NCBI GenBank assembly: GCA_029266635.1 | Contig: JAQSWM010000005.1 | Location: 124,001 to 188,000, forward strand | Length of the DNA stretch: 64,000 nt | Origin: Sphingobacteriaceae bacterium | GTDB taxonomy: Bacteria > Bacteroidota > Bacteroidia > Sphingobacteriales > Sphingobacteriaceae | Direction: 5' to 3' | Shown: in pieces, positions 1-64,000 of the stretch | Numbering within the stretch: the first letter of the stretch is position 1 | How the letters are laid out: every line of letters begins with the position of its first letter | Notes under the pieces: model-generated | Databases searched by the model: none | What the model was told of the DNA's origin: nothing | The model's input: the letters and a program-made list of their open reading frames with translations, nothing else | Program-made: the position numbers and the translations under genes

Positions 1-520
1 TTCTAAATTCAGCCGACCATCCATCATTGTTTATTTTAACGTTGCTGAACCAAACGGCATCCCAGTTATCATCCTCACCGCCAACCTGCGAATACTTTGC
101 GTCAAACTGCGAGCCGGCTGCTGTGATAAAGAAGCCGTTTCCGTTGATCTTATCCAGATACGGATCGAAAACAACCCCGAAAAAGTCAGCGTTTCCAACT
201 TGGTCACGTGGCACAATTTCTCTTGCTATGCTGTCAGGATTAGCCTCGTGCATGTATGCAGCTACGTAAATTGCGGTGTTATCATATAGAACACGCACTT
301 CCGTTTGCTGTCCTGGTGCCTCTTTCCTGCCGGGAGCAGGCCTAAGTTCCGTAAAGTCTGTAGCAACTTCAGCACTTTTCCATGCTTCATCGTTTAGATC
401 TCCGTCTATTTTTATGTTCAGGTCAGTGCGGATAGCCCTTAATTGCCTGACCGGTTTTTGCGCATATGTGGTTAAACTTAGCCCCGCTAAGCTTAATATA
501 GTGAGTAAATAAGTCTTCAT
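1..520 (-). CDS. Secreted CBM9-like/DUF5916-type protein, N-terminal part (cut by window edge)
   Basis: The gene starts with ATG at 520-518 and stays open to the left edge, so only about 173 residues are visible. Residues 1-20 form a signal peptide (MKTYLLTILSLAGLSLTTYA, cut before QKP). The mature part reads LNIKIDGDLNDEAW, then TEVRVLYDNTAIYVAAYMHE and later DNWDAVWFSNVKINNDGWSAEFR. This pattern is typical of the family-9 carbohydrate-binding-like domain that begins Bacteroidota DUF5916 proteins, where a C-terminal outer-membrane barrel usually follows. The barrel would lie outside the window. The ligand is unknown. The gene is divergent from ffh. The smaller secreted protein at 9529-10434 carries a related IDGKIGEW motif. 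Confidence 0.8.
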   Translation of the reverse strand, partial: MKTYLLTILSLAGLSLTTYAQKPVRQLRAIRTDLNIKIDGDLNDEAWKSAEVATDFTELRPAPGRKEAPGQQTEVRVLYDNTAIYVAAYMHEANPDSIAREIVPRDQVGNADFFGVVFDPYLDKINGNGFFITAAGSQFDAKYSQVGGEDDNWDAVWFSNVKINNDGWSAEFR

Positions 521-622
521 ACCTTTTGCATATGACGCATTGTATTTGGTTTGGTTACACAGTTTTTGATTATTTCGGGCCGCGGGCTGCCAGAATTTTT
601 AAAGCTTTAAGCTTTAAAATCA

Positions 623-630
623 TAAATTTG
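623..630 (+). promoter_or_regulatory. Probable ffh promoter (-7 element)
   Basis: TAAATTTG matches the Bacteroidota -7 consensus TAnnTTTG exactly and ends 23 bases before the ffh ATG, giving a leader of roughly 15-20 bases. No clear -33 TTTG is seen. The upstream stretch is rich in AAGCTTTAA repeats. Confidence 0.5.
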
Positions 631-653
631 CGCCTTAAAAGCTGATTATTACG

Positions 654-1997
654 ATGTTTGAGAATTTACAGGATAAACTTGACAGGGCGTTTAAAGTATT
701 AAAAGGGCAGGGTACAATCACTGAGATCAACGTGGCTGAAACCATGAAAGAGATCAGGAAAGCGCTGCTGGATGCCGACGTAAATTATAAGACTGCAAAG
801 GCTTTTACGGATGATGTAAAGGAGAAAGCGCTCGGGGAAAACGTTCTTACAGCAGTTTCGCCGGGGCAGTTGCTTACCAAAATCATGAACGATGAGCTGG
901 CTGCGCTGATGGGCGGTACAGCTACTGAAGTTTCACTTTCTGCTAATCCAACTATAATCCTGATTGCGGGCTTAAACGGTGCGGGTAAAACCACCTTCTC
1001 CGGTAAGCTTGCCAACTTCATAAAAACCCAAAAAGGTCGCAAGCCTCTGTTGGTTGCCGGGGATGTTTACAGGCCTGCTGCGATAGACCAGTTGCAGGTA
1101 CTCGGAGGTCAGATCGGCGTTCCGGTGTATGCAAATCTTGAGTCAAAAGATCCTATCGCGATAGCAAATGAAGGTATCGCAGAAGCAAAAAGGAATGGCA
1201 ATAATGTTGTGATCATTGACACTGCCGGTCGTCTCGCTATTGACGAGGAAATGATGAACGAGATTTCTGCTGTAAAAGCCAGCACCAATCCCGATGAAAT
1301 TTTGTTCGTTGTTGATGCAATGACAGGTCAGGATGCAGTAAACACGGCCAAAGCCTTCAATGATCGTCTGGACTTTACCGGCGTTGTGCTCACCAAGCTT
1401 GATGGCGATACTCGTGGTGGTGCTGCGTTATCCATCAAATCTGTAGTAAACAAGCCTATCAAATTTATTGGTACCGGCGAGAAGATGGAAGCGCTGGATG
1501 TTTTCTATCCCGACAGGATGGCTTCCCGGATTTTGGGTATGGGCGATGTGGTTTCGTTGGTGGAGCGTGCGCAAATGCAGTTCGACGAGAAAGAAGCAGC
1601 CGAGCTACAAAAGAAAATCCGAAAGAATAAATTCGACTTCAACGACTTCATTGGTCAGATTCAGCAGATCAAAAAGATGGGGAACATGAAAGATTTGATG
1701 GGGATGATCCCGGGCGTTGGGAAGGCAATAAAAGACATTGATATTGACGACAATGCCTTCAAGCCAATTGAGTCTATCATCCGTTCTATGACTCCTCATG
1801 AACGTGAAAATCCCGACGTAATAAATCAAAGCCGCCGCGTGCGCATTGCCAAAGGCTCTGGCTGCGATATTACAGAAGTGAATAAGCTCATCAAGCAGTT
1901 CGATGATATGCGGAAAGTAATGAAGCAGTTTTCTAACCCAATGGCTGCCGCGAAGATGATGAAAGGCATGCCAAAAGTACCGTTCGGAAAAAGGTAA
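654..1997 (+). CDS. ffh: Signal recognition particle protein Ffh (SRP54)
   Basis: GTPase that binds 4.5S RNA and signal sequences of nascent membrane proteins and hands ribosomes to FtsY. The N domain covers residues 1 to about 95. The G domain has its P-loop GLNGAGKTT at about 106-114, DTAGR near 190 and TKLDGD near 247. The methionine-rich M domain follows (KKMGNMKDLMGMIPG, then MKQFSNPMAAAKMMKGM at the end). The length of 447 residues is normal for the family. The ATG at 654 begins MFENLQDKL, the usual Ffh N-terminus, and follows a good -7 element. It is transcribed in the same direction as the YifB gene 78 bases downstream. Confidence 0.98.
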   Translation: MFENLQDKLDRAFKVLKGQGTITEINVAETMKEIRKALLDADVNYKTAKAFTDDVKEKALGENVLTAVSPGQLLTKIMNDELAALMGGTATEVSLSANPTIILIAGLNGAGKTTFSGKLANFIKTQKGRKPLLVAGDVYRPAAIDQLQVLGGQIGVPVYANLESKDPIAIANEGIAEAKRNGNNVVIIDTAGRLAIDEEMMNEISAVKASTNPDEILFVVDAMTGQDAVNTAKAFNDRLDFTGVVLTKLDGDTRGGAALSIKSVVNKPIKFIGTGEKMEALDVFYPDRMASRILGMGDVVSLVERAQMQFDEKEAAELQKKIRKNKFDFNDFIGQIQQIKKMGNMKDLMGMIPGVGKAIKDIDIDDNAFKPIESIIRSMTPHERENPDVINQSRRVRIAKGSGCDITEVNKLIKQFDDMRKVMKQFSNPMAAAKMMKGMPKVPFGKR

Positions 1998-2075
1998 CTC
2001 ACTGCCAGCCTTAATTTTCACATATAACAACTAAACAAGATTATTGGTAACTTCCCACGCAATAAGCCTTGTTTG

Positions 2076-3614
2076 ATGCCGGTAAAAACCTACGCCAGTG
2101 CCGTTTACGGAATTGAAGCTATCACAATCACGATAGAGGTTAACATTAGTTCCGGTACTAAGTATTTCATAGTTGGCTTGCCGGATAATGCTGTAAAGGA
2201 AAGCATGCTTCGGGTGGAGGCTGCCATTCAAACATCCGGCTACCGGATGCCAAGGCAAAAAATTGTGGTGAATCTGGCTCCTGCCGATATCCGCAAAGAA
2301 GGTTCAGCCTATGATCTGGCTATCGCGATCGGCATACTCGCCGCGTCGGGGCAAATAGAAGAAACACTGTTAGATAAGTTCGTGATTTTGGGAGAGGTTT
2401 CCCTTGATGGCGGATTACAGCCCGTGAAAGGAGCCTTGCCCATCGCCATTCAGGCACGAAAAGATGGCTTTAAAGGCGTGCTGCTGCCGAAAGCGAATGC
2501 CCGCGAAGCTGCCATCGTGAATGATCTCGAAGTTTATGGAGTGGAATCGCTCAGCGAAGTGGTTGAATTTATTAATGGCAAAACGAGCCTGGAGCGAACG
2601 CTTGTAAATACTCGCGACGAGTTCCTGCACAACATCAACAATTACGAAAGCGATTTCTCGGATGTGAAAGGGCAGGAGAATATCAAGCGAGCACTGGAAA
2701 TAGCGGCTGCGGGTGGGCACAATGTCATTCTGATTGGTCCGCCGGGCGCAGGCAAAACAATGCTGGCCAAGCGCCTGCCAACCATTCTGCCGCCGTTAAA
2801 CTTGTACGAAGCGCTTGATACCACAAAGATCCATTCCGTTGCCGGGAAGCTTGCTGCATCAGATTCGCTCATGACTGTGCGGCCATTCCGGTCGCCACAC
2901 CACACCATTAGCGACGTGGCTCTTGTCGGCGGCGGCGTAAACCCGCAGCCCGGCGAAATCTCCCTGGCTCACAACGGTGTTCTGTTTCTCGATGAACTTC
3001 CGGAATTTAAACGCACGGTCCTGGAGGTGATGCGTCAGCCGCTGGAGGAGCGAAGGGTGACCATTTCACGAGCTCGCTTCAGCGTTGATTATCCCGCAAG
3101 CTTTATGCTGGTAGCATCCATGAATCCTTGCCCGTGCGGGTTTTACAATCATCCCGAAAAGGAATGTATTTGCGCACCGGGCGTGGTGCAGAAGTATTTG
3201 AGCAAAATTTCAGGACCACTGCTTGATCGTATTGACCTGCACGTAGAAGTTACGCCGGTTAACTTCAACGAATTGGCATCAGACAGGCTGGCGGAGAAAA
3301 GCGAGCAAATAAGAGAGCGGGTGATCAAAGCTCGTGATGTTCAGATCAAACGTTTTGAAGATAAAACAGATGTATTCAGTAATGCCCAGATGAGTCCGAA
3401 GACGGTGCGGGACATCTGTAAAATCACCGATGCAGGAAATGCACTTCTGAAGAAAGCAATGGAAAAGCTGGGGCTTAGCGCACGGGCTTATGATCGGATT
3501 TTAAAAGTCGCACGCACTATCGCTGATCTGGGAGGTAGTGAGGAAATAGAGATCGAGCACTTAGCAGAAGCTATACATTACCGAAGCTTAGACAGAGAAG
3601 GCTGGGCGGGATAG
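2076..3614 (+). CDS. YifB/ComM-family Mg-chelatase-like AAA+ ATPase
   Basis: A magnesium-chelatase-like AAA+ ATPase of the YifB/ComM family. ComM acts as a branch-migration helicase during natural transformation; the Bacteroidota members are mostly uncharacterised. The N-terminal domain begins [15 protein letters not shown], the family signature, so I use the ATG at 2076 rather than the in-frame TTG one codon earlier. Walker A (GPPGAGKT) lies near residue 222 and Walker B ([11 protein letters not shown]) near 307. A cysteine-rich insert, [17 protein letters not shown], and a C-terminal Mg_chelatase_C domain follow. The length of about 512 residues is typical. The gene converges on the beta-barrel gene at 3663. 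Confidence 0.93.
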
Positions 3615-3630
3615 AGGTAGGTGGAAAACA

Positions 3631-3656
3631 AAAAAGCCAGACTTCTCTGGCTTTCT
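3631..3656 (-). terminator. Intrinsic terminator shared by convergent genes
   Basis: A perfect 9-bp stem AAAGCCAGA/TCTGGCTTT with a CTTC loop (3633-3654) sits between the stops of the YifB gene and the barrel gene at 3663. Read on the minus strand it is followed by a run of Ts, so it should work best for the minus-strand gene. Confidence 0.8.
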
Positions 3657-3662
3657 GATAAC

Positions 3663-6509
3663 TTAATACATTCCTGATCCCCGGTCAGACCTTCCGCTTC
3701 CGTGCTCTCTGTCTCTGCGGTAGCTCGGCCCCTGATCCATATCCTCCGGTTTCACTCCCGAGAACTTCTGAATCCTCATAGTAAAGCTCATCATGAAATA
3801 TCTGCCCAGACGGTTGCTCCGCGTATCGGTAGTTGTAATTCCGTTCACCGAACGTGATACACCTGCACTTTGGTTAAGCAGGTCGTAACCCTGCAGCCTT
3901 AATGTGCCACGCTTGCTTTTGAAGAATTGTTTCTCAAGATAAGTATTCAGGATAAATGGGTTTGCTGCAATTGAACCTGTGTAGCCCCTATTGAAGTTTT
4001 TGCTCAAATCTGTTCCTAAAACCAAAGTTTTCAAGAACGTTATACGCGTATCTGCGTTCAGAGCCCAGGTGGAAACATCCCGGTTCGTTGTTTGCAAAGT
4101 TTCTAATGAGTTGCGGGTCTGATTGTAAGAATAAGATGCAGACGGGTTAAACTCAATGTTATCGGTAGGATTTATCTGCATGCGCAGGCGCTGGGTGAGG
4201 ACGAGGTTTTTGCCTTCGTTCTTTACGAAATCGCTAAACGACAAGTTGTTGCTGTAGTTAGCAGACCCGGAAAAGCCGAATACATATTTCTTCTGAGAGA
4301 AAGGGAGAGACAGCGAGTAGAACCCGAATAACGAGCTATATCCATCAGCGTTCAGGTACCTGGTTTCCTGGATCCGAGTCTTATTTTTTATTACCTGCAC
4401 ATTGTTGGTCACGATCTTATCATTGGTCAGATTGGCTGATACGTAAGTAAACAAAGTCCTGCCCGTCTGGAAGTCAGTTGTGTTGTACCTCAGGCTAAGG
4501 CCGTGGGTAAATTCCGCATCCAGGTTGGGGTTACCAATTATCGGATTGTTTGGGTTAGAGCGGTCGGCAACTGGTTGTATCTGTGAATAGTTGGGCTCGT
4601 TACTTCTGCCGTAATAGCTGATGTTAAGCTCTTTCGATCGTGAAAACTTGTAACTGAAACGTGCTATAGGGACAATATTAAAGCCGCTTCTATTGGAGCT
4701 TAGCCCAGTGCTCAATGAATTTCCTGTGAGTTCCGTTGGCTGGCCGCTTACACCTAATGAAATGTAATATTTAGCCTCCGTAAAGCGATAGTTCAAGCCG
4801 AAGTTGTTGGATGCAAACGAATAGTTGTACAAGTTGCTCAGCGAGTCTACACGTAAACCCGCTTTAGCTAAATCCCGGGTTTCACGAGAGTTATCATACT
4901 TGCTGAGGTTATAATCCCAGTTAAATTCCAAAGTGGATTTTTTTCCGATAGGTTCAATATAAGAGAACCTTGAAAAGGTGCTCCAACTTGAATTATCAGT
5001 ATTAATAAGCTGATTTAGTACAGAGTCTTTTACGAAAGCTTCTGTGCCGAAGTCTGTGTAATGGCCGGTGAAATCAGTTTGCTGGCTGCCCTCAGTGCCC
5101 GATGTGCTTATTCCTGCGTATAAAGAAACGTTGCGGCGGGGCTTTTTAAAGCGGTGGTTATACAAAACAGTCGTCCCTACATTTGGGGTCTGAGTCAGGG
5201 CATCTGTTAGGGTGTTTTGCTTCAGGTTGTTGATCTGCGAATTGCCGATCTGCGAAACGAGAGAATTTCCATCTGATGTAGATTTACTGTAAGAAAAATA
5301 TGGAGACACTTTCAGGTAATTAAGGGTGTCCACCTGGTATTCAAGGCTCCAGTTAAACCGGTGGTTGTTGCTTACAGAATTAGTATTATTGGTTTGGTTG
5401 CTGATGATATTGCCATCCCGGTACACGCTTTCCTGCAGCACATTCTGCAAAACGTCATTATCACGACTAAAGTAGCTGTAGCTGCCGTAAGAAGTAAGTT
5501 TTTTCCCCCATTGATCGCGGTAGTTTACGCCAATTGCACCTACGTTTGTTATCCCGTCGCTTCCGCCGAAACCGCTGCGGCTGCTGCTGCTGCCCCGGCT
5601 GCTCCTGTCGCTTCCGAAGAAACTGGAACTACCTGAGCTGCTGCTGCCCCTGCTGCTTCCCGATCCGCCACTGCCACCACTAAACAAGGAGGCATTCACA
5701 TTATTCAAATTCGCCAAAAGTGAGATTTGCCTGGTATTGTTAAAATAATTCCCGTTTACCGAAGTCTGATAACGGTCGTCAGTTCCCGCACCCACCACCG
5801 CGTTGGCGAAAATCCCTTTATTCCGGTCGGGCCGGATGGTGATGTTTAATATTTTCTCGGAATCTCCGGTGCGGATGCCGGTTAAATTCGCCTGATCGCC
5901 ATAGTCATCAATTACCTGAATTTTTTCGATGAGTTCTGCGGGCAGGTTCTTGGTAGCTGTTTGAACATCGCCTCCAAAATAATCCTTCCCGTTAACCCGT
6001 ACCTTGGTTACTTCCTTTCCCTGAGCCGTTACGTTACCATCTTTGTCAACCTCTACGCCTGGAAGTTTTTTGATCAGGTCTTCGGTAACAGCATTTGGCT
6101 GAAGCTTGTAGTCAGACGCCCGATATTCTAAAGTATCTTCTTTCACAACCACAGATCGGGTAGCGTTAACCGTTACAGTTGCAAGCTGCTTGGATTCTTC
6201 TTTTAGCACAATCGGTTCAAGTTCAAGGGCACTTGTGCCATCATTGAACAAATATCTTCTGTTGAAAGACTGGTATCCAATGCTCGAAACCGAAATCACA
6301 AACTGAGAAACTTTCACATTCTTAAACGAGAAAGTTCCCGCAGCAGAGCTGATGGCCTGCATAGTGTCTTTAGCCGAGGTGAGTTTTACCGTAGCTCCGA
6401 TAACCGTAGTTCCGGTTGAATCCTTCAACACGCCATTAACAGTTCTGCCGGTTTGCGCATATAGCGTTGAACAAACAAAGAGCAGTATTGCAGTATAAAT
6501 TACTTTCAT
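3663..6509 (-). CDS. TonB-linked outer-membrane beta-barrel protein (paralogue 1)
   Basis: A large outer-membrane protein of about 949 residues. It has a signal peptide (MKVIYTAILLFVCSTLYAQ), then a carboxypeptidase-regulatory-like beta-sandwich (about 22-105: VNGVLKDSTGTTVIGATVKL). A plug-like region includes ATVTVNATRSVVVKEDTLEYRA-type sequence and GVEVDKDGNVTAQGKEVTKVRVNGK, and a long barrel ends in an aromatic-rich segment. This is the Bacteroidota outer membrane beta-barrel family related to TonB-dependent receptors. No SusD partner is adjacent, so it is not an obvious glycan SusCD pair, and the substrate is unknown. Residues about 273-316 are nearly all Gly, Ser and Arg. The ATG at 6509 is preferred to an in-frame TTG two codons earlier. 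The 952-residue protein upstream is a paralogue. Confidence 0.88.
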   Translation of the reverse strand: MKVIYTAILLFVCSTLYAQTGRTVNGVLKDSTGTTVIGATVKLTSAKDTMQAISSAAGTFSFKNVKVSQFVISVSSIGYQSFNRRYLFNDGTSALELEPIVLKEESKQLATVTVNATRSVVVKEDTLEYRASDYKLQPNAVTEDLIKKLPGVEVDKDGNVTAQGKEVTKVRVNGKDYFGGDVQTATKNLPAELIEKIQVIDDYGDQANLTGIRTGDSEKILNITIRPDRNKGIFANAVVGAGTDDRYQTSVNGNYFNNTRQISLLANLNNVNASLFSGGSGGSGSSRGSSSSGSSSFFGSDRSSRGSSSSRSGFGGSDGITNVGAIGVNYRDQWGKKLTSYGSYSYFSRDNDVLQNVLQESVYRDGNIISNQTNNTNSVSNNHRFNWSLEYQVDTLNYLKVSPYFSYSKSTSDGNSLVSQIGNSQINNLKQNTLTDALTQTPNVGTTVLYNHRFKKPRRNVSLYAGISTSGTEGSQQTDFTGHYTDFGTEAFVKDSVLNQLINTDNSSWSTFSRFSYIEPIGKKSTLEFNWDYNLSKYDNSRETRDLAKAGLRVDSLSNLYNYSFASNNFGLNYRFTEAKYYISLGVSGQPTELTGNSLSTGLSSNRSGFNIVPIARFSYKFSRSKELNISYYGRSNEPNYSQIQPVADRSNPNNPIIGNPNLDAEFTHGLSLRYNTTDFQTGRTLFTYVSANLTNDKIVTNNVQVIKNKTRIQETRYLNADGYSSLFGFYSLSLPFSQKKYVFGFSGSANYSNNLSFSDFVKNEGKNLVLTQRLRMQINPTDNIEFNPSASYSYNQTRNSLETLQTTNRDVSTWALNADTRITFLKTLVLGTDLSKNFNRGYTGSIAANPFILNTYLEKQFFKSKRGTLRLQGYDLLNQSAGVSRSVNGITTTDTRSNRLGRYFMMSFTMRIQKFSGVKPEDMDQGPSYRRDREHGSGRSDRGSGMY

Positions 6510-6550
6510 AAACAATGTCGGTTTATTAAATTAGAGCAAACCGAAGCATG

Positions 6551-6558
6551 CAAAAATA
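6551..6558 (-). promoter_or_regulatory. Possible promoter of barrel gene 1 (-7 element)
   Basis: TATTTTTG on the minus strand matches TAnnTTTG and lies about 42 bases before the ATG at 6509, inside the 142-base gap between the two barrel genes. The downstream paralogue may therefore have its own promoter. No strong -33 element is seen. Confidence 0.4.
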
Positions 6559-6651
6559 GTTCCTGAAAGCTACCCTTGAAGGTATTATCAAATTTGTTAC
6601 GGGATGAAAATCAAGCCGCTGGCAAATAGCTGCTTAAGCCTTGCTGAAAAC

Positions 6652-9510
6652 TTACTTCTTGATAAAACTACCGTCGCCGCGGCGAATCATCGGCTTGCCG
6701 TTTTTCATTGGCGTACCGCTCCATTTCTGCAGGTTTAACTTGAAGCTGACCATAAAATACCTGCTCAGTGCATTGGTTTTGGTATCAACATAACCATTGT
6801 CTAATAAAGTACGATTGATATAATTGTTCTGGTTTAGCAGGTCATAAGCATGTATGCGAAGCACTCCGTTTTTCCTTTTGAAAAATTCCTTTTCAAAATA
6901 CGCATTGATTATAAATGGGTTTGAAGAAATGTTGGTCTCGATACCACTTATGTAGTTTTTACTGACACTGTAGCCGAACATGAAATTCTTCAGAAACTCC
7001 ACTTCACCATCAACGTTTAAAGCTAAAGTTCTTGTCAGGCGATTTGTAGCTTCGGGGAGGGTGTAGTTAGTCTTGGTAAAGTCGAACGATACGTTTGGAT
7101 TGATTTCAAACCAATCAGTCGGAGTAATCCTCGGGCCGAAGCGTTCGTTTAAGCGCCAGGTATCTGAAGTATACTGAACATTATTGCTCATAGCGACGCC
7201 ATGTGTATAGTTCATGTTCCCGTTTAACTGAAGATTGTATTTTCTGTCTGCCAACTGTTTGGAAACATTATAATTCCCGTTAACCGAGTAAGCCCCACTT
7301 AAATTTAAGTAACGTCGCTCCTTAATGAGGCCCTGGTACTTGTCTCGTATATCGATGATATTGCTCACAACATTGTTGGTTACAAATGTGGTGTTAACAT
7401 TGGCGGAATAATTAAATCTGGAGTTGGCGATATAATTATTGAACGACATGCTGACGTTATTCCTGAAAGCGGCTTTAAGATCAGGGTTGCCGACTATCGG
7501 GTTTTGCGGGTCGGTGTCATCACGCACGGGCTGTATCTGGTCAAATGTAGGTTCCTGGAAAGTGCCTGAATAGTTCATCGCAAACTGCTTTGTCCGTGAC
7601 CATTGATACTGATACCGAACAATCGGCACAAAGTTGAAACTGTTCCTTCGGGTGGTGGTGTTAAGGCTTACTTTAGTTCCGGATAACACCGCAGGCACAG
7701 CTGTTAGGCCCAGCGAGAACTTGGTTTTTGAACTTTGGCTGATGCCATAGCGATAGTTCAGAGCAAATCGTGACTCCCGGAAGGAGTAGTTAAAAATGTT
7801 TGTTAAAGAGTCAATTTGTGTAAGGGACCCAGCGGCAGAAATATTGCTGGTAACAGCACTGTTGTCATAACTCCGGTAATTAACTTGTCCGTTAAATTCC
7901 ATCTGAGTATTATCTGTTAAAGGCTCTACGTAAGTAAGGCTTCCCCGATATGTTCGTGCAAGATTATCATTTTCAGTAAGCCGGTGTACTAAAGAATCTT
8001 TCGACAAGTTACCGGTCGAACGATCATAATAAAGGATATGGTTATTTGGCTCCCGATCAGTATTTTGATCTGAAAACGAATTGCTGAGGTGGAAGCTCAA
8101 GCTTCTTCTTTTTTTGTCGAACGAATGGTGAAACAGTAATGAGCCCGATAAAGTAGGCTGCGTGTTGGTCCGACTGGTTATGCCAATTGTTGATTGTTGA
8201 TTAAAGCCTGTCTGAATTCGGCTGGAGTTGGTATTTATTAATGAACCGCTATAGGTTAATTCTGGCGATACTTTCAAAAAGTTGGCGCTATCAATCTGGT
8301 ATTCGAACTCAAACGAAAAATTGTGAGTATCAGTGTTGTTTTGGCTATTGCTTTCTTTCGTAGAAAATGTAGTACCCTTGCTGCCAAACTGCGTGGTCTC
8401 GCTATTGCTAATCGAATTTCTGTCTATAAATCTATAGGAGTAATCCATATTAACTTCCACCTTCTCGCCCCAGTTATCACGATAGGTGAACGATGGGCTG
8501 CCGGTATTGGTTGTGCCCCCCGAGCTTCCGCCACCACCGTTTGATCCGCCGGAGTTTTTAGAATCTTTTTGATAATTTGGTGAGTAGTTATTGCCACCCT
8601 TGTCCGACGAGCCGCCACCGTTATTATTGTTATTACCGCCATTGCTTCCCTGCACGCCATTCACCGTATTGTTCAGGTTTCCCTGCACTTGTATTACCTG
8701 GTTAGCGTTCAGGCGGGTGAGATTTGCTTGCGTATTGTAGCGTTCATTGCTTCCAAGCCCGGCATTGAGCCTGGCCATATTTCCGATCGAGCGATCAGCC
8801 TTCGTGGTAATGTTCAAGATCTTTTTCGGATCGCCGCTTTTAACTCCTGTGCGGGCTGCTTCATCACCATAATCATCAAGTACCTGGATCTTTTCTACTA
8901 TATCTGCCGGAAGGCTTTGGATAGTAGCTGCCACGTCGCCGCCCGATATCCGCTTCCCGTTTAAGCGTGCCTGCGTAACTTCCTGTCCCTGGTGCAGCAC
9001 TGATCCATCTGTCCCAACTTCAAAGCCCTCCATCTTTTTCAAAAGCTCATCCACAGCAGAGTTTTCCCTCACCTTATAATCGCTGGCTCTGTACTCAACT
9101 GTGTCTGTTTTATAAGTGATGCTGGGCGTTCCATTTACAACCACATCATCCAGCACACGGGATTCTCCTTTTAAAATTACAGGCGCAAGCACCAGCCGTT
9201 TTACAGCATCGTTTTCCAGGCGTTTTGTGGTTATTGGAGCATAACCAAGGCTGCTCACTGTAAGGTAAAACGTCGCAACCTTTACATTCTTGAAAACGAA
9301 AATGCCATCGGAATTGGTGATCGTCTTCAGGGTATCTTTAGCAGACGTAAGCGTTACAACAGCTCCGGGAATAGTGTTATCTGTAGTATCTTTTACCACG
9401 CCGCTCACCTCTCTGAAAGGCAAGGGTGGGGGAACTCCCCGCGATGGCACTTGAGCAAACAGATTGCCCGCAACTAAGGTGAAAGCAACAAAAAATAGGA
9501 ATTTTTTCAT
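6652..9510 (-). CDS. TonB-linked outer-membrane beta-barrel protein (paralogue 2)
   Basis: Paralogue of the protein at 3663-6509, of nearly identical length (952 residues) and architecture. It has a signal peptide (MKKFLFFVAFTLVAGNLFAQ), a carboxypeptidase-regulatory-like domain (VSGVVKDTTDNTIPGAVVTL), a plug-like region (DYKVRENSAVDELLKKMEGF, then GQEVTQARLNGKRISGGDV) and a barrel whose C-terminus again reads HAYDLLNQN and RYFMVSFKLNLQKWSG. Residues about 283-333 are a low-complexity Asn/Gly/Ser segment. The ATG at 9510 lies 18 bases after the stop of the secreted CBM9-like gene, so the two are probably one transcript. The two barrels share motif order but their Gly-rich inserts differ in sequence, which suggests an old duplication with independently expanding inserts. 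Confidence 0.88.
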   Translation of the reverse strand: MKKFLFFVAFTLVAGNLFAQVPSRGVPPPLPFREVSGVVKDTTDNTIPGAVVTLTSAKDTLKTITNSDGIFVFKNVKVATFYLTVSSLGYAPITTKRLENDAVKRLVLAPVILKGESRVLDDVVVNGTPSITYKTDTVEYRASDYKVRENSAVDELLKKMEGFEVGTDGSVLHQGQEVTQARLNGKRISGGDVAATIQSLPADIVEKIQVLDDYGDEAARTGVKSGDPKKILNITTKADRSIGNMARLNAGLGSNERYNTQANLTRLNANQVIQVQGNLNNTVNGVQGSNGGNNNNNGGGSSDKGGNNYSPNYQKDSKNSGGSNGGGGSSGGTTNTGSPSFTYRDNWGEKVEVNMDYSYRFIDRNSISNSETTQFGSKGTTFSTKESNSQNNTDTHNFSFEFEYQIDSANFLKVSPELTYSGSLINTNSSRIQTGFNQQSTIGITSRTNTQPTLSGSLLFHHSFDKKRRSLSFHLSNSFSDQNTDREPNNHILYYDRSTGNLSKDSLVHRLTENDNLARTYRGSLTYVEPLTDNTQMEFNGQVNYRSYDNSAVTSNISAAGSLTQIDSLTNIFNYSFRESRFALNYRYGISQSSKTKFSLGLTAVPAVLSGTKVSLNTTTRRNSFNFVPIVRYQYQWSRTKQFAMNYSGTFQEPTFDQIQPVRDDTDPQNPIVGNPDLKAAFRNNVSMSFNNYIANSRFNYSANVNTTFVTNNVVSNIIDIRDKYQGLIKERRYLNLSGAYSVNGNYNVSKQLADRKYNLQLNGNMNYTHGVAMSNNVQYTSDTWRLNERFGPRITPTDWFEINPNVSFDFTKTNYTLPEATNRLTRTLALNVDGEVEFLKNFMFGYSVSKNYISGIETNISSNPFIINAYFEKEFFKRKNGVLRIHAYDLLNQNNYINRTLLDNGYVDTKTNALSRYFMVSFKLNLQKWSGTPMKNGKPMIRRGDGSFIKK

Positions 9511-9528
9511 TTGGAAGTTTTGAGGAGC

Positions 9529-10434
9529 TTACTTTTTGGCCAAAGTGTATTTGCCCCAGAAATCGGTTGGTGTAAAAAGCGACATGTAAGGATTGCTATC
9601 GCCACCAAAACTGCCGCCGCTGGTTCTGGTCCGTGTTTCGCCGCCACCACGATTGCCATTGCTGCCACCGTTGAAACCACCGCCACTTGAACCATTAAAT
9701 CCACCTCTCCCAGGCTCATCACGGCTTCCAAATTGGCGGCCACTTAGTTTGATGTTATAGGTGAATTCTTTTGGAGAAGTTGCCGACAGTCCCAATGCTG
9801 CTAGGGGAATGGCCAATTCGTACTGATATGCGCCTGATGGATCAAAGGAAGCGGCTGCTTTAATGCCGTATTCATTGTAGATAGATATGAGCGAATCCGG
9901 GATATCCTTAAATCCAATAACCTTTATTTCCTTGACGGATGCAAGTGCTTGTGCGCCCCGTGCCGCCACAAGAGAATCTCGTTGTTTCTGCGATAATCCC
10001 TGTCCCTGACCGAAGGAACCACCGGCAGTGCGGTCGGTTCTGATGGTGCGGTCGGACCGGTTTGTATTGCGATCCATAAGTGGATAGGTAATTACAAACG
10101 CGTCTTTATCTTTCTTTTTGCCATCCGTGTTAACAAGAAAACTAATGCCACCCATCAATATTTTGGTGTTGTTGGTTGCGTCTGTCGATTTGACAACCAG
10201 ATAAAGGTTTTTGTCGTCGTTGGAAATGCTGTAATTGAGCAACGTAGCCTTGTTGAAGGCCTGAAAAGAACCCCATTCACCAATCTTCCCATCAATTTTT
10301 ACCTTTTCCGGAGCTGTCAGTGGCGAGGTTTGAATGTCGCTTAGCTTTTGCGCAAATCCGCTCGTAGTTGCTGATAGAATTAAAACAGCAGCTAAAAGCT
10401 TACGGCATATTCTTTGTAAAATCATTCTCTTCAT
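9529..10434 (-). CDS. Secreted CBM9/DOMON-like protein with Gly/Ser/Asn-rich tail
   Basis: A 301-residue exported protein; I do not recognise a named family. The N-terminal signal peptide is basic then hydrophobic (MKRMILQRICRKLLAAVLILSATTSGFAQ). The segment KVKIDGKIGEWGSFQAFNKATLLNYSISNDDKNLYLVVKS resembles the start of CBM9-like ligand-binding domains, and YQYELAIPLAALGL resembles their last strands. Residues about 238-280 are a Gly/Asn/Ser/Arg-rich linker followed by a short conserved-looking end (FTPTDFWGKYTLAKK). It is the first gene ahead of barrel paralogue 2 (18-base gap). A surface ligand-binding partner of the barrel is an inference from position. An internal ATG at 10425 is an alternative start. 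Confidence 0.7.
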   Translation of the reverse strand: MKRMILQRICRKLLAAVLILSATTSGFAQKLSDIQTSPLTAPEKVKIDGKIGEWGSFQAFNKATLLNYSISNDDKNLYLVVKSTDATNNTKILMGGISFLVNTDGKKKDKDAFVITYPLMDRNTNRSDRTIRTDRTAGGSFGQGQGLSQKQRDSLVAARGAQALASVKEIKVIGFKDIPDSLISIYNEYGIKAAASFDPSGAYQYELAIPLAALGLSATSPKEFTYNIKLSGRQFGSRDEPGRGGFNGSSGGGFNGGSNGNRGGGETRTRTSGGSFGGDSNPYMSLFTPTDFWGKYTLAKK

Positions 10435-10505
10435 CTTGTGTATTGATTTGGTAAGACTGCATTGCGGAGAAGTAGTTTAATCGTTTAATAACGCCACTCC
10501 TTTGG

Positions 10506-10513
10506 CAAAAATA
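10506..10513 (-). promoter_or_regulatory. Promoter -7 element for the CBM9-like/barrel operon
   Basis: The minus strand carries TATTTTTG, an exact TAnnTTTG match, between the pepT terminator and the ATG at 10434. The implied leader is about 65 bases. Confidence 0.45.
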
Positions 10514-10525
10514 TAATGGAGTTAC

Positions 10526-10564
10526 ACAAAAAAGCCTCTGTGTATTGCTGCAGAGGCTTTTTTA
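10526..10564 (-). terminator. Terminator after pepT
   Basis: A 9-bp stem AAGCCTCTG/CAGAGGCTT with flanking A and T runs on both sides, so it looks bidirectional. It lies between the pepT stop and the next minus-strand gene and ends pepT transcription. Confidence 0.85.
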
Positions 10565-10623
10565 TGTTGTGCTACCCAAAAGAAGAAGGTTAAAAAAACG
10601 AGTTTGCCGTTGTAACTTTTTTG

Positions 10624-11886
10624 CTAAGCATCAGGGGCGTGTTCTTCCCAGATAGTTGCGAGATGGACGATTGTCTCAGTGGCTTTCTGCATATCCTGAA
10701 CCGAAACCCATTCCTGTTTACTGTGAAAGGCATGCTCGCCCGCAAAAATATTGGCGCAGGGCAAGCCCATGAACGACAGCCGGGAACCATCGGTTCCGCC
10801 ACGGATACTCTGGAGTTTAGGTTGCAGCCCTGCCCGTTGTATTGCTTCAACTGCGTACTCTCCAACCAGAGGATGCTGACTGAGCACGCTCTTCATATTT
10901 CTGTACTGTTCAGTTACCTCGATTTTGTAAGATGAGTGTGGAAAGTCGGCGAGGATTTGTTGGCTGATATCCTGCAATGTTTGGGTTTGTTGTTTCAAAC
11001 CAGATTCGGTGAAATCGCGAAGGATAAATTCAACAACTGCTTCTTCAACACTGCCTCTGATCGCCACCGGATGAATAAAGCCCTCTCGCCCTTCCGTGCT
11101 CTCGGGGGAAAGCTGGTCATGAGGCAAGGCGGCAACTATCCTCGAGGCTATTTTTATTGCACTTTCCATCTTGCCTTTTGCAAAGCCGGGATGAGCGCTT
11201 ACGCCCGTGATGGTGAGCCGGGCGCCATCAGCCGAGAAAGTTTCATCCTCTATCGAGCCTAGTGTTTCACCATCAACGGTGTAGGCGAATTCGGCGCCGA
11301 GCTTCCTCAGGTCAACCTTATCCACTCCACGACCGACTTCTTCATCGGGAGTGAACAGGATTTTGATTGTTCCATGTTTGACATCAGGATGTGTTGCGAA
11401 AAAGTTGGCAGCATCCATGATCTCAGCGAGCCCTGCTTTGTTGTCGGCGCCGAGGAGGGTAGTGCCGCTTGCCGTAATAATGTCGTTGCCAAGTTGAAAT
11501 TCCAGATCGGGATGTTCATGCCTGTGGATAACCTGATTAGAATCATCGGGCAGGATTATATCAGCACCATCATAATTATTGTGGATGATTGGCTTTACTC
11601 CATTCCCGCTGCAATCAGGGGACGTATCCATGTGAGAACAAAAACAAATTACCGGAATTTTTTTGTTGCTGTTAGAGGGGATTGTCGCGTACACGTAGCC
11701 GTGGTCGTTACATTCAACATCAACTAAACCTATTTCTTTTAACTCTTCAGCCAAAACTTTTGCGAGGTTTTTTTGCTTTAATGTGGATGGGTAGGAAATC
11801 GATTCGGGATCAGACTGAGTATCTATAGTTACATACCTTAAAAACCGTGTTAGAGATGTGTAATTGTAAGCTTGAATATCGACCAT
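10624..11886 (-). CDS. pepT: Peptidase T (tripeptide aminopeptidase)
   Basis: Cytoplasmic dinuclear-zinc aminopeptidase of the M20B family that removes N-terminal residues from tripeptides. It has 420 residues, the normal length. Visible signatures are CSHMDTSPD (first metal histidine and the catalytic Asp nearby), TTLLGADNKAGLAEIMDA (bridging Asp), LFTPDEEVGRGVDKVDL (catalytic and metal glutamates), TVDGETLGSIEDETFSADGA, and near the end CANIFAGEHAFHSKQEWV (last metal His). The ATG at 11886 begins MVDIQAYNYTSLTRFLRYVTIDTQSDP, a standard PepT N-terminus. It is transcribed alone, with a terminator downstream. Confidence 0.96.
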   Translation of the reverse strand: MVDIQAYNYTSLTRFLRYVTIDTQSDPESISYPSTLKQKNLAKVLAEELKEIGLVDVECNDHGYVYATIPSNSNKKIPVICFCSHMDTSPDCSGNGVKPIIHNNYDGADIILPDDSNQVIHRHEHPDLEFQLGNDIITASGTTLLGADNKAGLAEIMDAANFFATHPDVKHGTIKILFTPDEEVGRGVDKVDLRKLGAEFAYTVDGETLGSIEDETFSADGARLTITGVSAHPGFAKGKMESAIKIASRIVAALPHDQLSPESTEGREGFIHPVAIRGSVEEAVVEFILRDFTESGLKQQTQTLQDISQQILADFPHSSYKIEVTEQYRNMKSVLSQHPLVGEYAVEAIQRAGLQPKLQSIRGGTDGSRLSFMGLPCANIFAGEHAFHSKQEWVSVQDMQKATETIVHLATIWEEHAPDA

Positions 11887-11948
11887 GTTTATCAGTTATA
11901 CAGCTACCTGCTTAGCATTCTACAAGTTTAAGGCATCTTTATTCTATA

Positions 11949-11981
11949 TTTGATAATTAAGATTGCCATTTAATAGTTTTG
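11949..11981 (+). promoter_or_regulatory. Promoter of the 12003 barrel gene
   Basis: TTTG at 11949-11952, 21 bases, then TAGTTTTG at 11974-11981. This fits the Bacteroidota -33/-7 pattern. A second TAnnTTTG (TATATTTG, 11945-11952) overlaps the -33 position. Transcription would start near 11987, which excludes the TTG at 11979 as start codon and supports GTG at 12003. Confidence 0.55.
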
Positions 11982-12002
11982 TTCAATCAAATTTTTCGTC
12001 AA

Positions 12003-12689
12003 GTGAAAAAAATCAACCTTCTTTTTATAATTCTTTTAGCATCTATATCCGCCTCAGCACAATATAATTATTATAAATTCAGTGCCGGAGCAGGGCTCGG
12101 AGTCACCCAATACTTTGGCGATCTTAAGGAGAATCCTATAAAAAAAGCAATTACTACATCTCTAGATTATAATATTAGCCCATTTGCAAGCGCAGGAATC
12201 GAGTACCAGTTCGGCTCCATTACGGGTGGCGATAGCGTTAGTAATGCGCATAAACGTTATTTTCTGAATAAATACTCCGCGATTATTGCCAATGGGAAAA
12301 TACAAGTTGGGCAAGTTGTAGATGCTGATCAGGGCACAATATTGTATGCACTGAGAGGTGCGTACCTCGGCACCGGGATTGGTTTTATCAGTAACAAAAT
12401 GAGTCCGGTGGTACGTGTGCAGCCGGGTACAGGCTATGTTTTTCCCGGTGAAGATAAAAGTTCCAATCTGCTGATTCCAGCCAATATTGGCGTGAATTTC
12501 GATATCCCTGACCAGTGGGGCTTTACCAGGTACAGAGTAAATCTGAACTACCAGTTTAACGTAACCTTTGGTGAAGGGCTTGATGGTTATAACGATCCTC
12601 CCATCAAGTTTAAGAACAACAACCCCGACATGTACGGCTTTGCATCTGTAAGCGTGAAAATATGCTTCGGGCCGGAAGGCTTGTATTAA
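12003..12689 (+). CDS. Outer-membrane beta-barrel family protein
   Basis: A 228-residue exported protein. From the GTG at 12003 it reads MKKINLLFIILLASISASAQ, an ideal signal peptide. The longer frame from the TTG at 11979 would place the start inside the promoter -7 element. The mature part has alternating hydrophobic strands (YKFSAGAGLGVTQYFGDL, SPFASAGIEYQFGS, GTGIGFISNKM, GYVFPGEDKSSNLLIPANIGVNF, RYRVNLNYQFNVTFGEGLDGY) and an aromatic end, GFASVSVKICFGPEGLY. This resembles small outer-membrane or PorT-like barrels of Bacteroidota. Function is unknown. The first 200 bases are more AT-rich than the neighbouring genes. Confidence 0.75.
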   Translation: MKKINLLFIILLASISASAQYNYYKFSAGAGLGVTQYFGDLKENPIKKAITTSLDYNISPFASAGIEYQFGSITGGDSVSNAHKRYFLNKYSAIIANGKIQVGQVVDADQGTILYALRGAYLGTGIGFISNKMSPVVRVQPGTGYVFPGEDKSSNLLIPANIGVNFDIPDQWGFTRYRVNLNYQFNVTFGEGLDGYNDPPIKFKNNNPDMYGFASVSVKICFGPEGLY

Positions 12690-12801
12690 TTTGCTAAGTT
12701 TCATGCAGCGGCCACATCGTTGCCCTTTGTAGCATGGAAACTTCCACCGAATTAGCTACGTTTCCATCAATTCGGTACTTTCGCTCCAAACCAGACGCTT
12801 T

Positions 12802-13419
12802 ATGGAACAATACATCCGGGAGACTCCTGTTGCAAGTATAATCTTTCTCATCACCATAGCCACCAGCTTATACGCTTTCTACAACCACGATATTTATGGC
12901 AAATTCATGCTTCATCCTTATAGCGTTAGCCGGGGGAAGCGTGTTTATTCGTTAATTACAAGCGGGCTAATCCACCTCGACTGGACGCATTTGTTCTTTA
13001 ACATGATGTCATTTTTCTTTTTCGCTTTCACCTTGGAAAAGGCGATGGGTTCATTTCAGTTCGGGGTGTTGTATGTGGCAAGCCTTGCGCTAAGCGACAT
13101 TACTACTATTCTGAAGCACAAAGAGCATTTCTGGTACAATAGCCTTGGCGCATCCGGCGCAATTTCGGCGGTGGTGTTCAGCTACATTCTGTTTGACCCG
13201 CTCACAAGCTTTTACCTGATGTTTATTCCAATCCCAATTTATGCAGTAATCTTCGGAGTTTTATACCTGGCTTATAGTGCATACGCTTCCAGACAATCGA
13301 GCCACATAAACCACGATGCCCATTTTTATGGGGCTCTGTCAGGAATAATTATCACGATTATTTTCGTGCCCGGCATAATCCCCCATTTCCTGAATCAGCT
13401 AAGCGGCGTTTTACGCTAG
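12802..13419 (+). CDS. Rhomboid-family intramembrane serine protease
   Basis: A polytopic inner-membrane protease of 205 residues with about six hydrophobic segments. The family signatures are present in order: GLIHLDWTHLFFNMMSFFFF in the second helix region, GASGAISAVVFS with the probable nucleophile Ser118, and DAHFYGALSG with the probable catalytic His174. The substrate is unknown. The gene is transcribed alone on the plus strand and its stop overlaps the stop of the opposite-strand envelope gene by four bases, leaving no room for a shared terminator. Confidence 0.92.
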   Translation: MEQYIRETPVASIIFLITIATSLYAFYNHDIYGKFMLHPYSVSRGKRVYSLITSGLIHLDWTHLFFNMMSFFFFAFTLEKAMGSFQFGVLYVASLALSDITTILKHKEHFWYNSLGASGAISAVVFSYILFDPLTSFYLMFIPIPIYAVIFGVLYLAYSAYASRQSSHINHDAHFYGALSGIIITIIFVPGIIPHFLNQLSGVLR

Positions 13420-16400
13420 AAGAAGGCTCTCACCTGAACGCCGCCGGTGTGGATTGTTTGTACTCCCGGCGATTTCCTGCCCTGATAATTTACGTTCATC
13501 TGAATTCCGTTGGCTACCGAGCGCTGCAGCCCTAAATCCCACACCAGATTATTACCGGGTTGCAAGCCTTCTAACAGCTCGTAGGCTGCCGGTGAGTTAG
13601 GCTGACCCGAGTAGCGGTTGCGGATCATATTAACGCCGGACGTAATTACTCCTTTGTTAACAATGTTATACCTGCTTTCTGCGCTTAAGCGCACATTTGC
13701 AACCTTCTCTTTTTCGAGGATCAGGTTACGTTGGTTGGTTAAGCCGGCGATAAATGACAGCCGGAAATTTGTATTGAGCAGGTAATCAAATTGTGGCGAC
13801 AGCTCGGCGAAGCGAATATGGTAATTCTGCGTGGTGAACAATTCAGATTCATATAACTTCCTGCCCTCGTTTGCTTGCAAGGTCAAGCTGGCTTTTTGTA
13901 CCAGGTTCCATCGAAATCTTATGCCGCCTTGTTTCCTGCCCCGTGTGTCGAAGCCGTTGGTTAAAAGAGTTTTGCTCCCACTTCCCTGATAATTGATATC
14001 GAAAGTAAACACGGGATTGTTCCGATCAAAAAACAATGTATTTCTGAAATATGAGTTAAGCGAAACCAAACTCGCAGCTTCAATTCTGGTGTTAAAAGGG
14101 TTAAAAACCGATAGTCCACCTTGATCTAAAATTTTCCTGTCTACTTTCAGTTCCACCTGATCTGTAAACTTCCCTACGAAATTCTTTGCTTCCGATTTTG
14201 GATCCAGCAAAGAAGCAGGGCTGAGTTTAACCGTCTGGCTTATTGCCGTGTAATTAGTTTTGATGTATTGATTTGTGGGCTGAGATATGCGGATAAATTC
14301 TGCCTGATCCTGGTAGCGTGCAATCTCAAACTCATTTAATTCTTTAATGTTGTTGCTGTTGTAATCGTTCCATGTGTAGGCACCCTGCCCGGCTTGTACC
14401 TCCAAATAGGTAAAATCGTGTTTGGGTTCCTGCCCGGTTCCAAATTCATAAAAGCTGGAGCTGTTTAAAGATCCTTTGAGCGTGATGAGGTTGTATGCTG
14501 CACGTCCGAGAAATGTGTTTTCATTTTGCGCAGCAATTCGGTGGGCGTAGTTTAAAATGCGATAAGTAGAGGAAATATTTAATACAGAATTCGGATTTTT
14601 ATTCAGCTCTATACCACCTTCAATAACATCAGCAACAGAAGATTGCTGCAACTCATCTCCATTCGGAAGCTTATCATATCGCCTGCTATATTCCAGGCGG
14701 AACCTGTTAGCTGCACCTGAATTACTGGCAAGCCGCACCTTGTACTGGCTAAAAGAAAAACTGTTAAGCGTTAACGCTGTGTTTTGAAGCCCGCGGGTTT
14801 GATTGTGCTCTTGTTCAAATCCCAACCGGAATTGCAGTTCCTTAAATTGGCGGCTCAAACCCGCTCGCTGTCGGTAAAAGTTTCCGGTATTTATTTCTGA
14901 CGATGAGTTAAGCAGGTTTCCTGCATAGTTCACTTTGTATTTTCCCGCCAGATAATTGCCCTCTACGCTATGCTGAATACCAGTGTATAAGCCCTGCCGC
15001 ACAAACGAAATGAACTGGTAATTCAATTGTCGAAACTGATCTTTAAATAAAGTCAAGCTGATTTTCCCGAGATTTTCCTTTGCCGCCGATGTGAGTCCGT
15101 ACAGGTTAAAGTCGCGTTCAAACTCCACCGGGCGATAGCGCTCAATGGCTTTGAAATTTGTACTTGCAATTTCCAAACTTGCGCTGCTGATCAATTTCAA
15201 CGAAGAACTGTCTTTCTTTCCAAAGCTGTACTCGTTGTGTCCAAAGACTTTCATGGCAAAACCTGAATTTTCGTTATTCCCCAAGCGGGAGAATAAATTC
15301 GGATCATTATTGCTGAAAGCTGTTTCGGCGCTAACGATAGTACTTTTATTTAGCTTGTAATCGGTAGCTAGCGTGATCAGTTGCTGCTTCTTTGGGGTGG
15401 CGAGCAAGGTGACGGGTTCGTAACTTCCCTGTCTAACTCCCCCCATGGGCGAAACAAACTCAAACACCCGCCCATTTACCGGCGATTGAGTATTTATGCG
15501 ATAATTTCCCTGCCCTTGCCCCACAAATGAAAAGCCAATACGATATCTAGCGTCCTGCTCGTTGGCCGAATACACGTAAACTCCGCTTGCACCAAGCGTA
15601 TCAATTTTCTTGTATAAAACTTCGTTTTCATTGAACGGAACACTATCCACATTACTGAAATATGCCTGGCTGGTTTGGTTTCCAATTGTTTGCAGAAACT
15701 CCTTCTGACTACTGTTTAGATCCTGCAGAAACGGGCGGTTCGGGTTATCCTGCTCGTTATAAAAATTGAACCTGAATGCGAGTTTTTGGTTGCTGACTTC
15801 CTGATTAAAGTAGGTTAGCGAGCGGGCATAGTTTCTATCTGAATATTCAAATTCTATGTTGATGCGGCTGTTTTGAGTGATGAGCCTTTTGGGCGTGAAG
15901 GTAATTTCGGAGGTGTTATAATCCATCACGTAATCGTTCTCCTGCCCGCGTAACAGCAACTCGCCGTCAAGATAAACCCGCTCCGTTCCCGACAAAACAA
16001 TAATGAATTGCTCAGCATTATTTCCGGTGAGGCGATATGGCCCCTGATTGCCCTCTGCTCCTTGAAAAACATTCCGGGCGGATCTTCCTTTTGCCACCGC
16101 TACAGCCAAGCCGCCTTTATAAGACCAGGATTTGTGCTGCGAGGCTGTGGAGAAAGAGCCGCCCTGCGCACGCTTGAAAAAATTCATAAAATAACTGTCC
16201 GGGCGGCGCAATTCGTAGTCGCCGGCTGTGAGCTGTGTGTTACGGCGTTTCAGTTGGATGAACACTTTGTCGAATTCATTAAGCGGTTGCGTGTTGCCTG
16301 CGGCCTGAACAGGAATGTTATCATCTGCAATTGCTGCAAGTATCTCAACATCATTCTTGAGTTTGCCCGAAAGCTGCAAATTCATATTCGAGTTTACAAT

Positions 16401-16859
16401 CAAATCCTGATTATTGCCTAAGCCTACGCTGCGGGATATACTTCCACTTTTGGTCAATCCAGCCATGGTAAACAAGGTGTTTTCTTCCCTTTTTCCTTTG
16501 TAAACATACCCGCTGTTGTCAATGGTTTTTTCGCCGATAAGCGAAGGGTCTTTGTTGAAGTACTTTCGCGAAAACAGGACAGGGAATATGCGATAGCTGA
16601 TATCGACTTCCGCAAAGGCTTGTTTTTGCTTCCAGATCAGCAGGGCTTTATCGTACAAAATCTGGTAGGCTGATGATGGCAAGCCTACACCGGAAGGATC
16701 TTTCAGGATTACAGAGCCCGGCACAAGGCTGAGAGTGTCGAGCTGGATGGTATCCTGATCTGTGCGGATCTTTTTTTGCCGGATGTTAGTTTGCCCTAAC
16801 GCAGTTGCGGCACTGAGGATAAAAAACCCAGTGGCTAATACGGTAAGCAGTTTGAGCAT
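13416..16859 (-). CDS. Large conserved envelope/outer-membrane protein of unknown function
   Basis: An 1147-residue exported protein with a signal peptide (MLKLLTVLATGFFILSAATALGQ). The N-terminal third contains SVGLGNNQDLIVNSNMNLQLSGKL, DVEILAAIADDNIPVQ and a strand-rich block, ERVYLDGELLLRGQENDYVM, followed by DYNTSEITFTPKRLIT. The rest is a long series of amphipathic strands with the Tyr/Phe/Arg/Asn composition of a large outer-membrane barrel. I do not recognise a named family. It starts with an ATG overlapping the stop of the histidine kinase gene by one base (TGATG), so the two are translationally coupled. A role connected with what the kinase senses is an inference from that coupling. 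Confidence 0.75.
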   Translation of the reverse strand: MLKLLTVLATGFFILSAATALGQTNIRQKKIRTDQDTIQLDTLSLVPGSVILKDPSGVGLPSSAYQILYDKALLIWKQKQAFAEVDISYRIFPVLFSRKYFNKDPSLIGEKTIDNSGYVYKGKREENTLFTMAGLTKSGSISRSVGLGNNQDLIVNSNMNLQLSGKLKNDVEILAAIADDNIPVQAAGNTQPLNEFDKVFIQLKRRNTQLTAGDYELRRPDSYFMNFFKRAQGGSFSTASQHKSWSYKGGLAVAVAKGRSARNVFQGAEGNQGPYRLTGNNAEQFIIVLSGTERVYLDGELLLRGQENDYVMDYNTSEITFTPKRLITQNSRINIEFEYSDRNYARSLTYFNQEVSNQKLAFRFNFYNEQDNPNRPFLQDLNSSQKEFLQTIGNQTSQAYFSNVDSVPFNENEVLYKKIDTLGASGVYVYSANEQDARYRIGFSFVGQGQGNYRINTQSPVNGRVFEFVSPMGGVRQGSYEPVTLLATPKKQQLITLATDYKLNKSTIVSAETAFSNNDPNLFSRLGNNENSGFAMKVFGHNEYSFGKKDSSSLKLISSASLEIASTNFKAIERYRPVEFERDFNLYGLTSAAKENLGKISLTLFKDQFRQLNYQFISFVRQGLYTGIQHSVEGNYLAGKYKVNYAGNLLNSSSEINTGNFYRQRAGLSRQFKELQFRLGFEQEHNQTRGLQNTALTLNSFSFSQYKVRLASNSGAANRFRLEYSRRYDKLPNGDELQQSSVADVIEGGIELNKNPNSVLNISSTYRILNYAHRIAAQNENTFLGRAAYNLITLKGSLNSSSFYEFGTGQEPKHDFTYLEVQAGQGAYTWNDYNSNNIKELNEFEIARYQDQAEFIRISQPTNQYIKTNYTAISQTVKLSPASLLDPKSEAKNFVGKFTDQVELKVDRKILDQGGLSVFNPFNTRIEAASLVSLNSYFRNTLFFDRNNPVFTFDINYQGSGSKTLLTNGFDTRGRKQGGIRFRWNLVQKASLTLQANEGRKLYESELFTTQNYHIRFAELSPQFDYLLNTNFRLSFIAGLTNQRNLILEKEKVANVRLSAESRYNIVNKGVITSGVNMIRNRYSGQPNSPAAYELLEGLQPGNNLVWDLGLQRSVANGIQMNVNYQGRKSPGVQTIHTGGVQVRAFF

Positions 16860-19800
16860 CAGGCAAGCGGAAGGGTGATGAAGAAGGTGGTGCCGCGGTC
16901 GTTCTCTGTTGTAAAACTGATGCTGCCGGACATGTTGCCAATCGCTTGTTTAATGAAGGCGAGCCCGAGCCCGGTGCCGGAGCTTTTGGTAGTGAAGTTG
17001 GGATTGAAAATGCGTTCACGCAAGCCCTCCGGAATGCCTTTCCCGTTATCGGCAATTTGAACGTGCGCATGCCTGTCGCTGCCATTAATAGTGATTGCAA
17101 TGCTTCCCTCCCTGCCATCTGGAATAGCTTCTATGGCATTCTTGATCAGATTGTTGAAGCAGCGCAGGAGCTGATCTTTATCGCCTCTAACCAGTGTGCC
17201 ACGCCCCAGGTTATCTGTTAACACGATGTTTACGTGTTCTACTTTGCTGTAAACTTCAATTGAACGCTCCACTACTTCCCTCAAATCAACATCCTCAAGT
17301 ATAGTTTCAGGCATCTTGGCAAAGTTGGAGAACTCTGAGGCGATGTGCGCCAGGCTTTCAATCTGCTCAATAAAAGATTTGCTGAACCGTTCAAATTTCC
17401 GATCAAAGTTGGGATCTTTTTCCCGCCATGATTTGTCGAGCAATTGCACACCAAGCTTTAAAGGTGTAAGTGGATTCTTGATTTCGTGAGCTACCTGCTT
17501 AGCCATTTCCTTCCAGGCTGTTTCCCGTTCCGAACTCGCAAGGCGGTGGGCGCTCTCGTCGAGGGCCTCAATCATGTTGTTGTATTCCTTGATCAGGCTG
17601 CCAATTTCATCATCGCGTTTCCAAACAATCGGCTCATTCTTTCGCCCAATTTTAATTTGGCTTAAGCTCTTTTGCACGAGGGTGAGAGGTGCGGTTATCC
17701 GGTTGGCTACAAACACTGCGAAAAAGCCAATAGCCACAAAAACAAGTGCGTAAACATTGATCAGGGTATTTAGAAACAAGCCGATGCGGTCTTCGAAATC
17801 ATGGACGTTAGAGAAATACAAAAGCCCCAAATATCCAACCGTCTCGTTGTTGTTATTCCGAATCGGCTTATACGCCGCCAGAAAGTTCAAGGCGCCAATT
17901 CTCTCATCTGGATTTAAGTATTCTGATTGCTGATAGTTGTTCAGATAGATGTAGGCCAGCGGGTTTATTCGTGGAGAGACCAGTTCAAACTCATAAACCT
18001 TGGGCTGGGTCGTAAACATTTCCTTGCCGTGAACATCATAATATGTCAAGTCCACAGCATTAAAATCCGCGAAAGCGGTGAAAGCTTGCTCATCAATAAT
18101 AGAACCGCCGCTGGTAAACATTTTCTTTTCAAACCCGATGGTTATCTTGTTGATGTTCTCCAGCACGGTTTGCTGTTGTTGCTCCTGATATTGCTTGCTG
18201 ATACTGAAATACGTGATGAGCCCCACCAGTACCAATGTGGATACAACTGCGGCAACCATTGAAGCCTGGATACGCGTTTTGTAAAGCATTCTCTTGCTCG
18301 ACGCAAACACACCCCACCTTAAGCCTTGGAGAACATTGCTGTTTGCCTCGAGATTGCGCCCTATCCAGTACAAAACCACGCATACGCCGGCAAAGAACAG
18401 CAGCACTAAAAAGATAAACGACACCGAAGCAAGCTGTAGCACGAAGCTTGTATTTGGCCGGCTCACAATTACCAGCAATTGCTTGTTCGGCTGATAAACT
18501 AAGTGGCTGTAGTTTTTTTTCTCAGTAAAAACAAAGTCTTTCAGAATGCCATAAAACTCGTTGTTAGTGAGGCTATAGATGTATTTTCCGTACTGCCCGA
18601 TCAGCTTCCCTCCCTTATAAAAGGCAAATGAATAGGATTTATACTCCTCATTGAATTCGATGTTATTGCTGGCGAGGATAGCGGGACTTGCATCAGAATT
18701 GTAAAAAGCAGCAGATTTCAATTCGATAAAGAGCGTCCCTTTGCTTAAGCCATTTTGGGAGATTGGAATTATGGCGAAAAAATCTTTATACCCAAACGTG
18801 TCGTTGATTTGATAAAAGTATTTGGAAACCTTGCGAGAGCCGGATACCACCAGATTCTTGAATTTTTCTACCGCTGCCTGATTTGCTCTGCTCAAAGTAT
18901 CATCAGCGATGGGATTGTATTGATATGCGGTAAACTCATATCGGGACAGATAACCATCGAAATAAAACTTCTGAAGCTTATTTTTAAGCAGGTTGTAGTC
19001 GTGGGTTGTAAACGAAAGGCTTATATCATCATCCTTCAGTATTTCATCTTCAATATCGCGAAAGCTCTTAACGGCATTAGAATCAGCGGGCGAGCTTAAA
19101 TCAAGAGAGATTTGTTTGCGCTTTACCAGTTCTTTCTGATCCTGAAATTCAGAAAGTTTAACTGAAGATATCACAGCGAAAATGAGCACAACTGTTACCA
19201 GGATGCCCATGTTAAATTCGTCGTTGCGGGTGTAAGTGGACCAGCCTCGTATTAAAATTATCAGGGCAAAAAGCAGGAAAAGTACGTTAAGATTATTGTC
19301 AATGATCTTTGCGATGAGGAGCACGATGATCCCGCTAAGGAAAATGATGAGCCTTTCCAGGTTTGTGAGTTGAAGTGATCCGCCAACTGCCAGCAGGATA
19401 TCCGTGAGCAGGTAAATATTAAGAATGGCGAAACACAAGAGCAGAATGCCTAACCAGCTCAAATAATCAAGATTAATGATTTTTGAAACGTCAAAATTGA
19501 TGGGCAACCGCAACACCAGGTTCTGGAAAACGTCGTTCAGTTGGAGTGCCATTAAGGCGATAATGATCCCCAAACATGTAAAGACAATATAGCTTACCAC
19601 TTTCCCAACCGATTGGGCAGGCAGCATAATGACCGACCGGTACCGATAGGCAAATATCAGGAACCAGGTGACACAAACGGAGTTTACCAGAAAATCGCCG
19701 ATGGAAGGAAAAAAGAAGTTGGAAGCACCTGAAACCGGCTTGAATATTTCCAGTCCAAAATGAGTTCCCAGCCAGTGAAATTGAAGCAAGGCCAAACGAA

Positions 19801-20557
19801 AGAGGAGAAACAGTGTAAACAACAATGCAATTGATGCCTTGATCCTGCCCTTGGCTGCAAGCCAGCTACATACATAATTGATAAAGAGAAATCCGGTAAA
19901 AACAGCAAGGATCCAAGCCCAAAGCTCATACTTTGAGTATAAGGCACTTCCTTCGCTCGCCTTCAGCTTAACTGAAAACAGGTATTTGCCTCCAATATTC
20001 CTTACGCTATAAATAGAGTTGTCGTTCAGACCGGCAATGTCCAGGTGGTTTGTTTTGATCAGATCCGGTGCGAAAACGTTTTGGAGATATCGGTTTTCAA
20101 AAGGAAAGCGGTTCTTGATGAGGATATAACAAACCGCCGAAAAGTTGCCTTCCGACTTCTTTATTGCTTCGTAGTACCCAGATTTGTAAACAAGGAAATT
20201 GCTCCCTTCCTTAAGCCCGGCATCTGATTGCGGCGTGATCTGATTACCGCCCCAGAAAAGCAGCTCATTATCCCGGTAGGTGTACAAAAATATCTTCCTG
20301 TCATGCCTAAGGTTTTTGATGGTTTCTTCGGCCAGCTCCCGGTGGGTTTCAATGGTCTTTAAAGACTCAAACGTTTCGGGGTTGTTCAGAAATTCACTAA
20401 CGAACTTTTCTTTCTCGTGCAGATTGCTTTCAATGGTTTGGGCATCTGCGAGAAGCACATTGTTTTTATGGAACGTCAGGTTTATTGTTAATGCCGTGAC
20501 TGCAAAGCTCAGCGCAAGCAAAAACAATAAAACACGTACTTTAGACAACGTAGCCAC
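16859..20557 (-). CDS. Giant multi-pass membrane sensor histidine kinase
   Basis: A 1232-residue inner-membrane kinase. The order is: an N-terminal TM helix and a periplasmic domain (about 30-200), a cluster of hydrophobic helices (about 205-460), a second soluble region, another TM (about 690-720), a second periplasmic domain, a TM near 935, HAMP (about 950-1003), a HisKA box QVAHEIKNPLTPLKL with phospho-acceptor His1024, and HATPase motifs NLIKNAIEA, DNGKGIPEG and GTGLGLAFIK. No response regulator is nearby. The start is GTG at 20557, 63 bases after the fabD stop. The sequence resembles NtrY-like kinases in its catalytic half. The signal is unknown. Confidence 0.88.
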   Translation of the reverse strand: MATLSKVRVLLFLLALSFAVTALTINLTFHKNNVLLADAQTIESNLHEKEKFVSEFLNNPETFESLKTIETHRELAEETIKNLRHDRKIFLYTYRDNELLFWGGNQITPQSDAGLKEGSNFLVYKSGYYEAIKKSEGNFSAVCYILIKNRFPFENRYLQNVFAPDLIKTNHLDIAGLNDNSIYSVRNIGGKYLFSVKLKASEGSALYSKYELWAWILAVFTGFLFINYVCSWLAAKGRIKASIALLFTLFLLFRLALLQFHWLGTHFGLEIFKPVSGASNFFFPSIGDFLVNSVCVTWFLIFAYRYRSVIMLPAQSVGKVVSYIVFTCLGIIIALMALQLNDVFQNLVLRLPINFDVSKIINLDYLSWLGILLLCFAILNIYLLTDILLAVGGSLQLTNLERLIIFLSGIIVLLIAKIIDNNLNVLFLLFALIILIRGWSTYTRNDEFNMGILVTVVLIFAVISSVKLSEFQDQKELVKRKQISLDLSSPADSNAVKSFRDIEDEILKDDDISLSFTTHDYNLLKNKLQKFYFDGYLSRYEFTAYQYNPIADDTLSRANQAAVEKFKNLVVSGSRKVSKYFYQINDTFGYKDFFAIIPISQNGLSKGTLFIELKSAAFYNSDASPAILASNNIEFNEEYKSYSFAFYKGGKLIGQYGKYIYSLTNNEFYGILKDFVFTEKKNYSHLVYQPNKQLLVIVSRPNTSFVLQLASVSFIFLVLLFFAGVCVVLYWIGRNLEANSNVLQGLRWGVFASSKRMLYKTRIQASMVAAVVSTLVLVGLITYFSISKQYQEQQQQTVLENINKITIGFEKKMFTSGGSIIDEQAFTAFADFNAVDLTYYDVHGKEMFTTQPKVYEFELVSPRINPLAYIYLNNYQQSEYLNPDERIGALNFLAAYKPIRNNNNETVGYLGLLYFSNVHDFEDRIGLFLNTLINVYALVFVAIGFFAVFVANRITAPLTLVQKSLSQIKIGRKNEPIVWKRDDEIGSLIKEYNNMIEALDESAHRLASSERETAWKEMAKQVAHEIKNPLTPLKLGVQLLDKSWREKDPNFDRKFERFSKSFIEQIESLAHIASEFSNFAKMPETILEDVDLREVVERSIEVYSKVEHVNIVLTDNLGRGTLVRGDKDQLLRCFNNLIKNAIEAIPDGREGSIAITINGSDRHAHVQIADNGKGIPEGLRERIFNPNFTTKSSGTGLGLAFIKQAIGNMSGSISFTTENDRGTTFFITLPLA

Positions 20558-20620
20558 GGCTTAGAATTAAACTTAAAGGTAGTATAACAGCCACAAAAAT
20601 GCACTGCTAAGTCAGAACAA

Positions 20621-21502
20621 TTAACTTACGGCACTTTTTGTTTCCATTGAACGATTCACTTTTTTGACCAAGCCCTGCAACACATTTCCGGGACCCACTT
20701 CTGTAAACGAAGTAGCACCATCATGAATCATGTTTTCTACGGTCTGAGTCCAACGCACTGCTCCTGTAAGCTGAAAAATCAGGTTTTGTTTGATGCTGGC
20801 TACATCGCGGTAAGGTTTTGCGTTGATATTTTGGTATATCGGGCAAACCGGCTCCTTAAACTCAGTTTTGTTGATGGCATCTTCCAGTTCCACCCGGGCA
20901 GCTTCCATCAGAGGGGAGTGGAATGCTCCGCCCACGTTAAGCTTTAGCGCACGTTTTGCTCCACGCTCAGTCAGCATCGCACAGGCTTTGTCAATCCCTT
21001 CTATGCTACCCGAAATAACCAGTTGCCCGGGACAGTTGTAGTTTGCCGGAACCACCACTTCGGCTATCATTTCACAGACATACTCTACTGAATAATCATC
21101 AAGGCCCAGGATCGCAGCCATGGTAGATGGCTGAATCTCACAGGCTTTTTGCATCGCGTTAGCACGTGCGGCAACCAGGCGCAGGCCATCTTCAAAAGAC
21201 AGAGCTCCGGCTGCGACAAGGGCAGAAAATTCGCCGAGCGAGTGACCAGCCACCATATCCGGCTCAAAATCACTTCCTAATGTTTTAGCCAGGATAACCG
21301 AGTGCAGGAAAATTGCAGGTTGGGTTACATTGGTTTGTTTCAGATCTTCTTCAGTACCGTTGAACATCACATCCGTAATCCGGAAGCCTAGTATCTCGTT
21401 TGCTCTTTCAAACAGTTCTTTTGCTTCTGATGATTGTTCGTATAGGTCTTTGCCCATACCTGGAAATTGCGCTCCCTGTCCGGGGAAAATGTATGCGTTC
21501 AT
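20621..21502 (-). CDS. fabD: Malonyl-CoA:ACP transacylase
   Basis: Moves malonyl from CoA to the acyl carrier protein, the entry step of type II fatty-acid synthesis. It has 293 residues, the normal length. GQGAQFPGMGKDLYE is at the N-terminus, the nucleophile elbow GHSLGEFSAL is near residue 90, the oxyanion-region Gln is in QPSTMAAILG, and the catalytic His is in GGAFHSPLME near 193. The C-terminal VGPGNVLQGLVKKV is typical. The gene is co-directional with folE and ptpS; fabF and acpP lie elsewhere in the window (55-56.5 kb) rather than beside it. Confidence 0.97.
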   Translation of the reverse strand: MNAYIFPGQGAQFPGMGKDLYEQSSEAKELFERANEILGFRITDVMFNGTEEDLKQTNVTQPAIFLHSVILAKTLGSDFEPDMVAGHSLGEFSALVAAGALSFEDGLRLVAARANAMQKACEIQPSTMAAILGLDDYSVEYVCEMIAEVVVPANYNCPGQLVISGSIEGIDKACAMLTERGAKRALKLNVGGAFHSPLMEAARVELEDAINKTEFKEPVCPIYQNINAKPYRDVASIKQNLIFQLTGAVRWTQTVENMIHDGATSFTEVGPGNVLQGLVKKVNRSMETKSAVS

Positions 21503-21508
21503 GTGCTT

Positions 21509-21531
21509 AGATGTGAGATGTGAGATTTGAG
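21509..21531. repeat. Short tandem repeat of GATGTGA/GATTTGA type
   Basis: The fabD-folE gap contains three imperfect 7-8 base units (agatgtg, agatgtg, agatttg). The H/T/P-rich segment in mqnB at 25451-25504 has the complementary composition. Simple repeats of this kind are scattered between genes in many Sphingobacteriaceae genomes. Confidence 0.5.
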
Positions 21532-21566
21532 TAGTGGGTATTGGGTTGCTTGCTATCGGCGTAAGC

Positions 21567-22202
21567 CTAGTCTAAACTTGCAGTAATTAATCTTAAAAAC
21601 TCCGCCCTGGTTTTTTCCTGGATAAATGCACCTGTAAATGCTGATGTCGTAGTTACCGAGTTTTGCTTTTGTGCACCCCGCATGCTCATGCACAAATGCT
21701 TGCATTCAATCACCACGGCTACGCCGGCTGGTTCCAGCGTTTCCTGAATACAATCGCGGATTTCGTTTGTGAGCCGCTCCTGTACCTGTAACCTGCGGGC
21801 GTAAGCGTCAACTACACGCGGTATTTTGCTGAGCCCAACAATATGCCCGTTGGGGATGTAAGCCACGTGCGCTTTGCCGAAAAATGGCAGCATATGATGC
21901 TCGCACATCGAGTACACTTCAATATCCTTCACCACAACCATCTGGCTGTAATCTTCCTTGAACATGGCACTGCGCAGGATCTCGGCGGGCTTTAAATCAT
22001 ACCCGTGACAGAGATACTGGAGCGCTTTGGCCACACGCTCGGGGGTTTTGAGCAAGCCTTCGCGGTTTGGATCTTCGCCGAGATTCGTGAGGATGTCCGT
22101 GTAATGGGCTGAAATACGGCTGATTTTATCGGGATTGTAGCGCTCCGATCGTGCATAGCCAATCATTTCGTCTTCCATGGAATTTTCAGTGTGCTCGTCC
22201 AT
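21567..22202 (-). CDS. folE: GTP cyclohydrolase I
   Basis: Converts GTP to 7,8-dihydroneopterin triphosphate, the first step toward folate, tetrahydropterins and queuosine. It has 211 residues. The zinc and active-site motifs are intact: [19 protein letters not shown] (Cys and two His), then [19 protein letters not shown] (second zinc Cys). [20 protein letters not shown] is the usual N-terminal core. It lies 10 bases downstream of the 6-carboxytetrahydropterin synthase gene, which uses its product, so the two form a pterin/queuosine pair. Confidence 0.97.
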
Positions 22203-22212
22203 TGTTTGGGTT

Positions 22213-22626
22213 TTATGATCCGTAGTATTCCACGAAATTATTTTCCGTTTCGCAAAGTTTTATTTTATCAAGCTGTGCTCCGCATGCTTCAATATGCGGT
22301 TTCAACTGGTTGTAAATTTCCATCGCCAGCACTTCCGTAGAAGCCATTTTCCCAGCCATGAAATCAACATCCAGATTCACGTTTTTATGATCCAGCTTAT
22401 CAGTAACCTGCGAAGTGATTATTCGTTTTAGCTCTTTCAAATCTATAACAAACCCGGTTTTTGGATTAACTTCGCCTTTTACCGTTACATAAAGTTCGTA
22501 ATTGTGGCCATGCCAGTTTGGGTTAGAGCATTTGCCGAAAACTTCCAGGTTTTGTTCATCGCTCCAGTCCTCGCGGAAGAGTTTATGTGCAGAGTTAAAA
22601 CGTTCTCTGCGGGTTATGTAAATCAT
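22213..22626 (-). CDS. 6-pyruvoyl-tetrahydropterin / 6-carboxytetrahydropterin synthase family
   Basis: A 137-residue enzyme acting on dihydroneopterin triphosphate. The zinc histidines are visible in FNSAHKLF (first) and [13 protein letters not shown] (second and third). The catalytic Cys of the QueD type would be in the N-terminal half, where [12 protein letters not shown] supplies one. DHKNVNLDV and the late [12 protein letters not shown] complete the family pattern. CPH4 synthase (QueD, queuosine route) is the likelier reading in a bacterium, but the PTPS alternative cannot be excluded from sequence alone. It is the first gene of a run with folE and fabD. Confidence 0.9.
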
Positions 22627-22643
22627 TTCATTAAATTAGGTTG

Positions 22644-22651
22644 CAAATATA
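22644..22651 (-). promoter_or_regulatory. Promoter -7 element for ptpS-folE-fabD
   Basis: The minus strand reads TATATTTG, an exact TAnnTTTG match, 17 bases before the ATG at 22626 in the 56-base divergent gap shared with the helicase gene. The -33 region is not obvious. Confidence 0.55.
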
Positions 22652-22682
22652 GTTAATATACCCTTGAGGGCAGATAAGCCTT

Positions 22683-25127
22683 ATGCAGAACCAACAGTTG
22701 GAATTGGCCTACAAGTTTGTGCAGTTCACAAACACAAACGTGTTCCTTACCGGGAAAGCCGGTACAGGCAAGACTACCTTTTTGCATAATTTGAAGAAAA
22801 GCTCGCTTAAGCGGATGGCTGTTGTTGCGCCTACAGGTGTGGCGGCGATTAATGCAGGCGGTGTAACTATTCACTCTTTTTTCCAACTTCCTTTTGGTCC
22901 GTATGCTCCCGATGCCAAAGCCGGAGCTGAGCGGCAAAAAAAGTTCAACAAAGAAAAGATCAATCTAATTCAAAGCCTCGATTTGCTGGTTATTGATGAG
23001 ATCAGCATGGTGCGGGCTGATACTCTTGATGGGATTGATGAAGTGCTTCGGCGTTACAAGAACCGTAATTTGCCTTTCGGCGGAGTGCAGTTGCTGATGA
23101 TTGGCGATTTGCACCAGCTTTCTCCGGTAGTAAAAGACGACGACTGGCGCATTCTTCGCGAATATTACGATACCTTATTCTTCTTCGGCAGCCGGGCGCT
23201 ACAAAAAACCCGCCACGTAGACATTGAGCTGAAGCATATTTACCGCCAGAGCGATGAAAGTTTTATCAGCCTGCTGAACAGCGTCCGCGAAAATAAATTG
23301 AGCCACGAAGTTCTGAGTATCCTCAATCAAAGGCATATCCCCGACTTTAAACCTACCGATGAGGAAGGCTACATCACGCTTACCACGCACAACAATACTG
23401 CTCACCAAATCAACGAAAGCAAGCTCGCCGAGATCAAAAGCCCGACCCATCGTTTCCATGCTGAAGTAAGCGGCGAGTTTCCTGAATATTCATACCCAAC
23501 CGTTACAGAACTCGAGCTCAAGGTTGATGCTCAGGTCATGTTTGTAAAAAACGATTCCTCCAAAGAAAAGCTGTTCTACAATGGTAAGATCGGCAAGGTG
23601 GTGAGAATTGAAAAGGATTCCATTTTTGTAAAGTGCCCTTCAGATCACATGGAGATTGAGGTGAAGCCGACCGAATGGCAGAACATCAAGTACGAACTGA
23701 ACAGCGATAAGGAAGTTGAAGAAAAGGTGATCGGCAGCTTTATACAGCATCCGCTGAAGCTTGCCTGGGCAATAACCATCCACAAAAGCCAGGGTTTAAC
23801 CTTCGAAAAAGCCATCATTGATGCCAATGCCGCCTTTGCACACGGGCAGGTGTACGTGGCCCTGAGCCGCTGCAAGAGCTTTGAAGGAATGGTGCTGAGC
23901 ACGCCCATCGCTTTCAACAGTGTAAAAACTGATGGGACTATATCGCAATATACCAAAACCGCAGAGCAAAATGCTCCCGACGAAAAGCGGCTCACAGAAT
24001 CGCGGATAGCTTTTCAGCAGGCACTTCTCTTTGAAATTTTCGATTATACGGATGTAAGATCCCGCTTCTTCCAGTGCGTGAAAGTCGCAGAAGATAACGA
24101 CCGTGCATTACCGGCATCGCTTATGGAGGAGCTAAACGCGATCAGGGCTGTTGCTGAAAAAGATGTGTACGCGGTGGCGGAAAGCTTTAAGAAGCACCTC
24201 AATCAAATGCTTGCCGGGAACAAGCTTCCCGAAGAGAACGACGAACTGCAGGAAAGGATAAAAAAAGCGAGTGGATACTTTGTGCCTAAGCTGGAAGCTT
24301 TACTGGAGTCGGCACAAAAACTGAACACCGACAGCGACAATAAAAATGCCCAGAAAAGCATAACCGAAGCTATCCGGAACTTCAGGAAAGAAGTATTTGT
24401 GAAAATATCGTCTATGAAGTTGTGTGCGGATGGCTTTAGCACGAGTGCCTACCTCCGGACAAAAGCCAATGCAGAAATTGATTTTGAAAATACCCGCCCA
24501 ACAAGCCCGGTATCGCTGGAAAGCTCCAAGAAAGTAGCTCATCCAAAACTGTACAACCAGTTGCGCAACTGGCGGAACGCTCTGGCTACGGAAAACAACA
24601 TCCCGGTTTACATCGTGTTGCCGCAGAAAGCTTTGAATGAGCTGGTGGAGATTTTACCGGCAACTCTTGAAGAATTGGAAACCATCAAGGGCATCGGCAA
24701 AGCCAAGGTTAAGCAGTACGGCAAAGAGATTCTGGCAATTATTGGCGCTTACTGCGAAGAGAACAGCATCGTCAGAAATCCGATGGACATTGCTTTTCGC
24801 GAGGAAAAGGTCAAGGTAGATACCAAAAGAATAAGCCTGGAAATGTTCAGATCCGGCAAAACGGTTGAACAAATTGCCGCCGACAGAGGCTTGGTACAAA
24901 CCACCATTGAAGGGCACATTGCCCATTTCGTTGGGACAGGCGAGGTTGAGCTCAGCCAGCTTGTGCCCGAGGAAAGATCGGGAAAGGCGATTGAGTACAT
25001 TAGAAAAACCAAACCCTCGTCAATTGCTGATATTAAGATTGCCTTCGGCGATGAATACTCCTATGCTGAGCTCAGGGCGATTCTGAACCATGTGCAGTTT
25101 ACCGAAACAAGCATCAATCCTGCATGA
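22683..25127 (+). CDS. Pif1-like helicase with HRDC and C-terminal HTH domain
   Basis: An 814-residue predicted DNA helicase. The N-terminal superfamily 1 core has Walker A TGKAGTGKTT (about 23-32), Walker B LLVIDEISMV near 105, FGGVQLLMIGDLHQLSPV (motif III) and the UvrD_C_2-like block AWAITIHKSQGLTFEKA (about 362-378). A long linker follows, then an HRDC-type domain (about 618-690, YNQLRNWRNALATENNIP and LETIKGIGKAKVKQYG). A helix-turn-helix segment (about 715-760, SGKTVEQIAADRGLVQTTIE) resembles the RQC-linked HTH_40. This combination is common in Bacteroidota but not well characterised. It overlaps mqnB by four bases (ATGA), suggesting translational coupling between unrelated functions. 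Confidence 0.92.
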   Translation: MQNQQLELAYKFVQFTNTNVFLTGKAGTGKTTFLHNLKKSSLKRMAVVAPTGVAAINAGGVTIHSFFQLPFGPYAPDAKAGAERQKKFNKEKINLIQSLDLLVIDEISMVRADTLDGIDEVLRRYKNRNLPFGGVQLLMIGDLHQLSPVVKDDDWRILREYYDTLFFFGSRALQKTRHVDIELKHIYRQSDESFISLLNSVRENKLSHEVLSILNQRHIPDFKPTDEEGYITLTTHNNTAHQINESKLAEIKSPTHRFHAEVSGEFPEYSYPTVTELELKVDAQVMFVKNDSSKEKLFYNGKIGKVVRIEKDSIFVKCPSDHMEIEVKPTEWQNIKYELNSDKEVEEKVIGSFIQHPLKLAWAITIHKSQGLTFEKAIIDANAAFAHGQVYVALSRCKSFEGMVLSTPIAFNSVKTDGTISQYTKTAEQNAPDEKRLTESRIAFQQALLFEIFDYTDVRSRFFQCVKVAEDNDRALPASLMEELNAIRAVAEKDVYAVAESFKKHLNQMLAGNKLPEENDELQERIKKASGYFVPKLEALLESAQKLNTDSDNKNAQKSITEAIRNFRKEVFVKISSMKLCADGFSTSAYLRTKANAEIDFENTRPTSPVSLESSKKVAHPKLYNQLRNWRNALATENNIPVYIVLPQKALNELVEILPATLEELETIKGIGKAKVKQYGKEILAIIGAYCEENSIVRNPMDIAFREEKVKVDTKRISLEMFRSGKTVEQIAADRGLVQTTIEGHIAHFVGTGEVELSQLVPEERSGKAIEYIRKTKPSSIADIKIAFGDEYSYAELRAILNHVQFTETSINPA

Positions 25128-25774
25128 AGATCCTGATTGTTGCTGCCACACTGCCCGAAATTCAGCCTTTGCTTGCCGAACTAAATCTCAGCCAAGGTGA
25201 AAATCAGCATGAGAAACATCAGGTTTCAGTTTTAATTACCGGCGTAGGCATGGTCGCTACGGCTTTTGCACTGGGCAAACAGCTAGCCACTGCACAATAC
25301 GATTTTGCATTGAACCTGGGTATTGCGGGCAGCTTTGATCGCAGTTTAATGCTCGGCGATGTTGTGAACGTAACGAAAGACCACTTTGTCGAACTCGGGG
25401 CAGAAGATGGCGACGAATTTATCAGCATTGATGAACTTGGATTTGGAAGTCAGGCCACACATCCCACACCGCACTCACAAGCCACGCCGCACCTCACAAC
25501 CCTTAAACAAGTCCGGTCCATAACCGTCAACAAGGTTCATGGAAATCCATCAAGCATCGCCACGACTGCAAAGCTGAAACACCCACAAACAGAAAGCATG
25601 GAAGGGGCGGCTTTTTTCTATGCATGCAATCAGGTGGGAATGCCGTGTGCGCAGGTCAGAGCAATATCAAATTACGTGGAGCGCCGCAATCGCGATAGTT
25701 GGAACATAGGGCTGGCCGTTAAAAATCTGAATATATTTGCAGAGGAGTTCATTGTAGCGTTGTTGTCACCCTGA
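25124..25774 (+). CDS. mqnB: Futalosine hydrolase
   Basis: Nucleoside phosphorylase-fold enzyme that removes the base from futalosine (or 6-amino-6-deoxyfutalosine) in the menaquinone pathway. It has 216 residues. It begins MKILIVAATLPEI and shows LNLGIAGSFD, ITVNKVHG and the catalytic-region ESMEGAAFFYACNQ with RAISNYVERRNRDSWN. Residues about 110-126 are an odd His/Thr/Pro string encoded by a simple repeat, replacing the usual connecting sequence. The last two codons and the TGA stop come from a palindromic repeat at 25764-25821. The ATG overlaps the helicase stop. mqnD follows; mqnA and mqnC are not in the window. Confidence 0.9.
   Translation: MKILIVAATLPEIQPLLAELNLSQGENQHEKHQVSVLITGVGMVATAFALGKQLATAQYDFALNLGIAGSFDRSLMLGDVVNVTKDHFVELGAEDGDEFISIDELGFGSQATHPTPHSQATPHLTTLKQVRSITVNKVHGNPSSIATTAKLKHPQTESMEGAAFFYACNQVGMPCAQVRAISNYVERRNRDSWNIGLAVKNLNIFAEEFIVALLSP
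25451..25504. repeat. Low-complexity repeat inside mqnB
   Basis: About 54 bases of CA/CC-rich near-repeats (cacacatcccacacc, ctcacaagccacgcc, cctcacaaccctt). Read on the other strand it consists of TGTGAGG/TGTGGG units like the intergenic repeat at 21509-21531. It encodes ATHPTPHSQATPHLTT in frame. Confidence 0.55.
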
Positions 25775-25821
25775 GCGGAGTAGAAGGGGCGTTCGGGGCT
25801 TCGACTCCGCTCAGCTTGACA
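25764..25821. repeat. REP-like palindromic repeat (TGTCA...TGACA), short form
   Basis: Two 23-base arms (25764-25786 and 25799-25821) form an imperfect inverted repeat containing CTGAGCGGAG and CTCCGCTCAG, with outer ends TGTCA and TGACA and a 12-base loop. It starts inside mqnB and ends 12 bases before the mqnD ATG. It shares its ends with the longer element at 26743-26877. Confidence 0.75.
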
Positions 25822-25833
25822 TGAAAGATATCT

Positions 25834-26742
25834 ATGAAACTATCCCTCGGTTTTTCCCCCTGTCCCAACGACACCTTCATTTTTGATGCTCTGATTCATC
25901 ATAAAATTGACACGGAAGGGTTGGAGTTTGAGGTGTTTTTTGATGATGTAGAAACGTTGAATCAGAAGGCTTTCCGAGGAGAGCTTGACGTTACCAAACT
26001 GAGCTTTCATGCTTTTGCTTACGTGCTCGACAAATACGTTCTGCTCGATAGCGGCAGCGCACTCGGCTTTGGCGTGGGACCGTTGCTGATCAGCAATTCA
26101 GAGTTTAGAATTAAGAATTTAGAGTTATCCGGCGATGAACCAAACACTCATAACTCTGAACTCATAACCGACAGCTCTCAACCCTCAACCCTCAATCCAC
26201 AACTCAAAATCGGCATTCCCGGCAAATACACCACAGCCAACTTTCTCCTTTCCACCGCTTTTCCGCAGCTTCAGAATAAACAGGAGATGGCGTTTTCTGA
26301 GATTGAAGATGCTTTGCTGCGGGGCGAAATAGACCTAGGACTAATCATCCACGAAAACCGCTTTACTTACCAGGACAAGGGCTTGAAGAAAGTGATTGAT
26401 TTGGGCGATTACTGGGAGAAGCGTACCGGCTGTGCCATTCCGCTGGGCGGGATTGTGATAAAACGTGATCTGGATGATGAAACTAAACTGAAGATGAACA
26501 GGGTATTGCGGAAGAGTGTGGAGTTTGCTTTCGCGAATCCGAAATCGGGCCTTGATTTTATTCGCTCACATGCGCAGGAGATGAGCGAAGAGGTGATGTA
26601 CAAGCATATTGAATTGTACGTGAATAAGTATTCGGTTGAGCTTGGCGAAGAAGGCAGAAAAGCAGTAAAATTGCTGTTCGTTACCGCTGCTGAAAATGGA
26701 GCGATACCGGCAGTGAAAGAGGAGATATTTTTAACACCATAA
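25834..26742 (+). CDS. mqnD: 1,4-dihydroxy-6-naphthoate synthase
   Basis: Converts cyclic dehypoxanthinyl futalosine to 1,4-dihydroxy-6-naphthoate in the futalosine menaquinone pathway. It has 302 residues. It begins LSLGFSPCPNDTFIFDAL, followed by GELDVTKLSFHAFAYVLD, SGSALGFGVGPLLIS, IGIPGKYTTANFLL and LGLIIHENRFTYQDKGL (likely catalytic His). Residues about 88-123 are foreign-looking Ser/Asn/Leu-rich sequence encoded by an intergenic-type repeat that interrupts the normally short link between GPLLIS and the IPGKYTTA motif. The frame stays open and both flanks remain intact, so the protein is probably functional with an extra loop. Palindromic repeats flank the gene on both sides. Confidence 0.93.
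   Translation: MKLSLGFSPCPNDTFIFDALIHHKIDTEGLEFEVFFDDVETLNQKAFRGELDVTKLSFHAFAYVLDKYVLLDSGSALGFGVGPLLISNSEFRIKNLELSGDEPNTHNSELITDSSQPSTLNPQLKIGIPGKYTTANFLLSTAFPQLQNKQEMAFSEIEDALLRGEIDLGLIIHENRFTYQDKGLKKVIDLGDYWEKRTGCAIPLGGIVIKRDLDDETKLKMNRVLRKSVEFAFANPKSGLDFIRSHAQEMSEEVMYKHIELYVNKYSVELGEEGRKAVKLLFVTAAENGAIPAVKEEIFLTP
26095..26207. repeat. Intergenic-type repeat inserted in frame in mqnD
   Basis: About 113 bases made of AATTCAGAGTTTAGAATT and TTTAGAGTTAT units, an inverted partner ATAACTCTGAACTCAT (AGAGTTAT at 26121-26128 versus ATAACTCT at 26150-26157), then CTCAACCCTCAACCCTCAA direct repeats. Composition and periodicity differ sharply from the gene on both sides. Confidence 0.7.
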
Positions 26743-26877
26743 TTGTCATTCTGATCCGCCTTTTGGCGGGAGAAGAATCTCCAACCTACAGAGGGTGCAG
26801 CAAGTAAGAGCACAGACTAATCGCTGTGATTTTGCTGTCCACTTAGATGCTTCGACTCCGCTCAGCATGACAGAACA
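26743..26877. repeat. REP-like element, long form
   Basis: Fills the mqnD-hldD gap. Left end TTGTCATTCTGA, right end CTCAGCATGACAG; read inward both give TGTCATnCTGA. The right end repeats GCTTCGACTCCGCTCAGC, nearly the right arm of the 25764-25821 element. The middle has a CCGCC/GGCGG hairpin (26757-26769) and no open frame. Confidence 0.65.
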
Positions 26878-26888
26878 AAAAATAGAAC

Positions 26889-27854
26889 ATGATCATAATC
26901 ACCGGAGCCGCAGGCTTCATAGGCAGTTGCCTCATACAAAAACTTAACGACGAAGGTTATTACGACCTTGTATTAGTTGATGATTTCTCAAGGCCTGAGC
27001 AGAACAAGAATTTTGAAGGCAAGCGCTTTTCAAAGCAGGTTGAACGTGACGAGTTTCCTGAATGGCTGCGCCAGAACCAGCTTCATGTTCAGTTCGTGTT
27101 CCACATCGGTGCACGCACCGACACCACAGAATTTGATTATGACCTGCTGAACAGGCTGAATCTCGATTACAGCAAAGAGATCTGGAACATCTGCGTTGAG
27201 TTTGGCCTGCCCCTCGTGTACGCATCCTCTGCTGCAACTTACGGACTTGGCGAATCAGGATACGATGACGATGAAAGCAAACTTGATCAACTAAAGCCAC
27301 TTAACCCTTACGGTGATTCGAAAAACGACTTTGATAAGTGGGCTTTGGCTCAGGAGCGCAAGCCCTATTTCTGGGCTGGGTTGAAGTTCTTCAATGTTTA
27401 CGGTCCTAACGAATACCACAAAGGCCGCATGGCATCAGTTATTTTCCATACGTACAACCAGATTCTAAAAACCGGCGCAATGAAGCTGTTCCAGTCGCAC
27501 CGGGCTGATGTGAAAGACGGGGAGCAAAGACGGGATTTTGTGTATGTAAAGGATGTGGTTGAGGTACTGTACTTCCTGATGCACCATCGCAAAGATTCAG
27601 GCATTTACAACCTTGGCTCGGGTCAGGCACGCACCTTCCTTGATCTTGCCAGCAACACCTTCCGGGCACTCGGCAAAGAGCCTAACATCAGCTTTGTGCC
27701 TACGCCCGAAGATATCCGCGACAAGTACCAATATTTTACGGAAGCCAGGATGGACAAGCTGAAGTCTATTGGCTATCACAAGCCGTTCCACACACTGGAA
27801 GAAGGAATTGATGATTATGTGAAGAATTATTTGGTGCCGGGGAAGTATTATTGA
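26889..27854 (+). CDS. hldD: ADP-L-glycero-D-manno-heptose 6-epimerase
   Basis: Short-chain dehydrogenase-fold epimerase that inverts C6 of ADP-D-glycero-D-manno-heptose for lipopolysaccharide core synthesis. It has 321 residues. The Rossmann motif GAAGFIGS is at residues 5-12, HIGARTDTTE is the family-specific loop, YASSAATYG carries the catalytic Ser region, and NPYGDSKNDFD carries the Tyr-x3-Lys pair. KFFNVYGPNEYHKGRMASV and GEQRRDFVYVKDVV follow. The C-terminal half is complete. The ATG lies just after a palindromic repeat, so promoter signals must be inside or upstream of that repeat. No other heptose genes are adjacent. Confidence 0.95.
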   Translation: MIIITGAAGFIGSCLIQKLNDEGYYDLVLVDDFSRPEQNKNFEGKRFSKQVERDEFPEWLRQNQLHVQFVFHIGARTDTTEFDYDLLNRLNLDYSKEIWNICVEFGLPLVYASSAATYGLGESGYDDDESKLDQLKPLNPYGDSKNDFDKWALAQERKPYFWAGLKFFNVYGPNEYHKGRMASVIFHTYNQILKTGAMKLFQSHRADVKDGEQRRDFVYVKDVVEVLYFLMHHRKDSGIYNLGSGQARTFLDLASNTFRALGKEPNISFVPTPEDIRDKYQYFTEARMDKLKSIGYHKPFHTLEEGIDDYVKNYLVPGKYY

Positions 27855-27888
27855 GGGTAATTCCTGACCTGCCGCCATTCTAAAACGA

Positions 27889-28095
27889 TCGTCCTTCCTG
27901 CGAAAGCAGGAACCTTAAAGCGCCTTACTGGAACCTCTCGAAAATTGTAAGATTCCGTCCGCCAGCTGGCGGACGGATTACAGGAATGACGATACGGTTA
28001 TAATCTTTTCGTCGTTCCTGCGAAAGCAGGAATCGTAATCTTCCGGACAGGTGTTGTACGATTTCGCATTTCGCCCGCTGACGGACGGAATGACG
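27889..28095. repeat. Cluster of palindromic repeats between convergent genes
   Basis: Two identical 18-base hairpins with GAAA loops (TTCCTGC-GAAA-GCAGGAA at 27895-27912 and 28015-28032) flank a perfect 22-base palindrome centred on AGCT (27955-27976, arms CCGTCCGCC/GGCGGACGG). A degenerate copy (CCGCTGACGGACGG) lies near 28074. The block fills the gap between hldD and the LolE-like gene and has no open frame. Its hairpins may double as bidirectional terminators. Confidence 0.75.
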
Positions 28096-28102
28096 CCTAA
28101 TA

Positions 28103-29326
28103 CTACAACTGGCTCTTCAAATCCGCAATGTGCTTCACGCTCAACCGCGATGAAATGTAGGAAGCCAGCGACGAAATAATCGTCACCGTAAAAAATACCA
28201 GCACAAAATCCCGCCACTTAATATCTACGGGATAAGCATCGGCAATCATGCTGGCCGCTCCCATCGTCACAAAGCCGTATTTTTCCTGGAGCAGGCAAAA
28301 AATGAATCCCACCACCATTCCCGACACACAGCCAATCATCGCAATCAGCATCCCTTCGGTAAAAAATATGTTGCGGATCAGGTTCTTGTCGGCGCCAATG
28401 CTGCTCAGAATAGCAATATCCTTTCGTTTATCAATCACCAGCATCGTCAATGAACCAATAATGTTAAAGGTGGCGATGATTAGCACAAAAGTTAAAATGA
28501 GGAACACCGCCCACTTCTCTATGTTCAGCGTTTTATAAAGCGCCTGGTCCTGTTGCCGCCGGTTTTTGACAAGGTAACCCTGCCCCAGTTTCTCTGATAT
28601 TTCATCGTGAAGAGCATCTGCATTTCGCTGATCTTTCACATTGATCTCGATAGCCGAAACTCCCTGCTCATCGCCCAGCAGCTCCCTCGAAAATTCTATC
28701 GGCACAAGCACCATCTCATCAAACTGCTTTTGAACCTCAAACACGCCCGATGGCTTAATGGTGCGCACAATAAATTCATCCGCCGGATTAATGGCATTTC
28801 CGCCTCCTTTCCTGGGCGAATAGATCTGCAGAAGCGAAATATCATTCACGTTCACAGAAAGGTAGGTCTGCACAGCCGAGCCGATCGATGCAAAGTATTG
28901 GCCGTTTTGCCGCAGCGTGAAACTGCCCTGCAACATGCTCGTATCAATATCCCTGCTTTGCATGTAATTGCCGCTGACGCCTTTCACCATTCCGATAAAC
29001 TGCGCCGAACCGTACCTGATCAAAGCCTTCTCCTCGAGAGTTTCGGTGTAGCTGGCAATGCGCCCATCGCTGCTTAGCGATTTGAAATAAACGGTATTAG
29101 CATTGAAGGTTTTGCCCTTTGCAGGCTCAATCCGTATTTCCGGCGTAAACGTGTTGTACATGGACAGCACCAGCTTTTCCAGTCCGTTGAAAACCGACAA
29201 AATAATAATGAGCGCTGCGCTTCCCACAAAAACCCCAAGCACAGAGATCCCCGAAATCATATTAATGGCGTTAACCGATTTTTTGGAGAACAGGTAGCGC
29301 CGGGCGATGTAGATGGAGGTGTTCAA
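28103..29326 (-). CDS. LolC/LolE-type FtsX-domain lipoprotein-releasing permease
   Basis: An inner-membrane protein of 407 residues with the MacB/LolE plan: TM near 25-50 (INMISGISVLGVFVGSAALIIILSVFNGLEKL), a large periplasmic domain, then three TM segments in the FtsX domain (AVFLILTFVLIIATFNIIGSLTMLV, GMLIAMIGCVSGMVVGFIF, FVLVFFTVTIISSLASYISS). It probably works with an ATPase encoded elsewhere to release lipoproteins or extract substrates from the membrane. The open frame runs further upstream into the MBL gene, but the family N-terminus NTSIYIARRYLFSKK begins at the TTG at 29326, seven bases after the MBL stop, so I use that start. The two genes are probably co-transcribed. Confidence 0.88.
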   Translation of the reverse strand: MNTSIYIARRYLFSKKSVNAINMISGISVLGVFVGSAALIIILSVFNGLEKLVLSMYNTFTPEIRIEPAKGKTFNANTVYFKSLSSDGRIASYTETLEEKALIRYGSAQFIGMVKGVSGNYMQSRDIDTSMLQGSFTLRQNGQYFASIGSAVQTYLSVNVNDISLLQIYSPRKGGGNAINPADEFIVRTIKPSGVFEVQKQFDEMVLVPIEFSRELLGDEQGVSAIEINVKDQRNADALHDEISEKLGQGYLVKNRRQQDQALYKTLNIEKWAVFLILTFVLIIATFNIIGSLTMLVIDKRKDIAILSSIGADKNLIRNIFFTEGMLIAMIGCVSGMVVGFIFCLLQEKYGFVTMGAASMIADAYPVDIKWRDFVLVFFTVTIISSLASYISSRLSVKHIADLKSQL

Positions 29327-29333
29327 AGGCTGG

Positions 29334-29972
29334 CTATCTGAGGAACGGATTGTGAGATTTTTCGTGTGCAATGGTGGTGTGCGGACCGTGACCGGGATAA
29401 ACCTTGCAATCGTCCGGCAACACAAACAGCTTTTCGCGGATATTCTGAAGCAGTTGCTCGTGATTTCCTCCGGGAAGATCTGTGCGGCCGATGCTGCCAT
29501 AAAACAACACATCGCCTCCGATCAAGAAATTATCAGCCTTCGAGTAAAAACAAAGGTGGGCAGGCGAATGCCCGGGAGCGAAAATCAGTTCAAGGCGGCT
29601 GTTGCCGAAGGTGATAGAGCCGGTTTCGGGCAGAAATGTGTCGGGATTAGGCGAAATCTCGTAATTGATGCCCTGTATGGGTGCGTAGGCCGGGACAGCC
29701 TCGAGCATGCGCAGCTCGCCTTCGTGGAATTGAGGCAACAGCCCGAAGTTATCGTAAATGAACTTATTCCCCAGCACATGATCTATATGGCAATGTGTGT
29801 TCAGCAACAAAACAGGTTTTAGCTTTTGTTCGGTTATAAAATTGCGAACGCGGGTTTGTTCCTCGCCGGTGTACATGCCGGGATCGATGATAGCGCAGTC
29901 GCCCGTTTCATCATACAACAAGTAAGTATTCTCCTGGTAAGGATTGCAAACAAAAGATTTGATCTGAAGCAT
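29334..29972 (-). CDS. MBL-fold metallohydrolase (glyoxalase II-like)
   Basis: A 212-residue cytoplasmic metallo-beta-lactamase-fold hydrolase. The metal-binding motif THCHIDH is at residues 59-65; further ligands are in FAPGHSPAHLCFY, FLIGGDVLFYGSIGRTDL and VYPGHGPHTTIAHEK. This is the set seen in glyoxalase II-like thioester hydrolases of Bacteroidota. The true substrate is not evident. The ATG at 29972 (MLQIKSFVCNPYQENTYLL) is preferred to an in-frame TTG seven codons upstream. The downstream LolE-like permease begins seven bases after its stop. Confidence 0.9.
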   Translation of the reverse strand: MLQIKSFVCNPYQENTYLLYDETGDCAIIDPGMYTGEEQTRVRNFITEQKLKPVLLLNTHCHIDHVLGNKFIYDNFGLLPQFHEGELRMLEAVPAYAPIQGINYEISPNPDTFLPETGSITFGNSRLELIFAPGHSPAHLCFYSKADNFLIGGDVLFYGSIGRTDLPGGNHEQLLQNIREKLFVLPDDCKVYPGHGPHTTIAHEKSHNPFLR

Positions 29973-30122
29973 GGCTGCAAATGTAATTAACAACAGCGGA
30001 TAAGGGGATATGATTTGCGGCAGTGCAGAATTATGATTTGCGAAGGAAAAGGGATAGCTTTAAAGAAATAAACAGCAATAGATCTAGCTTACATCTTGCA
30101 TATATCCCGAATTAGACTTAAA

Positions 30123-30713
30123 GTGAATTATACGCTGCCAATAACTAGAATGCTTTTAGCGTTCACCTTTTTAATAAATATCGGTTGCAACCGGATATCA
30201 GAAAATGATATTAAAGGCAAGTGGATGATTGCTGAAATAATTTATAAGAATAAAAATATCTATCCGGAAAGTTCGACAATTAAGATTTCTTTGACTCCCG
30301 TAGGCTTCAATTCTTTAGGAGAAATAAGTTTTGACGATTCTAAAAAAGCTGAACTTCCAGGAATTCGAAGTGAAGATCTTCCTGTCAAATGGGGTATAAG
30401 TAAGGATAGTTTGACAATAAGGGCTGATACCTTGACCATTAATAACACAGTTTTAGAGGAATTATCAAGACTAAGACTTAAATCAAAATTATCTCCAGAG
30501 CAAGCGACCAAAACATTATATGAACATAAACGAGATTCGATCCTCACAATGAAAGGACTCAATAGCTATATAATGCCCTTACAAGTTTATCTCGGTACAT
30601 ATAGGGTCGAAAAGATAGATGCAGGCTTACTTTTAAACTCAGGCAGTACAGTAATAAAATTAATAAATCAGGACAAAGCTTTTAAATATGCCATTAAGGG
30701 CATTATGCCCTAA
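30123..30713 (+). CDS. Hypothetical lipoprotein, AT-rich
   Basis: I do not recognise this protein. From the GTG at 30123 it reads MNYTLPITRMLLAFTFLINIGC, a short basic start, hydrophobic core and a cysteine in a lipobox-like context (INIGC, not a perfect match). This suggests a 196-residue lipoprotein. DIKGKWMIAEIIYKNKNIYPESSTIKISL and the strand pattern after it recall small lipocalin-like (META/DUF4923-type) Bacteroidota lipoproteins that begin with GxW after the cysteine; that is a weak resemblance. The base composition is markedly more AT-rich than on both sides. Alternative starts are TTG at 30096 and ATG at 30150. It stands alone between a minus-strand operon and the inositol oxygenase gene. 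Confidence 0.55.
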   Translation: MNYTLPITRMLLAFTFLINIGCNRISENDIKGKWMIAEIIYKNKNIYPESSTIKISLTPVGFNSLGEISFDDSKKAELPGIRSEDLPVKWGISKDSLTIRADTLTINNTVLEELSRLRLKSKLSPEQATKTLYEHKRDSILTMKGLNSYIMPLQVYLGTYRVEKIDAGLLLNSGSTVIKLINQDKAFKYAIKGIMP

Positions 30714-30725
30714 AATTATTCAGCT

Positions 30726-30748
30726 CTTCGGAATTTGCAATTCCGAAG
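30726..30748. repeat. Palindrome after the AT-rich lipoprotein gene
   Basis: CTTCGGAATT-TGC-AATTCCGAAG, a perfect 10-bp inverted repeat 12 bases after the stop. There is no following T run, so it is a weak terminator at best. It may be another dispersed palindromic repeat. The remaining bases to 30848 contain a small GGTTC/GAACC hairpin and nothing else recognisable. Confidence 0.5.
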
Positions 30749-30848
30749 CTCCTATCGCAGGTTCTGTGAACCGTAAAGATCAAAGCCGTATTTCCTTGAC
30801 CCGGCAATAAATAATCCTCAACTTAGTATAACCCAATTGTAATTCGAA

Positions 30849-31739
30849 ATGAACAGCGAACAAAATAATTCAACTACCGGGCACGCAAGCCCTCTGGCCA
30901 GCCTTGAAGAGTGGGAAGATGATCTTTTGCGCCGCTATCCCGAGCCGGAGACTATCGCCACCGCCAAGAAAACGGAGGAGTATCGCAATTACGATGAGCC
31001 GGCACGTGATACTGTGAAGGAGTTTTATCGCCTAAACCATACTTACCAAACGTATGAGTTTGTTCAGCAAAAGCGGGACAAATACCTGAAGTTCGATAAG
31101 AAGGAAATGCCTGTTTGGGATGCTTTTCAGTTCCTAAATCAGTTGGTAGATGATTCTGACCCCGACACAGACCTCGACCAGTTTCAGCATCTTTTGCAAA
31201 CATCTGAAGCAATCCGCCGCGACGGACACCCGGACTGGATGGTGCTTGTTGGGCTGATGCACGATATGGGCAAAGTGCTTTGCTTGTTCGACGAGCCGCA
31301 ATGGGCCGTGGTTGGAGATACTTTCCCGGTAGGCTGCGCTTACTCTGACAAGATTGTGTATTCTGAGTTTTTCAAATACAATCCGGATTATTCAAACCCC
31401 GAGTACAACACACAGTTAGGCGTTTACCAGAAAGGTTGCGGGCTGCGGAATGTTACCATGTCTTGGGGGCACGATGAATATGTTTACCAGATGATGAAAG
31501 GCCATATCCCGGAACCCGGCCTTTACATGCTCCGATACCATTCGTTTTATTCCTGGCACCGCGAAGGGCAGTACGAATATTTGCTTGATGATCACGACCG
31601 GGAAATGCTGAAGTGGGTGCAGTTATTCAATCCGTACGATTTGTACTCCAAAAACCCGGAACCTCCTGATTGGAATAAGTTAAAGCCGTACTACGAGGAT
31701 TTGGTTGCAAAATTTCTTCCTACAGTCTTGAAGTTTTAA
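30849..31739 (+). CDS. Inositol oxygenase (MIOX family)
   Basis: A mixed-valent di-iron HD-domain enzyme that cleaves myo-inositol with O2 to D-glucuronate. It has 296 residues, close to the 285 of animal MIOX. All six iron ligands of the mammalian enzyme have visible equivalents: His114 (QFQHLLQTSEAIR), His138-Asp139 (GLMHDMGKVL), His208 (SWGHDEYVY), His231 (RYHSFYSWH) and Asp274 (NPYDLYSK). The bacterial occurrence is patchy. The gene converges with a sodium/solute symporter gene nine bases away, which is a plausible inositol or uronate carrier. No uronate catabolic genes are in the window. Confidence 0.95.
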   Translation: MNSEQNNSTTGHASPLASLEEWEDDLLRRYPEPETIATAKKTEEYRNYDEPARDTVKEFYRLNHTYQTYEFVQQKRDKYLKFDKKEMPVWDAFQFLNQLVDDSDPDTDLDQFQHLLQTSEAIRRDGHPDWMVLVGLMHDMGKVLCLFDEPQWAVVGDTFPVGCAYSDKIVYSEFFKYNPDYSNPEYNTQLGVYQKGCGLRNVTMSWGHDEYVYQMMKGHIPEPGLYMLRYHSFYSWHREGQYEYLLDDHDREMLKWVQLFNPYDLYSKNPEPPDWNKLKPYYEDLVAKFLPTVLKF

Positions 31740-31748
31740 AGCCTTTCA

Positions 31749-33395
31749 CTAGTAAAACACGGTATAAAGAGCCGTCAATATCCCTACGATAATTACTGAA
31801 CCGACGATAAATCCCGGTGAGGTTCTGAACATCGAGGTGTCGACTACCAGTGCTTTATGCGCTTCTTTTTGTTGCCGATCAGCAAGGCTCATCACAATCA
31901 TCAGAAGCACCAGCACAACAAACACCACCGTCATCCTGTCCATAAACGGCATATCGGGAAAATAGCCGTTCGTCCACAAAGGTAAAAACTTTAGAACTGT
32001 GGAAAGCGGAATGGTCAGAATGGCTGAGGTGAGCGCTGCTGCGGAAGTGGTGCGTTTCCAAAAGAATCCCAGCAAAAAGATAGATAGCACTCCCGGTGAA
32101 ATAAAACCAACATATTCCTGGATAAACTGGTACGCCTGATCAAGGTTCCGCAGCATTGGCGCTACCATGCAGGCAAGCAGCATTGCCACAATCACTGTAA
32201 CACGGCCGGTGCTTACCAATTGCCTTTCGCTCGCGTCTTTTTTGAAGAACTTCTTATAAATATCCAGCGAGAAAATGGTCGATATGCTATTGGCCTTGCC
32301 CGCCAGCGAAGCCACAATTGCGGCAGTGAGCGCTGCAAACGCCAGCCCTTTTAATCCATTGGGCAGCAAGTTCATCAAAGTGGGATAAGAATGGTCGGGT
32401 TTCACGGTGCCAGCCGCGTCAACCATCTCCGACTGGAACATCCCACTTTGATACATCACATACATCGTAATTCCCGGTATTACTACAATCAACGGAATCA
32501 GCAATTTCAAAAACGCCGCGAATAAAATCCCTTTCCTGGCAGTGGGCAAGCTGGCGCCGAGTGCCCGTTGGGTGATGTATTGGTTACAGCCCCAATAATT
32601 AAGATTATTGATCCACATGCCGCCGATCAGCACGGAAAGCCCCGGAAGATCGTAATAGTGGGGGCTGGATTTATCGAAAATCATGTGGAAGTGCGAGGGA
32701 GCTTTGTCTTTGATTATCGCTAAGCCTTTCAGAATATCACCGCCAAAACCGAACTTCTCAGAAACAAGACTGAGAGCCAGATAGCACGTTACCAGCCCGC
32801 CCATGATCAGCACCAGCACCTGGATTACATCCGTGTAGCCGATAACTTTCATCCCGCCAAGGGTTACAACGATTGAAAAGATCGCCAGCCCCGCCATGCA
32901 CCAGAAAAAGCTAATCCCGGAAATTGAATTAATCGCCAAAGCGCCGAGATATATGATTGATGTAAGGTTCACAAATACGTAAACCAGCAGCCAGAAAATT
33001 GCCATCAGCGTTGCGACAGTATCATTGTAGCGTTGCGATAAAAACTGCGGCATGGTGAAAATCTTGTTCTTCAGGTAAATTGGGATAAAAAACACCGCCA
33101 CAATAATGAGCGTGGCTGCTGCCATCCACTCGTAGCTTGAGATAGCCAGCCCAAGCGCAAAGCCCGAGCCCGACATGCCGATAAAATGTTCTGCAGAAAT
33201 GTTAGATGCGATTAACGACGCTCCGATTGCCCACCAGGTCAAAGATCCTTCTGCGAGGAAGAAATCCTTGGAATCCATCTCACCGGCTTTCTTCTGATGC
33301 CTGTTTTTCTGATGATAAACCCAGTATCCGTATCCGGATACGACAATAAAATAGATGAAAAAGACGAGGTAGTCTAATGTTTGTAAGTGGTTCAT
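31749..33395 (-). CDS. Sodium/solute symporter (SSS family, SGLT-like)
   Basis: A 548-residue inner-membrane transporter with about 14 hydrophobic helices of the LeuT fold. Typical signatures are DFFLAEGSLTWWAIGASLIASNISAEHFIG near 43-75, YLGALAINSISG, LGGMKVIGYTDVIQVLVLIMGG and NYWGCNQYITQRALGA, with an SGLT-type C-terminus. These resemble the vSGLT and inositol/galactose carriers of Bacteroidota. The substrate cannot be read from the sequence. The convergent inositol oxygenase neighbour suggests a polyol or sugar. The ATG at 33395 begins MNHLQTLDYLVFFIYF. Confidence 0.92.
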   Translation of the reverse strand: MNHLQTLDYLVFFIYFIVVSGYGYWVYHQKNRHQKKAGEMDSKDFFLAEGSLTWWAIGASLIASNISAEHFIGMSGSGFALGLAISSYEWMAAATLIIVAVFFIPIYLKNKIFTMPQFLSQRYNDTVATLMAIFWLLVYVFVNLTSIIYLGALAINSISGISFFWCMAGLAIFSIVVTLGGMKVIGYTDVIQVLVLIMGGLVTCYLALSLVSEKFGFGGDILKGLAIIKDKAPSHFHMIFDKSSPHYYDLPGLSVLIGGMWINNLNYWGCNQYITQRALGASLPTARKGILFAAFLKLLIPLIVVIPGITMYVMYQSGMFQSEMVDAAGTVKPDHSYPTLMNLLPNGLKGLAFAALTAAIVASLAGKANSISTIFSLDIYKKFFKKDASERQLVSTGRVTVIVAMLLACMVAPMLRNLDQAYQFIQEYVGFISPGVLSIFLLGFFWKRTTSAAALTSAILTIPLSTVLKFLPLWTNGYFPDMPFMDRMTVVFVVLVLLMIVMSLADRQQKEAHKALVVDTSMFRTSPGFIVGSVIIVGILTALYTVFY

Positions 33396-33485
33396 TTGGC
33401 TAGGCTTCGTGGTTAGCGATGCTGAATATAACCAAATATTTTCCGATGTAAATAGGGGCGAGGAAGGAGTATCTCCTAATCCTGT

Positions 33486-33977
33486 TTAGAAGTGATAATC
33501 TTTGTGAATCTCCAGATATGCTTTAAGTGATATCAGCTCTTCGAAGGTTGTGTATTCATCCACGTCGTTGATAACCAATTGCTGTATGGGTGCACTGCTG
33601 GTATAACCGTAAAGAAAGTAAGAGAACGTTTTGCGCTTGATGAAATAAGCCAGTGTGAGATCTTCAGCTGCGATTTCCGACTTATCGATAACTTCCAACT
33701 TGTTATCTGTCCATTTGTTTACGTTTATTTCGATAAGATCGGCAATCTGCCCGTCTGCAAGAGCCTGGAGCATTTGAGTGGTAGATTCAAGAGAAATGGC
33801 AACCAGTTCTTGTTCTGAAAATTTGGCTAGCGGCTTGAGCATTGGCAGGTCAACCTCTCTGCAAAATCTGATATTCACCAGCACAAACTCCTCAAGTTTA
33901 TTTTTAAGAAGGTATTCTGCATAGGCTGGCAGGTAATCAAACTTAAACTTACTTTTATCTACCTTGATATTTCCCAT
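33486..33977 (-). CDS. Hypothetical cytoplasmic protein
   Basis: I do not recognise this 163-residue acidic, helix-rich protein. It has no signal peptide or membrane segment. It begins MGNIKVDKSKFKFDYLPAYAEYLLKNKLEEF, with repeated Leu/Ile/Glu helices and a C-terminal DEYTTFEELISLKAYLEIHKDYHF. The overall look is like the helical N-terminal input domain that precedes PAS or kinase modules in some Bacteroidota signalling proteins, here standing alone. It lies between the symporter and gldD on the same strand, separated from gldD by 51 bases. Function unknown. Confidence 0.6.
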   Translation of the reverse strand: MGNIKVDKSKFKFDYLPAYAEYLLKNKLEEFVLVNIRFCREVDLPMLKPLAKFSEQELVAISLESTTQMLQALADGQIADLIEINVNKWTDNKLEVIDKSEIAAEDLTLAYFIKRKTFSYFLYGYTSSAPIQQLVINDVDEYTTFEELISLKAYLEIHKDYHF

Positions 33978-34028
33978 TCAGCTCACAATATGCTGAAAAA
34001 ACCGCTTCTAAGCAATTTTGTTTCAGGG

Positions 34029-34613
34029 TTACTTCCAGTGGAGGGATTTGATCATTACGTCAATATCCTTCTTCACAAAATCAAGAACGGGCTTAATTGA
34101 ATCTGCTTGCGGGCGTTCGTGGAAATAAAGTGCTCCGCGAAGATAGTTGCGGGTACTGTCGGTAAGGTAAAATTGAACAGCTGATGCGGTGTTGCCTTCG
34201 ATGCCGTAATAAGTGCCGTAAACTTTCTTTTCAGGATAGTAGATGGTCCGGGCGTTGATCTCAGTGGCTTTCACCACGTTTTTGTAGACCAGCTCGTACG
34301 CATCTTCAGTCATTTTGTTGAGCTGTTCCGGCGATGAAATCTGCCAATAGCTCAAGTGAATACGGCCGTTAAAATCGGGAAAAGCAATGTCAACCCAGCA
34401 GGGATTGGCTTCGCGGTCGAGGCTATCAGGAACAACGCGGGCGTACACCGGATAGTCAAACGTATAAGGGCAATTGCTCTGATATTTTTGATAAGCTTTC
34501 TGGGGAAGGTTTATGCGGAAATATCCCCTCGGTTTGGGAGCGTAATCCGGGCTATTGCAAGAATAAATTGCAAGCAGGAAACAAAATGCTGCTATAAACT
34601 TTCCTGCTCTCAT
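34029..34613 (-). CDS. gldD: Gliding motility lipoprotein GldD
   Basis: A 194-residue lipoprotein needed for gliding and type IX secretion in Flavobacterium. It has a signal peptide and lipobox (FCFLLAIYSC, Cys19). The mature start PDYAPKPRGYFRINLPQKAY is the GldD signature, followed by CPYTFDYPVYARV and NPCWVDIAFPDFNGRIHLSYW. The ATG overlaps the aroE stop by one base (TGATG), so translation is coupled. Many non-gliding Sphingobacteria also carry gldD, so motility is not implied. Confidence 0.95.
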   Translation of the reverse strand: MRAGKFIAAFCFLLAIYSCNSPDYAPKPRGYFRINLPQKAYQKYQSNCPYTFDYPVYARVVPDSLDREANPCWVDIAFPDFNGRIHLSYWQISSPEQLNKMTEDAYELVYKNVVKATEINARTIYYPEKKVYGTYYGIEGNTASAVQFYLTDSTRNYLRGALYFHERPQADSIKPVLDFVKKDIDVMIKSLHWK

Positions 34614-35392
34614 CAGCTAGTCCATATTTCCCAGGATTTCTCCGCCTGCAAGTGCAACATCTCCAATCCGTTCTTGATAGTTGCTCCTTGTTCACGCCCG
34701 CGTTTCAGGAACTCTGTTTCTTCGGGATTGTAAACCAGATCGTATAGTAAATGCTTTGAGCTTATCAGCTCGTATGGAATGTCGGGACAACTATCAACGT
34801 CGGGCGCCATGCCAAGTGGTGTGGTATTGATGATGAGCAGATTTTCTTTCATCACCTCTTTATTTATTTTTGAATACGATATTTGCCTTCCCACATGCCT
34901 GCGGGAAACGATCGTGTATTCAATTCCGAGCTTTTTAAGAACATAAGCCACCGCTCTGGTCGCTCCGCCATTTCCCAGGATCAAAGCTTTGTCGTGATGT
35001 TTGTGCAACAAAGGCTTCAATGATTTTTCAAAGCCGTAAGCATCCGTATTGTAGCCCTCCAAACGCACCTTCATTGAAGTGAGTTCGCCTGTAAAAAACG
35101 ATTCTACAGGTTTGTGATTCACGATCTTGATGCAGTTTACCGCGTCAATGGCCTTTGCAGCTTCGTCTACCTTATCGAGGTAGTACATGATACCGATCTT
35201 ATGTGGGATGGTCACATTCAGGCCTACCAACTCAGGCTCGGAAGTGATGAGTTCCTGCACATCGCTGATGTTGGGCAGCGGAAAAAGTTCATACACATGA
35301 TCTTCCAAGCCAAGTTCCTCAAACTTCCTGGTGAAATACCCTTTCGAAAATGAGTGTGACAGTGGAAAGCCGATCAATCCGTATTTCTTCAT
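34613..35392 (-). CDS. aroE: Shikimate dehydrogenase
   Basis: NADPH-dependent reduction of 3-dehydroshikimate to shikimate in aromatic amino-acid synthesis. It has 259 residues. GFPLSHSFSKGYF carries the substrate-binding Ser pair; LNVTIPHKIGIMYYLD carries the catalytic Lys; NTDAYGFEKSL and the nucleotide loop LGNGGATRAVAYVLKKLGI follow, then NTTPLGMAPDVDSCPDIPYE. All key residues are present. It is coupled to gldD by a one-base stop/start overlap. Confidence 0.96.
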   Translation of the reverse strand: MKKYGLIGFPLSHSFSKGYFTRKFEELGLEDHVYELFPLPNISDVQELITSEPELVGLNVTIPHKIGIMYYLDKVDEAAKAIDAVNCIKIVNHKPVESFFTGELTSMKVRLEGYNTDAYGFEKSLKPLLHKHHDKALILGNGGATRAVAYVLKKLGIEYTIVSRRHVGRQISYSKINKEVMKENLLIINTTPLGMAPDVDSCPDIPYELISSKHLLYDLVYNPEETEFLKRGREQGATIKNGLEMLHLQAEKSWEIWTS

Positions 35393-35470
35393 AACAGCTA
35401 ATAAAAAGCCTGTAGCATAAGAACTGAGAACAAGCTGATGTTCATTTCTGTTTCTGGAAATCTGTGAAGG

Positions 35471-36229
35471 CTACTTCAGGAAATGGTCGAACGTATCGCC
35501 TCTAAGGCCAAGCCGGATGGTTTCCAGCGGAATTACCTCAGTAGGAGCGATATTTCCGAGGTTCACATTAGCGCCTATGAGCGTAATAAACCAAACCTGC
35601 TGTGCTTTGATCGGAGCTTCCCAAATGATTTTATCTTCGGGGATCTGCGTAAGGATCTCATCAACCAAACCCTGGCGCACTTCGCCCGAGTCGCGGTAAA
35701 TGCCCACATTGCCACCCTCACGAGCTTCGGCAATTACCTTCCACGAACCGGCTTCTATTTCGGCCCGCATCAGGTTGATCCATTTATATGGTGCAAATAT
35801 CTTCTGTGAATCTTTAGACCCGACTTCAGATATTACGGTGACCTGCTTGCTTAGTTTTTGTATGTAGCCGCACTTAACATCGTGCTCAATTTCGATGGAA
35901 CCATCCGAAACCTCGGCGTACTCCATTCCGAACTCTTCCAAAACCCGGCAATAATCATCGAATTGATTACGAACAACAAAGGCTTCGAACAAAGTTCCCC
36001 CAAAATATACCGGTATGCCCGCATCGCGGTACAACTTAAGCTTCTCTTTTAGGTTTGGCGTAAGATAAGAAGTTGCCCAACCTAACTTTACAATATCAGT
36101 GTATGGGCCTGCAACCTCAAGAAAATTTTCAACTTCACGCAAGCTCAAGCCTTTATCCATAACCATGGTAATGCCTTTATCGCGTGGTTTCGCAGCACGT
36201 TCAGGAATGTTGTTCAGGTGGTAATTCAT
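35471..36229 (-). CDS. Phosphosulfolactate synthase (ComA) family protein
   Basis: A 252-residue TIM-barrel protein. In methanogens ComA adds sulfite to phosphoenolpyruvate to give phosphosulfolactate for coenzyme M. Family motifs are KPRDKGITMVMDKGLSLRE, DIVKLGWATSYL, PVYFGGTLFEAF, AEVSDGSIEI, ISEVGSKDSQ, EAREGGNVGIY and IIWEAPIKAQQVWFI, with the metal and PEP-binding acidic and Lys residues apparently retained. Bacteroidota do not make coenzyme M; a role in sulfolactate or sulfonolipid precursor supply is an inference. The ATG at 36229 is preferred. The frame extends to a TTG at 36256, but that lies inside a terminator stem. Confidence 0.88.
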   Translation of the reverse strand: MNYHLNNIPERAAKPRDKGITMVMDKGLSLREVENFLEVAGPYTDIVKLGWATSYLTPNLKEKLKLYRDAGIPVYFGGTLFEAFVVRNQFDDYCRVLEEFGMEYAEVSDGSIEIEHDVKCGYIQKLSKQVTVISEVGSKDSQKIFAPYKWINLMRAEIEAGSWKVIAEAREGGNVGIYRDSGEVRQGLVDEILTQIPEDKIIWEAPIKAQQVWFITLIGANVNLGNIAPTEVIPLETIRLGLRGDTFDHFLK

Positions 36230-36242
36230 CGCTGCAAAGCTT

Positions 36243-36284
36243 AAAAAAAATTCCAATACTTCAATAAATAGAAGTATTGGAATC
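36243..36284 (-). terminator. Strong intrinsic terminator (or attenuator) ahead of the ComA-like gene
   Basis: On the minus strand a perfect 13-bp stem (ATTCCAATACTTC with its complement, 36250-36262 and 36271-36283, 8-base loop) is followed by eight Ts. It comes 19 bases after the TPR gene stop and ends only 13 bases before the ATG of the phosphosulfolactate synthase gene. Confidence 0.9.
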
Positions 36285-36302
36285 TAATAAATGCGGGAGT
36301 GC

Positions 36303-37712
36303 CTATAATCTGCCGATGTAACGGTTTATAATATCAACTATCACTTGGTTTTTCTGAAGCTGCGGCAAGTATTCAAACAATATTTGATGCTTGTCAGGAT
36401 CAGTGTTCAAGCCTGTTTCTAAAAACCTGATACCTTCGTTATGCTGGCCATCTGCAAAGAGATAAGCAACCATGCGGTAATAAAGCTCAGCTGCGTCAGG
36501 ATTGTATTTGATGGCCAAAGCCATAGTCTCTATTGCTTCGCTCAGCTTTTCCTGCTCATACAAAATAGATGAGTAATCCAGCCACGCTTCTACATCAACA
36601 GGGTTTAGCTCAACAACTTTTTCATATGCCTTTTCAGATTCATCAAGCTTTTGAAGCTTGTATTGTGCGTCGGCAATGGCAAACCAGTAATCCGGGTTTT
36701 TATCGTCGAGGTCGAGCGCTTTCTTGTAAAAGTGAAGCGATTCAAAGAAGCGGTCTTCAGAATCAAGGGTTACCCCGATTCCAAACCATGCATCTGCAAG
36801 CTTCGCGTCAAGTTTTACCGCCTTCTTATAATACGACCTTGCCTCTTCCATCTCCTGCATCTTTTCGTAGCACTCGCCGATAGCGCAATACGTGTCTGCA
36901 CTCGGTGGTTCGTACTCAAAAGTTTGCTTGTAAACTTCAATTGCATCATGGTATTTTTCGAGGTGTACCAGCGAGTTGCCTTTGTTGAAGTATGCCGAGG
37001 CGAAATTGTCTTTGATCAGGATGGCATAATCATACGCATCAATAGCTTTTTCATAGAGCGTAAGCTTATTGTAAGCGTTTCCTAAATTGTACCAGGCGGC
37101 GTATGAGTAAGGCTCATTATCAATGTATTGCTGATAAAAGGCTATGCTTTCCTCCTGCTTCTCAAGCACGTCGTAGCAGAACGCGAGTTCGTATAATGCT
37201 TCCTGATTTTCCATGTTCTGCTCCAGGCAGAGCTTCAAATAAGACACAGCCTGCTCGTAATCGCCCATATTCTGATAAACATAGGCCATGTGAAGCAGTA
37301 TCTCATCGGTGTTTTCTGCCATCTCCAAAGCTTTTGAGTAGTTTTCAATAGCTTCTTCGTTGCGTTCGAGCCCCTCGTAGATATTTCCTCTTATCATGTA
37401 AATATCCGCTTCAGAAGATTCCAGGATTTCGGCTTTATCAAGTACGTCAAAAGCCCGGTCGAACTGATTAGTGGCTACATATAACTGAGCTTTTTTGATG
37501 AGGAAAATAACAGCAAACGGGTGTTGGCTTACCGCATATTCAACCACCTGAAGTGCCTTTATGGGATCATTTTTTTCTATGTAGTAATCGATTATATTTT
37601 CAAATGCCAGTGCGTCAAAAAAGTACTGATCGTGGTTACGGATCATTTCCTCATAACGCTCCACCGAAAATTTTGGATCTTCGGAGAACTCATTTTCGAA
37701 GTCTTCTTCCAT
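36303..37712 (-). CDS. Tetratricopeptide-repeat protein
   Basis: A 469-residue cytoplasmic protein built almost entirely of about 11-12 TPR units of 34 residues. Examples are EEAIENYSKALEMAENTDE, YEQAVSYLKLCLEQNMENQ, YEKAIDAYDYAILIKDNFA and SEKAYEKVVELNPVDVEAW. There is no signal peptide; it begins MEEDFENEFSEDPKFSVERY, an acidic start common to Bacteroidota TPR proteins next to aroE/ComA genes. It is a protein-interaction scaffold with unknown partners. Its transcript ends at the strong hairpin at 36243-36284. Confidence 0.9.
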   Translation of the reverse strand: MEEDFENEFSEDPKFSVERYEEMIRNHDQYFFDALAFENIIDYYIEKNDPIKALQVVEYAVSQHPFAVIFLIKKAQLYVATNQFDRAFDVLDKAEILESSEADIYMIRGNIYEGLERNEEAIENYSKALEMAENTDEILLHMAYVYQNMGDYEQAVSYLKLCLEQNMENQEALYELAFCYDVLEKQEESIAFYQQYIDNEPYSYAAWYNLGNAYNKLTLYEKAIDAYDYAILIKDNFASAYFNKGNSLVHLEKYHDAIEVYKQTFEYEPPSADTYCAIGECYEKMQEMEEARSYYKKAVKLDAKLADAWFGIGVTLDSEDRFFESLHFYKKALDLDDKNPDYWFAIADAQYKLQKLDESEKAYEKVVELNPVDVEAWLDYSSILYEQEKLSEAIETMALAIKYNPDAAELYYRMVAYLFADGQHNEGIRFLETGLNTDPDKHQILFEYLPQLQKNQVIVDIINRYIGRL

Positions 37713-37886
37713 TCAAGTTATTTAAGAACGTTCCGGAAAACCGGTCTGTCAATATTAATAATAGGAAAAAAATAAAATTTGTTTGTTGGCCTATTTTTCC
37801 ACATCCTCACAGACATCTTCCTAAACGACTGTAAAATACGTGTGTACAGGAAAAAATGTAGAAAAGTTTCGGCTCACCCCTTTAAT

Positions 37887-37894
37887 CAAATATA
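37887..37894 (-). promoter_or_regulatory. Possible promoter of the TPR gene
   Basis: The minus strand reads TATATTTG, an exact -7 match, in the 234-base gap between the ligase stop and the TPR start. It would give an unusually long leader of about 165 bases. That leader contains a TTTTCCACA (37795-37803) and a 32-codon open frame ending two codons before the TPR ATG. Nothing else recognisable is in the gap. Confidence 0.35.
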
Positions 37895-37946
37895 CTCATT
37901 TTGATCAGGATATTTATACGTCAAAGTCTTCTTGACATATGGCTGA

Positions 37947-39560
37947 TTATCCGAGAAAGTTCTTCAGGGTCTCGATGGTATCTGCTTCCTCGATCTTTTT
38001 GTCGGTGCGCCAGCGAAGTATTCGTGGGAAGCGCAGGGCTACGCCTGATTTATGGCGATTGGATTTGTTTATACCTTCAAACCCGATCTCAAATACTAGC
38101 TGAGGTTTAACGGTGCGCACCGGGCCAAACTTTTCAAGGGTGTTCCTTTTCACGAAGTAATCAACCTGGTTGATCTCCTTGTCGGTCAGGCCGGAGTATG
38201 CTTTGGCAAAAGCCACCAGCTTATCTCCATCCCACACTGCAAACGTGTAATCGGTGTAAAGGTCTGCCCTGCGCCCATGACCTTTTTGTGCATACATTAA
38301 AACGGCATCTACAGAAAGCGGATCAACCTTCCACTTCCACCAGTCGCCACGCTTGCGCCCGGTCTGATAAGTGGATTCAAGCCTTTTCAGCATAAATCCT
38401 TCGGCATGGTTTTCTCTTGAAAGTAACCGGAGATCGTACAGATCTTCCCAACTGCTAAAATCAACAACGGGCGATAACCTGAAAATTTCGGGAAATGATG
38501 TTTTAGATTGTAGCTCCTCCAGTTTTTCTCTCCTTTCCGATAGCGGCAAATGCCTGATATCTTCTCCTGCATATTCCAGGCAATCGTATGCGATGAATGC
38601 CATTGGGCTTTCTTCAAGGATCTTTTTAGATAGATTTTTCCTTCCGATGCGGGTTTGGAGAACATTGAACGGCAGCGGTGTCCCATCGGAAAAGCAAATT
38701 GCCTCGCCATCCAACACAGTTCCATCCGGAAGCTCTTTCAGGAAGCCGTGCAGCTCAGGGAATTTGTCTGTTGATAATTCCTCCCCGCGTGTCCAGATGA
38801 AGATTTTTCCATCCCGGTAAATTGCCTGCGCCCGTATGCCGTCCCACTTCCATTCCGCCTGCCAGTTCGCGGGATCGCCGAGTGACTCCTCCATCTCCTC
38901 GGCCGTTTTTTGCTGATCGGAAGTTTCCTGGATCGCGTATGCGAGATAAAAAGGATATGGCCTGGAAATATCATCCGACGCATCCTGCTCCTGCATCAAT
39001 TGCGAAAAGCTGAACGTGTTCGGATCCCAGTTTCCCATGATGCGGTGGGTGAGGGTTGCGGCGTCAAGCCCCGAAATGTCTGCCAGTGCTTTGATGATGA
39101 GATTCTGTGAAACGCCAACCCGAAAACTTCCGGTAAGGACTTTATTGAAAACAAACCGCTCCTGCTGGCTCATCGAAGCCCATGCATCGGTAAGCCACTG
39201 CTTGCGCCCGGCTTCGTCCATATTGGCGAGGGCGTTCATTTCACCGATCCATTCTGTTAAAGATTTGTGCTGTTCGGATGTATTTCGTGGCAACAGCAAA
39301 GCGATGGTTTCGCCGAGATCGCCCACCACCTGGTAGCTTTCTTCAAAAAGCCACGGCGGAATTCCAGCCATTTCCATTGCCCATGTGCGCACAAAAGTAG
39401 CGTTGATCTGGCGCTTTGGCTTGCGGCCGGTGAAAAGTGCGAGCGTGTGGATTTTGTCGTGATCGGTTACGGAAGTGAAATATTCTTTAAGCACCCTGAC
39501 TTTTTCGTTGGTTTTGTTGGTCTCATCCAGATCGGCGAAGAGTTTAGCGAAGGCTCTCAT
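37947..39560 (-). CDS. ATP-dependent DNA ligase
   Basis: A 537-residue ATP-dependent ligase of the LigB/archaeal type. It has an N-terminal DNA-binding domain (1 to about 210), the nucleotidyl motif I WKWDGIRAQ with adenylated Lys238, DGEAICF (motif III region), EGFMLKRLES (motif IV) and DWWKWKVD (motif V). The OB-fold domain ends with the basic RFPRILRWRTDKKIEEADT. These enzymes usually act with an MBL exonuclease, a DEXH helicase and a PdeM nuclease in a ligase-associated DNA-damage cluster. Here the exonuclease gene overlaps by four bases upstream, but no helicase or PdeM gene follows. Confidence 0.95.
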   Translation of the reverse strand: MRAFAKLFADLDETNKTNEKVRVLKEYFTSVTDHDKIHTLALFTGRKPKRQINATFVRTWAMEMAGIPPWLFEESYQVVGDLGETIALLLPRNTSEQHKSLTEWIGEMNALANMDEAGRKQWLTDAWASMSQQERFVFNKVLTGSFRVGVSQNLIIKALADISGLDAATLTHRIMGNWDPNTFSFSQLMQEQDASDDISRPYPFYLAYAIQETSDQQKTAEEMEESLGDPANWQAEWKWDGIRAQAIYRDGKIFIWTRGEELSTDKFPELHGFLKELPDGTVLDGEAICFSDGTPLPFNVLQTRIGRKNLSKKILEESPMAFIAYDCLEYAGEDIRHLPLSERREKLEELQSKTSFPEIFRLSPVVDFSSWEDLYDLRLLSRENHAEGFMLKRLESTYQTGRKRGDWWKWKVDPLSVDAVLMYAQKGHGRRADLYTDYTFAVWDGDKLVAFAKAYSGLTDKEINQVDYFVKRNTLEKFGPVRTVKPQLVFEIGFEGINKSNRHKSGVALRFPRILRWRTDKKIEEADTIETLKNFLG

Positions 39561-40636
39561 ATTTCCGCTGCTCCTTCCCCTGGCTGAATCACCTCGCCTT
39601 CTTCGTTGACCAGTTCGACGGTGCTTGAATCTTCTTCGACCGCTTCATCGCCGCCGTACAGGGTGTGTGCTTCGTGGGCATCGTAGCCGATTTCAGCCAG
39701 ATATCTGGAAAAGGCTGCGGTGTATCCGTGCGTGAGGTAAACCGTTTCGCATCCGGTTGCGTCAATTGCCTGTAATAACCCGTCCCAGTCGGCATGGTCT
39801 GAAAGCACAAAGCCACGATCTGCAGCCCGGCGGCGCTTGGCTCCACGCAACGCCATCCAGCCGGAGCAATAGCCAAAATCGTATGGGTAAAATCGCCTCA
39901 TCCACGGCGAACCTACTGAGGAAGGCGGTGCCAGGATGATTCCCTTCCGAACTTCGTCTTTATTGGATTGGGGCGTAATGCGGGTGGTGGGATTGAGCTG
40001 AATGCCGTTTCGCCGCAGAGCCTCGTGGGTGTTTTCTATAACACCGTGCGTGTAAACTTTCCCGAGCGACATATCGAGATGCTGCAAAATGCGCTGGGCT
40101 TTCCCGAGCGAATAGCCTACGATTACGCTTGCCCGGTCTTCCTCAATATTCTTCTGCCACCAGCGGTTAATCTCTGCATGAACCTCAAGTGGAGGCTTCC
40201 AGTTGTAAACCGGCATCCCGAAAGTGCATTCCGAAATAAATGAATGGCATTTTACCGGCTCAAACGGTGTGCAAACACCATCGTCTTCTAACTTGTAATC
40301 GCCGGAAACAACCCAGACTTCGCCTTTATATTCCACGCGTATCTGGGCAGAGCCGATGATGTGGCCTGCCGGATGGAAGGAAATCTGAACGCCGTTTTTG
40401 AAAACGGTTTCGCCATATTCCACTGTTTGGAGATTAATTTCGGCACCGAGCCTGTACTTCAGAACTTCGCGGGAAAGGTGATGCGCCAGGTAATTTTTGC
40501 TTCCCCAGCGGGCGTGATCGGAATGTGCGTGGGTGATAACGGCGTCGTCAACAGGTTTCCAAGGATCGATATAGAATTTGCCTGCGGCGCAGTAAATACC
40601 GTTGTCGTTAAATTCCAGAAGCGGTTTGCCGGGCAT
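39557..40636 (-). CDS. Ligase-associated MBL-fold DNA exonuclease
   Basis: A 359-residue beta-CASP/SNM1-like nuclease of the metallo-beta-lactamase fold. Motif II is THAHSDHARWG (His36, His38, Asp40, His41). Other motifs are SFHPAGHIIGSAQI, VVSGDYKLEDDG with a metal Asp, FISECTFGMP, IVGYSLGKAQR and LSDHADWDGLL. Homologues (for example in Pseudomonas putida) are 3'-phosphate and DNA exonucleases linked to the ATP-dependent ligase. Its last codons overlap the ligase ATG (ATGA), so the two are translationally coupled. Confidence 0.93.
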   Translation of the reverse strand: MPGKPLLEFNDNGIYCAAGKFYIDPWKPVDDAVITHAHSDHARWGSKNYLAHHLSREVLKYRLGAEINLQTVEYGETVFKNGVQISFHPAGHIIGSAQIRVEYKGEVWVVSGDYKLEDDGVCTPFEPVKCHSFISECTFGMPVYNWKPPLEVHAEINRWWQKNIEEDRASVIVGYSLGKAQRILQHLDMSLGKVYTHGVIENTHEALRRNGIQLNPTTRITPQSNKDEVRKGIILAPPSSVGSPWMRRFYPYDFGYCSGWMALRGAKRRRAADRGFVLSDHADWDGLLQAIDATGCETVYLTHGYTAAFSRYLAEIGYDAHEAHTLYGGDEAVEEDSSTVELVNEEGEVIQPGEGAAEI

Positions 40637-40689
40637 GAACTAGTAACGAGGAAAGCGCCGGAAAGGTTTTCCAGCCCGAGCATAGCCTT

Positions 40690-41229
40690 CTACCAGCCAT
40701 TTGCCCCCCGGGTAACTAAAATGTGCTGCAGGTGATGTTCGCCGTGCCAGGCATACAGCGCTAAAACTATATCGAGCCTGAATGTTTTTTGGTGTTCAGG
40801 ATGGATGTACGTACGTTGAAAATCTGCTTCGCTCATATTCTGCAGAAACATCGTCCAACGTTTGTGCAAACTCTCCAGCAAGTCCAGCGACATTCCAACC
40901 GGCGCATGTTTGGCTTCCTCAAGTTCAGCCCATCGATCTTCCATGTACGGGAGAATTGTTGGGGTCTCCTGGGTGATTGCCAGCTTAAAGCGGATGTACG
41001 CATTCATGTGGCTGTCGGGCAAGTGGTGGACAACCTGGCGCAGGGTCCAGCCGCCGGGGCGATAAGGTGTGTCAAGTTGCGAATCATTTAATCCTGATAC
41101 AGCTTTCCGAACCTTCGCAGGCAACGCTTCAAGTTCTGCTATCAACTTTTTGATTTCGTCAAAGTAAATCAGTTCAGGCGCAATAAACTTGCCGATAGGA
41201 TAGCGGAGTTTTTCTAAATCTTCCTGCAT
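40690..41229 (-). CDS. YfiT/DinB-family putative metal-dependent hydrolase (bacillithiol-transferase-like)
   Basis: A 179-residue four-helix-bundle protein of the DinB/YfiT superfamily. It carries the metal triad histidines in QVVHHLPDSHMNAY and YAWHGEHHLQHIL. DRWAELEEAKHAPVGMSLDLLESLHKRW matches the Bacillus YfiT pattern. Members transfer or hydrolyse thiol cofactors (bacillithiol) onto toxic electrophiles. The real thiol in this organism is unknown. The ATG at 41229 begins MQEDLEKLRYPIGKF; an in-frame TTG four codons earlier is less likely. It lies upstream of the exonuclease gene on the same strand with 53 bases between. Confidence 0.9.
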   Translation of the reverse strand: MQEDLEKLRYPIGKFIAPELIYFDEIKKLIAELEALPAKVRKAVSGLNDSQLDTPYRPGGWTLRQVVHHLPDSHMNAYIRFKLAITQETPTILPYMEDRWAELEEAKHAPVGMSLDLLESLHKRWTMFLQNMSEADFQRTYIHPEHQKTFRLDIVLALYAWHGEHHLQHILVTRGANGW

Positions 41230-41401
41230 AGCTATGAACAAATCAATATTCTTTGTAAGTCATCTTCTTGCTAAAATAATACGCCAGGCTTCTGGTGTAA
41301 AATATTTCACCTTTATTTATGTTAAAGGGATACCGAATAAATATAGTTAAAGAACGCTAATTTCACGGCACATTGCCGACGGCAAACAACAATATAGAAG
41401 A

Positions 41402-42658
41402 ATGAAATACATATTAACAGCGCTTACCGCGGTTTTAACTTTTGGCTTCAACGCGAATGCCCAAACCATCAAAACAGATGTTTTGGTTTTTGGCGGAACT
41501 GCCAGCGGTGTTGCAGCGGCTATACAGGCATCCCGCTCGGGTGTAAAGACCATCCTTATTTCCGAAACTGCACAACTGGGAGCAGATATTAAAGGTGGTA
41601 ACACATCATTTCCGGCTGGGATTTGGGCGGAGTTTTCGAAAAGAGTTAAAGAAGCAAAAAAGGATTCTAACGCGATCACCGATCCTGCTACTACCGCCAG
41701 CGTTTTAAAAGGGATTATAGACACGGTGAAGAATTTGACCGTGCGCTACAATTCAGGTTTGCGCAAAATTGAAAAAGATGGCAAAGGCTGGGAGGTTAAA
41801 CTCACAGACACAAAAAGCAGCATAAAAGCTTTTGCCGTGATTGATGCAACTGCTAAGAGCGACATCGCGGCAGCCGCAAATGTGAATTATGATTCGAAGA
41901 CCAAAAGCTACTTGACTATAGTTCCGGCTGCGCCTCTGACAGAGCTTTATTCCAATAATTTGTATCGCACGAGTGTAGGCGTGGGCGCCGACTTAAAAAC
42001 CGGGGCTGCCTATAGCATTCCTTTGGGTGCGCTGGTTGCGGAAGGACAAAATAATTTTTTTCTAACCGGGAAGCTGGCGGCGGTGCAGTCCTCTGCTGAT
42101 GCCATGTTCACCGGACAGGCGGCAGGTGCTTCGGCAGCGTATTGCGCCTTTTTTAAGGCTACTACAAAGGAATTTAATGAAAACGCAATCCGCGTTACGC
42201 AGGGTGAGTTGCTGAACTACAAATCTGTGCTGGTTCCTTACACGGATATCAAGAAGTCTGATGTTGATTTTATGACCCTGCAGCATATCGGCTTAACCGG
42301 AATCCTGAAAGCTAAGCAGACGGAAAACGAGCTTTTGTTTATGCCGGATAGTACCATTTCCACAGGGGAAATCCGCTCTGCGTTTAAAGAATATTACTCC
42401 CGCAGCCAAATCTGGTTCCTGGATAAAAAAGCTGACAAGCTCACGCTTGGCGATGCACTGAGCCTAATTAAATATTCAGGAAGCCGAGGTGATGAACTTA
42501 ATAAGCAGGTAGAAAAAGGCTGGAAAGAATCGTTCGGCTTTGCGGGAAAGTATGATTTGGCGCAGCCGGTTACCCGTCGGCAGTTTGCCGTTCTGCTTGA
42601 GAATTTTTTAAAGCCCTTTAACGTCAGAGTAAATCTGCAAGGCGGTTTAGGAAGCTAA
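41402..42658 (+). CDS. Secreted FAD-dependent oxidoreductase
   Basis: A 418-residue exported flavoprotein of the FAD_oxidored (PF12831-like) group. It has a signal peptide (MKYILTALTAVLTFGFNANAQ) and the dinucleotide fold TDVLVFGGTASGVAAAIQAS right after it. The loop ETAQLGADIKGGNTSFPAG and the second FAD strand NNFFLTGKLAAVQSSADAMFTGQAAGASAAY follow. The C-terminal 90 residues (STGEIRSAFKEYY, KLTLGDALSLIKY, PVTRRQFAVLLENFLKPF) look like an SLH/VCBS-type surface helix domain. It is shorter than many relatives (500-600 residues); the middle substrate domain seems reduced. Substrate unknown. A terminator follows. Confidence 0.85.
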   Translation: MKYILTALTAVLTFGFNANAQTIKTDVLVFGGTASGVAAAIQASRSGVKTILISETAQLGADIKGGNTSFPAGIWAEFSKRVKEAKKDSNAITDPATTASVLKGIIDTVKNLTVRYNSGLRKIEKDGKGWEVKLTDTKSSIKAFAVIDATAKSDIAAAANVNYDSKTKSYLTIVPAAPLTELYSNNLYRTSVGVGADLKTGAAYSIPLGALVAEGQNNFFLTGKLAAVQSSADAMFTGQAAGASAAYCAFFKATTKEFNENAIRVTQGELLNYKSVLVPYTDIKKSDVDFMTLQHIGLTGILKAKQTENELLFMPDSTISTGEIRSAFKEYYSRSQIWFLDKKADKLTLGDALSLIKYSGSRGDELNKQVEKGWKESFGFAGKYDLAQPVTRRQFAVLLENFLKPFNVRVNLQGGLGS

Positions 42659-42673
42659 GCACTTTCAAAAAAT

Positions 42674-42702
42674 TTAAAGCCTTCATCTCGGAGGCTTTTT
42701 TG
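42674..42702 (+). terminator. Terminator of the FAD-oxidoreductase gene
   Basis: Nine-base stem AAAGCCTTC/GGAGGCTTT (one G-T pair) with a five-base loop and a following T run, 17 bases after the stop. Confidence 0.85.
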
Positions 42703-42766
42703 TGTGAGCCAAAATCAAAATGCCAAATCCTTCTTACCTTGTTGCGTTGAAGCAATAAACTTATAC

Positions 42767-45124
42767 ATGAAAAGACTTTTTTTAGCCGTGTTAACGCTCG
42801 TTGGCGGCTACGCTCACTCGCAAACACTTGGCAACCTAACCGTTGAAAAAATAATGCGAGACCCGAAATGGATGGGTATTGCGCCCGAGAATATCCGCTG
42901 GAGTGATGATAGCAAAAAGGTTTATTTCAATTGGAACCCTGAAAATATTGATCAGAATGCAACCTATTACATTGAGGTCCCAAACACAAAACCAATCAAG
43001 TTAGGCAACGAAGAAGTTCGCTTGCTTCCATCCACTGAAGGTGATTTTAATAAAGACAGAACTCAGAAGGTATATGAAAAGAATGGCGATTTGTTTGTTC
43101 TGAACACCAAGACAGGCGTGGCTGCCCGCCTAACCAACACTGTTGAAGCTGAAAGCTATCCTAAGTTTGGTTCAAATGATGCTAAGGTTCTCTTTGTTCG
43201 CAGCAATAATCTGTATGCTTTTGATTTGAGGAGCAGTAACCTAACTCAGTTGACCAATTTTGTTGACAAGCTTGAAGCTGCGAAGCCAAAGCCCAATGAT
43301 CAGGACAAATGGCTGAAGGAAGACCAATTGGGTTTATTTGACGTGCTGAAAGAAAAGGAAAAGAAGCAGCAAGCCGCAGATACAGAGCGCAAAGCGGCTC
43401 AGCCCATGCGACCAAAAGCCATCCCGTTAAACGGTAGTCAGCTGACTGATGTGGAAGCAAGTCCAGACGGCAGATTTATAACTTACGTGCTCTTCAAACG
43501 TGCGGAAGGTGCTCATTCTGCGATAGTGCCAAACTATGTCACAACATCCGGTTACACCGAAGATATCCCGAACCGCACCAAAGTGGGCGCACCACAGGGA
43601 ACAGTTGAGGCCTTTGTTTACGATACGCAGCGGGACAGTGCCTATGCGATTTCCACCCTGGAAATCCCCGGCATTAAGGATATTCCCGAATACCTGAAAG
43701 ATTATCCGAAGCAATTGGATGAGCGCAGCAAATTGAACGCTGACCGCAAAGTAATTGTAGGCATGCCGCTTTGGAGCGAGGATGGCAGAAATGCGGTTGT
43801 GACCGTCACAGCTCAGGACAATAAGGACAGGTGGATCATGAAATTAGATCCGGTTAACGGAAAGCTGCGTCTTTTAGACCGGCAGCACGATGATGCCTGG
43901 ATCGGTGGGCCGGGAGTGTCTTACTATTCCGCAAACATTGGCTGGATTAACAACAATGAACTTTATTATCAGAGCGAAGCTTCGGGGTACTCGCATATCT
44001 CTGTGGTGAATGTTTCGTCGGGTGCCAAAAGGCAGCTTACCAGTGGAAAGTGGGAGGTACAATCGCTCCGGCTGTCGAACGATAAAAAAACGCTTTACTT
44101 CAGCGCCAACATGGAGCATCCGGGCATCACCCATTTCTACAGCATTCCGGTTACCGGGGGCACGCCGCTTAAGCTAACCAGTATGAAAGGTGGTAACGAA
44201 GTGAGCGTTTCGCCGGATGAAAAATGGCTGGCGATCCGTTACTCGTACTCAAACAAGCCATGGGAGCTGTACCTGCAGCCAAACAAAACAGGTGCTAAGG
44301 CGGTGCAGGTGACAAATTCCACAACTGCAGAATTCAATTCGTACGCCTGGCGGGAGCCGGAGATGGTCACTTTCAAAAACCGGTACGGAACAGACGTGTA
44401 TGCCCGGCTTTACCAACCCAAAACGCCTCACCCCTCCCGGCCTGCTGTAGTGTTCGTGCATGGTGCGGGATACCTTCAAAACGTACATTACTGGTGGAGC
44501 ACGTATTTCCGCGAGTACATGTTTAACAACCTGCTTGCCGATAACGGGTATACAGTTTTAGATGTGGATTACACCGGAAGCTCGGGCTATGGGCGTGATT
44601 TCAGGACTGGAATTTATCGGCACATGGGCGGCAAAGACCTCACAGATCAGGTTGATGGTGTAAAAATGCTTGTAGAAAAGTACGAAGTTAATCCGCAGCA
44701 TGTAGGCCTATATGGCGGCTCATACGGTGGTTTTATTACGCTCATGGCGATGTTCACTCAGCCGGATGTGTTTGCCAGCGGGGCAGCCCTGCGCTCCGTG
44801 ACGGATTGGGCACACTACAATCACGGCTATACTTCTAACATCCTGAACGAGCCCTACACTGATCCAAAAGCTTATGAGCAGAGCTCGCCGATCAACTTCG
44901 CCCAAGGGCTAAAAGGCAATTTGCTGATGCTGCACGGCGTGGTGGATCAAAACGTGAATTTCCAGGATATTGTCAGGCTCAACCAAAGGCTAATTGAACT
45001 TCACAAAGAAAACTGGTGGCTTGCGCTATACCCCGTAGAAGACCATGGCTTTGTGCAGCCTTCCAGCTGGACTGATGAATATAAGCGTATATTTAAGCTT
45101 TTTGAAGATACCCTGAAGAAGTAA
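42767..45124 (+). CDS. S9-family prolyl oligopeptidase / dipeptidyl-peptidase IV-like, secreted
   Basis: A 785-residue exported serine peptidase. The ATG at 42767 gives a signal peptide (MKRLFLAVLTLVGGYAHSQ). The frame opens 21 codons earlier, but that sequence is not signal-like and lies just after the preceding terminator. An eight-bladed propeller region occupies residues to about 500. The alpha/beta-hydrolase domain has GGSYGGF (nucleophile Ser652), HGVVDQNVN (Asp727) and VEDHGF (His760). This suggests N-terminal dipeptide release in the periplasm. It is followed 23 bases later by the sulfatase gene, same direction. Confidence 0.93.
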   Translation: MKRLFLAVLTLVGGYAHSQTLGNLTVEKIMRDPKWMGIAPENIRWSDDSKKVYFNWNPENIDQNATYYIEVPNTKPIKLGNEEVRLLPSTEGDFNKDRTQKVYEKNGDLFVLNTKTGVAARLTNTVEAESYPKFGSNDAKVLFVRSNNLYAFDLRSSNLTQLTNFVDKLEAAKPKPNDQDKWLKEDQLGLFDVLKEKEKKQQAADTERKAAQPMRPKAIPLNGSQLTDVEASPDGRFITYVLFKRAEGAHSAIVPNYVTTSGYTEDIPNRTKVGAPQGTVEAFVYDTQRDSAYAISTLEIPGIKDIPEYLKDYPKQLDERSKLNADRKVIVGMPLWSEDGRNAVVTVTAQDNKDRWIMKLDPVNGKLRLLDRQHDDAWIGGPGVSYYSANIGWINNNELYYQSEASGYSHISVVNVSSGAKRQLTSGKWEVQSLRLSNDKKTLYFSANMEHPGITHFYSIPVTGGTPLKLTSMKGGNEVSVSPDEKWLAIRYSYSNKPWELYLQPNKTGAKAVQVTNSTTAEFNSYAWREPEMVTFKNRYGTDVYARLYQPKTPHPSRPAVVFVHGAGYLQNVHYWWSTYFREYMFNNLLADNGYTVLDVDYTGSSGYGRDFRTGIYRHMGGKDLTDQVDGVKMLVEKYEVNPQHVGLYGGSYGGFITLMAMFTQPDVFASGAALRSVTDWAHYNHGYTSNILNEPYTDPKAYEQSSPINFAQGLKGNLLMLHGVVDQNVNFQDIVRLNQRLIELHKENWWLALYPVEDHGFVQPSSWTDEYKRIFKLFEDTLKK

Positions 45125-45147
45125 ATCCCAGCTGCCATAATATAAGT

Positions 45148-46476
45148 ATGAAAAAGAACCTAATCTGCTCGCTGATTTTTTTGTGCCTGGGAGCGAACTC
45201 ATTCGCTCAGCAAAAGCCCAACATTGTGCTGATCTTATCAGATGATGCCGGCTATGCTGATTTTAGTTTCATGACTGACCACCTTGTGCCTACGCCGAAC
45301 ATTGACGCAATAGCAAAACAAGGAATTAAGTTTACCGATGCGCACGTTACTGCTGCGGTTTGCTGTCCTTCGAGGGCTGGGCTCCTGACGGGAATTAATC
45401 AAGCCGAGTTCGGGCATGTGTACAACTACATCCAGAATGTAAAATACAACATCCCTAAAGAAGAGTTCGGTATTCCGCTAAGCCAAAAACTGGTTGGCGA
45501 ATATTTAAAACCTCTGGGTTACAAGACCGCCATAATTGGGAAATGGCACGAAGGTTTTGCTGAGAAATTTCAGCCCCAAAACCGTGGGTTCGATTATGCC
45601 TGGGGATTTTTGTGGGGTCAAAGTCCGTATTTCACAGGTAAGGCCACCCTGGTTTTGGAAGATGGCGTCTCTGTGCCCGCAGACTCGATCCCCTACATGA
45701 CCGACGCAATCGGGAATCAAACAATATCTTTCATCGAAAAAAATCATAAACAACCATTCTTTGCATATGTGGCTTTCAACGCACCGCACACGCCGATGCA
45801 GGCAAAGCCGGAAGTGCTGCAAAAGTTTAAAGGAAAGTTTAAAAGCGAAGGCCGGGCGCTGAATGCTGCCATGACTTATACCCTCGATGAAAATGTGGGC
45901 AAGATCGTTGCCAAGCTGAAGGAGCTGGGCTTGTTTGAAAATACCCTTATCGTGTTTACCAACGATAACGGCGGACAAACCGTACAAAGCTCGGCCGACA
46001 ATTTCCCACTTCGAGGAAGAAAGGGCGATATCTACGAGGGTGGCATACGCGTGCCGATGGCAATGATGTGGAAAGGCCATATTCCGGCAGGCATCACTTG
46101 CGATAAAGTGGTCACAACGCTTGATCTGCTGCCAACGTTTTTATATGCGGCTCAAAACAAACGTCCGGAGCCGAAGCTTCAGGGCCTAAGTTTGCTGCCG
46201 GTTAGCAATTTAAATCAAGCTAAGATGAACAGCCGAAACAGCTTCTGGTACCTCGGCTATGATGTTGGTGCAATCAGGCAGGGCGACTGGAAACTGATTT
46301 CTCAGCCAAACGCAAAGCCCGAGCTGTACAATCTGAAAGCAGATATCGCCGAAAAGGTAAATTTGTATAGTACGGAAACGAAAAGGGCTCAGGCGCTTCT
46401 TAAGGAGTATAATTCCTGGAAAGCAAAGTTGCCTCCACCATTGTGGGAGTCGGAAAAGAGGGTAGAAGAGAATTGA
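45148..46476 (+). CDS. Secreted arylsulfatase-family sulfatase
   Basis: A 442-residue exported formylglycine-dependent sulfatase. It has a signal peptide (MKKNLICSLIFLCLGANSFAQ) and KPNIVLILSDDAGYADF with the metal Asp pair. The modification motif C-C-P-S-R has its catalytic Cys72 converted to formylglycine. GKWHEG, FNAPHTPM and the late NDNGGQT (metal Asp/Asn) follow. It needs an anaerobic or FGE-type maturase encoded elsewhere. It lies 23 bases after the S9 peptidase gene, so the two are probably one operon for periplasmic degradation. Substrate unknown. Confidence 0.94.
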   Translation: MKKNLICSLIFLCLGANSFAQQKPNIVLILSDDAGYADFSFMTDHLVPTPNIDAIAKQGIKFTDAHVTAAVCCPSRAGLLTGINQAEFGHVYNYIQNVKYNIPKEEFGIPLSQKLVGEYLKPLGYKTAIIGKWHEGFAEKFQPQNRGFDYAWGFLWGQSPYFTGKATLVLEDGVSVPADSIPYMTDAIGNQTISFIEKNHKQPFFAYVAFNAPHTPMQAKPEVLQKFKGKFKSEGRALNAAMTYTLDENVGKIVAKLKELGLFENTLIVFTNDNGGQTVQSSADNFPLRGRKGDIYEGGIRVPMAMMWKGHIPAGITCDKVVTTLDLLPTFLYAAQNKRPEPKLQGLSLLPVSNLNQAKMNSRNSFWYLGYDVGAIRQGDWKLISQPNAKPELYNLKADIAEKVNLYSTETKRAQALLKEYNSWKAKLPPPLWESEKRVEEN

Positions 46477-46541
46477 TTTGTAGCTGGATCCAGCAGCTAT
46501 AACTACATAATCTAAGCGCTAAATAATCTCTTGCGGTGATC

Positions 46542-47462
46542 CTACGATAGTGGTTCCGGTCCAGGAGCATTGCCCGCCGGCCTTGACTTATCCTCAGGCA
46601 GGGGTATAAATTCTTCGTTATCGTTTGGCGGCAACAAAATGCGCCCTTGCTTCCAATCTTCTTTTGCTTGCTCAATGCGTTCTTTGCGAGAAGACACAAA
46701 ATTCCACCAGATGAATCGGTTGCCCAAAGGCTCTCCGCCTAAAACCATCAAAGTAGCTTGTTCTTTAGCAGTGATGATTGGATCAGCGCCTTTACTAAAA
46801 ACAAGCATTTTCCCCTGGTTGTATGTAACGCCGGATAATTCAATGCTGCCTTTAACGATGTAAATTCCTCTTTCCGAATGTTCTTTTGGCAAAGCGAACT
46901 TGCTGCCCACTTGTAAAACGACGTGCAGGTAAAACAAAGGCGATGCTGTTTGTACATCATTTCTTAATCCGTAGGCATTCCCCGCAATAAGGCGCATCCA
47001 AATATCTTTGTCCGTATAAACGGGAAGCTCTTCGGGAGCATAATTAGTAAAAGACGGTGCAGCTTCTTCATCTTTTTCAGGAAGCGCCACCCATGTTTGT
47101 ATCATCTCCAAACCTCCGGAAAGTGAAGCAGGATCTTCAAATCTTTCGGAATGTGCAATACCGCTGCCAGCTGTCATCCAGTTTACTTCGCCCGGACGAA
47201 TGATCTGCTCAACACCCAAACTATCCCTGTGGGTCACCTGTCCGCCAAATAAATAACTTACTGTAGAAAGCCCGATATGAGGGTGGGGCAATACATCGAG
47301 GTTAGAAGGGGCAGAGGATATAGCTGTTACAGGGCCCGCATGATCCATGAAGATAAAGGGGCCAACCATTCTGCGCTCGCGGAAAGGCAGAATTCTTTTC
47401 ACTTTCATTTCTGCACTGATGGCGGCATCACGAGCTTCAATAACTATCTCAAGCATGGGCAT
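46542..47462 (-). CDS. Pirin-family bicupin protein
   Basis: A 306-residue cytoplasmic bicupin. The first cupin has GPFIFMDHAGPV and the metal set HPHIGLSTVSYLF, then HSERFEDP; the second cupin has a degenerate site. Bacterial pirins can have quercetin 2,3-dioxygenase activity and respond to oxidative or redox stress. It is the last gene of the minus-strand run headed by the Crp/Fnr regulator, 43 bases after the esterase gene. The ATG at 47462 begins MPMLEIVIEARDAA; the next Met is two codons in. Confidence 0.9.
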   Translation of the reverse strand: MPMLEIVIEARDAAISAEMKVKRILPFRERRMVGPFIFMDHAGPVTAISSAPSNLDVLPHPHIGLSTVSYLFGGQVTHRDSLGVEQIIRPGEVNWMTAGSGIAHSERFEDPASLSGGLEMIQTWVALPEKDEEAAPSFTNYAPEELPVYTDKDIWMRLIAGNAYGLRNDVQTASPLFYLHVVLQVGSKFALPKEHSERGIYIVKGSIELSGVTYNQGKMLVFSKGADPIITAKEQATLMVLGGEPLGNRFIWWNFVSSRKERIEQAKEDWKQGRILLPPNDNEEFIPLPEDKSRPAGNAPGPEPLS

Positions 47463-47505
47463 ATTTTTAGAAAAATTTAAGCCTTCGTTTTGTACAATAA
47501 CAAAC

Positions 47506-48177
47506 TTACGATGCTTTCTTCAGCCAATCGTTTAAATCGTCTATCACTTCACTGTTAATCTGATGTCCGATATTGTATTCTTTGTAGCTCAACTGAACTT
47601 CTAACGTTTCCAGGTATGCCTTTGCTTCTCTTGCATACGCAACCGGTAGCGTGCCATCATGTGTTCCATGTGCTACAAAAACTCTCAGTTTCTGAGGGTA
47701 TTCATCTTTACTAAGTACTGGTTTAATCTCATCAAGTAACCTGCCGCTTAATGCGATCACACCTGTTACCTTCCCGGGATGTGAAAGTCCAGTTGTATAG
47801 CTCATAATGGCACCCTGGCTGAAGCCGCCCAGATATATTTCATCAAGAGCGTATTCTTCTTTTACCTGTTCTATAATTGTGCTGATAACCTCTCGGCTGG
47901 ATGCCTCCTGTTCTTTATTATACAAAGGCTTCCCTGTTGAAAAATCAACATTGTACCACGCATATCTGTCGGGAGCTAACGTAAACTGTCCACGTGGTGC
48001 GATGATATAATAATCGGATGGAAGCTGGCCTTCGAGGCTAAACAGATCCTGTTCATTGCTGCCAACACCATGAAGTAAGATGATAGCCTTGTTAGCTGCA
48101 GTTTTAACCTGTGGCTCACGAACAAGATATTGCAAAGTCCCCTTGCCATGCGCTTCATTGCTAGTTGTGTTTTCCAT
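47506..48177 (-). CDS. Alpha/beta hydrolase, MhqD/phospholipase-carboxylesterase type
   Basis: A 223-residue serine hydrolase. HGVGSNEQDLFSL carries the oxyanion loop, YLGGFSQGAIMSY the nucleophile, FVAHGTHDGTLP the acid and NIGHQINSEV the catalytic His. It resembles Bacillus MhqD and bacterial carboxylesterases induced by quinones. The ATG at 48177 (MENTTSNEAHGKG) is chosen; a longer frame begins with the ATG at 48237, overlapping the stop of the dioxygenase gene (TAATG), which is also possible for coupling. It is part of the run regulated from near 50916. Confidence 0.88.
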   Translation of the reverse strand: MENTTSNEAHGKGTLQYLVREPQVKTAANKAIILLHGVGSNEQDLFSLEGQLPSDYYIIAPRGQFTLAPDRYAWYNVDFSTGKPLYNKEQEASSREVISTIIEQVKEEYALDEIYLGGFSQGAIMSYTTGLSHPGKVTGVIALSGRLLDEIKPVLSKDEYPQKLRVFVAHGTHDGTLPVAYAREAKAYLETLEVQLSYKEYNIGHQINSEVIDDLNDWLKKAS

Positions 48178-48236
48178 TTCAATTCTTTTACTATGATGAT
48201 TTACCGGGATAGCATCAGCAAAAAAGCTGACGATCA

Positions 48237-49118
48237 TTATCCCAGTTTAACTGATGTCATGGTGAGGGAACCTGCCACTGTTTTATCATTGAAAAAAGAA
48301 GTTGTGTCATTGCTTCCCTTTAAGCCTAAAGTGTACATTAATGGCAGATAGTGCTCCGGCGTAGGTACAGCAAGGAGGGCTTCTTTTCCTATTGTCTGAT
48401 AATTAATTAGCGGGTTATAGTCGCCATCTGCTATTAATTGCTTGAACTTGTCGTTCATCTGCAAAGCCCAATCATAACCATATTGCTGATCGTTTAATTT
48501 GTCCCATGCTGCCATGCGTAAATTATGCACCATATTTCCACTGCCAATAATCAGCACTCCTTTTTTGCGTAACGCATATAGCTCTTTAGCCAGATCGTAG
48601 TGATATTGCGGGCCTTTGGTGTAATCAATGCTCAACTGCAGCACCGGGATGTTTGCATCGGGGTACATGTGCCTGACAACTGTCCAGGTGCCATGATCCA
48701 GCCCCCAGTCATGATCCAATTCAACATGAGCTGAATGCAACAACTCAGCGGTTTCTTTCGCCAGTACAGGGTTGCCCGGTGCAGGATACTGAACTGCAAA
48801 CAACTCCTTTGGAAAGCCTCCGAAATCATGAATGGTTTCAGGGAAGTCCATAGCAGTGATCTTTGTTCCCTTGGTAAACCAATGCGCTGATACAACCAAC
48901 ACAGCTTTCGGCGTCGGGGTTTCTCCAGCCATTTGTATCCATCTCCTGCTAAACTCAGTGTCTTCTATCCCGTTCATCGGTGAACCATGGCCCACAAACA
49001 GAACCGGCATTAATGCCTCCTGCTCGGCTAAGCCACTTGTGAATCGATTGAATGCTGATAATGTCGTCATGCCTATTGCTCCTGTTATAAACGTTGTTAA
49101 AAATTGCTTCCGATCCAC
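48237..49118 (-). CDS. LigB/YgiD-type extradiol dioxygenase
   Basis: A 293-residue member of the class III extradiol (4,5-DOPA dioxygenase) family that opens catechol-type rings. Metal histidines are in LFVGHGSPMN, VVSAHWF, WGLDHGTWTVV and GSGNMVHNLR. N-terminal MDRKQFLTTFITGAIGMTTLSAF is hydrophobic, signal- or anchor-like, without a twin arginine, so the enzyme may be exported or membrane-attached, unlike E. coli YgiD. The start is GTG at 49118, 11 bases after the DoxX stop. The substrate is uncertain. Confidence 0.9.
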   Translation of the reverse strand: MDRKQFLTTFITGAIGMTTLSAFNRFTSGLAEQEALMPVLFVGHGSPMNGIEDTEFSRRWIQMAGETPTPKAVLVVSAHWFTKGTKITAMDFPETIHDFGGFPKELFAVQYPAPGNPVLAKETAELLHSAHVELDHDWGLDHGTWTVVRHMYPDANIPVLQLSIDYTKGPQYHYDLAKELYALRKKGVLIIGSGNMVHNLRMAAWDKLNDQQYGYDWALQMNDKFKQLIADGDYNPLINYQTIGKEALLAVPTPEHYLPLMYTLGLKGSNDTTSFFNDKTVAGSLTMTSVKLG

Positions 49119-49129
49119 CTGCCGATAAA

Positions 49130-49600
49130 TTATCGGGCAAGTAGACGGGCTGCATCTTCTGCTTTGTTAGCCGGTGTGACTGGTGTGAGTTTGGGCTGCA
49201 GCAAATAATCTATAGAATACTTGCCGCTGCCTGCAAACAGTAATGTGCTATAAACGAGCAGGTATTGAAGTGCCGGTTCCTTTACAGATAGTGGATCGGC
49301 AGCGTGAATTAAGAATACTGCTACCAGCATTGTAACTGCCAGAGGGATAGCCGCCAGCCGGGTTCCAAATCCAAATAAAAGGAACAGCGAACAAAACACT
49401 TCTGCAAACACAGCCAGTGCTAAGGAGAAGCTTGCACTCATTCCCATAACTGATGGGAATTGTACGGGCTCTCCGGAAAATAACATTAATAATTTGGGGA
49501 TGCCGTGGGTAAGCATCAGTGCTGCAATTGCTACTCGTGCTATAAGCAGGCCTATATCTACTGCATTTGAGGTTTGATTAACCGATAATATTTTTTTCAT
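49130..49600 (-). CDS. DoxX-family membrane protein
   Basis: A 156-residue protein with four TM helices (about 16-36, 56-76, 80-100, 112-130), the DoxX plan, with ARVAIAALMLTHGIPKLL in the first. DoxX relatives CatD and MhqP in Bacillus are induced with quinone-detoxifying dioxygenases. Here it lies between YceI (11-base gap) and an extradiol dioxygenase (11-base gap), which repeats that association. A quinone-related or thiosulfate:quinone role is not established for this protein. Confidence 0.92.
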   Translation of the reverse strand: MKKILSVNQTSNAVDIGLLIARVAIAALMLTHGIPKLLMLFSGEPVQFPSVMGMSASFSLALAVFAEVFCSLFLLFGFGTRLAAIPLAVTMLVAVFLIHAADPLSVKEPALQYLLVYSTLLFAGSGKYSIDYLLQPKLTPVTPANKAEDAARLLAR

Positions 49601-49611
49601 GTCTTTATATT

Positions 49612-50187
49612 TTATTGTTTGATAAATTCTCCGTCTGCTTTGATGCGTACTTCATCGCTAATCACAGCTTCAGGGAAGGATGGGCCTACGCCGAAATCAG
49701 AACGTTTGATGGTCCCTGTAACCTGGAAACCCGAAGTTGCCTTTTTGCTCATCGGGTTTTCAACTGTTCCTGTATAAAGCAAGTCTAGTGTTGCCGGTTT
49801 TGTTACACCGTGAATGGTAAGATCACCGCTTAGTTTATACTTGTTTTTACCTGCTTTCTTGATGCCTGTACTTTTAAACGATAAAGCAGGATACTTTCCT
49901 GCATCGAAGAAGTCGGCACTTTTTAGGTGATTGTTTCGTGCCTCTACTCTGGTATCAATAGATGCTGTTTTGGCTGTCAGCTCGAACTTTGCATCTGAGA
50001 AATCGGGTTTTGCTGATGTTACTTTAACATCGATATCGTTGAATGTGCCCGACACATCATTAATGCCAAGATGCTTTACTGTAAATGCGAGCTGTGAATG
50101 CGGATCATCATTTTCCCAGGTTCCAATGCCCGTTGTAAATGCCGTTAATAAAAAGAATGCGGAGAGGATGATTGTTAGTTTTTTCAT
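49612..50187 (-). CDS. YceI-family periplasmic polyisoprenoid-binding protein
   Basis: A 191-residue exported lipocalin-like protein that binds isoprenoid chains such as those of quinones. The signal peptide is MKKLTIILSAFFLLTAFTTG. The mature barrel has DPHSQLAFTVKHLGINDVSGTF, ASIDTRVEARNNHLKSADFFDAGKYPALSFKS (family core) and GDLTIHGVTKPATLDL, with a typical C-terminus, FPEAVISDEVRIKADGEFIKQ. It is second in the cluster, 45 bases after the oxidoreductase gene. Confidence 0.94.
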   Translation of the reverse strand: MKKLTIILSAFFLLTAFTTGIGTWENDDPHSQLAFTVKHLGINDVSGTFNDIDVKVTSAKPDFSDAKFELTAKTASIDTRVEARNNHLKSADFFDAGKYPALSFKSTGIKKAGKNKYKLSGDLTIHGVTKPATLDLLYTGTVENPMSKKATSGFQVTGTIKRSDFGVGPSFPEAVISDEVRIKADGEFIKQ

Positions 50188-50232
50188 TGTTTTGATTTTT
50201 TGAATGAGATAATTTATTTGTTCTTGAATAGA

Positions 50233-50895
50233 TTAGTTGTGTAATATTTTCCAGCCTGCTAACCAGTTGTAATTGTACTTTATGCCTAATTGGATTAGCA
50301 GTAACTGCATATTTTCTAAGGTTCTGCTTACTTTCAGATCACCGGCTACAATCGGGTTGAATCCTGCTGTTTTCACCAGTTCAGTAACTGTGTTTACGGC
50401 TTCTTCATCATTCCCGGCAACAAAGGCATCTGCCTGTTTTCCGTCGATAACCGGAGTGGCGAAATCGGCTGCGAAAGTTGTATTGAAAGCCTTTACCACT
50501 TTTGAATTGGGCAAGAGTTTCTGCAGTTGTTCTGCAGCACTGGTATCAGGTGCAGTAACCAGCCCATCGTAGTTTTCGTTCAGCGGATTAGCGATGCTGA
50601 TCACAATTTTCTGATTGGCTACTTCCTTGATTTTTTCTGCTATTTCTCTTTCTGCCTGGTAAGGGACAGCAAGGATGATAATGTCAGCTTCCCAGGACGC
50701 ATCTGCAGGACATTCGAGCGCCTCTACATCGGCGGATGAGTTGCTATTCTTGATATCGTTCAGAACTGCTTCTGCCTTTTCCTTTTCATTTCCGAAAAGC
50801 AGCACCCTGTTGTTGCCTCTTGAAAGGTTCTTAGCGATGTTGGAACCCATATTTCCGGTTGCCCCTATTACTGCTATTGTTTGCTTTGTATTCAT
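50233..50895 (-). CDS. NADP-dependent oxidoreductase (F420-reductase-like Rossmann protein)
   Basis: A 220-residue cytoplasmic protein with the dinucleotide fold IAVIGATGNMGSNIAKNLSR at the N-terminus. ADIIILAVPYQAEREI and KVVKAFNTTFAADFATPVI complete the NADP oxidoreductase coenzyme F420-dependent family (NAD_binding/F420_oxidored) pattern. The second substrate is unknown; Bacteroidota lack F420, so a different hydride acceptor is likely. It is the first gene after the promoter/operator at 50916-50986 and heads the six-gene enzyme run. Confidence 0.88.
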   Translation of the reverse strand: MNTKQTIAVIGATGNMGSNIAKNLSRGNNRVLLFGNEKEKAEAVLNDIKNSNSSADVEALECPADASWEADIIILAVPYQAEREIAEKIKEVANQKIVISIANPLNENYDGLVTAPDTSAAEQLQKLLPNSKVVKAFNTTFAADFATPVIDGKQADAFVAGNDEEAVNTVTELVKTAGFNPIVAGDLKVSRTLENMQLLLIQLGIKYNYNWLAGWKILHN

Positions 50896-50915
50896 TTTCT
50901 TTGTTTTTGATGATA

Positions 50916-50923
50916 CAAAGGTA
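50916..50923 (-). promoter_or_regulatory. Promoter -7 element of the oxidoreductase/YceI/DoxX run
   Basis: The minus strand has TACCTTTG, an exact TAnnTTTG match, 20 bases before the ATG at 50895. A -33 element is not clear, which fits activator-dependent transcription from the palindrome at 50967-50986. Confidence 0.6.
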
Positions 50924-50966
50924 CAGGGGTGCAGAGGCCCGTTCCATTACGTTTGGACAAGAAAAC

Positions 50967-50986
50967 CCATTGATTTTGGTCAATGG
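50967..50986. promoter_or_regulatory. Crp/Fnr-type palindromic operator
   Basis: CCATTGACCAAAATCAATGG (minus strand) is a 7-6-7 perfect inverted repeat. Its core TTGA-N6-TCAA has the half-sites and spacing of the FNR site TTGAT-N4-ATCAA. It lies between the Crp/Fnr gene stop (51001) and the promoter at 50916, centred about 65 bases upstream of the predicted transcript start, a normal class I activator position. Confidence 0.7.
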
Positions 50987-51000
50987 AAAATCGGTAAGGG

Positions 51001-51582
51001 TTATTTGCGGGAGAAGATCCGGCTTCTGATCCGGCTTAGTGTTTCGGGCGTTAACCCCATGTAAGAAGCGATCATGTGCTGTGGTACCCGTTGGGCAATA
51101 TCCGGGTAGGTTGTAGTAAAATGTTTATATCGCTCTTCGAGCGGAAGGCTTATGATAGAAGTAAGCCGCTTTTGTAAGGCGATGTAAGCACCGGTAATTT
51201 GCAGGCGGATATAGGTTTCGTACTTGGGCAGTTGCTGTAGTAATTCTTCGTGGGCTGCCTTGCTGATCAGGATTAATTCAGAGTCTTCAACTGCATCAAT
51301 ATTGTAAGTAGCAGGCTCGCCTGTCAAGAAGCTGTAAAGGTCAGAGATCGTCCAGCCCTCCAGTGCAAACTGAACAATGTGCTCTGTTCCGCTTTCATCC
51401 ACGGTGTAGGCTTTCAACGCACCCTTTTCTACAAAAGCAATGTGCTTGCATACATCGCCATCCTGGAGCAGGTATTGCTTTTTACGTAGCTTTTTGGGTG
51501 TGAGAAACTGCTTAATTAGCCCTTCTTCTTCCTTTGTAAGAGAAACCTTATCGCGAAATTTTTGGAAGAAGACTTCGTACAT
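51001..51582 (-). CDS. Crp/Fnr-family transcriptional regulator
   Basis: A 193-residue regulator. The N-terminal cyclic-nucleotide-binding-like barrel (about 20-130) reads KQYLLQDGDVCKHIAFVEKGALKAY and DLYSFLTGEPATYNIDAVEDSELILIS. The C-terminal winged helix has PQHMIASYMGLTPETLSRIRSR, with the recognition helix near 175-185. It has no Cys cluster like E. coli FNR, so an iron-sulfur sensor is unlikely; the effector is unknown. The ATG at 51582 (MYEVFFQKFRDKV) is preferred to a TTG-type extension five codons upstream. It precedes the enzyme run on the same strand with a 105-base gap that holds a Crp/Fnr-type palindrome. Confidence 0.93.
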   Translation of the reverse strand: MYEVFFQKFRDKVSLTKEEEGLIKQFLTPKKLRKKQYLLQDGDVCKHIAFVEKGALKAYTVDESGTEHIVQFALEGWTISDLYSFLTGEPATYNIDAVEDSELILISKAAHEELLQQLPKYETYIRLQITGAYIALQKRLTSIISLPLEERYKHFTTTYPDIAQRVPQHMIASYMGLTPETLSRIRSRIFSRK

Positions 51583-51715
51583 GTTGCAAAGATGCAAAGA
51601 ATAAAGCCAAAGGCTGTAACGTACTGTACAGCTGGGGTAAACGATTGAAGCCGCCGGGATAATTTTGCACTCGCTTCCCGGTACGGTATAGAGGAAGATT
51701 GAATAGCTGTATTCT

Positions 51716-51723
51716 TATATTTG
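51716..51723 (+). promoter_or_regulatory. Promoter -7 element for the DUF4293 gene
   Basis: TATATTTG, an exact match, 16 bases before the ATG at 51740. The divergent 157-base region shared with the Crp/Fnr gene shows no second clear promoter. Confidence 0.5.
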
Positions 51724-51739
51724 CAGAAAAAGTAAACTC

Positions 51740-52207
51740 ATGATCCAACGCATTCAGACTATTTGGCTAGTTCTTGCCAGCCTTGCCCTTTTTTGCCTGT
51801 TCCTTTTTCCATATCTCCAGGTGATGAAACCGGATGGCTCTGCACAGGCTATAAAGGTTACCGGCGTCTATGAAGTCATGAATAATGAACCGGTCAAAAC
51901 ACAGGAATTCACTGGTTTTACCATTTTAACTGTAATTGTCGCACTGTTGCCTTTGGTCATCATTTTCTTTTATAAGGAAAGAAAAAAGCAAATCGCTCTA
52001 TGCTACCTAGTAATTGTATCGATTATTGGCTACGGCTTTTGGCTGGCGCAAACTGCTAAAGGAATAATTGGAAATATTCAATTAGACATTCAAAACTACG
52101 GTATCGGCGTACTGCTTCCCTCCATCGCAATCATCTTCATTATTCTTGCTTTAAAAGCGATTCGGCATGATGAAAAACTCATCAAGTCTGCCGATAGGTT
52201 GAGGTAA
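51740..52207 (+). CDS. DUF4293 membrane protein
   Basis: A 155-residue inner-membrane protein with four hydrophobic helices (about 8-28, 60-77, 85-104, 123-142). It begins MIQRIQTIWLVLASLALFCLFLFPY, the DUF4293 signature that is characteristic of Bacteroidota; the C-terminus is basic and hydrophilic (RHDEKLIKSADRLR). Function unknown. It is divergent from the Crp/Fnr gene and followed by the lamin-tail protein gene 55 bases on. Confidence 0.9.
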   Translation: MIQRIQTIWLVLASLALFCLFLFPYLQVMKPDGSAQAIKVTGVYEVMNNEPVKTQEFTGFTILTVIVALLPLVIIFFYKERKKQIALCYLVIVSIIGYGFWLAQTAKGIIGNIQLDIQNYGIGVLLPSIAIIFIILALKAIRHDEKLIKSADRLR

Positions 52208-52262
52208 CTCTTTGATATTCAAAAGAAAGTTTTTTACCTTGTGTTAACCTAAACCTAAGACC

Positions 52263-53462
52263 ATGAAAAAACTTTTACTCATCGTCGCCTTCTCGGCGAT
52301 TGCTAAGCTCACCAATGCGCAAGCCACTCACGTTGTTATAAGCGAGGTGTATGGAGGAGGTGGAAATGCCGGAGCAACGTACACGAATGATTTTATTGAA
52401 CTATACAATCCAACAAATTCAGCGGTGAGTTTGACCGGGTGGTCCGTACAGTATCAAACAGCAGGGGCAATTACAGCTTGGTCAGTGACAAATTTGACGG
52501 GTAGCATTCCAGCACATGGTTATTTTCTAATTCAAGAGGATGCTGGAACGGGTGGAACCACAGCTCTACCCAGCCCGGATGCAACCGGTACAATGGCGAT
52601 GTCGGCAACCGCGGGAAAAGTGGCGTTGCTAAATTCTACGACAGCTCTGACGGGAGCCTCGCCTTCGACAGCCAACATAATTGATTTAGTTGGCTTTGGA
52701 TCGACAGCAAATTTCTTCGAAGGCTCCGCACCAACATCTGCACCATCCAATACAGCGTCTGTTGAACGTAAAGCTACTACTTCGTCTACAGCTACAACAT
52801 TAGGACCGGGAGGCATTGAACAAGCGCAGGGTAACGGCTATGACACTGATAACAATTCATCAGACTTTGTCGTCCAAGCGAACGAAAATCCCCAGAACTC
52901 AGCCTCAAGTACAGAAACCCTCCCGGTTTCCCTTACCTCCTTCACCGGAAGAGAAACCTCTTATGGATCCGAGCTGAGCTGGTCTACTGCTTCAGAGCAA
53001 AATAACTCTCATTTTGAAATACTGCGTTCGGAAGACGGTCAGTCTTTTACGAAAGTTGGCCAGGTGCAAGGCAGCAACAACTCATCGGCGACAAAGCTCT
53101 ACAGCTTTACAGATAAGTCAGCTTTCATGGGAATAAACTATTATCAGCTAAAGCAGGTGGATTTTGATGGACAATCTAAAACTTATGGACCTATTGCGGT
53201 GAAATCCGGGCTTGAGCCTTCCGCTGACTTGAAAGCTTTTGCATCTGGTAATTCACTTGAAGTTAGTCTGACATCCACCAACACCAAAGCCGTCAACGTG
53301 GCTGCGTATGATCTGGGCGGGCATCAGCTTGCCAGAACAAACACACAGTTAAACAGGGGCTACAATTCCATCAGCCTACCTGTCTTATTAGAAAAGGGAG
53401 TATACTTGTTGCGTGTGGTCGGCAGCGGCTTAACTTTGCAAACAAAATTCATTAAACAATAA
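52263..53462 (+). CDS. Secreted lamin-tail-domain protein with type IX-like C-terminus
   Basis: A 399-residue exported surface protein. It has a signal peptide (MKKLLLIVAFSAIAKLTNAQ) and a lamin-tail domain (about 23-150: HVVISEVYGGGGNAGATYTNDFIELYNPTNSAVSLTGWSVQY). A Ser/Thr-rich linker (about 150-215) follows, then a fibronectin-like strand region with LPVSLTSFTGRETSYGSELSW. The final 75 residues (ENSLEVSLTST-like, NVAAYDLGGHQLAR, GVYLLRVVGSGLTLQTKFIKQ) match a type A type IX secretion sorting domain. It probably sits on the cell surface. Substrate or ligand unknown. Confidence 0.85.
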   Translation: MKKLLLIVAFSAIAKLTNAQATHVVISEVYGGGGNAGATYTNDFIELYNPTNSAVSLTGWSVQYQTAGAITAWSVTNLTGSIPAHGYFLIQEDAGTGGTTALPSPDATGTMAMSATAGKVALLNSTTALTGASPSTANIIDLVGFGSTANFFEGSAPTSAPSNTASVERKATTSSTATTLGPGGIEQAQGNGYDTDNNSSDFVVQANENPQNSASSTETLPVSLTSFTGRETSYGSELSWSTASEQNNSHFEILRSEDGQSFTKVGQVQGSNNSSATKLYSFTDKSAFMGINYYQLKQVDFDGQSKTYGPIAVKSGLEPSADLKAFASGNSLEVSLTSTNTKAVNVAAYDLGGHQLARTNTQLNRGYNSISLPVLLEKGVYLLRVVGSGLTLQTKFIKQ

Positions 53463-53475
53463 ATATAATGACCTG

Positions 53476-53520
53476 TTCAAAGCCTGAATAGACTTACATG
53501 CTATTCAGGCTTTGAAATTA
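53476..53520 (+). terminator. Long hairpin after the lamin-tail gene
   Basis: A perfect 16-bp stem (53476-53491 and 53501-53516, AAGCCTGAATAG core, nine-base loop) between the lamin-tail stop and pdxJ. The usual T run is missing, so termination may be weak; it could instead protect or process the transcript. Confidence 0.6.
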
Positions 53521-53525
53521 TACGT

Positions 53526-54254
53526 ATGACCAAGTTATCTGTTAACATCAATAAAATCGCTACTCTCCGCAATTCCCGAGGCGGTAACAATCCCGATCTG
53601 ATAAAAATTGCTCTTGATGCCGAAGGATTTGGTGCAGAGGGAATTACCGTCCACCCGCGACCTGACGAACGCCATATCCGCTACCGCGATGTGTACGATC
53701 TCAAAGAAGCGCTGACGAAAGAATTTAATATTGAGGGAAATCCTACAGAGAAGAAATTTGTAGAGCTTGTCCTTAACACCCGACCCACTCAGGTTACACT
53801 TGTTCCCGATGCTGAAGGCCAGCTCACATCAAATCATGGGTGGGATACCATCGAGCATCAGGAATATTTAAAAGATATAATTGCGCAGTTTAAAGATGCC
53901 GGTATACGCGTGTCTATTTTTGTTGATCCTGTGCGAGAGATGGTTGAAGCTGCTGCCACATCCGGCACCGACCGTATTGAGCTTTATACGGAGGCATATG
54001 CAAGCCAGTATCATACAAACCGTGAGGACGCAATAATGCCTTACATTGAAGCTGCTCAGGTTGCCGATGAGCTGGGATTAGGCGTAAATGCCGGTCACGA
54101 CCTGGATTTGTTTAATTTGAAATACTTTGCTTTGGAGATTCCCAATTTGCTTGAAGTAAGCATTGGGCATGCTTTAATTTGCGATGCGCTTGTTTATGGC
54201 CTAGGAAGCACCATCCAATTATATCTGAGGCAATTAAAAGTGAACCACTTTTAA
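53526..54254 (+). CDS. pdxJ: Pyridoxine 5'-phosphate synthase
   Basis: Condenses 1-deoxyxylulose 5-phosphate with 3-amino-2-oxopropyl phosphate to form pyridoxine 5'-phosphate. It has 242 residues, normal. [21 protein letters not shown] is the usual N-terminus with substrate Asn, [17 protein letters not shown] carries His/Arg phosphate-binding residues, and ITAQF-like and [12 protein letters not shown] carry the late His. It ends one base before the stop of rnc on the other strand; there is no intergenic space at all. Confidence 0.96.
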
Positions 54255-54983
54255 TCAGATATTGAGCTTTTCGCAGGTTTTCTCGGCCGCCAGTTTCTCG
54301 GCGTTCTTTTTATTGTAATCAGCACCGGTGCCAAATTGTTCGCCGTCAATGTTTACGCTGATGGTAAACAGTTTTGAATTATCGCCCTCAGCGTTGTTGA
54401 TGAGTTCGAAGATCACATCTTTGCCGTGGCGCTGGCACCATTCTATCAGCTTACTTTTAAAGTTAGTTTCCGTAAGTTCCAGTTGATGGATGTCGATATG
54501 AGGCTTTATGATATGCGAGATCAAAAACTCCCGTGTGAAATCATAACCCTTATCTAAATAGATGGCACCGATGAGCGCTTCAAAGGCATCTCCTAAAAAC
54601 GAGCCCTGCTTAGAGGGGTAATTGATTACTTTGTTATCAAATTCTATCACTTCCACCAAGCCTAGTTTTTTTGAAAGCTGGTTAAGGTTTGCCCTGCTTA
54701 CAATTTTTGAGCGCATCTCTGTCAGAAAGCCCTCTTCCCGATAAGGATACATTTTGAAGAGCACTTCCGCGATCACTGAGCCAAGCACTGCATCGCCTAA
54801 AAACTCGAGGCGCTCGTTGCTGTTCTTGAAGCCGTTCTTCTGAGCCACAGCCATTGAGCGGTGCCTGAAAGCCATCTTGTACAGCGACACGTTGCCGGGC
54901 ACAAAACCTAATAAGTTTTTGAGAGTCTTTACATAGCTGCGTTGCGGAGACAGGTGTAGCTTGTAAAGTTTAAAGAGTGGCAT
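54255..54983 (-). CDS. rnc: Ribonuclease III
   Basis: Double-strand-specific RNase. It has 242 residues. The catalytic signature NERLEFLGDAVLG is near residue 55, with the second acidic cluster (GDAFEALIGAIYLDKGYDF) near 115; the C-terminal double-stranded RNA-binding domain covers about 170-242 (FKSKLIEWCQRHGKDVIFE, then KKNAEKLAAEKTCEKL). It lies downstream of fabF and acpP on the same strand, the common Bacteroidota order acpP-fabF-rnc. Confidence 0.97.
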   Translation of the reverse strand: MPLFKLYKLHLSPQRSYVKTLKNLLGFVPGNVSLYKMAFRHRSMAVAQKNGFKNSNERLEFLGDAVLGSVIAEVLFKMYPYREEGFLTEMRSKIVSRANLNQLSKKLGLVEVIEFDNKVINYPSKQGSFLGDAFEALIGAIYLDKGYDFTREFLISHIIKPHIDIHQLELTETNFKSKLIEWCQRHGKDVIFELINNAEGDNSKLFTISVNIDGEQFGTGADYNKKNAEKLAAEKTCEKLNI

Positions 54984-55037
54984 TCTTAATAACTAAGCTT
55001 TAGCTTTCGGGGCAACCAGAGGATAAGCAATTCAGAA

Positions 55038-56291
55038 TTACCCTTCGTATTTCTTGAAGATCACAGATGCATTATGGCCACCAAACCCAAACGTATTGCT
55101 TTGAGCCGCACGCACGGTACGCTTTTGTGCCTTGTTGAACGTGAAGTTCAACTTAGGGTCAAAGCCCGGATCGTCTGTAAAGTGGTTGATAGTAGGCGGG
55201 ATAATGTCATTTTGCACAGCCAGAATAGATGCAATAGATTCTACTGCTCCGGCAGCACCCAGCAAATGCCCGGTCATGGATTTGGTAGAGCTGATATTAA
55301 GCTTGTATGCATCTTCGCCGTATAGGGCCAGGATAGCTGCGGCTTCGCTCAGGTCGCCCAGTGGGGTAGAAGTACCATGAACGTTGATGTAATCAATATC
55401 AGCAGTTGTCAGGTTGGCGTCACGCAGGGCATTGGTCATTACAAGCTTTGCCCCAAGCCCTTCGGGATGTGGTGCTGTAATGTGGTTAGCATCGGCGCTC
55501 ATGCCTCCGCCAACAAGTTCTGCGTAGATTTTCGCACCACGTGCTTTTGCATGTTCAAGCTCTTCAAGAACAATAGTGCCGGCGCCTTCGCCTGCAACAA
55601 ATCCATCACGATCATTGTCGAATGGCCTCGACGCCGTTGCTGGGTCGTCGTTGCGGGTAGAAAGTGCGTGCATGGCATTGAAACCGCCAATACCTGCTTC
55701 ATTGATAATTGCTTCAGAACCTCCTGATAAGATAATATCGGCCATGCCCAAGCGCAGGTAATTGAAAGCATCAATTAATGCATTGGTAGAAGAAGCGCAG
55801 GCTGAAACAGTTGAGAAGTTCGGGCCACGAAGCCCGTACTTGATAGAAATATGCCCCGGAGCAATGTCCAGGATCATTTTTGGAATGAAGAACGGGTTAA
55901 AACGCGGAGTCCCATCGCCTTTGGCAAAATTGCTTACCTCGTCTAGGAAGGTTTTAAGGCCGCCAATTCCGGCGCCCCAGATAACGCCTATGCGGTTTAC
56001 GTCGTACTTCTGAAAATCCAGGTTTGCGTCATTAACAGCTTCGTGGGTTGAAGCTAACGCGTAATGTACAAAAGGGTCAAGTTTGCGGGCTTCTTTGCGG
56101 TCCATAAAATCTTCCGCATTAAAGTTTTTGACTTCGCAAGCAAACTTGGTTTTAAAAAGTGTTGCATCAAATCTTGTGATAGGAGCAGCGCCGCTTACTC
56201 CATTAAGCAATCCGTTCCAGAATTCAGGGACAGTGTTACCAATTGGAGTAAGCGCACCTAATCCTGTTACAACAACTCTTTTAAGCTCCAT
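55038..56291 (-). CDS. fabF: Beta-ketoacyl-ACP synthase II
   Basis: Elongation condensing enzyme of type II fatty-acid synthesis. It has 417 residues. The triad is visible: VSACASSTNA (Cys near 165), NVHGTSTPLGD (His near 305) and MTGHLLGAAGAVES (His near 342), with GGHNASVIF at the end. It begins MELKRVVVTGLGALTPIG. It follows acpP by 15 bases and precedes rnc by 54. Confidence 0.98.
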   Translation of the reverse strand: MELKRVVVTGLGALTPIGNTVPEFWNGLLNGVSGAAPITRFDATLFKTKFACEVKNFNAEDFMDRKEARKLDPFVHYALASTHEAVNDANLDFQKYDVNRIGVIWGAGIGGLKTFLDEVSNFAKGDGTPRFNPFFIPKMILDIAPGHISIKYGLRGPNFSTVSACASSTNALIDAFNYLRLGMADIILSGGSEAIINEAGIGGFNAMHALSTRNDDPATASRPFDNDRDGFVAGEGAGTIVLEELEHAKARGAKIYAELVGGGMSADANHITAPHPEGLGAKLVMTNALRDANLTTADIDYINVHGTSTPLGDLSEAAAILALYGEDAYKLNISSTKSMTGHLLGAAGAVESIASILAVQNDIIPPTINHFTDDPGFDPKLNFTFNKAQKRTVRAAQSNTFGFGGHNASVIFKKYEG

Positions 56292-56306
56292 TTATAATGG
56301 CCGGAA

Positions 56307-56543
56307 TTACTTTACGTTTTTTTCTAAATAAGCGATAGCCTGTCCAACTGTGCCGATAGTTTCAGCCTGGTCATCAGGGATAGCAACATTGAACTCTTTT
56401 TCAAACTCCATGATTAATTCCACGGTGTCCAAAGAGTCTGCACCAAGATCGTTAGTAAAAGATGCTTCTGGTGTTACTTCACTTTCGTCAACACCTAATT
56501 TTTCAACGATAATTGCTTTTACTCTTGAAGCGATATCAGACAT
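56307..56543 (-). CDS. acpP: Acyl carrier protein
   Basis: A 78-residue acidic carrier of fatty-acid intermediates. The phosphopantetheine Ser is in [13 protein letters not shown] (Ser36 region). It begins [23 protein letters not shown]. First gene of the acpP-fabF-rnc run. Confidence 0.98.
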
Positions 56544-56650
56544 AGTCTTATGATTTAATGGTTAAAATTCTGTGCAAAGAAAAATAAATAAAAGTAATTA
56601 TCAAACCTTTTTGTTTTTGCTCAAATGCGTGGCAGATTGTGCAATTGCTG

Positions 56651-56658
56651 TAAATTTG
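56651..56658 (+). promoter_or_regulatory. Promoter -7 element of the IPExxxVDY gene
   Basis: TAAATTTG, an exact match, 20 bases before the TTG start at 56679. It sits in the 135-base divergent gap with acpP. Confidence 0.5.
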
Positions 56659-56678
56659 TAATTTATTTTTAGTAAGGT

Positions 56679-57098
56679 TTGAACAAGCAAACGTTAAAGT
56701 ACGAGTTAGATTACGATTTTGTTTTGATAGCAATAACCACGCCTTTAAAAGATTATAGGCTTTGTTATACCATCAACAAGCAATTGCTTATTCAGTTTTA
56801 TCGTACTGACGAATTACAACTGCAGTTCGGGCTTGCTGATGCACCGGTTTACTTTTCAAAGTTCTACTACAAGGCTGATCAGGGCGAAACAGAATTTTTC
56901 CTACTGTCTAACAAAGGAGCAGAAGGGTATTTGATACCCGAAATGAAAGAGGCCGATTATTTTATTTTGATCCACAATTACATTGATAAAGAAGACCTGG
57001 AGCAGCTAATAACAGGTTTAAATCAAATTTCGGAGGTGCTTGCAGCCATAGAAGTTGACCCAAGAAGATTGAAATCTAAAGAAAATCTAATATTTTAG
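56679..57098 (+). CDS. IPExxxVDY-family protein
   Basis: A 139-residue cytoplasmic protein of a small Bacteroidota family named for a conserved motif, here LIPEMKEADYFI near 93-104. LKYELDYDFVLIAITTPLKDYRLCYTINK is the family N-terminus. The TTG at 56679 is almost certainly the true start: no ATG fits, and it follows a good promoter. The next gene is pyk, 74 bases on, the usual neighbour in this phylum. A function tied to pyruvate kinase is only suggested by this association. Confidence 0.85.
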   Translation: MNKQTLKYELDYDFVLIAITTPLKDYRLCYTINKQLLIQFYRTDELQLQFGLADAPVYFSKFYYKADQGETEFFLLSNKGAEGYLIPEMKEADYFILIHNYIDKEDLEQLITGLNQISEVLAAIEVDPRRLKSKENLIF

Positions 57099-57150
57099 CC
57101 CTCAATTCTAACCTTGGTGTACGTTTTACACCACCATCAGGCGGCTAAAA
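57093..57150 (+). other. Two nested perfect stems in the pyk leader
   Basis: TTTTAGCC (57093-57100) pairs with GGCTAAAA (57143-57150), enclosing TGGTGTA (57115-57121) pairing with TACACCA (57127-57133). The outer stem includes the stop codon of the upstream gene. It ends 22 bases before the pyk ATG and lacks a T run. Confidence 0.5.
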
Positions 57151-57172
57151 GGATTCAAAACATAAATTAAAG

Positions 57173-58603
57173 ATGAGACAAGTTCAGAAACGAACCAAGA
57201 TTGTGGCTACACTTGGTCCTGCATCTGCGAAGAAAGAAGTTTTATTAAGCATGATTAAGGCAGGTGTTGATGTTTGCCGCTTAAACTTTTCGCACGGAAG
57301 CCAGGCAGATCACCAGGAGGTGATCAACACAATCCGCCAGATCAATCAGCAATATAAAACGCACGTTGGCATTCTTGCCGACTTACAAGGGCCGAAGATC
57401 CGTATCGGGATGGTTAAAGATGGCGGGATCCATCTTGTAAATGGCAATACTATTGAGATCACTACCAACGAAAAAATAGGCGATGACGATCAGATTTATA
57501 TCACGTATGAAAGTTTCCCTAAAGACGTACGTGTTGGCGAAGTGATCTTGTTGGACGATGGCAAGATCCAAATGAAGGTCCTTGCTACCAATAATAAAGA
57601 TACGGTGAGCTGTGAGATCGTACATGGGGGAATTTTAACATCCCGCAAAGGGGTAAATCTTCCAAACACAAAGGTTTCTATCCCAAGTTTAACAGAAGAA
57701 GACTTGGCCAACCTGGAGTTTGCTTTGCAAAACGATGTTGAATGGATTGGGCTTTCTTTTGTGCGCACAGCTGAAGATATTGTAGAATTAAAACGCATCA
57801 TTTCGCAAAGCGGAAAAACTGCCCGCGTAATTGCGAAGGTTGAAAAACCGGAGGCAATTGATAACATCGACGCTATCATTGAAGTTACCGATGGTGTAAT
57901 GGTTGCCCGTGGCGACCTTGGCGTAGAAATGCCGATGGAGCAGGTGCCGGTTCTACAGAAAATGATTGCCCGCAAATGCCGCGAGGCTTCAAAGCCTTGT
58001 ATCGTTGCAACTCAAATGTTGGAGAGCATGATTACCACCCCACGCCCTACGCGTGCCGAGGTGAACGACGTGGCCAACTCGGTCCTTGACGGAGCTGATG
58101 CGGTGATGCTTAGTGGCGAAACTTCTGTTGGCGAGTTTCCTGTAATCGTTATCGAGACCATGCACAAGATTATCCGCAACATTGAGGATACCGCTTATCC
58201 ATACCAAACTCCTAAGAAGTTAATTGAGGGCTCGCCAACTTACATGGCTGATGCCGTTTGCGGTTCAGCGGTTTACCTGTCGGAGAAAACGAATGCGATC
58301 GGAATTATTTCGATGACCTCATCCGGCTACACAGCCTTTGAGATATCAAGCCATCGCCCAAAGGCCGGAACGTTTATTTTCACAAGCAACCGCACACTGC
58401 TTAATTCGTTGAGCCTTCTTTGGGGGGTGCGAGGTTTTTACTACGACAAGTTTGTGAGCACCGATCAAAGTATTAGCGATGTTAACCGCATTTTGAAAGC
58501 TGAGAAACTTATCGAGCCGGGCGAAATTGTGATCAATACCGCTGCTATGCCGATTGAAAAAAAGGGTAAAACCAATATGATCCGTGTTACGGTTGTAGAT
58601 TAA
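57173..58603 (+). CDS. pyk: Pyruvate kinase
   Basis: Converts PEP and ADP to pyruvate and ATP, the last step of glycolysis. It has 476 residues. TKIVATLGPAS at the N-terminus, CRLNFSHGS with the Arg/Asn/Ser metal site, LADLQGPKIRIG, IIAKVEKPEAIDNID with the catalytic Lys/Glu, MVARGDLGVEMPMEQVP, and TRAEVNDVANSVLDGADAVMLSGETSVGEFP are all intact. The C-terminal allosteric domain is complete. A terminator follows. Confidence 0.98.
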   Translation: MRQVQKRTKIVATLGPASAKKEVLLSMIKAGVDVCRLNFSHGSQADHQEVINTIRQINQQYKTHVGILADLQGPKIRIGMVKDGGIHLVNGNTIEITTNEKIGDDDQIYITYESFPKDVRVGEVILLDDGKIQMKVLATNNKDTVSCEIVHGGILTSRKGVNLPNTKVSIPSLTEEDLANLEFALQNDVEWIGLSFVRTAEDIVELKRIISQSGKTARVIAKVEKPEAIDNIDAIIEVTDGVMVARGDLGVEMPMEQVPVLQKMIARKCREASKPCIVATQMLESMITTPRPTRAEVNDVANSVLDGADAVMLSGETSVGEFPVIVIETMHKIIRNIEDTAYPYQTPKKLIEGSPTYMADAVCGSAVYLSEKTNAIGIISMTSSGYTAFEISSHRPKAGTFIFTSNRTLLNSLSLLWGVRGFYYDKFVSTDQSISDVNRILKAEKLIEPGEIVINTAAMPIEKKGKTNMIRVTVVD

Positions 58604-58621
58604 AATTGTTAGAAATATAGC

Positions 58622-58660
58622 CGAAAGCCGCCCATCAATCATGGGTGGCTTTCGTGTTTT
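58622..58660 (+). terminator. Terminator of pyk
   Basis: 14-bp stem CGAAAGCCGCCCAT/ATGGGTGGCTTTCG (one G-T pair) with a five-base loop, then GTGTTTT. 18 bases after the stop. Confidence 0.88.
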
Positions 58661-58696
58661 ATAGTGTAACCAAATCATTCTGTTTTTTATGTTTTT

Positions 58697-58793
58697 TTGA
58701 GTTTTCCACACTGCAAATTATTTGCAATCAGTTTGTTAGACGCCAAACTCTTGCCTCCGTCAAGGATACACTAACTCTTTGTGGAAAACTCAA
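58697..58793. promoter_or_regulatory. Long inverted repeat with two DnaA-box-like sequences upstream of nrdJ
   Basis: TTGAGTTTTCCACA (58697-58710) is repeated inverted and exactly at 58780-58793, 69 bases apart. Each arm contains TTTTCCACA, which fits the relaxed DnaA-box pattern TTWTNCACA. Between them is the perfect palindrome TGCAAAT-T-ATTTGCA (58712-58726). The right arm touches the nrdJ promoter. If transcribed, the block could also fold into a closed multi-stem RNA. Confidence 0.6.
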
Positions 58794-58794
58794 A

Positions 58795-58825
58795 TTGAGT
58801 TGCGCCTCCCAGAAAGATAAATTTG
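58795..58825 (+). promoter_or_regulatory. nrdJ promoter
   Basis: TTG at 58795-58797, 20 bases, TAAATTTG at 58818-58825: a full Bacteroidota -33/-7 pair. The predicted start near 58831 leaves a leader of about 60 bases containing a 5-bp CCCCT/AGGGG hairpin. I saw no cobalamin-riboswitch signature in this leader. Confidence 0.65.
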
Positions 58826-58891
58826 ATGAAAAACCCCTAAACTTTTTCTGAGGGGACAATACACTGATCATCAACATTAAAATCTAACAAT

Positions 58892-61800
58892 ATGGGTAAA
58901 GCATCTGCAACAAAAAACGGAAAAGGAGCCGGCAAGGGATTAGGCTTCCAACGCTACTTCACCAAAGAGGGAGTAAACGTGTATGATCTATTCAACTACG
59001 AAAAACGATCGTCGGTAATCCGTAACCCTGCGGGCGATACAGTTTTTGAATTGAACGATGTAGAGGTGCCCACATCCTGGAGCCAGGTTGCAACCGACAT
59101 TCTCGCCCAAAAATACTTCCGTAAAGCAGGAGTGCCACAACCCGACGGCACAACCGGATCAGAAAAAAGCATCAAGCAAGTGGCTCACCGTATGGCTCAT
59201 TGCTGGAAAAGCTGGGGCGAACGCTACAACTACTTCGCTAATCCGAAAGATGCAGACATTTTCTACGACGAGTTGGTTTACACCATCGTTGGCCAGTTAG
59301 CAGCACCAAATTCGCCACAGTGGTTCAATACCGGGCTTCACAGCTCATACGGAATCACCGGCAAGCCACAAGGCCACTACTATGTTGATCCGGAAACTGA
59401 AGTTCTTTCTAAGTCAACATCCGCTTACGAGCGCCCGCAGCCACACGCCTGTTTCATCCTTTCTGTAAGCGATGACCTGGTAAACGATGGCGGTATCATG
59501 GACCTTTGGGTTCGTGAAGCTCGCATCTTCAAATACGGCTCTGGTGTAGGAACCAACTTCTCAGCCATCCGCGGCGAAAACGAAAGGCTTTCTGGCGGCG
59601 GTTACTCATCAGGCTTAATGTCGTTCCTGAAAATTGGCGACCGTGCTGCCGGAGCAATCAAGTCTGGCGGAACAACCCGTCGTGCTGCTAAAATGGTTTG
59701 TTTGGACCTTGAGCACCCGGAAATTGAGGGCTTCGTGAACTGGAAAGTTGAAGAAGAGAAAAAAGTAGCGGCTCTTATTGCTGCCGGTTACTCTTCAGAC
59801 TACGAAGGAGAGGCTTACCGCACCGTTTCCGGCCAGAACTCAAACAACTCTGTTCGTATTCCTAACTCGTTCTTCCGTGCTTTGGAAGAGGGCAAGCCAT
59901 GGGATTTGATCGGCCGCACAAACGGAAAAGTTGTTAAATCAATCTCTTCAGAGAAACTTTGGCAGGATATCGCCTTCGCAGCCTGGGCTTGCGCCGATCC
60001 TGGCGTACAATACGATACTACCATCAACGAATGGCACACCTGCCCTGCAGGCGGCCGCATCAACGCGTCAAACCCATGCTCAGAGTACATGTTCCTGGAT
60101 AACACCGCATGTAACCTGGCATCTATAAACCTTGCGCACTTCTTCAACCCTGAAACTTTGGTTTTTGATGTGAAGGGCTTTGAACATGCTTGCCGTGTTT
60201 GGACAGTGGTTCTGGAGATTTCTGTTTTGATGGCACAGTTCCCATCAAAAGAAGTTGCTCAACTATCTTACGATTACCGCACTTTAGGTTTAGGTTATGC
60301 GAACCTTGGCTCTATGCTGATGGTTGCTGGTATCCCTTACGATAGCGATAAAGCCCGTGCAATTGGCGGTGCAATAACTGCGGTGATGACCGGTACTGCC
60401 TACGCTACTTCGGCCGAAATGGCGAAAGAGCTCGGCACTTTCCGCGAGTACGCAACCAACAAAGAAAACATGCTTCGCGTAATGCGCAATCACCGCTATG
60501 CGGCTTACAACGCTACCGATGCATACGTTGGGCTGGAAATTGCGCCTCCGGGAATTGATCAGAAACATTGCCCTGATTATCTGCTTTCTGCTGCTTGCAA
60601 TTCCTGGGATAAAGCGGTTGAGCTTGGCGAGAAATACGGCTACCGTAATGCTCAAACTACTGTAATTGCTCCAACAGGAACAATCGGCTTAGTTATGGAT
60701 TGCGATACAACCGGTATTGAGCCTGACTTTGCTTTGGTTAAATTCAAAAAATTATCTGGTGGTGGTTATTTCAAGATCATCAACCAGGGAGTTCCATCCG
60801 CTTTGCGTAACCAGGGTTATAAAGAGCATGAGATTGAAGAAATCGTGAACTATGCAAAAGGTCACGCTACTTTAAAAGGAGCTCCGCATATCAATTTCGA
60901 TAGCCTTGCTGCGAAAGGATTCACTCAGGATGAGTTAGAAAAAGTCGACAAGTCTTTATTGGCTGCGTTCGAGATTGGTTTTGTATTTAATCAGTGGACT
61001 TTAGGCGAAGAGTGCCTGCAGCGTTTAGGCTTCAAATCTGAGCAATATTCTGCCGCTGATTTCAACCTGCTCCGTGCTATTGGCTTTACACGTCAGCAAA
61101 TCGCGGAAGCAAATGAGTACATCTGCGGTACAATGACTGTAGAAGGAGCTCCGTACCTGAAAGAAGAGCATTATCCAATATTTGATTGCGCTAACAAGTG
61201 CGGAAACAAGGGGCAGCGTTACATCCATGCGCACGGCCACATCAAAATGATGGCTGCAGCTCAGCCTTTCCTTTCTGGCGCTATCTCTAAAACTATCAAC
61301 CTTCCAAACGAAGCAACAGTTGAAGAGATCAAAGATTGCTACGAGTTATCATGGAAATTAGCCTTGAAGGCCAATGCGCTTTACCGCGATGGATGTAAAT
61401 TGTCTCAGCCGCTATCCACTAAATCTTCTGATTCTAAAGAAGATAAGTTGGATGCGATTGAGGAAGTTTTAGGCGAAGCAGCAAACGTAAAACTCAGCGA
61501 TTTAACTCCTGAGCAGGTTCTGGAAGCAGCACGTGCCATTCTGGAACGTTCTACTGACACCAAATTCAAACGCCAGCTTTCATCTGTGGTTGAGCGTAAA
61601 AATCTTCCGTCAAAACGGGGTGGTTTTACTCAGAAAGCTTCCGTTGGCGGACAAACAGTTTTCGTTCGCACCGGAGAATATGAAGATGGAACGTTGGGTG
61701 AGATTTTCGTGGACATGCACAAAGAAGGTGCAACTTTCCGTTCGCTAATGAACTGTTTTGCTATCGCGATCTCGGTTGGTTTGCAATACGGTGTGCCTCT

Positions 61801-62206
61801 GGAAGAGTTCGTGGATAAATTTACGTTCACCCGCTTTGAGCCATCTGGTATGGTGGGCGGACACGATAACATCAAGAGCGCAACTTCTATCATCGATTAC
61901 ATCTTCAGGATGTTGGGTTATGAGTACCTGCAACGCACCGACCTGGTACACGTAATTACTGAGCAGAACGCGGTAGTGGGAAACCCTCAGCTATCAAATG
62001 ATGATGTAAATACAGACGAGAGCAACGTGTATCAGCCAAAAGCTGAAGTGAAAGTAAGCTCAGATAAAGTTTTGAAACCGGTGCTTGATATTTCAGGCGG
62101 CGGTCAGAGCGATGCTCCGGCCTGCGGAAACTGCGGGCACATTATGGTGCGCTCAGGTACTTGCTATAAATGTCTGAACTGCGGAACGCAGGGAGGATGT
62201 AGCTAA
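58892..62206 (+). CDS. nrdJ: Vitamin B12-dependent (class II) ribonucleotide reductase
   Basis: Adenosylcobalamin-dependent reduction of ribonucleoside diphosphates to deoxy forms, giving DNA precursors without O2. It has 1104 residues, a normal long Nrd[32 protein letters not shown] with an active-site Cys, [36 protein letters not shown] with the finger-loop Cys, [23 protein letters not shown], and the C-terminal Cys-rich tail [27 protein letters not shown] are present. The protein has no visible N-terminal ATP cone of the NrdA type. It is monocistronic and ends at a strong terminator. No B12 genes are in the window. Confidence 0.97.
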
Positions 62207-62214
62207 AAAGAAGA

Positions 62215-62247
62215 AAAAGAGCCGAGCAAATGCTCGGCTCTTTTAAT
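62215..62247 (+). terminator. Terminator of nrdJ
   Basis: AAAAGAGCCGAGCA paired with TGCTCGGCTCTTTT across a two-base gap (62215-62244), nine bases after the stop. Confidence 0.9.
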
Positions 62248-62256
62248 AAAAAGAAA

Positions 62257-62306
62257 ACCCAATTAAGCTCTGAACTTAATTGGGTCTTGCCGAGTCAACC
62301 ACGGCA
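62257..62306. other. Two further hairpins after the nrdJ terminator
   Basis: ACCCAATTAAG/CTTAATTGGGT (62257-62267 and 62275-62285, seven-base loop), then TGCCG/CGGCA (62288-62292 and 62302-62306). Neither has a T run. They lie just upstream of a 36-codon open frame and may be its structured leader or part of a small RNA. Confidence 0.45.
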
Positions 62307-62341
62307 TGGTGTTGGTTTAATCGTTGATCTAATTTCATAAT

Positions 62342-62452
62342 ATGAAAGAAGAAATGATCGAGATTTTTTGCCCTTACATTACAAGGAATGGCAAAAGGAT
62401 CTATCCCAAAAATGGAAAATATTTTCATTTTTGGGTGGAGAAAAGAAAGTAA
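62342..62452 (+). CDS. Small protein of 36 residues, probably genuine
   Basis: An ATG-initiated frame below the usual length cut-off: MKEEMIEIFCPYITRNGKRI, then YPKNGKYFHFWVEKRK and TAA. It is basic and aromatic, with a C-P-Y-I-T-R-N-G-K-R-I-Y-P-K core that resembles tiny Bacteroidota proteins I have seen annotated as hypothetical. It has its own terminator 53 bases downstream and lies in an otherwise empty 423-base interval. Function unknown. This is a prediction from sequence only. Confidence 0.6.
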   Translation: MKEEMIEIFCPYITRNGKRIYPKNGKYFHFWVEKRK

Positions 62453-62505
62453 AGATATTAGGATTTGTTGATAACTTATGTTGTTAACTTTCCGATACCT
62501 TCTTC

Positions 62506-62537
62506 AGCCCTACCAGAACCGGTAGGGCTTTTTATTT
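62506..62537 (+). terminator. Intrinsic terminator after the small ORF
   Basis: AGCCCTACC/GGTAGGGCT (9 bp, six-base loop) followed by TTTTTATTTATT on the plus strand. It implies a plus-strand transcript separate from nrdJ, which already has its own terminator. Confidence 0.85.
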
Positions 62538-62629
62538 ATTCCCCTTAGCTGGCGCACACATGCCGCGTGAGCCGTCCTAATTCCAACTTGAAGTCGCAAT
62601 TTGCGATATCAAACAGCAATCAAACCTAC

Positions 62630-62944
62630 TCACTCCACCGCCTCTTCCCCTTTTTCTCCCAGCTTCACAATATCTCCATCCTGAAAAAGTATAGCTTTTA
62701 AAGTAGTTCTCCATTCAGGCTTTTTCCGTAGCAGAAACTCCAGATCCATTCCGAAATGTTTGAATTCTTCTTTTTGAGCGTTGGCCATGATGGCTTTTGC
62801 CGCCTCGTCTTTTTCAACGCTGATGCGCTGTTCGTACCAGTTTATTGCTTCAGCTTCTTCAATTAGAGAAACAATCATACGTGCAAAAGTGCGGGTCTCA
62901 TCCGAAAGTTCTTCCGGTGGTTCGTGGTATTGGTCAAAGCCCAT
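62630..62944 (-). CDS. Encapsulated-ferritin-like (EncFtn) protein
   Basis: A 104-residue two-helix protein that dimerises or forms rings to make a ferroxidase centre. It begins MGFDQYHEPPEELSDETRTFAR, with SLIEEAEAINWYEQR and NAQKEEFKHFGMDLEFLLRKKPEW. Glu32, Glu60 and His63 correspond by motif to the iron ligands of Rhodospirillum rubrum EncFtn (Glu32, Glu62, His65). The C-terminus GEKGEEAVE lacks the usual shell-targeting peptide, and no encapsulin gene is next to it on either side. The upstream neighbours are a PAS protein (63 bases) and a PQQ-propeller protein. Confidence 0.85.
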   Translation of the reverse strand: MGFDQYHEPPEELSDETRTFARMIVSLIEEAEAINWYEQRISVEKDEAAKAIMANAQKEEFKHFGMDLEFLLRKKPEWRTTLKAILFQDGDIVKLGEKGEEAVE

Positions 62945-63007
62945 AATGTTAGTTTAGGGCATCAACAGCAAAAAAGGACCTTTAGTTTCGCTCGGTAGGC
63001 CGCCGAC

Positions 63008-63412
63008 CTAATTCTTCTCCAACTGGCTCCTTAGATCGTTGAGCAAATCCTGTTTGTTCGGCATGAGGTGCGAAGAGAAAAAGTAGCAATCTTCAAGCGT
63101 GTACCCAACAATGCTTAGCCTTTGTCCGGTTAATGGCGAGTGGGTAACGAGCGTAACCATCTTATTCTCCTCGATTTTCTGTTTCATCCGCATGTAATCG
63201 GGGTCTGCCGCGAGTGCAGGGAAAGTAGCCCACATGTTTTCTCCAATGAGTTGTTGGTCGCGGGTCTTTAGGTTATCTATAACAAAATCATTTAGGAAAA
63301 GGTAATTCCAGTTGAAGTCCAGAATGTAAATGGAATACCGCATCCGCTGAAAATGCTCAAACGGCAAATCAGAAAAACGTCTGTAAAGTGTTATTTCGAA
63401 TGGCGTACTCAC
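63008..63412 (-). CDS. Stand-alone PAS-domain-like protein
   Basis: A 134-residue cytoplasmic protein consisting of little more than a PAS fold: YSIYILDFNWNYLFLNDFVIDNLKTRDQQLIGENMWATFP is the PAS core, with a C-terminal ...LEDCYFFSSHLMPNK strand-helix. No kinase, cyclase or HTH domain is attached. It may sense a ligand or redox state for a partner. The start is GTG at 63412, 35 bases after the PQQ gene stop. The assignment is from pattern only. Confidence 0.65.
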   Translation of the reverse strand: MSTPFEITLYRRFSDLPFEHFQRMRYSIYILDFNWNYLFLNDFVIDNLKTRDQQLIGENMWATFPALAADPDYMRMKQKIEENKMVTLVTHSPLTGQRLSIVGYTLEDCYFFSSHLMPNKQDLLNDLRSQLEKN

Positions 63413-63447
63413 GATAGGTTTAATCTCGGTTACCTTAAAATTGTTTG

Positions 63448-64000
63448 TTATTTGTATTTTAAAACTATGATTTTGCCGTCCATGGTGGTTGCAATCAACT
63501 CCTTGTTGCTTATAAAGCTGAGGGGATTGACCAAGGCGTTAGACAATTTATGAATCCACGCAAGTGAGCCGTCCTTCCGGTTAAAAGCATAAATATCGCC
63601 CGAGTTTCCAAGCGCAAATACCTTCCCGCCCCGTTCTTCCACTAAAGAAGGCGAAATGTCATACCCCATGTTCGCCGCTCCCCGCCATTTTACCTCCATG
63701 TCATTGGCATGCGAATCCATCCCAAGAACATCACCTTCCATGGTTTTAACATAAATCAAACTGCTGTCGGCAGATAAGCCCATCGATTCACGCACCCTGA
63801 TCTTTGGATCCTGCTTGCGCCAGATTACTTTGCCCGTTGCAGCATCCAGGCAGGTCATGAATCTATCTGGCGCAACTATGAATATACGGTTGTCGGTTGC
63901 CACCGGATAACAAGCCGCCGCAGAGTACATTCTGTTGGCTGCTCCGCTTTTCCACTCCCAAACCAATTTTCCACTCTGCTGATCGAGGCAATAGAATCCG
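63448..64000 (-). CDS. PQQ-like beta-propeller protein, C-terminal part (cut by window edge)
   Basis: Open to the right edge; the visible 183 or so C-terminal residues contain PQQ/BamB-type repeats: GFYCLDQQSGKLVWEWKSG, FMTCLDAATGKVIWRKQDP, YVKTMEGDVLGMDSHANDMEVKWRG and YAFNRKDGSLAWIHKL. The blades end with IIVLKYK. Likely exported or periplasmic; the full protein may also carry a phosphatase or other N-terminal domain. It is first in the apparent run with the PAS and EncFtn genes. Confidence 0.85.
   Translation of the reverse strand, partial: GFYCLDQQSGKLVWEWKSGAANRMYSAAACYPVATDNRIFIVAPDRFMTCLDAATGKVIWRKQDPKIRVRESMGLSADSSLIYVKTMEGDVLGMDSHANDMEVKWRGAANMGYDISPSLVEERGGKVFALGNSGDIYAFNRKDGSLAWIHKLSNALVNPLSFISNKELIATTMDGKIIVLKYK

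Follow-up and report, generated by a model that had tools for sequence, protein, structure and literature searches.

A conserved tandem Crp/Fnr-type operator in the predicted promoter that separates a Bacteroidota regulator gene from probable detoxification genes

The window analysed here, the whole of a 64,000-nucleotide stretch of a Sphingobacteriaceae genome, contains a gene for a Crp/Fnr-superfamily regulator (P0001) and, exactly 105 bp beyond its end, an oxidoreductase ATG that opens a run of enzyme genes, an arrangement that raises the question of what this gap (50896-51000, minus strand; CCCTTACCGATTTTCCATTGACCAAAATCAATGGGTTTTCTTGTCCAAACGTAATGGAACGGGCCTCTGCACCCCTGTACCTTTGTATCATCAAAAACAAAGAAA on the gene strand) does and which protein reads it. 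The reading proposed here, to which a probability of roughly 0.7 is assigned, is that the gap acts as the regulated promoter of the six-gene run (50895 to 46542) and would be controlled by the adjacent Crp/Fnr-type regulator. In the direction of the genes, the regulator and the elements of the gap are the following:

51001..51582, minus strand: Crp/Fnr-superfamily regulator P0001, 193 aa, recognition helix LTPETLSRIR
50967..50986, minus strand: box 1, distal operator dyad, a perfect 7-6-7 palindrome (read from the sequence and the locus alignment)
50958..50965, minus strand: conserved T-rich tract between the boxes, TTTTCTTG (from the conservation profile; part of the context of box 2)
50947..50960, minus strand: box 2, proximal operator dyad, TTGTCCAAACGTAA, of the form TTG-N8-TAA (from the locus alignment)
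50916..50923, minus strand: Bacteroidota sigma-A -7 element, TACCTTTG, of the form TAnnTTTG (sequence and alignment)
50911..50912, minus strand: predicted transcription start, from the placement of the -7 element in F. psychrophilum (PMC9723704)

Box 1 reads CCATTGA-N6-TCAATGG, an inverted repeat without mismatch whose core TTGA-N6-TCAA occupies 50970-50983, and box 2 lies downstream of it at a pitch of exactly 23 bp. The family consensus of box 2 is TTG-N8-CAA, of which the window carries a degenerate copy with five of the six core bases. The -7 element starts 60 bp from the start of box 1 and 37 bp from that of box 2, and the start predicted from its placement would leave a leader of about 16 nt. 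A preliminary description of this DNA had already placed the palindrome at 50967-50986, with its TTGA-N6-TCAA core, and an exact -7 element at 50916-50923, and both are found on the minus strand just as it said. It had also taken the palindrome for a single operator; the Crp/Fnr-type character of the site holds, but the site does not stand alone, since the second dyad at 50947-50960 had been overlooked. No canonical -33 element (TTTG/TTG) is seen where the promoter in the window would carry one, and a contact of the alpha-CTD with the T-rich tract is possible.

Chance was estimated from dinucleotide shuffles of the 105-bp gap, in which a perfect 7-6-7 repeat appeared in 1.2% and TTGA-N6-TCAA in 0.56% of cases, and in which box 1, box 2 and the -7 element at their fixed spacing never came together (0 of 20,000 shuffles). 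Across the 3.6-Mb genome the 20-bp palindrome occurs once without mismatch, with one further site at one mismatch. The bare TTGA-N6-TCAA core is found twice in the window, where 1.9 copies are expected, and a search for short palindromes with three mismatches was uninformative (129 matches against 96 in controls). The palindrome by itself is thus moderately unlikely to have arisen by chance, which is suggestive and not decisive; therefore, related genomes were compared, and it is the comparative data that decide.

A search with an alignment of the regulator yielded 80 loci, distributed over Chitinophagaceae, Sphingobacteriaceae, Pontibacter, Dyadobacter, Spirosoma, Flavobacterium and others; one of them (L055), cut by a contig end, was left out, so that the 80 regions compared comprise 79 usable loci and the window. 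The tandem site precedes an enzyme gene in all 79 usable loci, which span many Bacteroidota families, and the comparison of the same intergenic region that the preliminary description had called for thus comes out in favour of its operator. The aligned regions after the regulators show TTGA-N6-TCAA, followed at exactly 23 bp by TTG-N8-CAA, with TAnnTTTG at a distance of 60 (or 59) bp from box 1. A perfect TTGA-N6-TCAA lies within 340 bp after the regulator in 73 of the 80 regions, and the other cases are a dyad with one mismatch (7 of 8 bases; L084 and L109), a GTGA/TCAC dyad (L118), a site further down than 340 bp (L065) and sites that precede rearranged or divergent genes (L102, L106 and L111). 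Among 63 non-redundant loci, the second box stands at +23 in 59 and the -7 element at +59/60 in 49, with ten more having it at +83; in 500 shuffled sets, the largest count at any offset was five for the second box and two for the -7 element. The ten loci at +83 have three boxes (Niastella, Dyadobacter, Paradesertivirga and others), and there the -7 element is shifted by exactly one 23-bp step, while the distance from the start of box 2 to that of the -7 element is 36/37 bp in nearly all loci. Moreover, strict tandem sites are concentrated after the regulators, with 77 in 41 kb of such DNA against 8 in 912 kb of other DNA from these loci, and those outside it lie, where gene maps were checked, before OXR genes, which encode the same oxidoreductase as the first gene of the run, or in rearranged loci.

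Three stacked boxes at 23-bp steps are present in L044, L069, L070, L073, L075, L080, L082, L083, L086, L088, L092, L101, L103 and L107. At L046:8370, L096:7429 and L098:7376 the operon contains a further tandem site, which would form an extra regulated promoter; the first of these sites lies directly 5' of an internal OXR gene.

The pattern of tandem boxes and -7 element can also find such loci without any protein information. When 395 genomes of the class were scanned, it matched 14 times, against none for the reversed pattern used as control, and 12 of the 14 sites adjoin a family regulator and/or genes for a LigB/4,5-DOPA extradiol dioxygenase (DODA), OXR, pirin, YceI or old yellow enzyme (OYE)-type proteins. 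One site (L130) falls within a ribosomal-protein operon and is regarded as a chance match; another (L134) stands before a gene that was not recognised, some 600 bp beyond a further family regulator of the same genome (G034:C1:1060255). The sites L124, L125 and L132 precede DODA, and the fetched stretch of about 3 kb contains no regulator; for L132, the orthologous regulator is found at another place in the genome (G020), together with a site of its own (L137). Within the genome of the window, no further full tandem site was found at up to three mismatches, and the regulator therefore looks local. Autoregulation was not adopted, as no dyad was found upstream of the regulator gene.

Evidence on which protein reads the boxes comes from the recognition helix. 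In CRP, residues R180 and E181 correlate with the half-site bases G3 and A6, and a Ser or Pro in place of R180 is accompanied by T3 (PMC1274295), a rule that P0001 follows, with P-E-T-L-S-R at the code positions and a TTGA dyad. To extend this, 228 distinct family regulators were collected, 114 of them with a site at canonical spacing. Where the position of CRP R180 holds Arg, the dyad contains G in 15 of 15 cases (11 of them GTGA-N6-TCAC), against 0 of 99 where it holds Pro, Ala or Lys (Fisher 5e-19), and the outer base of box 2 is likewise G in 12 of 15 Arg-type cases and in 0 of 98 others. The Fisher value overstates the independent evidence, since the Arg residues trace to five inferred changes on the tree, only two of them on strongly supported branches, and a sign test on independent pairs (two supported pairs) is not significant; the same minimum of five changes applies to residue and base, and the rows agree in every case. 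As far as sequence can show, the neighbouring regulator would thus read both boxes. Arg-helix paralogs (L165, L198, L215, L250, L258, L264, L278, L286 and others) use GTGA-N6-TCAC tandem sites at the 23-bp pitch, often with GTGA-N6-TCCT as the second box.

These data also bear on what else the palindrome could be. It could represent the intrinsic terminator of the regulator gene, with an 8-bp stem followed by TTTTCTTG, instead of an operator; it was flagged by a terminator scan, its predicted RNA hairpin has an energy of -9.7 kcal/mol, and several orthologs carry GCATTGA-N6-TCAATGC followed by TTTTTCTTG. However, with z = -1.6 the hairpin is weak, the site keeps to the enzymes rather than to the regulator, both at the orphan sites L124, L125 and L132 and where the regulator is rearranged (L106, L111 and L102), and neither the fixed 23/60-bp spacing nor the covariation of residue and base makes sense for a terminator. 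Termination as the main role is hence barely credible, and it was rejected on two grounds, namely that the site is still found with the enzymes where the regulator is missing or has moved, and that residue and base covary; the palindrome may still serve as a terminator in a secondary role. It is likewise very improbable that the boxes are read by another Crp/Fnr protein, such as a paralog or a global regulator, with the neighbouring gene being incidental. The genome does encode a second member, 43% identical to P0001 (C5:330002), and a distant third, but the helix of the second member differs (FTPEYLSEIR), the dyad was not found beside its gene, and the dyad base and the helix of the adjacent regulator covary. 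The gene of this second paralog (L002, G000:C5:330002-330505) is followed by an AhpD/carboxymuconolactone-decarboxylase-like gene with a TACCTTTG element of its own.

The preferred reader, P0001, has a cNMP-binding beta-roll domain at its N-terminus (PF00027, E 7e-16, with the AlphaFold2 model and Foldseek in agreement), and its model (pLDDT 95) has the CRP/FNR fold, with the beta-roll, a long dimer helix and a C-terminal helix-turn-helix formed by helices 168-174 and 179-191. The model ends right after the recognition helix and is without the C-terminal wing of CRP, and no Pfam HTH model passed 0.001 for this protein. The recognition residues E180, S183 and R184 (E..SR) are nearly invariant. 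P0001 is not a CRP by family assignment, scoring 30.4 bits against 266 for the equivalog PRK11753, and the CRP half-site TGTGA is replaced here by TTGA, with Pro replacing Arg in the helix. It also falls well short of the NCBIfam model of FNR (38 bits, cut-off 228) and, although the half-site TTGA-N6-TCAA and the overall fold are shared with FNR, it is shorter, wingless and devoid of the four-Cys [4Fe-4S] motif. C45 is its sole cysteine, which bears out the view of the preliminary description that the regulator has no FNR Cys cluster and supports its corollary that the signal is not a [4Fe-4S] cluster of the E. coli type. Cys45 is conserved in 73 of 80 orthologs and in 96 of 118 other family members, and the 7 orthologs that lack it mostly keep the operator; a role as a thiol/quinone switch was not adopted, given that the residue is equally common in other family members and the operator is mostly kept without it. 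The closest solved structure is 3DN7, a cyclic-nucleotide-binding regulatory protein of Cytophaga hutchinsonii (phmmer 4.9e-40; Foldseek TM 0.93 on the target), which shares the wingless length (194 aa) and differs from P0001 at the DNA-contact residues of its helix (TPEYLSEIR). We know of no functional study of 3DN7. The regulator gene has a -7-like element of its own, CATCTTTG, within 51583-51600, about 4-5 bp before its ATG, and its mRNA may therefore be leaderless or nearly so.

Downstream of the gap, six genes run in the same direction with intergenic gaps of at most 45 bp:

50233..50895, minus strand: NAD(P)-binding oxidoreductase (OXR), F420_oxidored/NpdG-like (domain and family search; below the npdG cut-off)
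49612..50187, minus strand: YceI-like protein with a hydrophobic N-terminus resembling a signal peptide (domain search)
49130..49600, minus strand: DoxX family membrane protein (domain search)
48237..49118, minus strand: LigB/4,5-DOPA extradiol dioxygenase family protein, DODA (NF007914, above cut-off)
47506..48237, minus strand: phospholipase/carboxylesterase, Abhydrolase_2, with weak similarity to MhqD (domain search)
46542..47462, minus strand: pirin, the last gene of the run (domain search)

The esterase scores 28 bits against the MhqD model, whose cut-off is 325. In the 75 loci whose downstream sequence was long enough, the gene tally was OXR (59), DODA (44), YceI (34), DoxX (23), SDR (12), MhqD-like (11), FrnE-like thiol proteins (11), OYE (8), NmrA (5) and pirin (4). 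The products of the run are probably detoxification enzymes, and from this enzyme set we would guess, by analogy, at a response to quinones, catechols or other electrophiles.

The position of the boxes suggests how the promoter may work. In F. psychrophilum the TAnnTTTG box maps to -12 to -5 (PMC9723704), and the start predicted from this placement puts the centre of box 2 at about -42.5 and that of box 1 at about -65.5, or at -41.5 and -64.5 where the offset is 59 or if the -7 element is placed one base closer. In E. coli, sites of class II are centred on -41.5 and those of class I on -61.5 (PMC5957442), and by its predicted position, at the fixed distance from the core promoter near -41.5 that marks this class, the proximal box would therefore be a class II site. 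The distance of some 65 bases between palindrome and start given in the preliminary description is thereby retained, but its assignment to class I is not, as the palindrome becomes the upstream partner of a class II box. In the mechanism proposed here, regulator dimers would occupy two stacked dyads of 14 bp each at a pitch of 23 bp, of which the distal one, TTGACCAAAATCAA, is near-perfect and presumably of high affinity, while the proximal one, TTGTCCAAACGTAA, would overlap or replace the place of the -33 element. The distal dimer would help the proximal dimer to load, the latter would contact RNA polymerase in class II fashion and activate a promoter that has no canonical -33 element, and binding of a ligand or a modification in the beta-roll domain would switch the regulator. 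Taken on the comparative data, it is very likely that the predicted regulatory switch is real, and binding of the regulator to both dyads is strongly supported; activation of the enzyme operon, which follows from position only, is probable.

The same operator could act with the opposite sign, with repressor dimers over the -33 region blocking RNA polymerase until they are released by an inducer, as with MhqR, YodB and QsrR. Box 2 does overlap the -33 region, and the functionally similar mhqRED operon of S. aureus is under repressor control (PMC6798810). Repression is nevertheless unlikely, because the fixed spacing of 36/37 bp between box 2 and the -7 element and the placement at about -41.5/-42.5 are what class II activation needs, whereas repressors tolerate looser placement; moreover, no canonical TTTG/TTG is present at -33 in the promoter of the window, and a stronger distal box is odd for simple occlusion. 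A different doubt concerns the signal, which could be nitrosative or low-oxygen conditions, as for FNR, DNR and HcpR, rather than electrophiles. FNR structures are the closest PDB fold matches after 3DN7, and TTGAT/TTGAC half-sites are used by FNR and some HcpR proteins (PMC1274295). On the other side, a single cysteine means that there is no FNR cluster, the operon contains no hcp, nor or nrf genes, and the 75-locus tally is one of OXR, DODA, YceI, DoxX and the like, so that a signal of this kind seems decidedly unlikely.

Read as an activator site, the system resembles several known ones and differs from each of them. With class II CRP/FNR promoters of E. coli it shares a dimer site near -41.5, the NTGA-N6-TCAN geometry and recognition by an E..SR helix, and it differs in having the Bacteroidota -7 element (TAnnTTTG) instead of -10/-35 elements and a second or third dyad at an invariant 23-bp pitch; the tandem sites of E. 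coli class III and deo promoters lie near -40 and -90 (PMC5957442), unlike the 23-bp array. HcpR proteins also lack the FNR Cys motif, some of them use TTGAC-N4-GTCAA, and they obey the same rule linking residue 180 to base 3 (PMC1274295), but hcp is absent from the operon, which sets it apart from HcpR systems, and the sites of Bacteroides HcpR2 are GTAAC-N4-GTTAC. In Firmicutes, responses to quinones and catechols place ring-cleavage dioxygenases and the carboxylesterase MhqD under MhqR, YodB or QsrR (PMC6798810). The regulons of MhqR, YodB, CatR and QsrR have in common with the present operon, through analogous families, a ring-cleavage dioxygenase, a carboxylesterase of the MhqD kind, DoxX and a dedicated local regulator; however, the regulators there are MarR or DUF24 repressors and that here is of the Crp/Fnr type. 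The operon resembles the Firmicute quinone regulon but does not belong to it, as its regulator comes from another family and its enzymes are analogues.

In this family, genomes of Bacteroidota often carry five to twenty Crp/Fnr paralogs or more, and a broader proposal, which we hold at about even odds, is that the operator seen in the window is standard for wingless Crp/Fnr proteins that form a large and expanded clade in this phylum, in which two or three dyads at exactly 23-bp pitch stand at a fixed distance from the -7 element and paralogs are insulated by one helix residue (Pro/Ala/Lys with TTGA, Arg with GTGA). No Bacteroidota Crp/Fnr system or operator of this kind was found in the literature searched, and an earlier description is possible. 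Whereas Crp/Fnr operators and tandem sites in general are already known, the 23-bp stacked array tied to the Bacteroidota -7 element, its use across a paralog family and the natural switch of specificity are, as far as we can tell, new. If the proposal is true, it would describe a way of Crp-type activation that is specific to the phylum and whose targets include dedicated electrophile-detoxification operons. Operator, geometry, recognition code and a recurrent enzyme regulon are here defined by sequence alone, which allows targets to be predicted for many of these regulators; the family offers a natural set of specificity variants and a well-specified system for how a Crp-type activator works on Bacteroidota -7/-33 promoters.

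The cassette of regulator and enzymes (46542-51582) is closest to that of Sediminibacterium soli (Chitinophagaceae), with amino acid identities of 87% for the regulator, 85% for OXR, 85% for YceI and 89% for DODA, against about 72-82% for the best match in Sphingobacteriaceae, the apparent own family of the genome, a similarity that suggests either horizontal transfer or a wrong family call.
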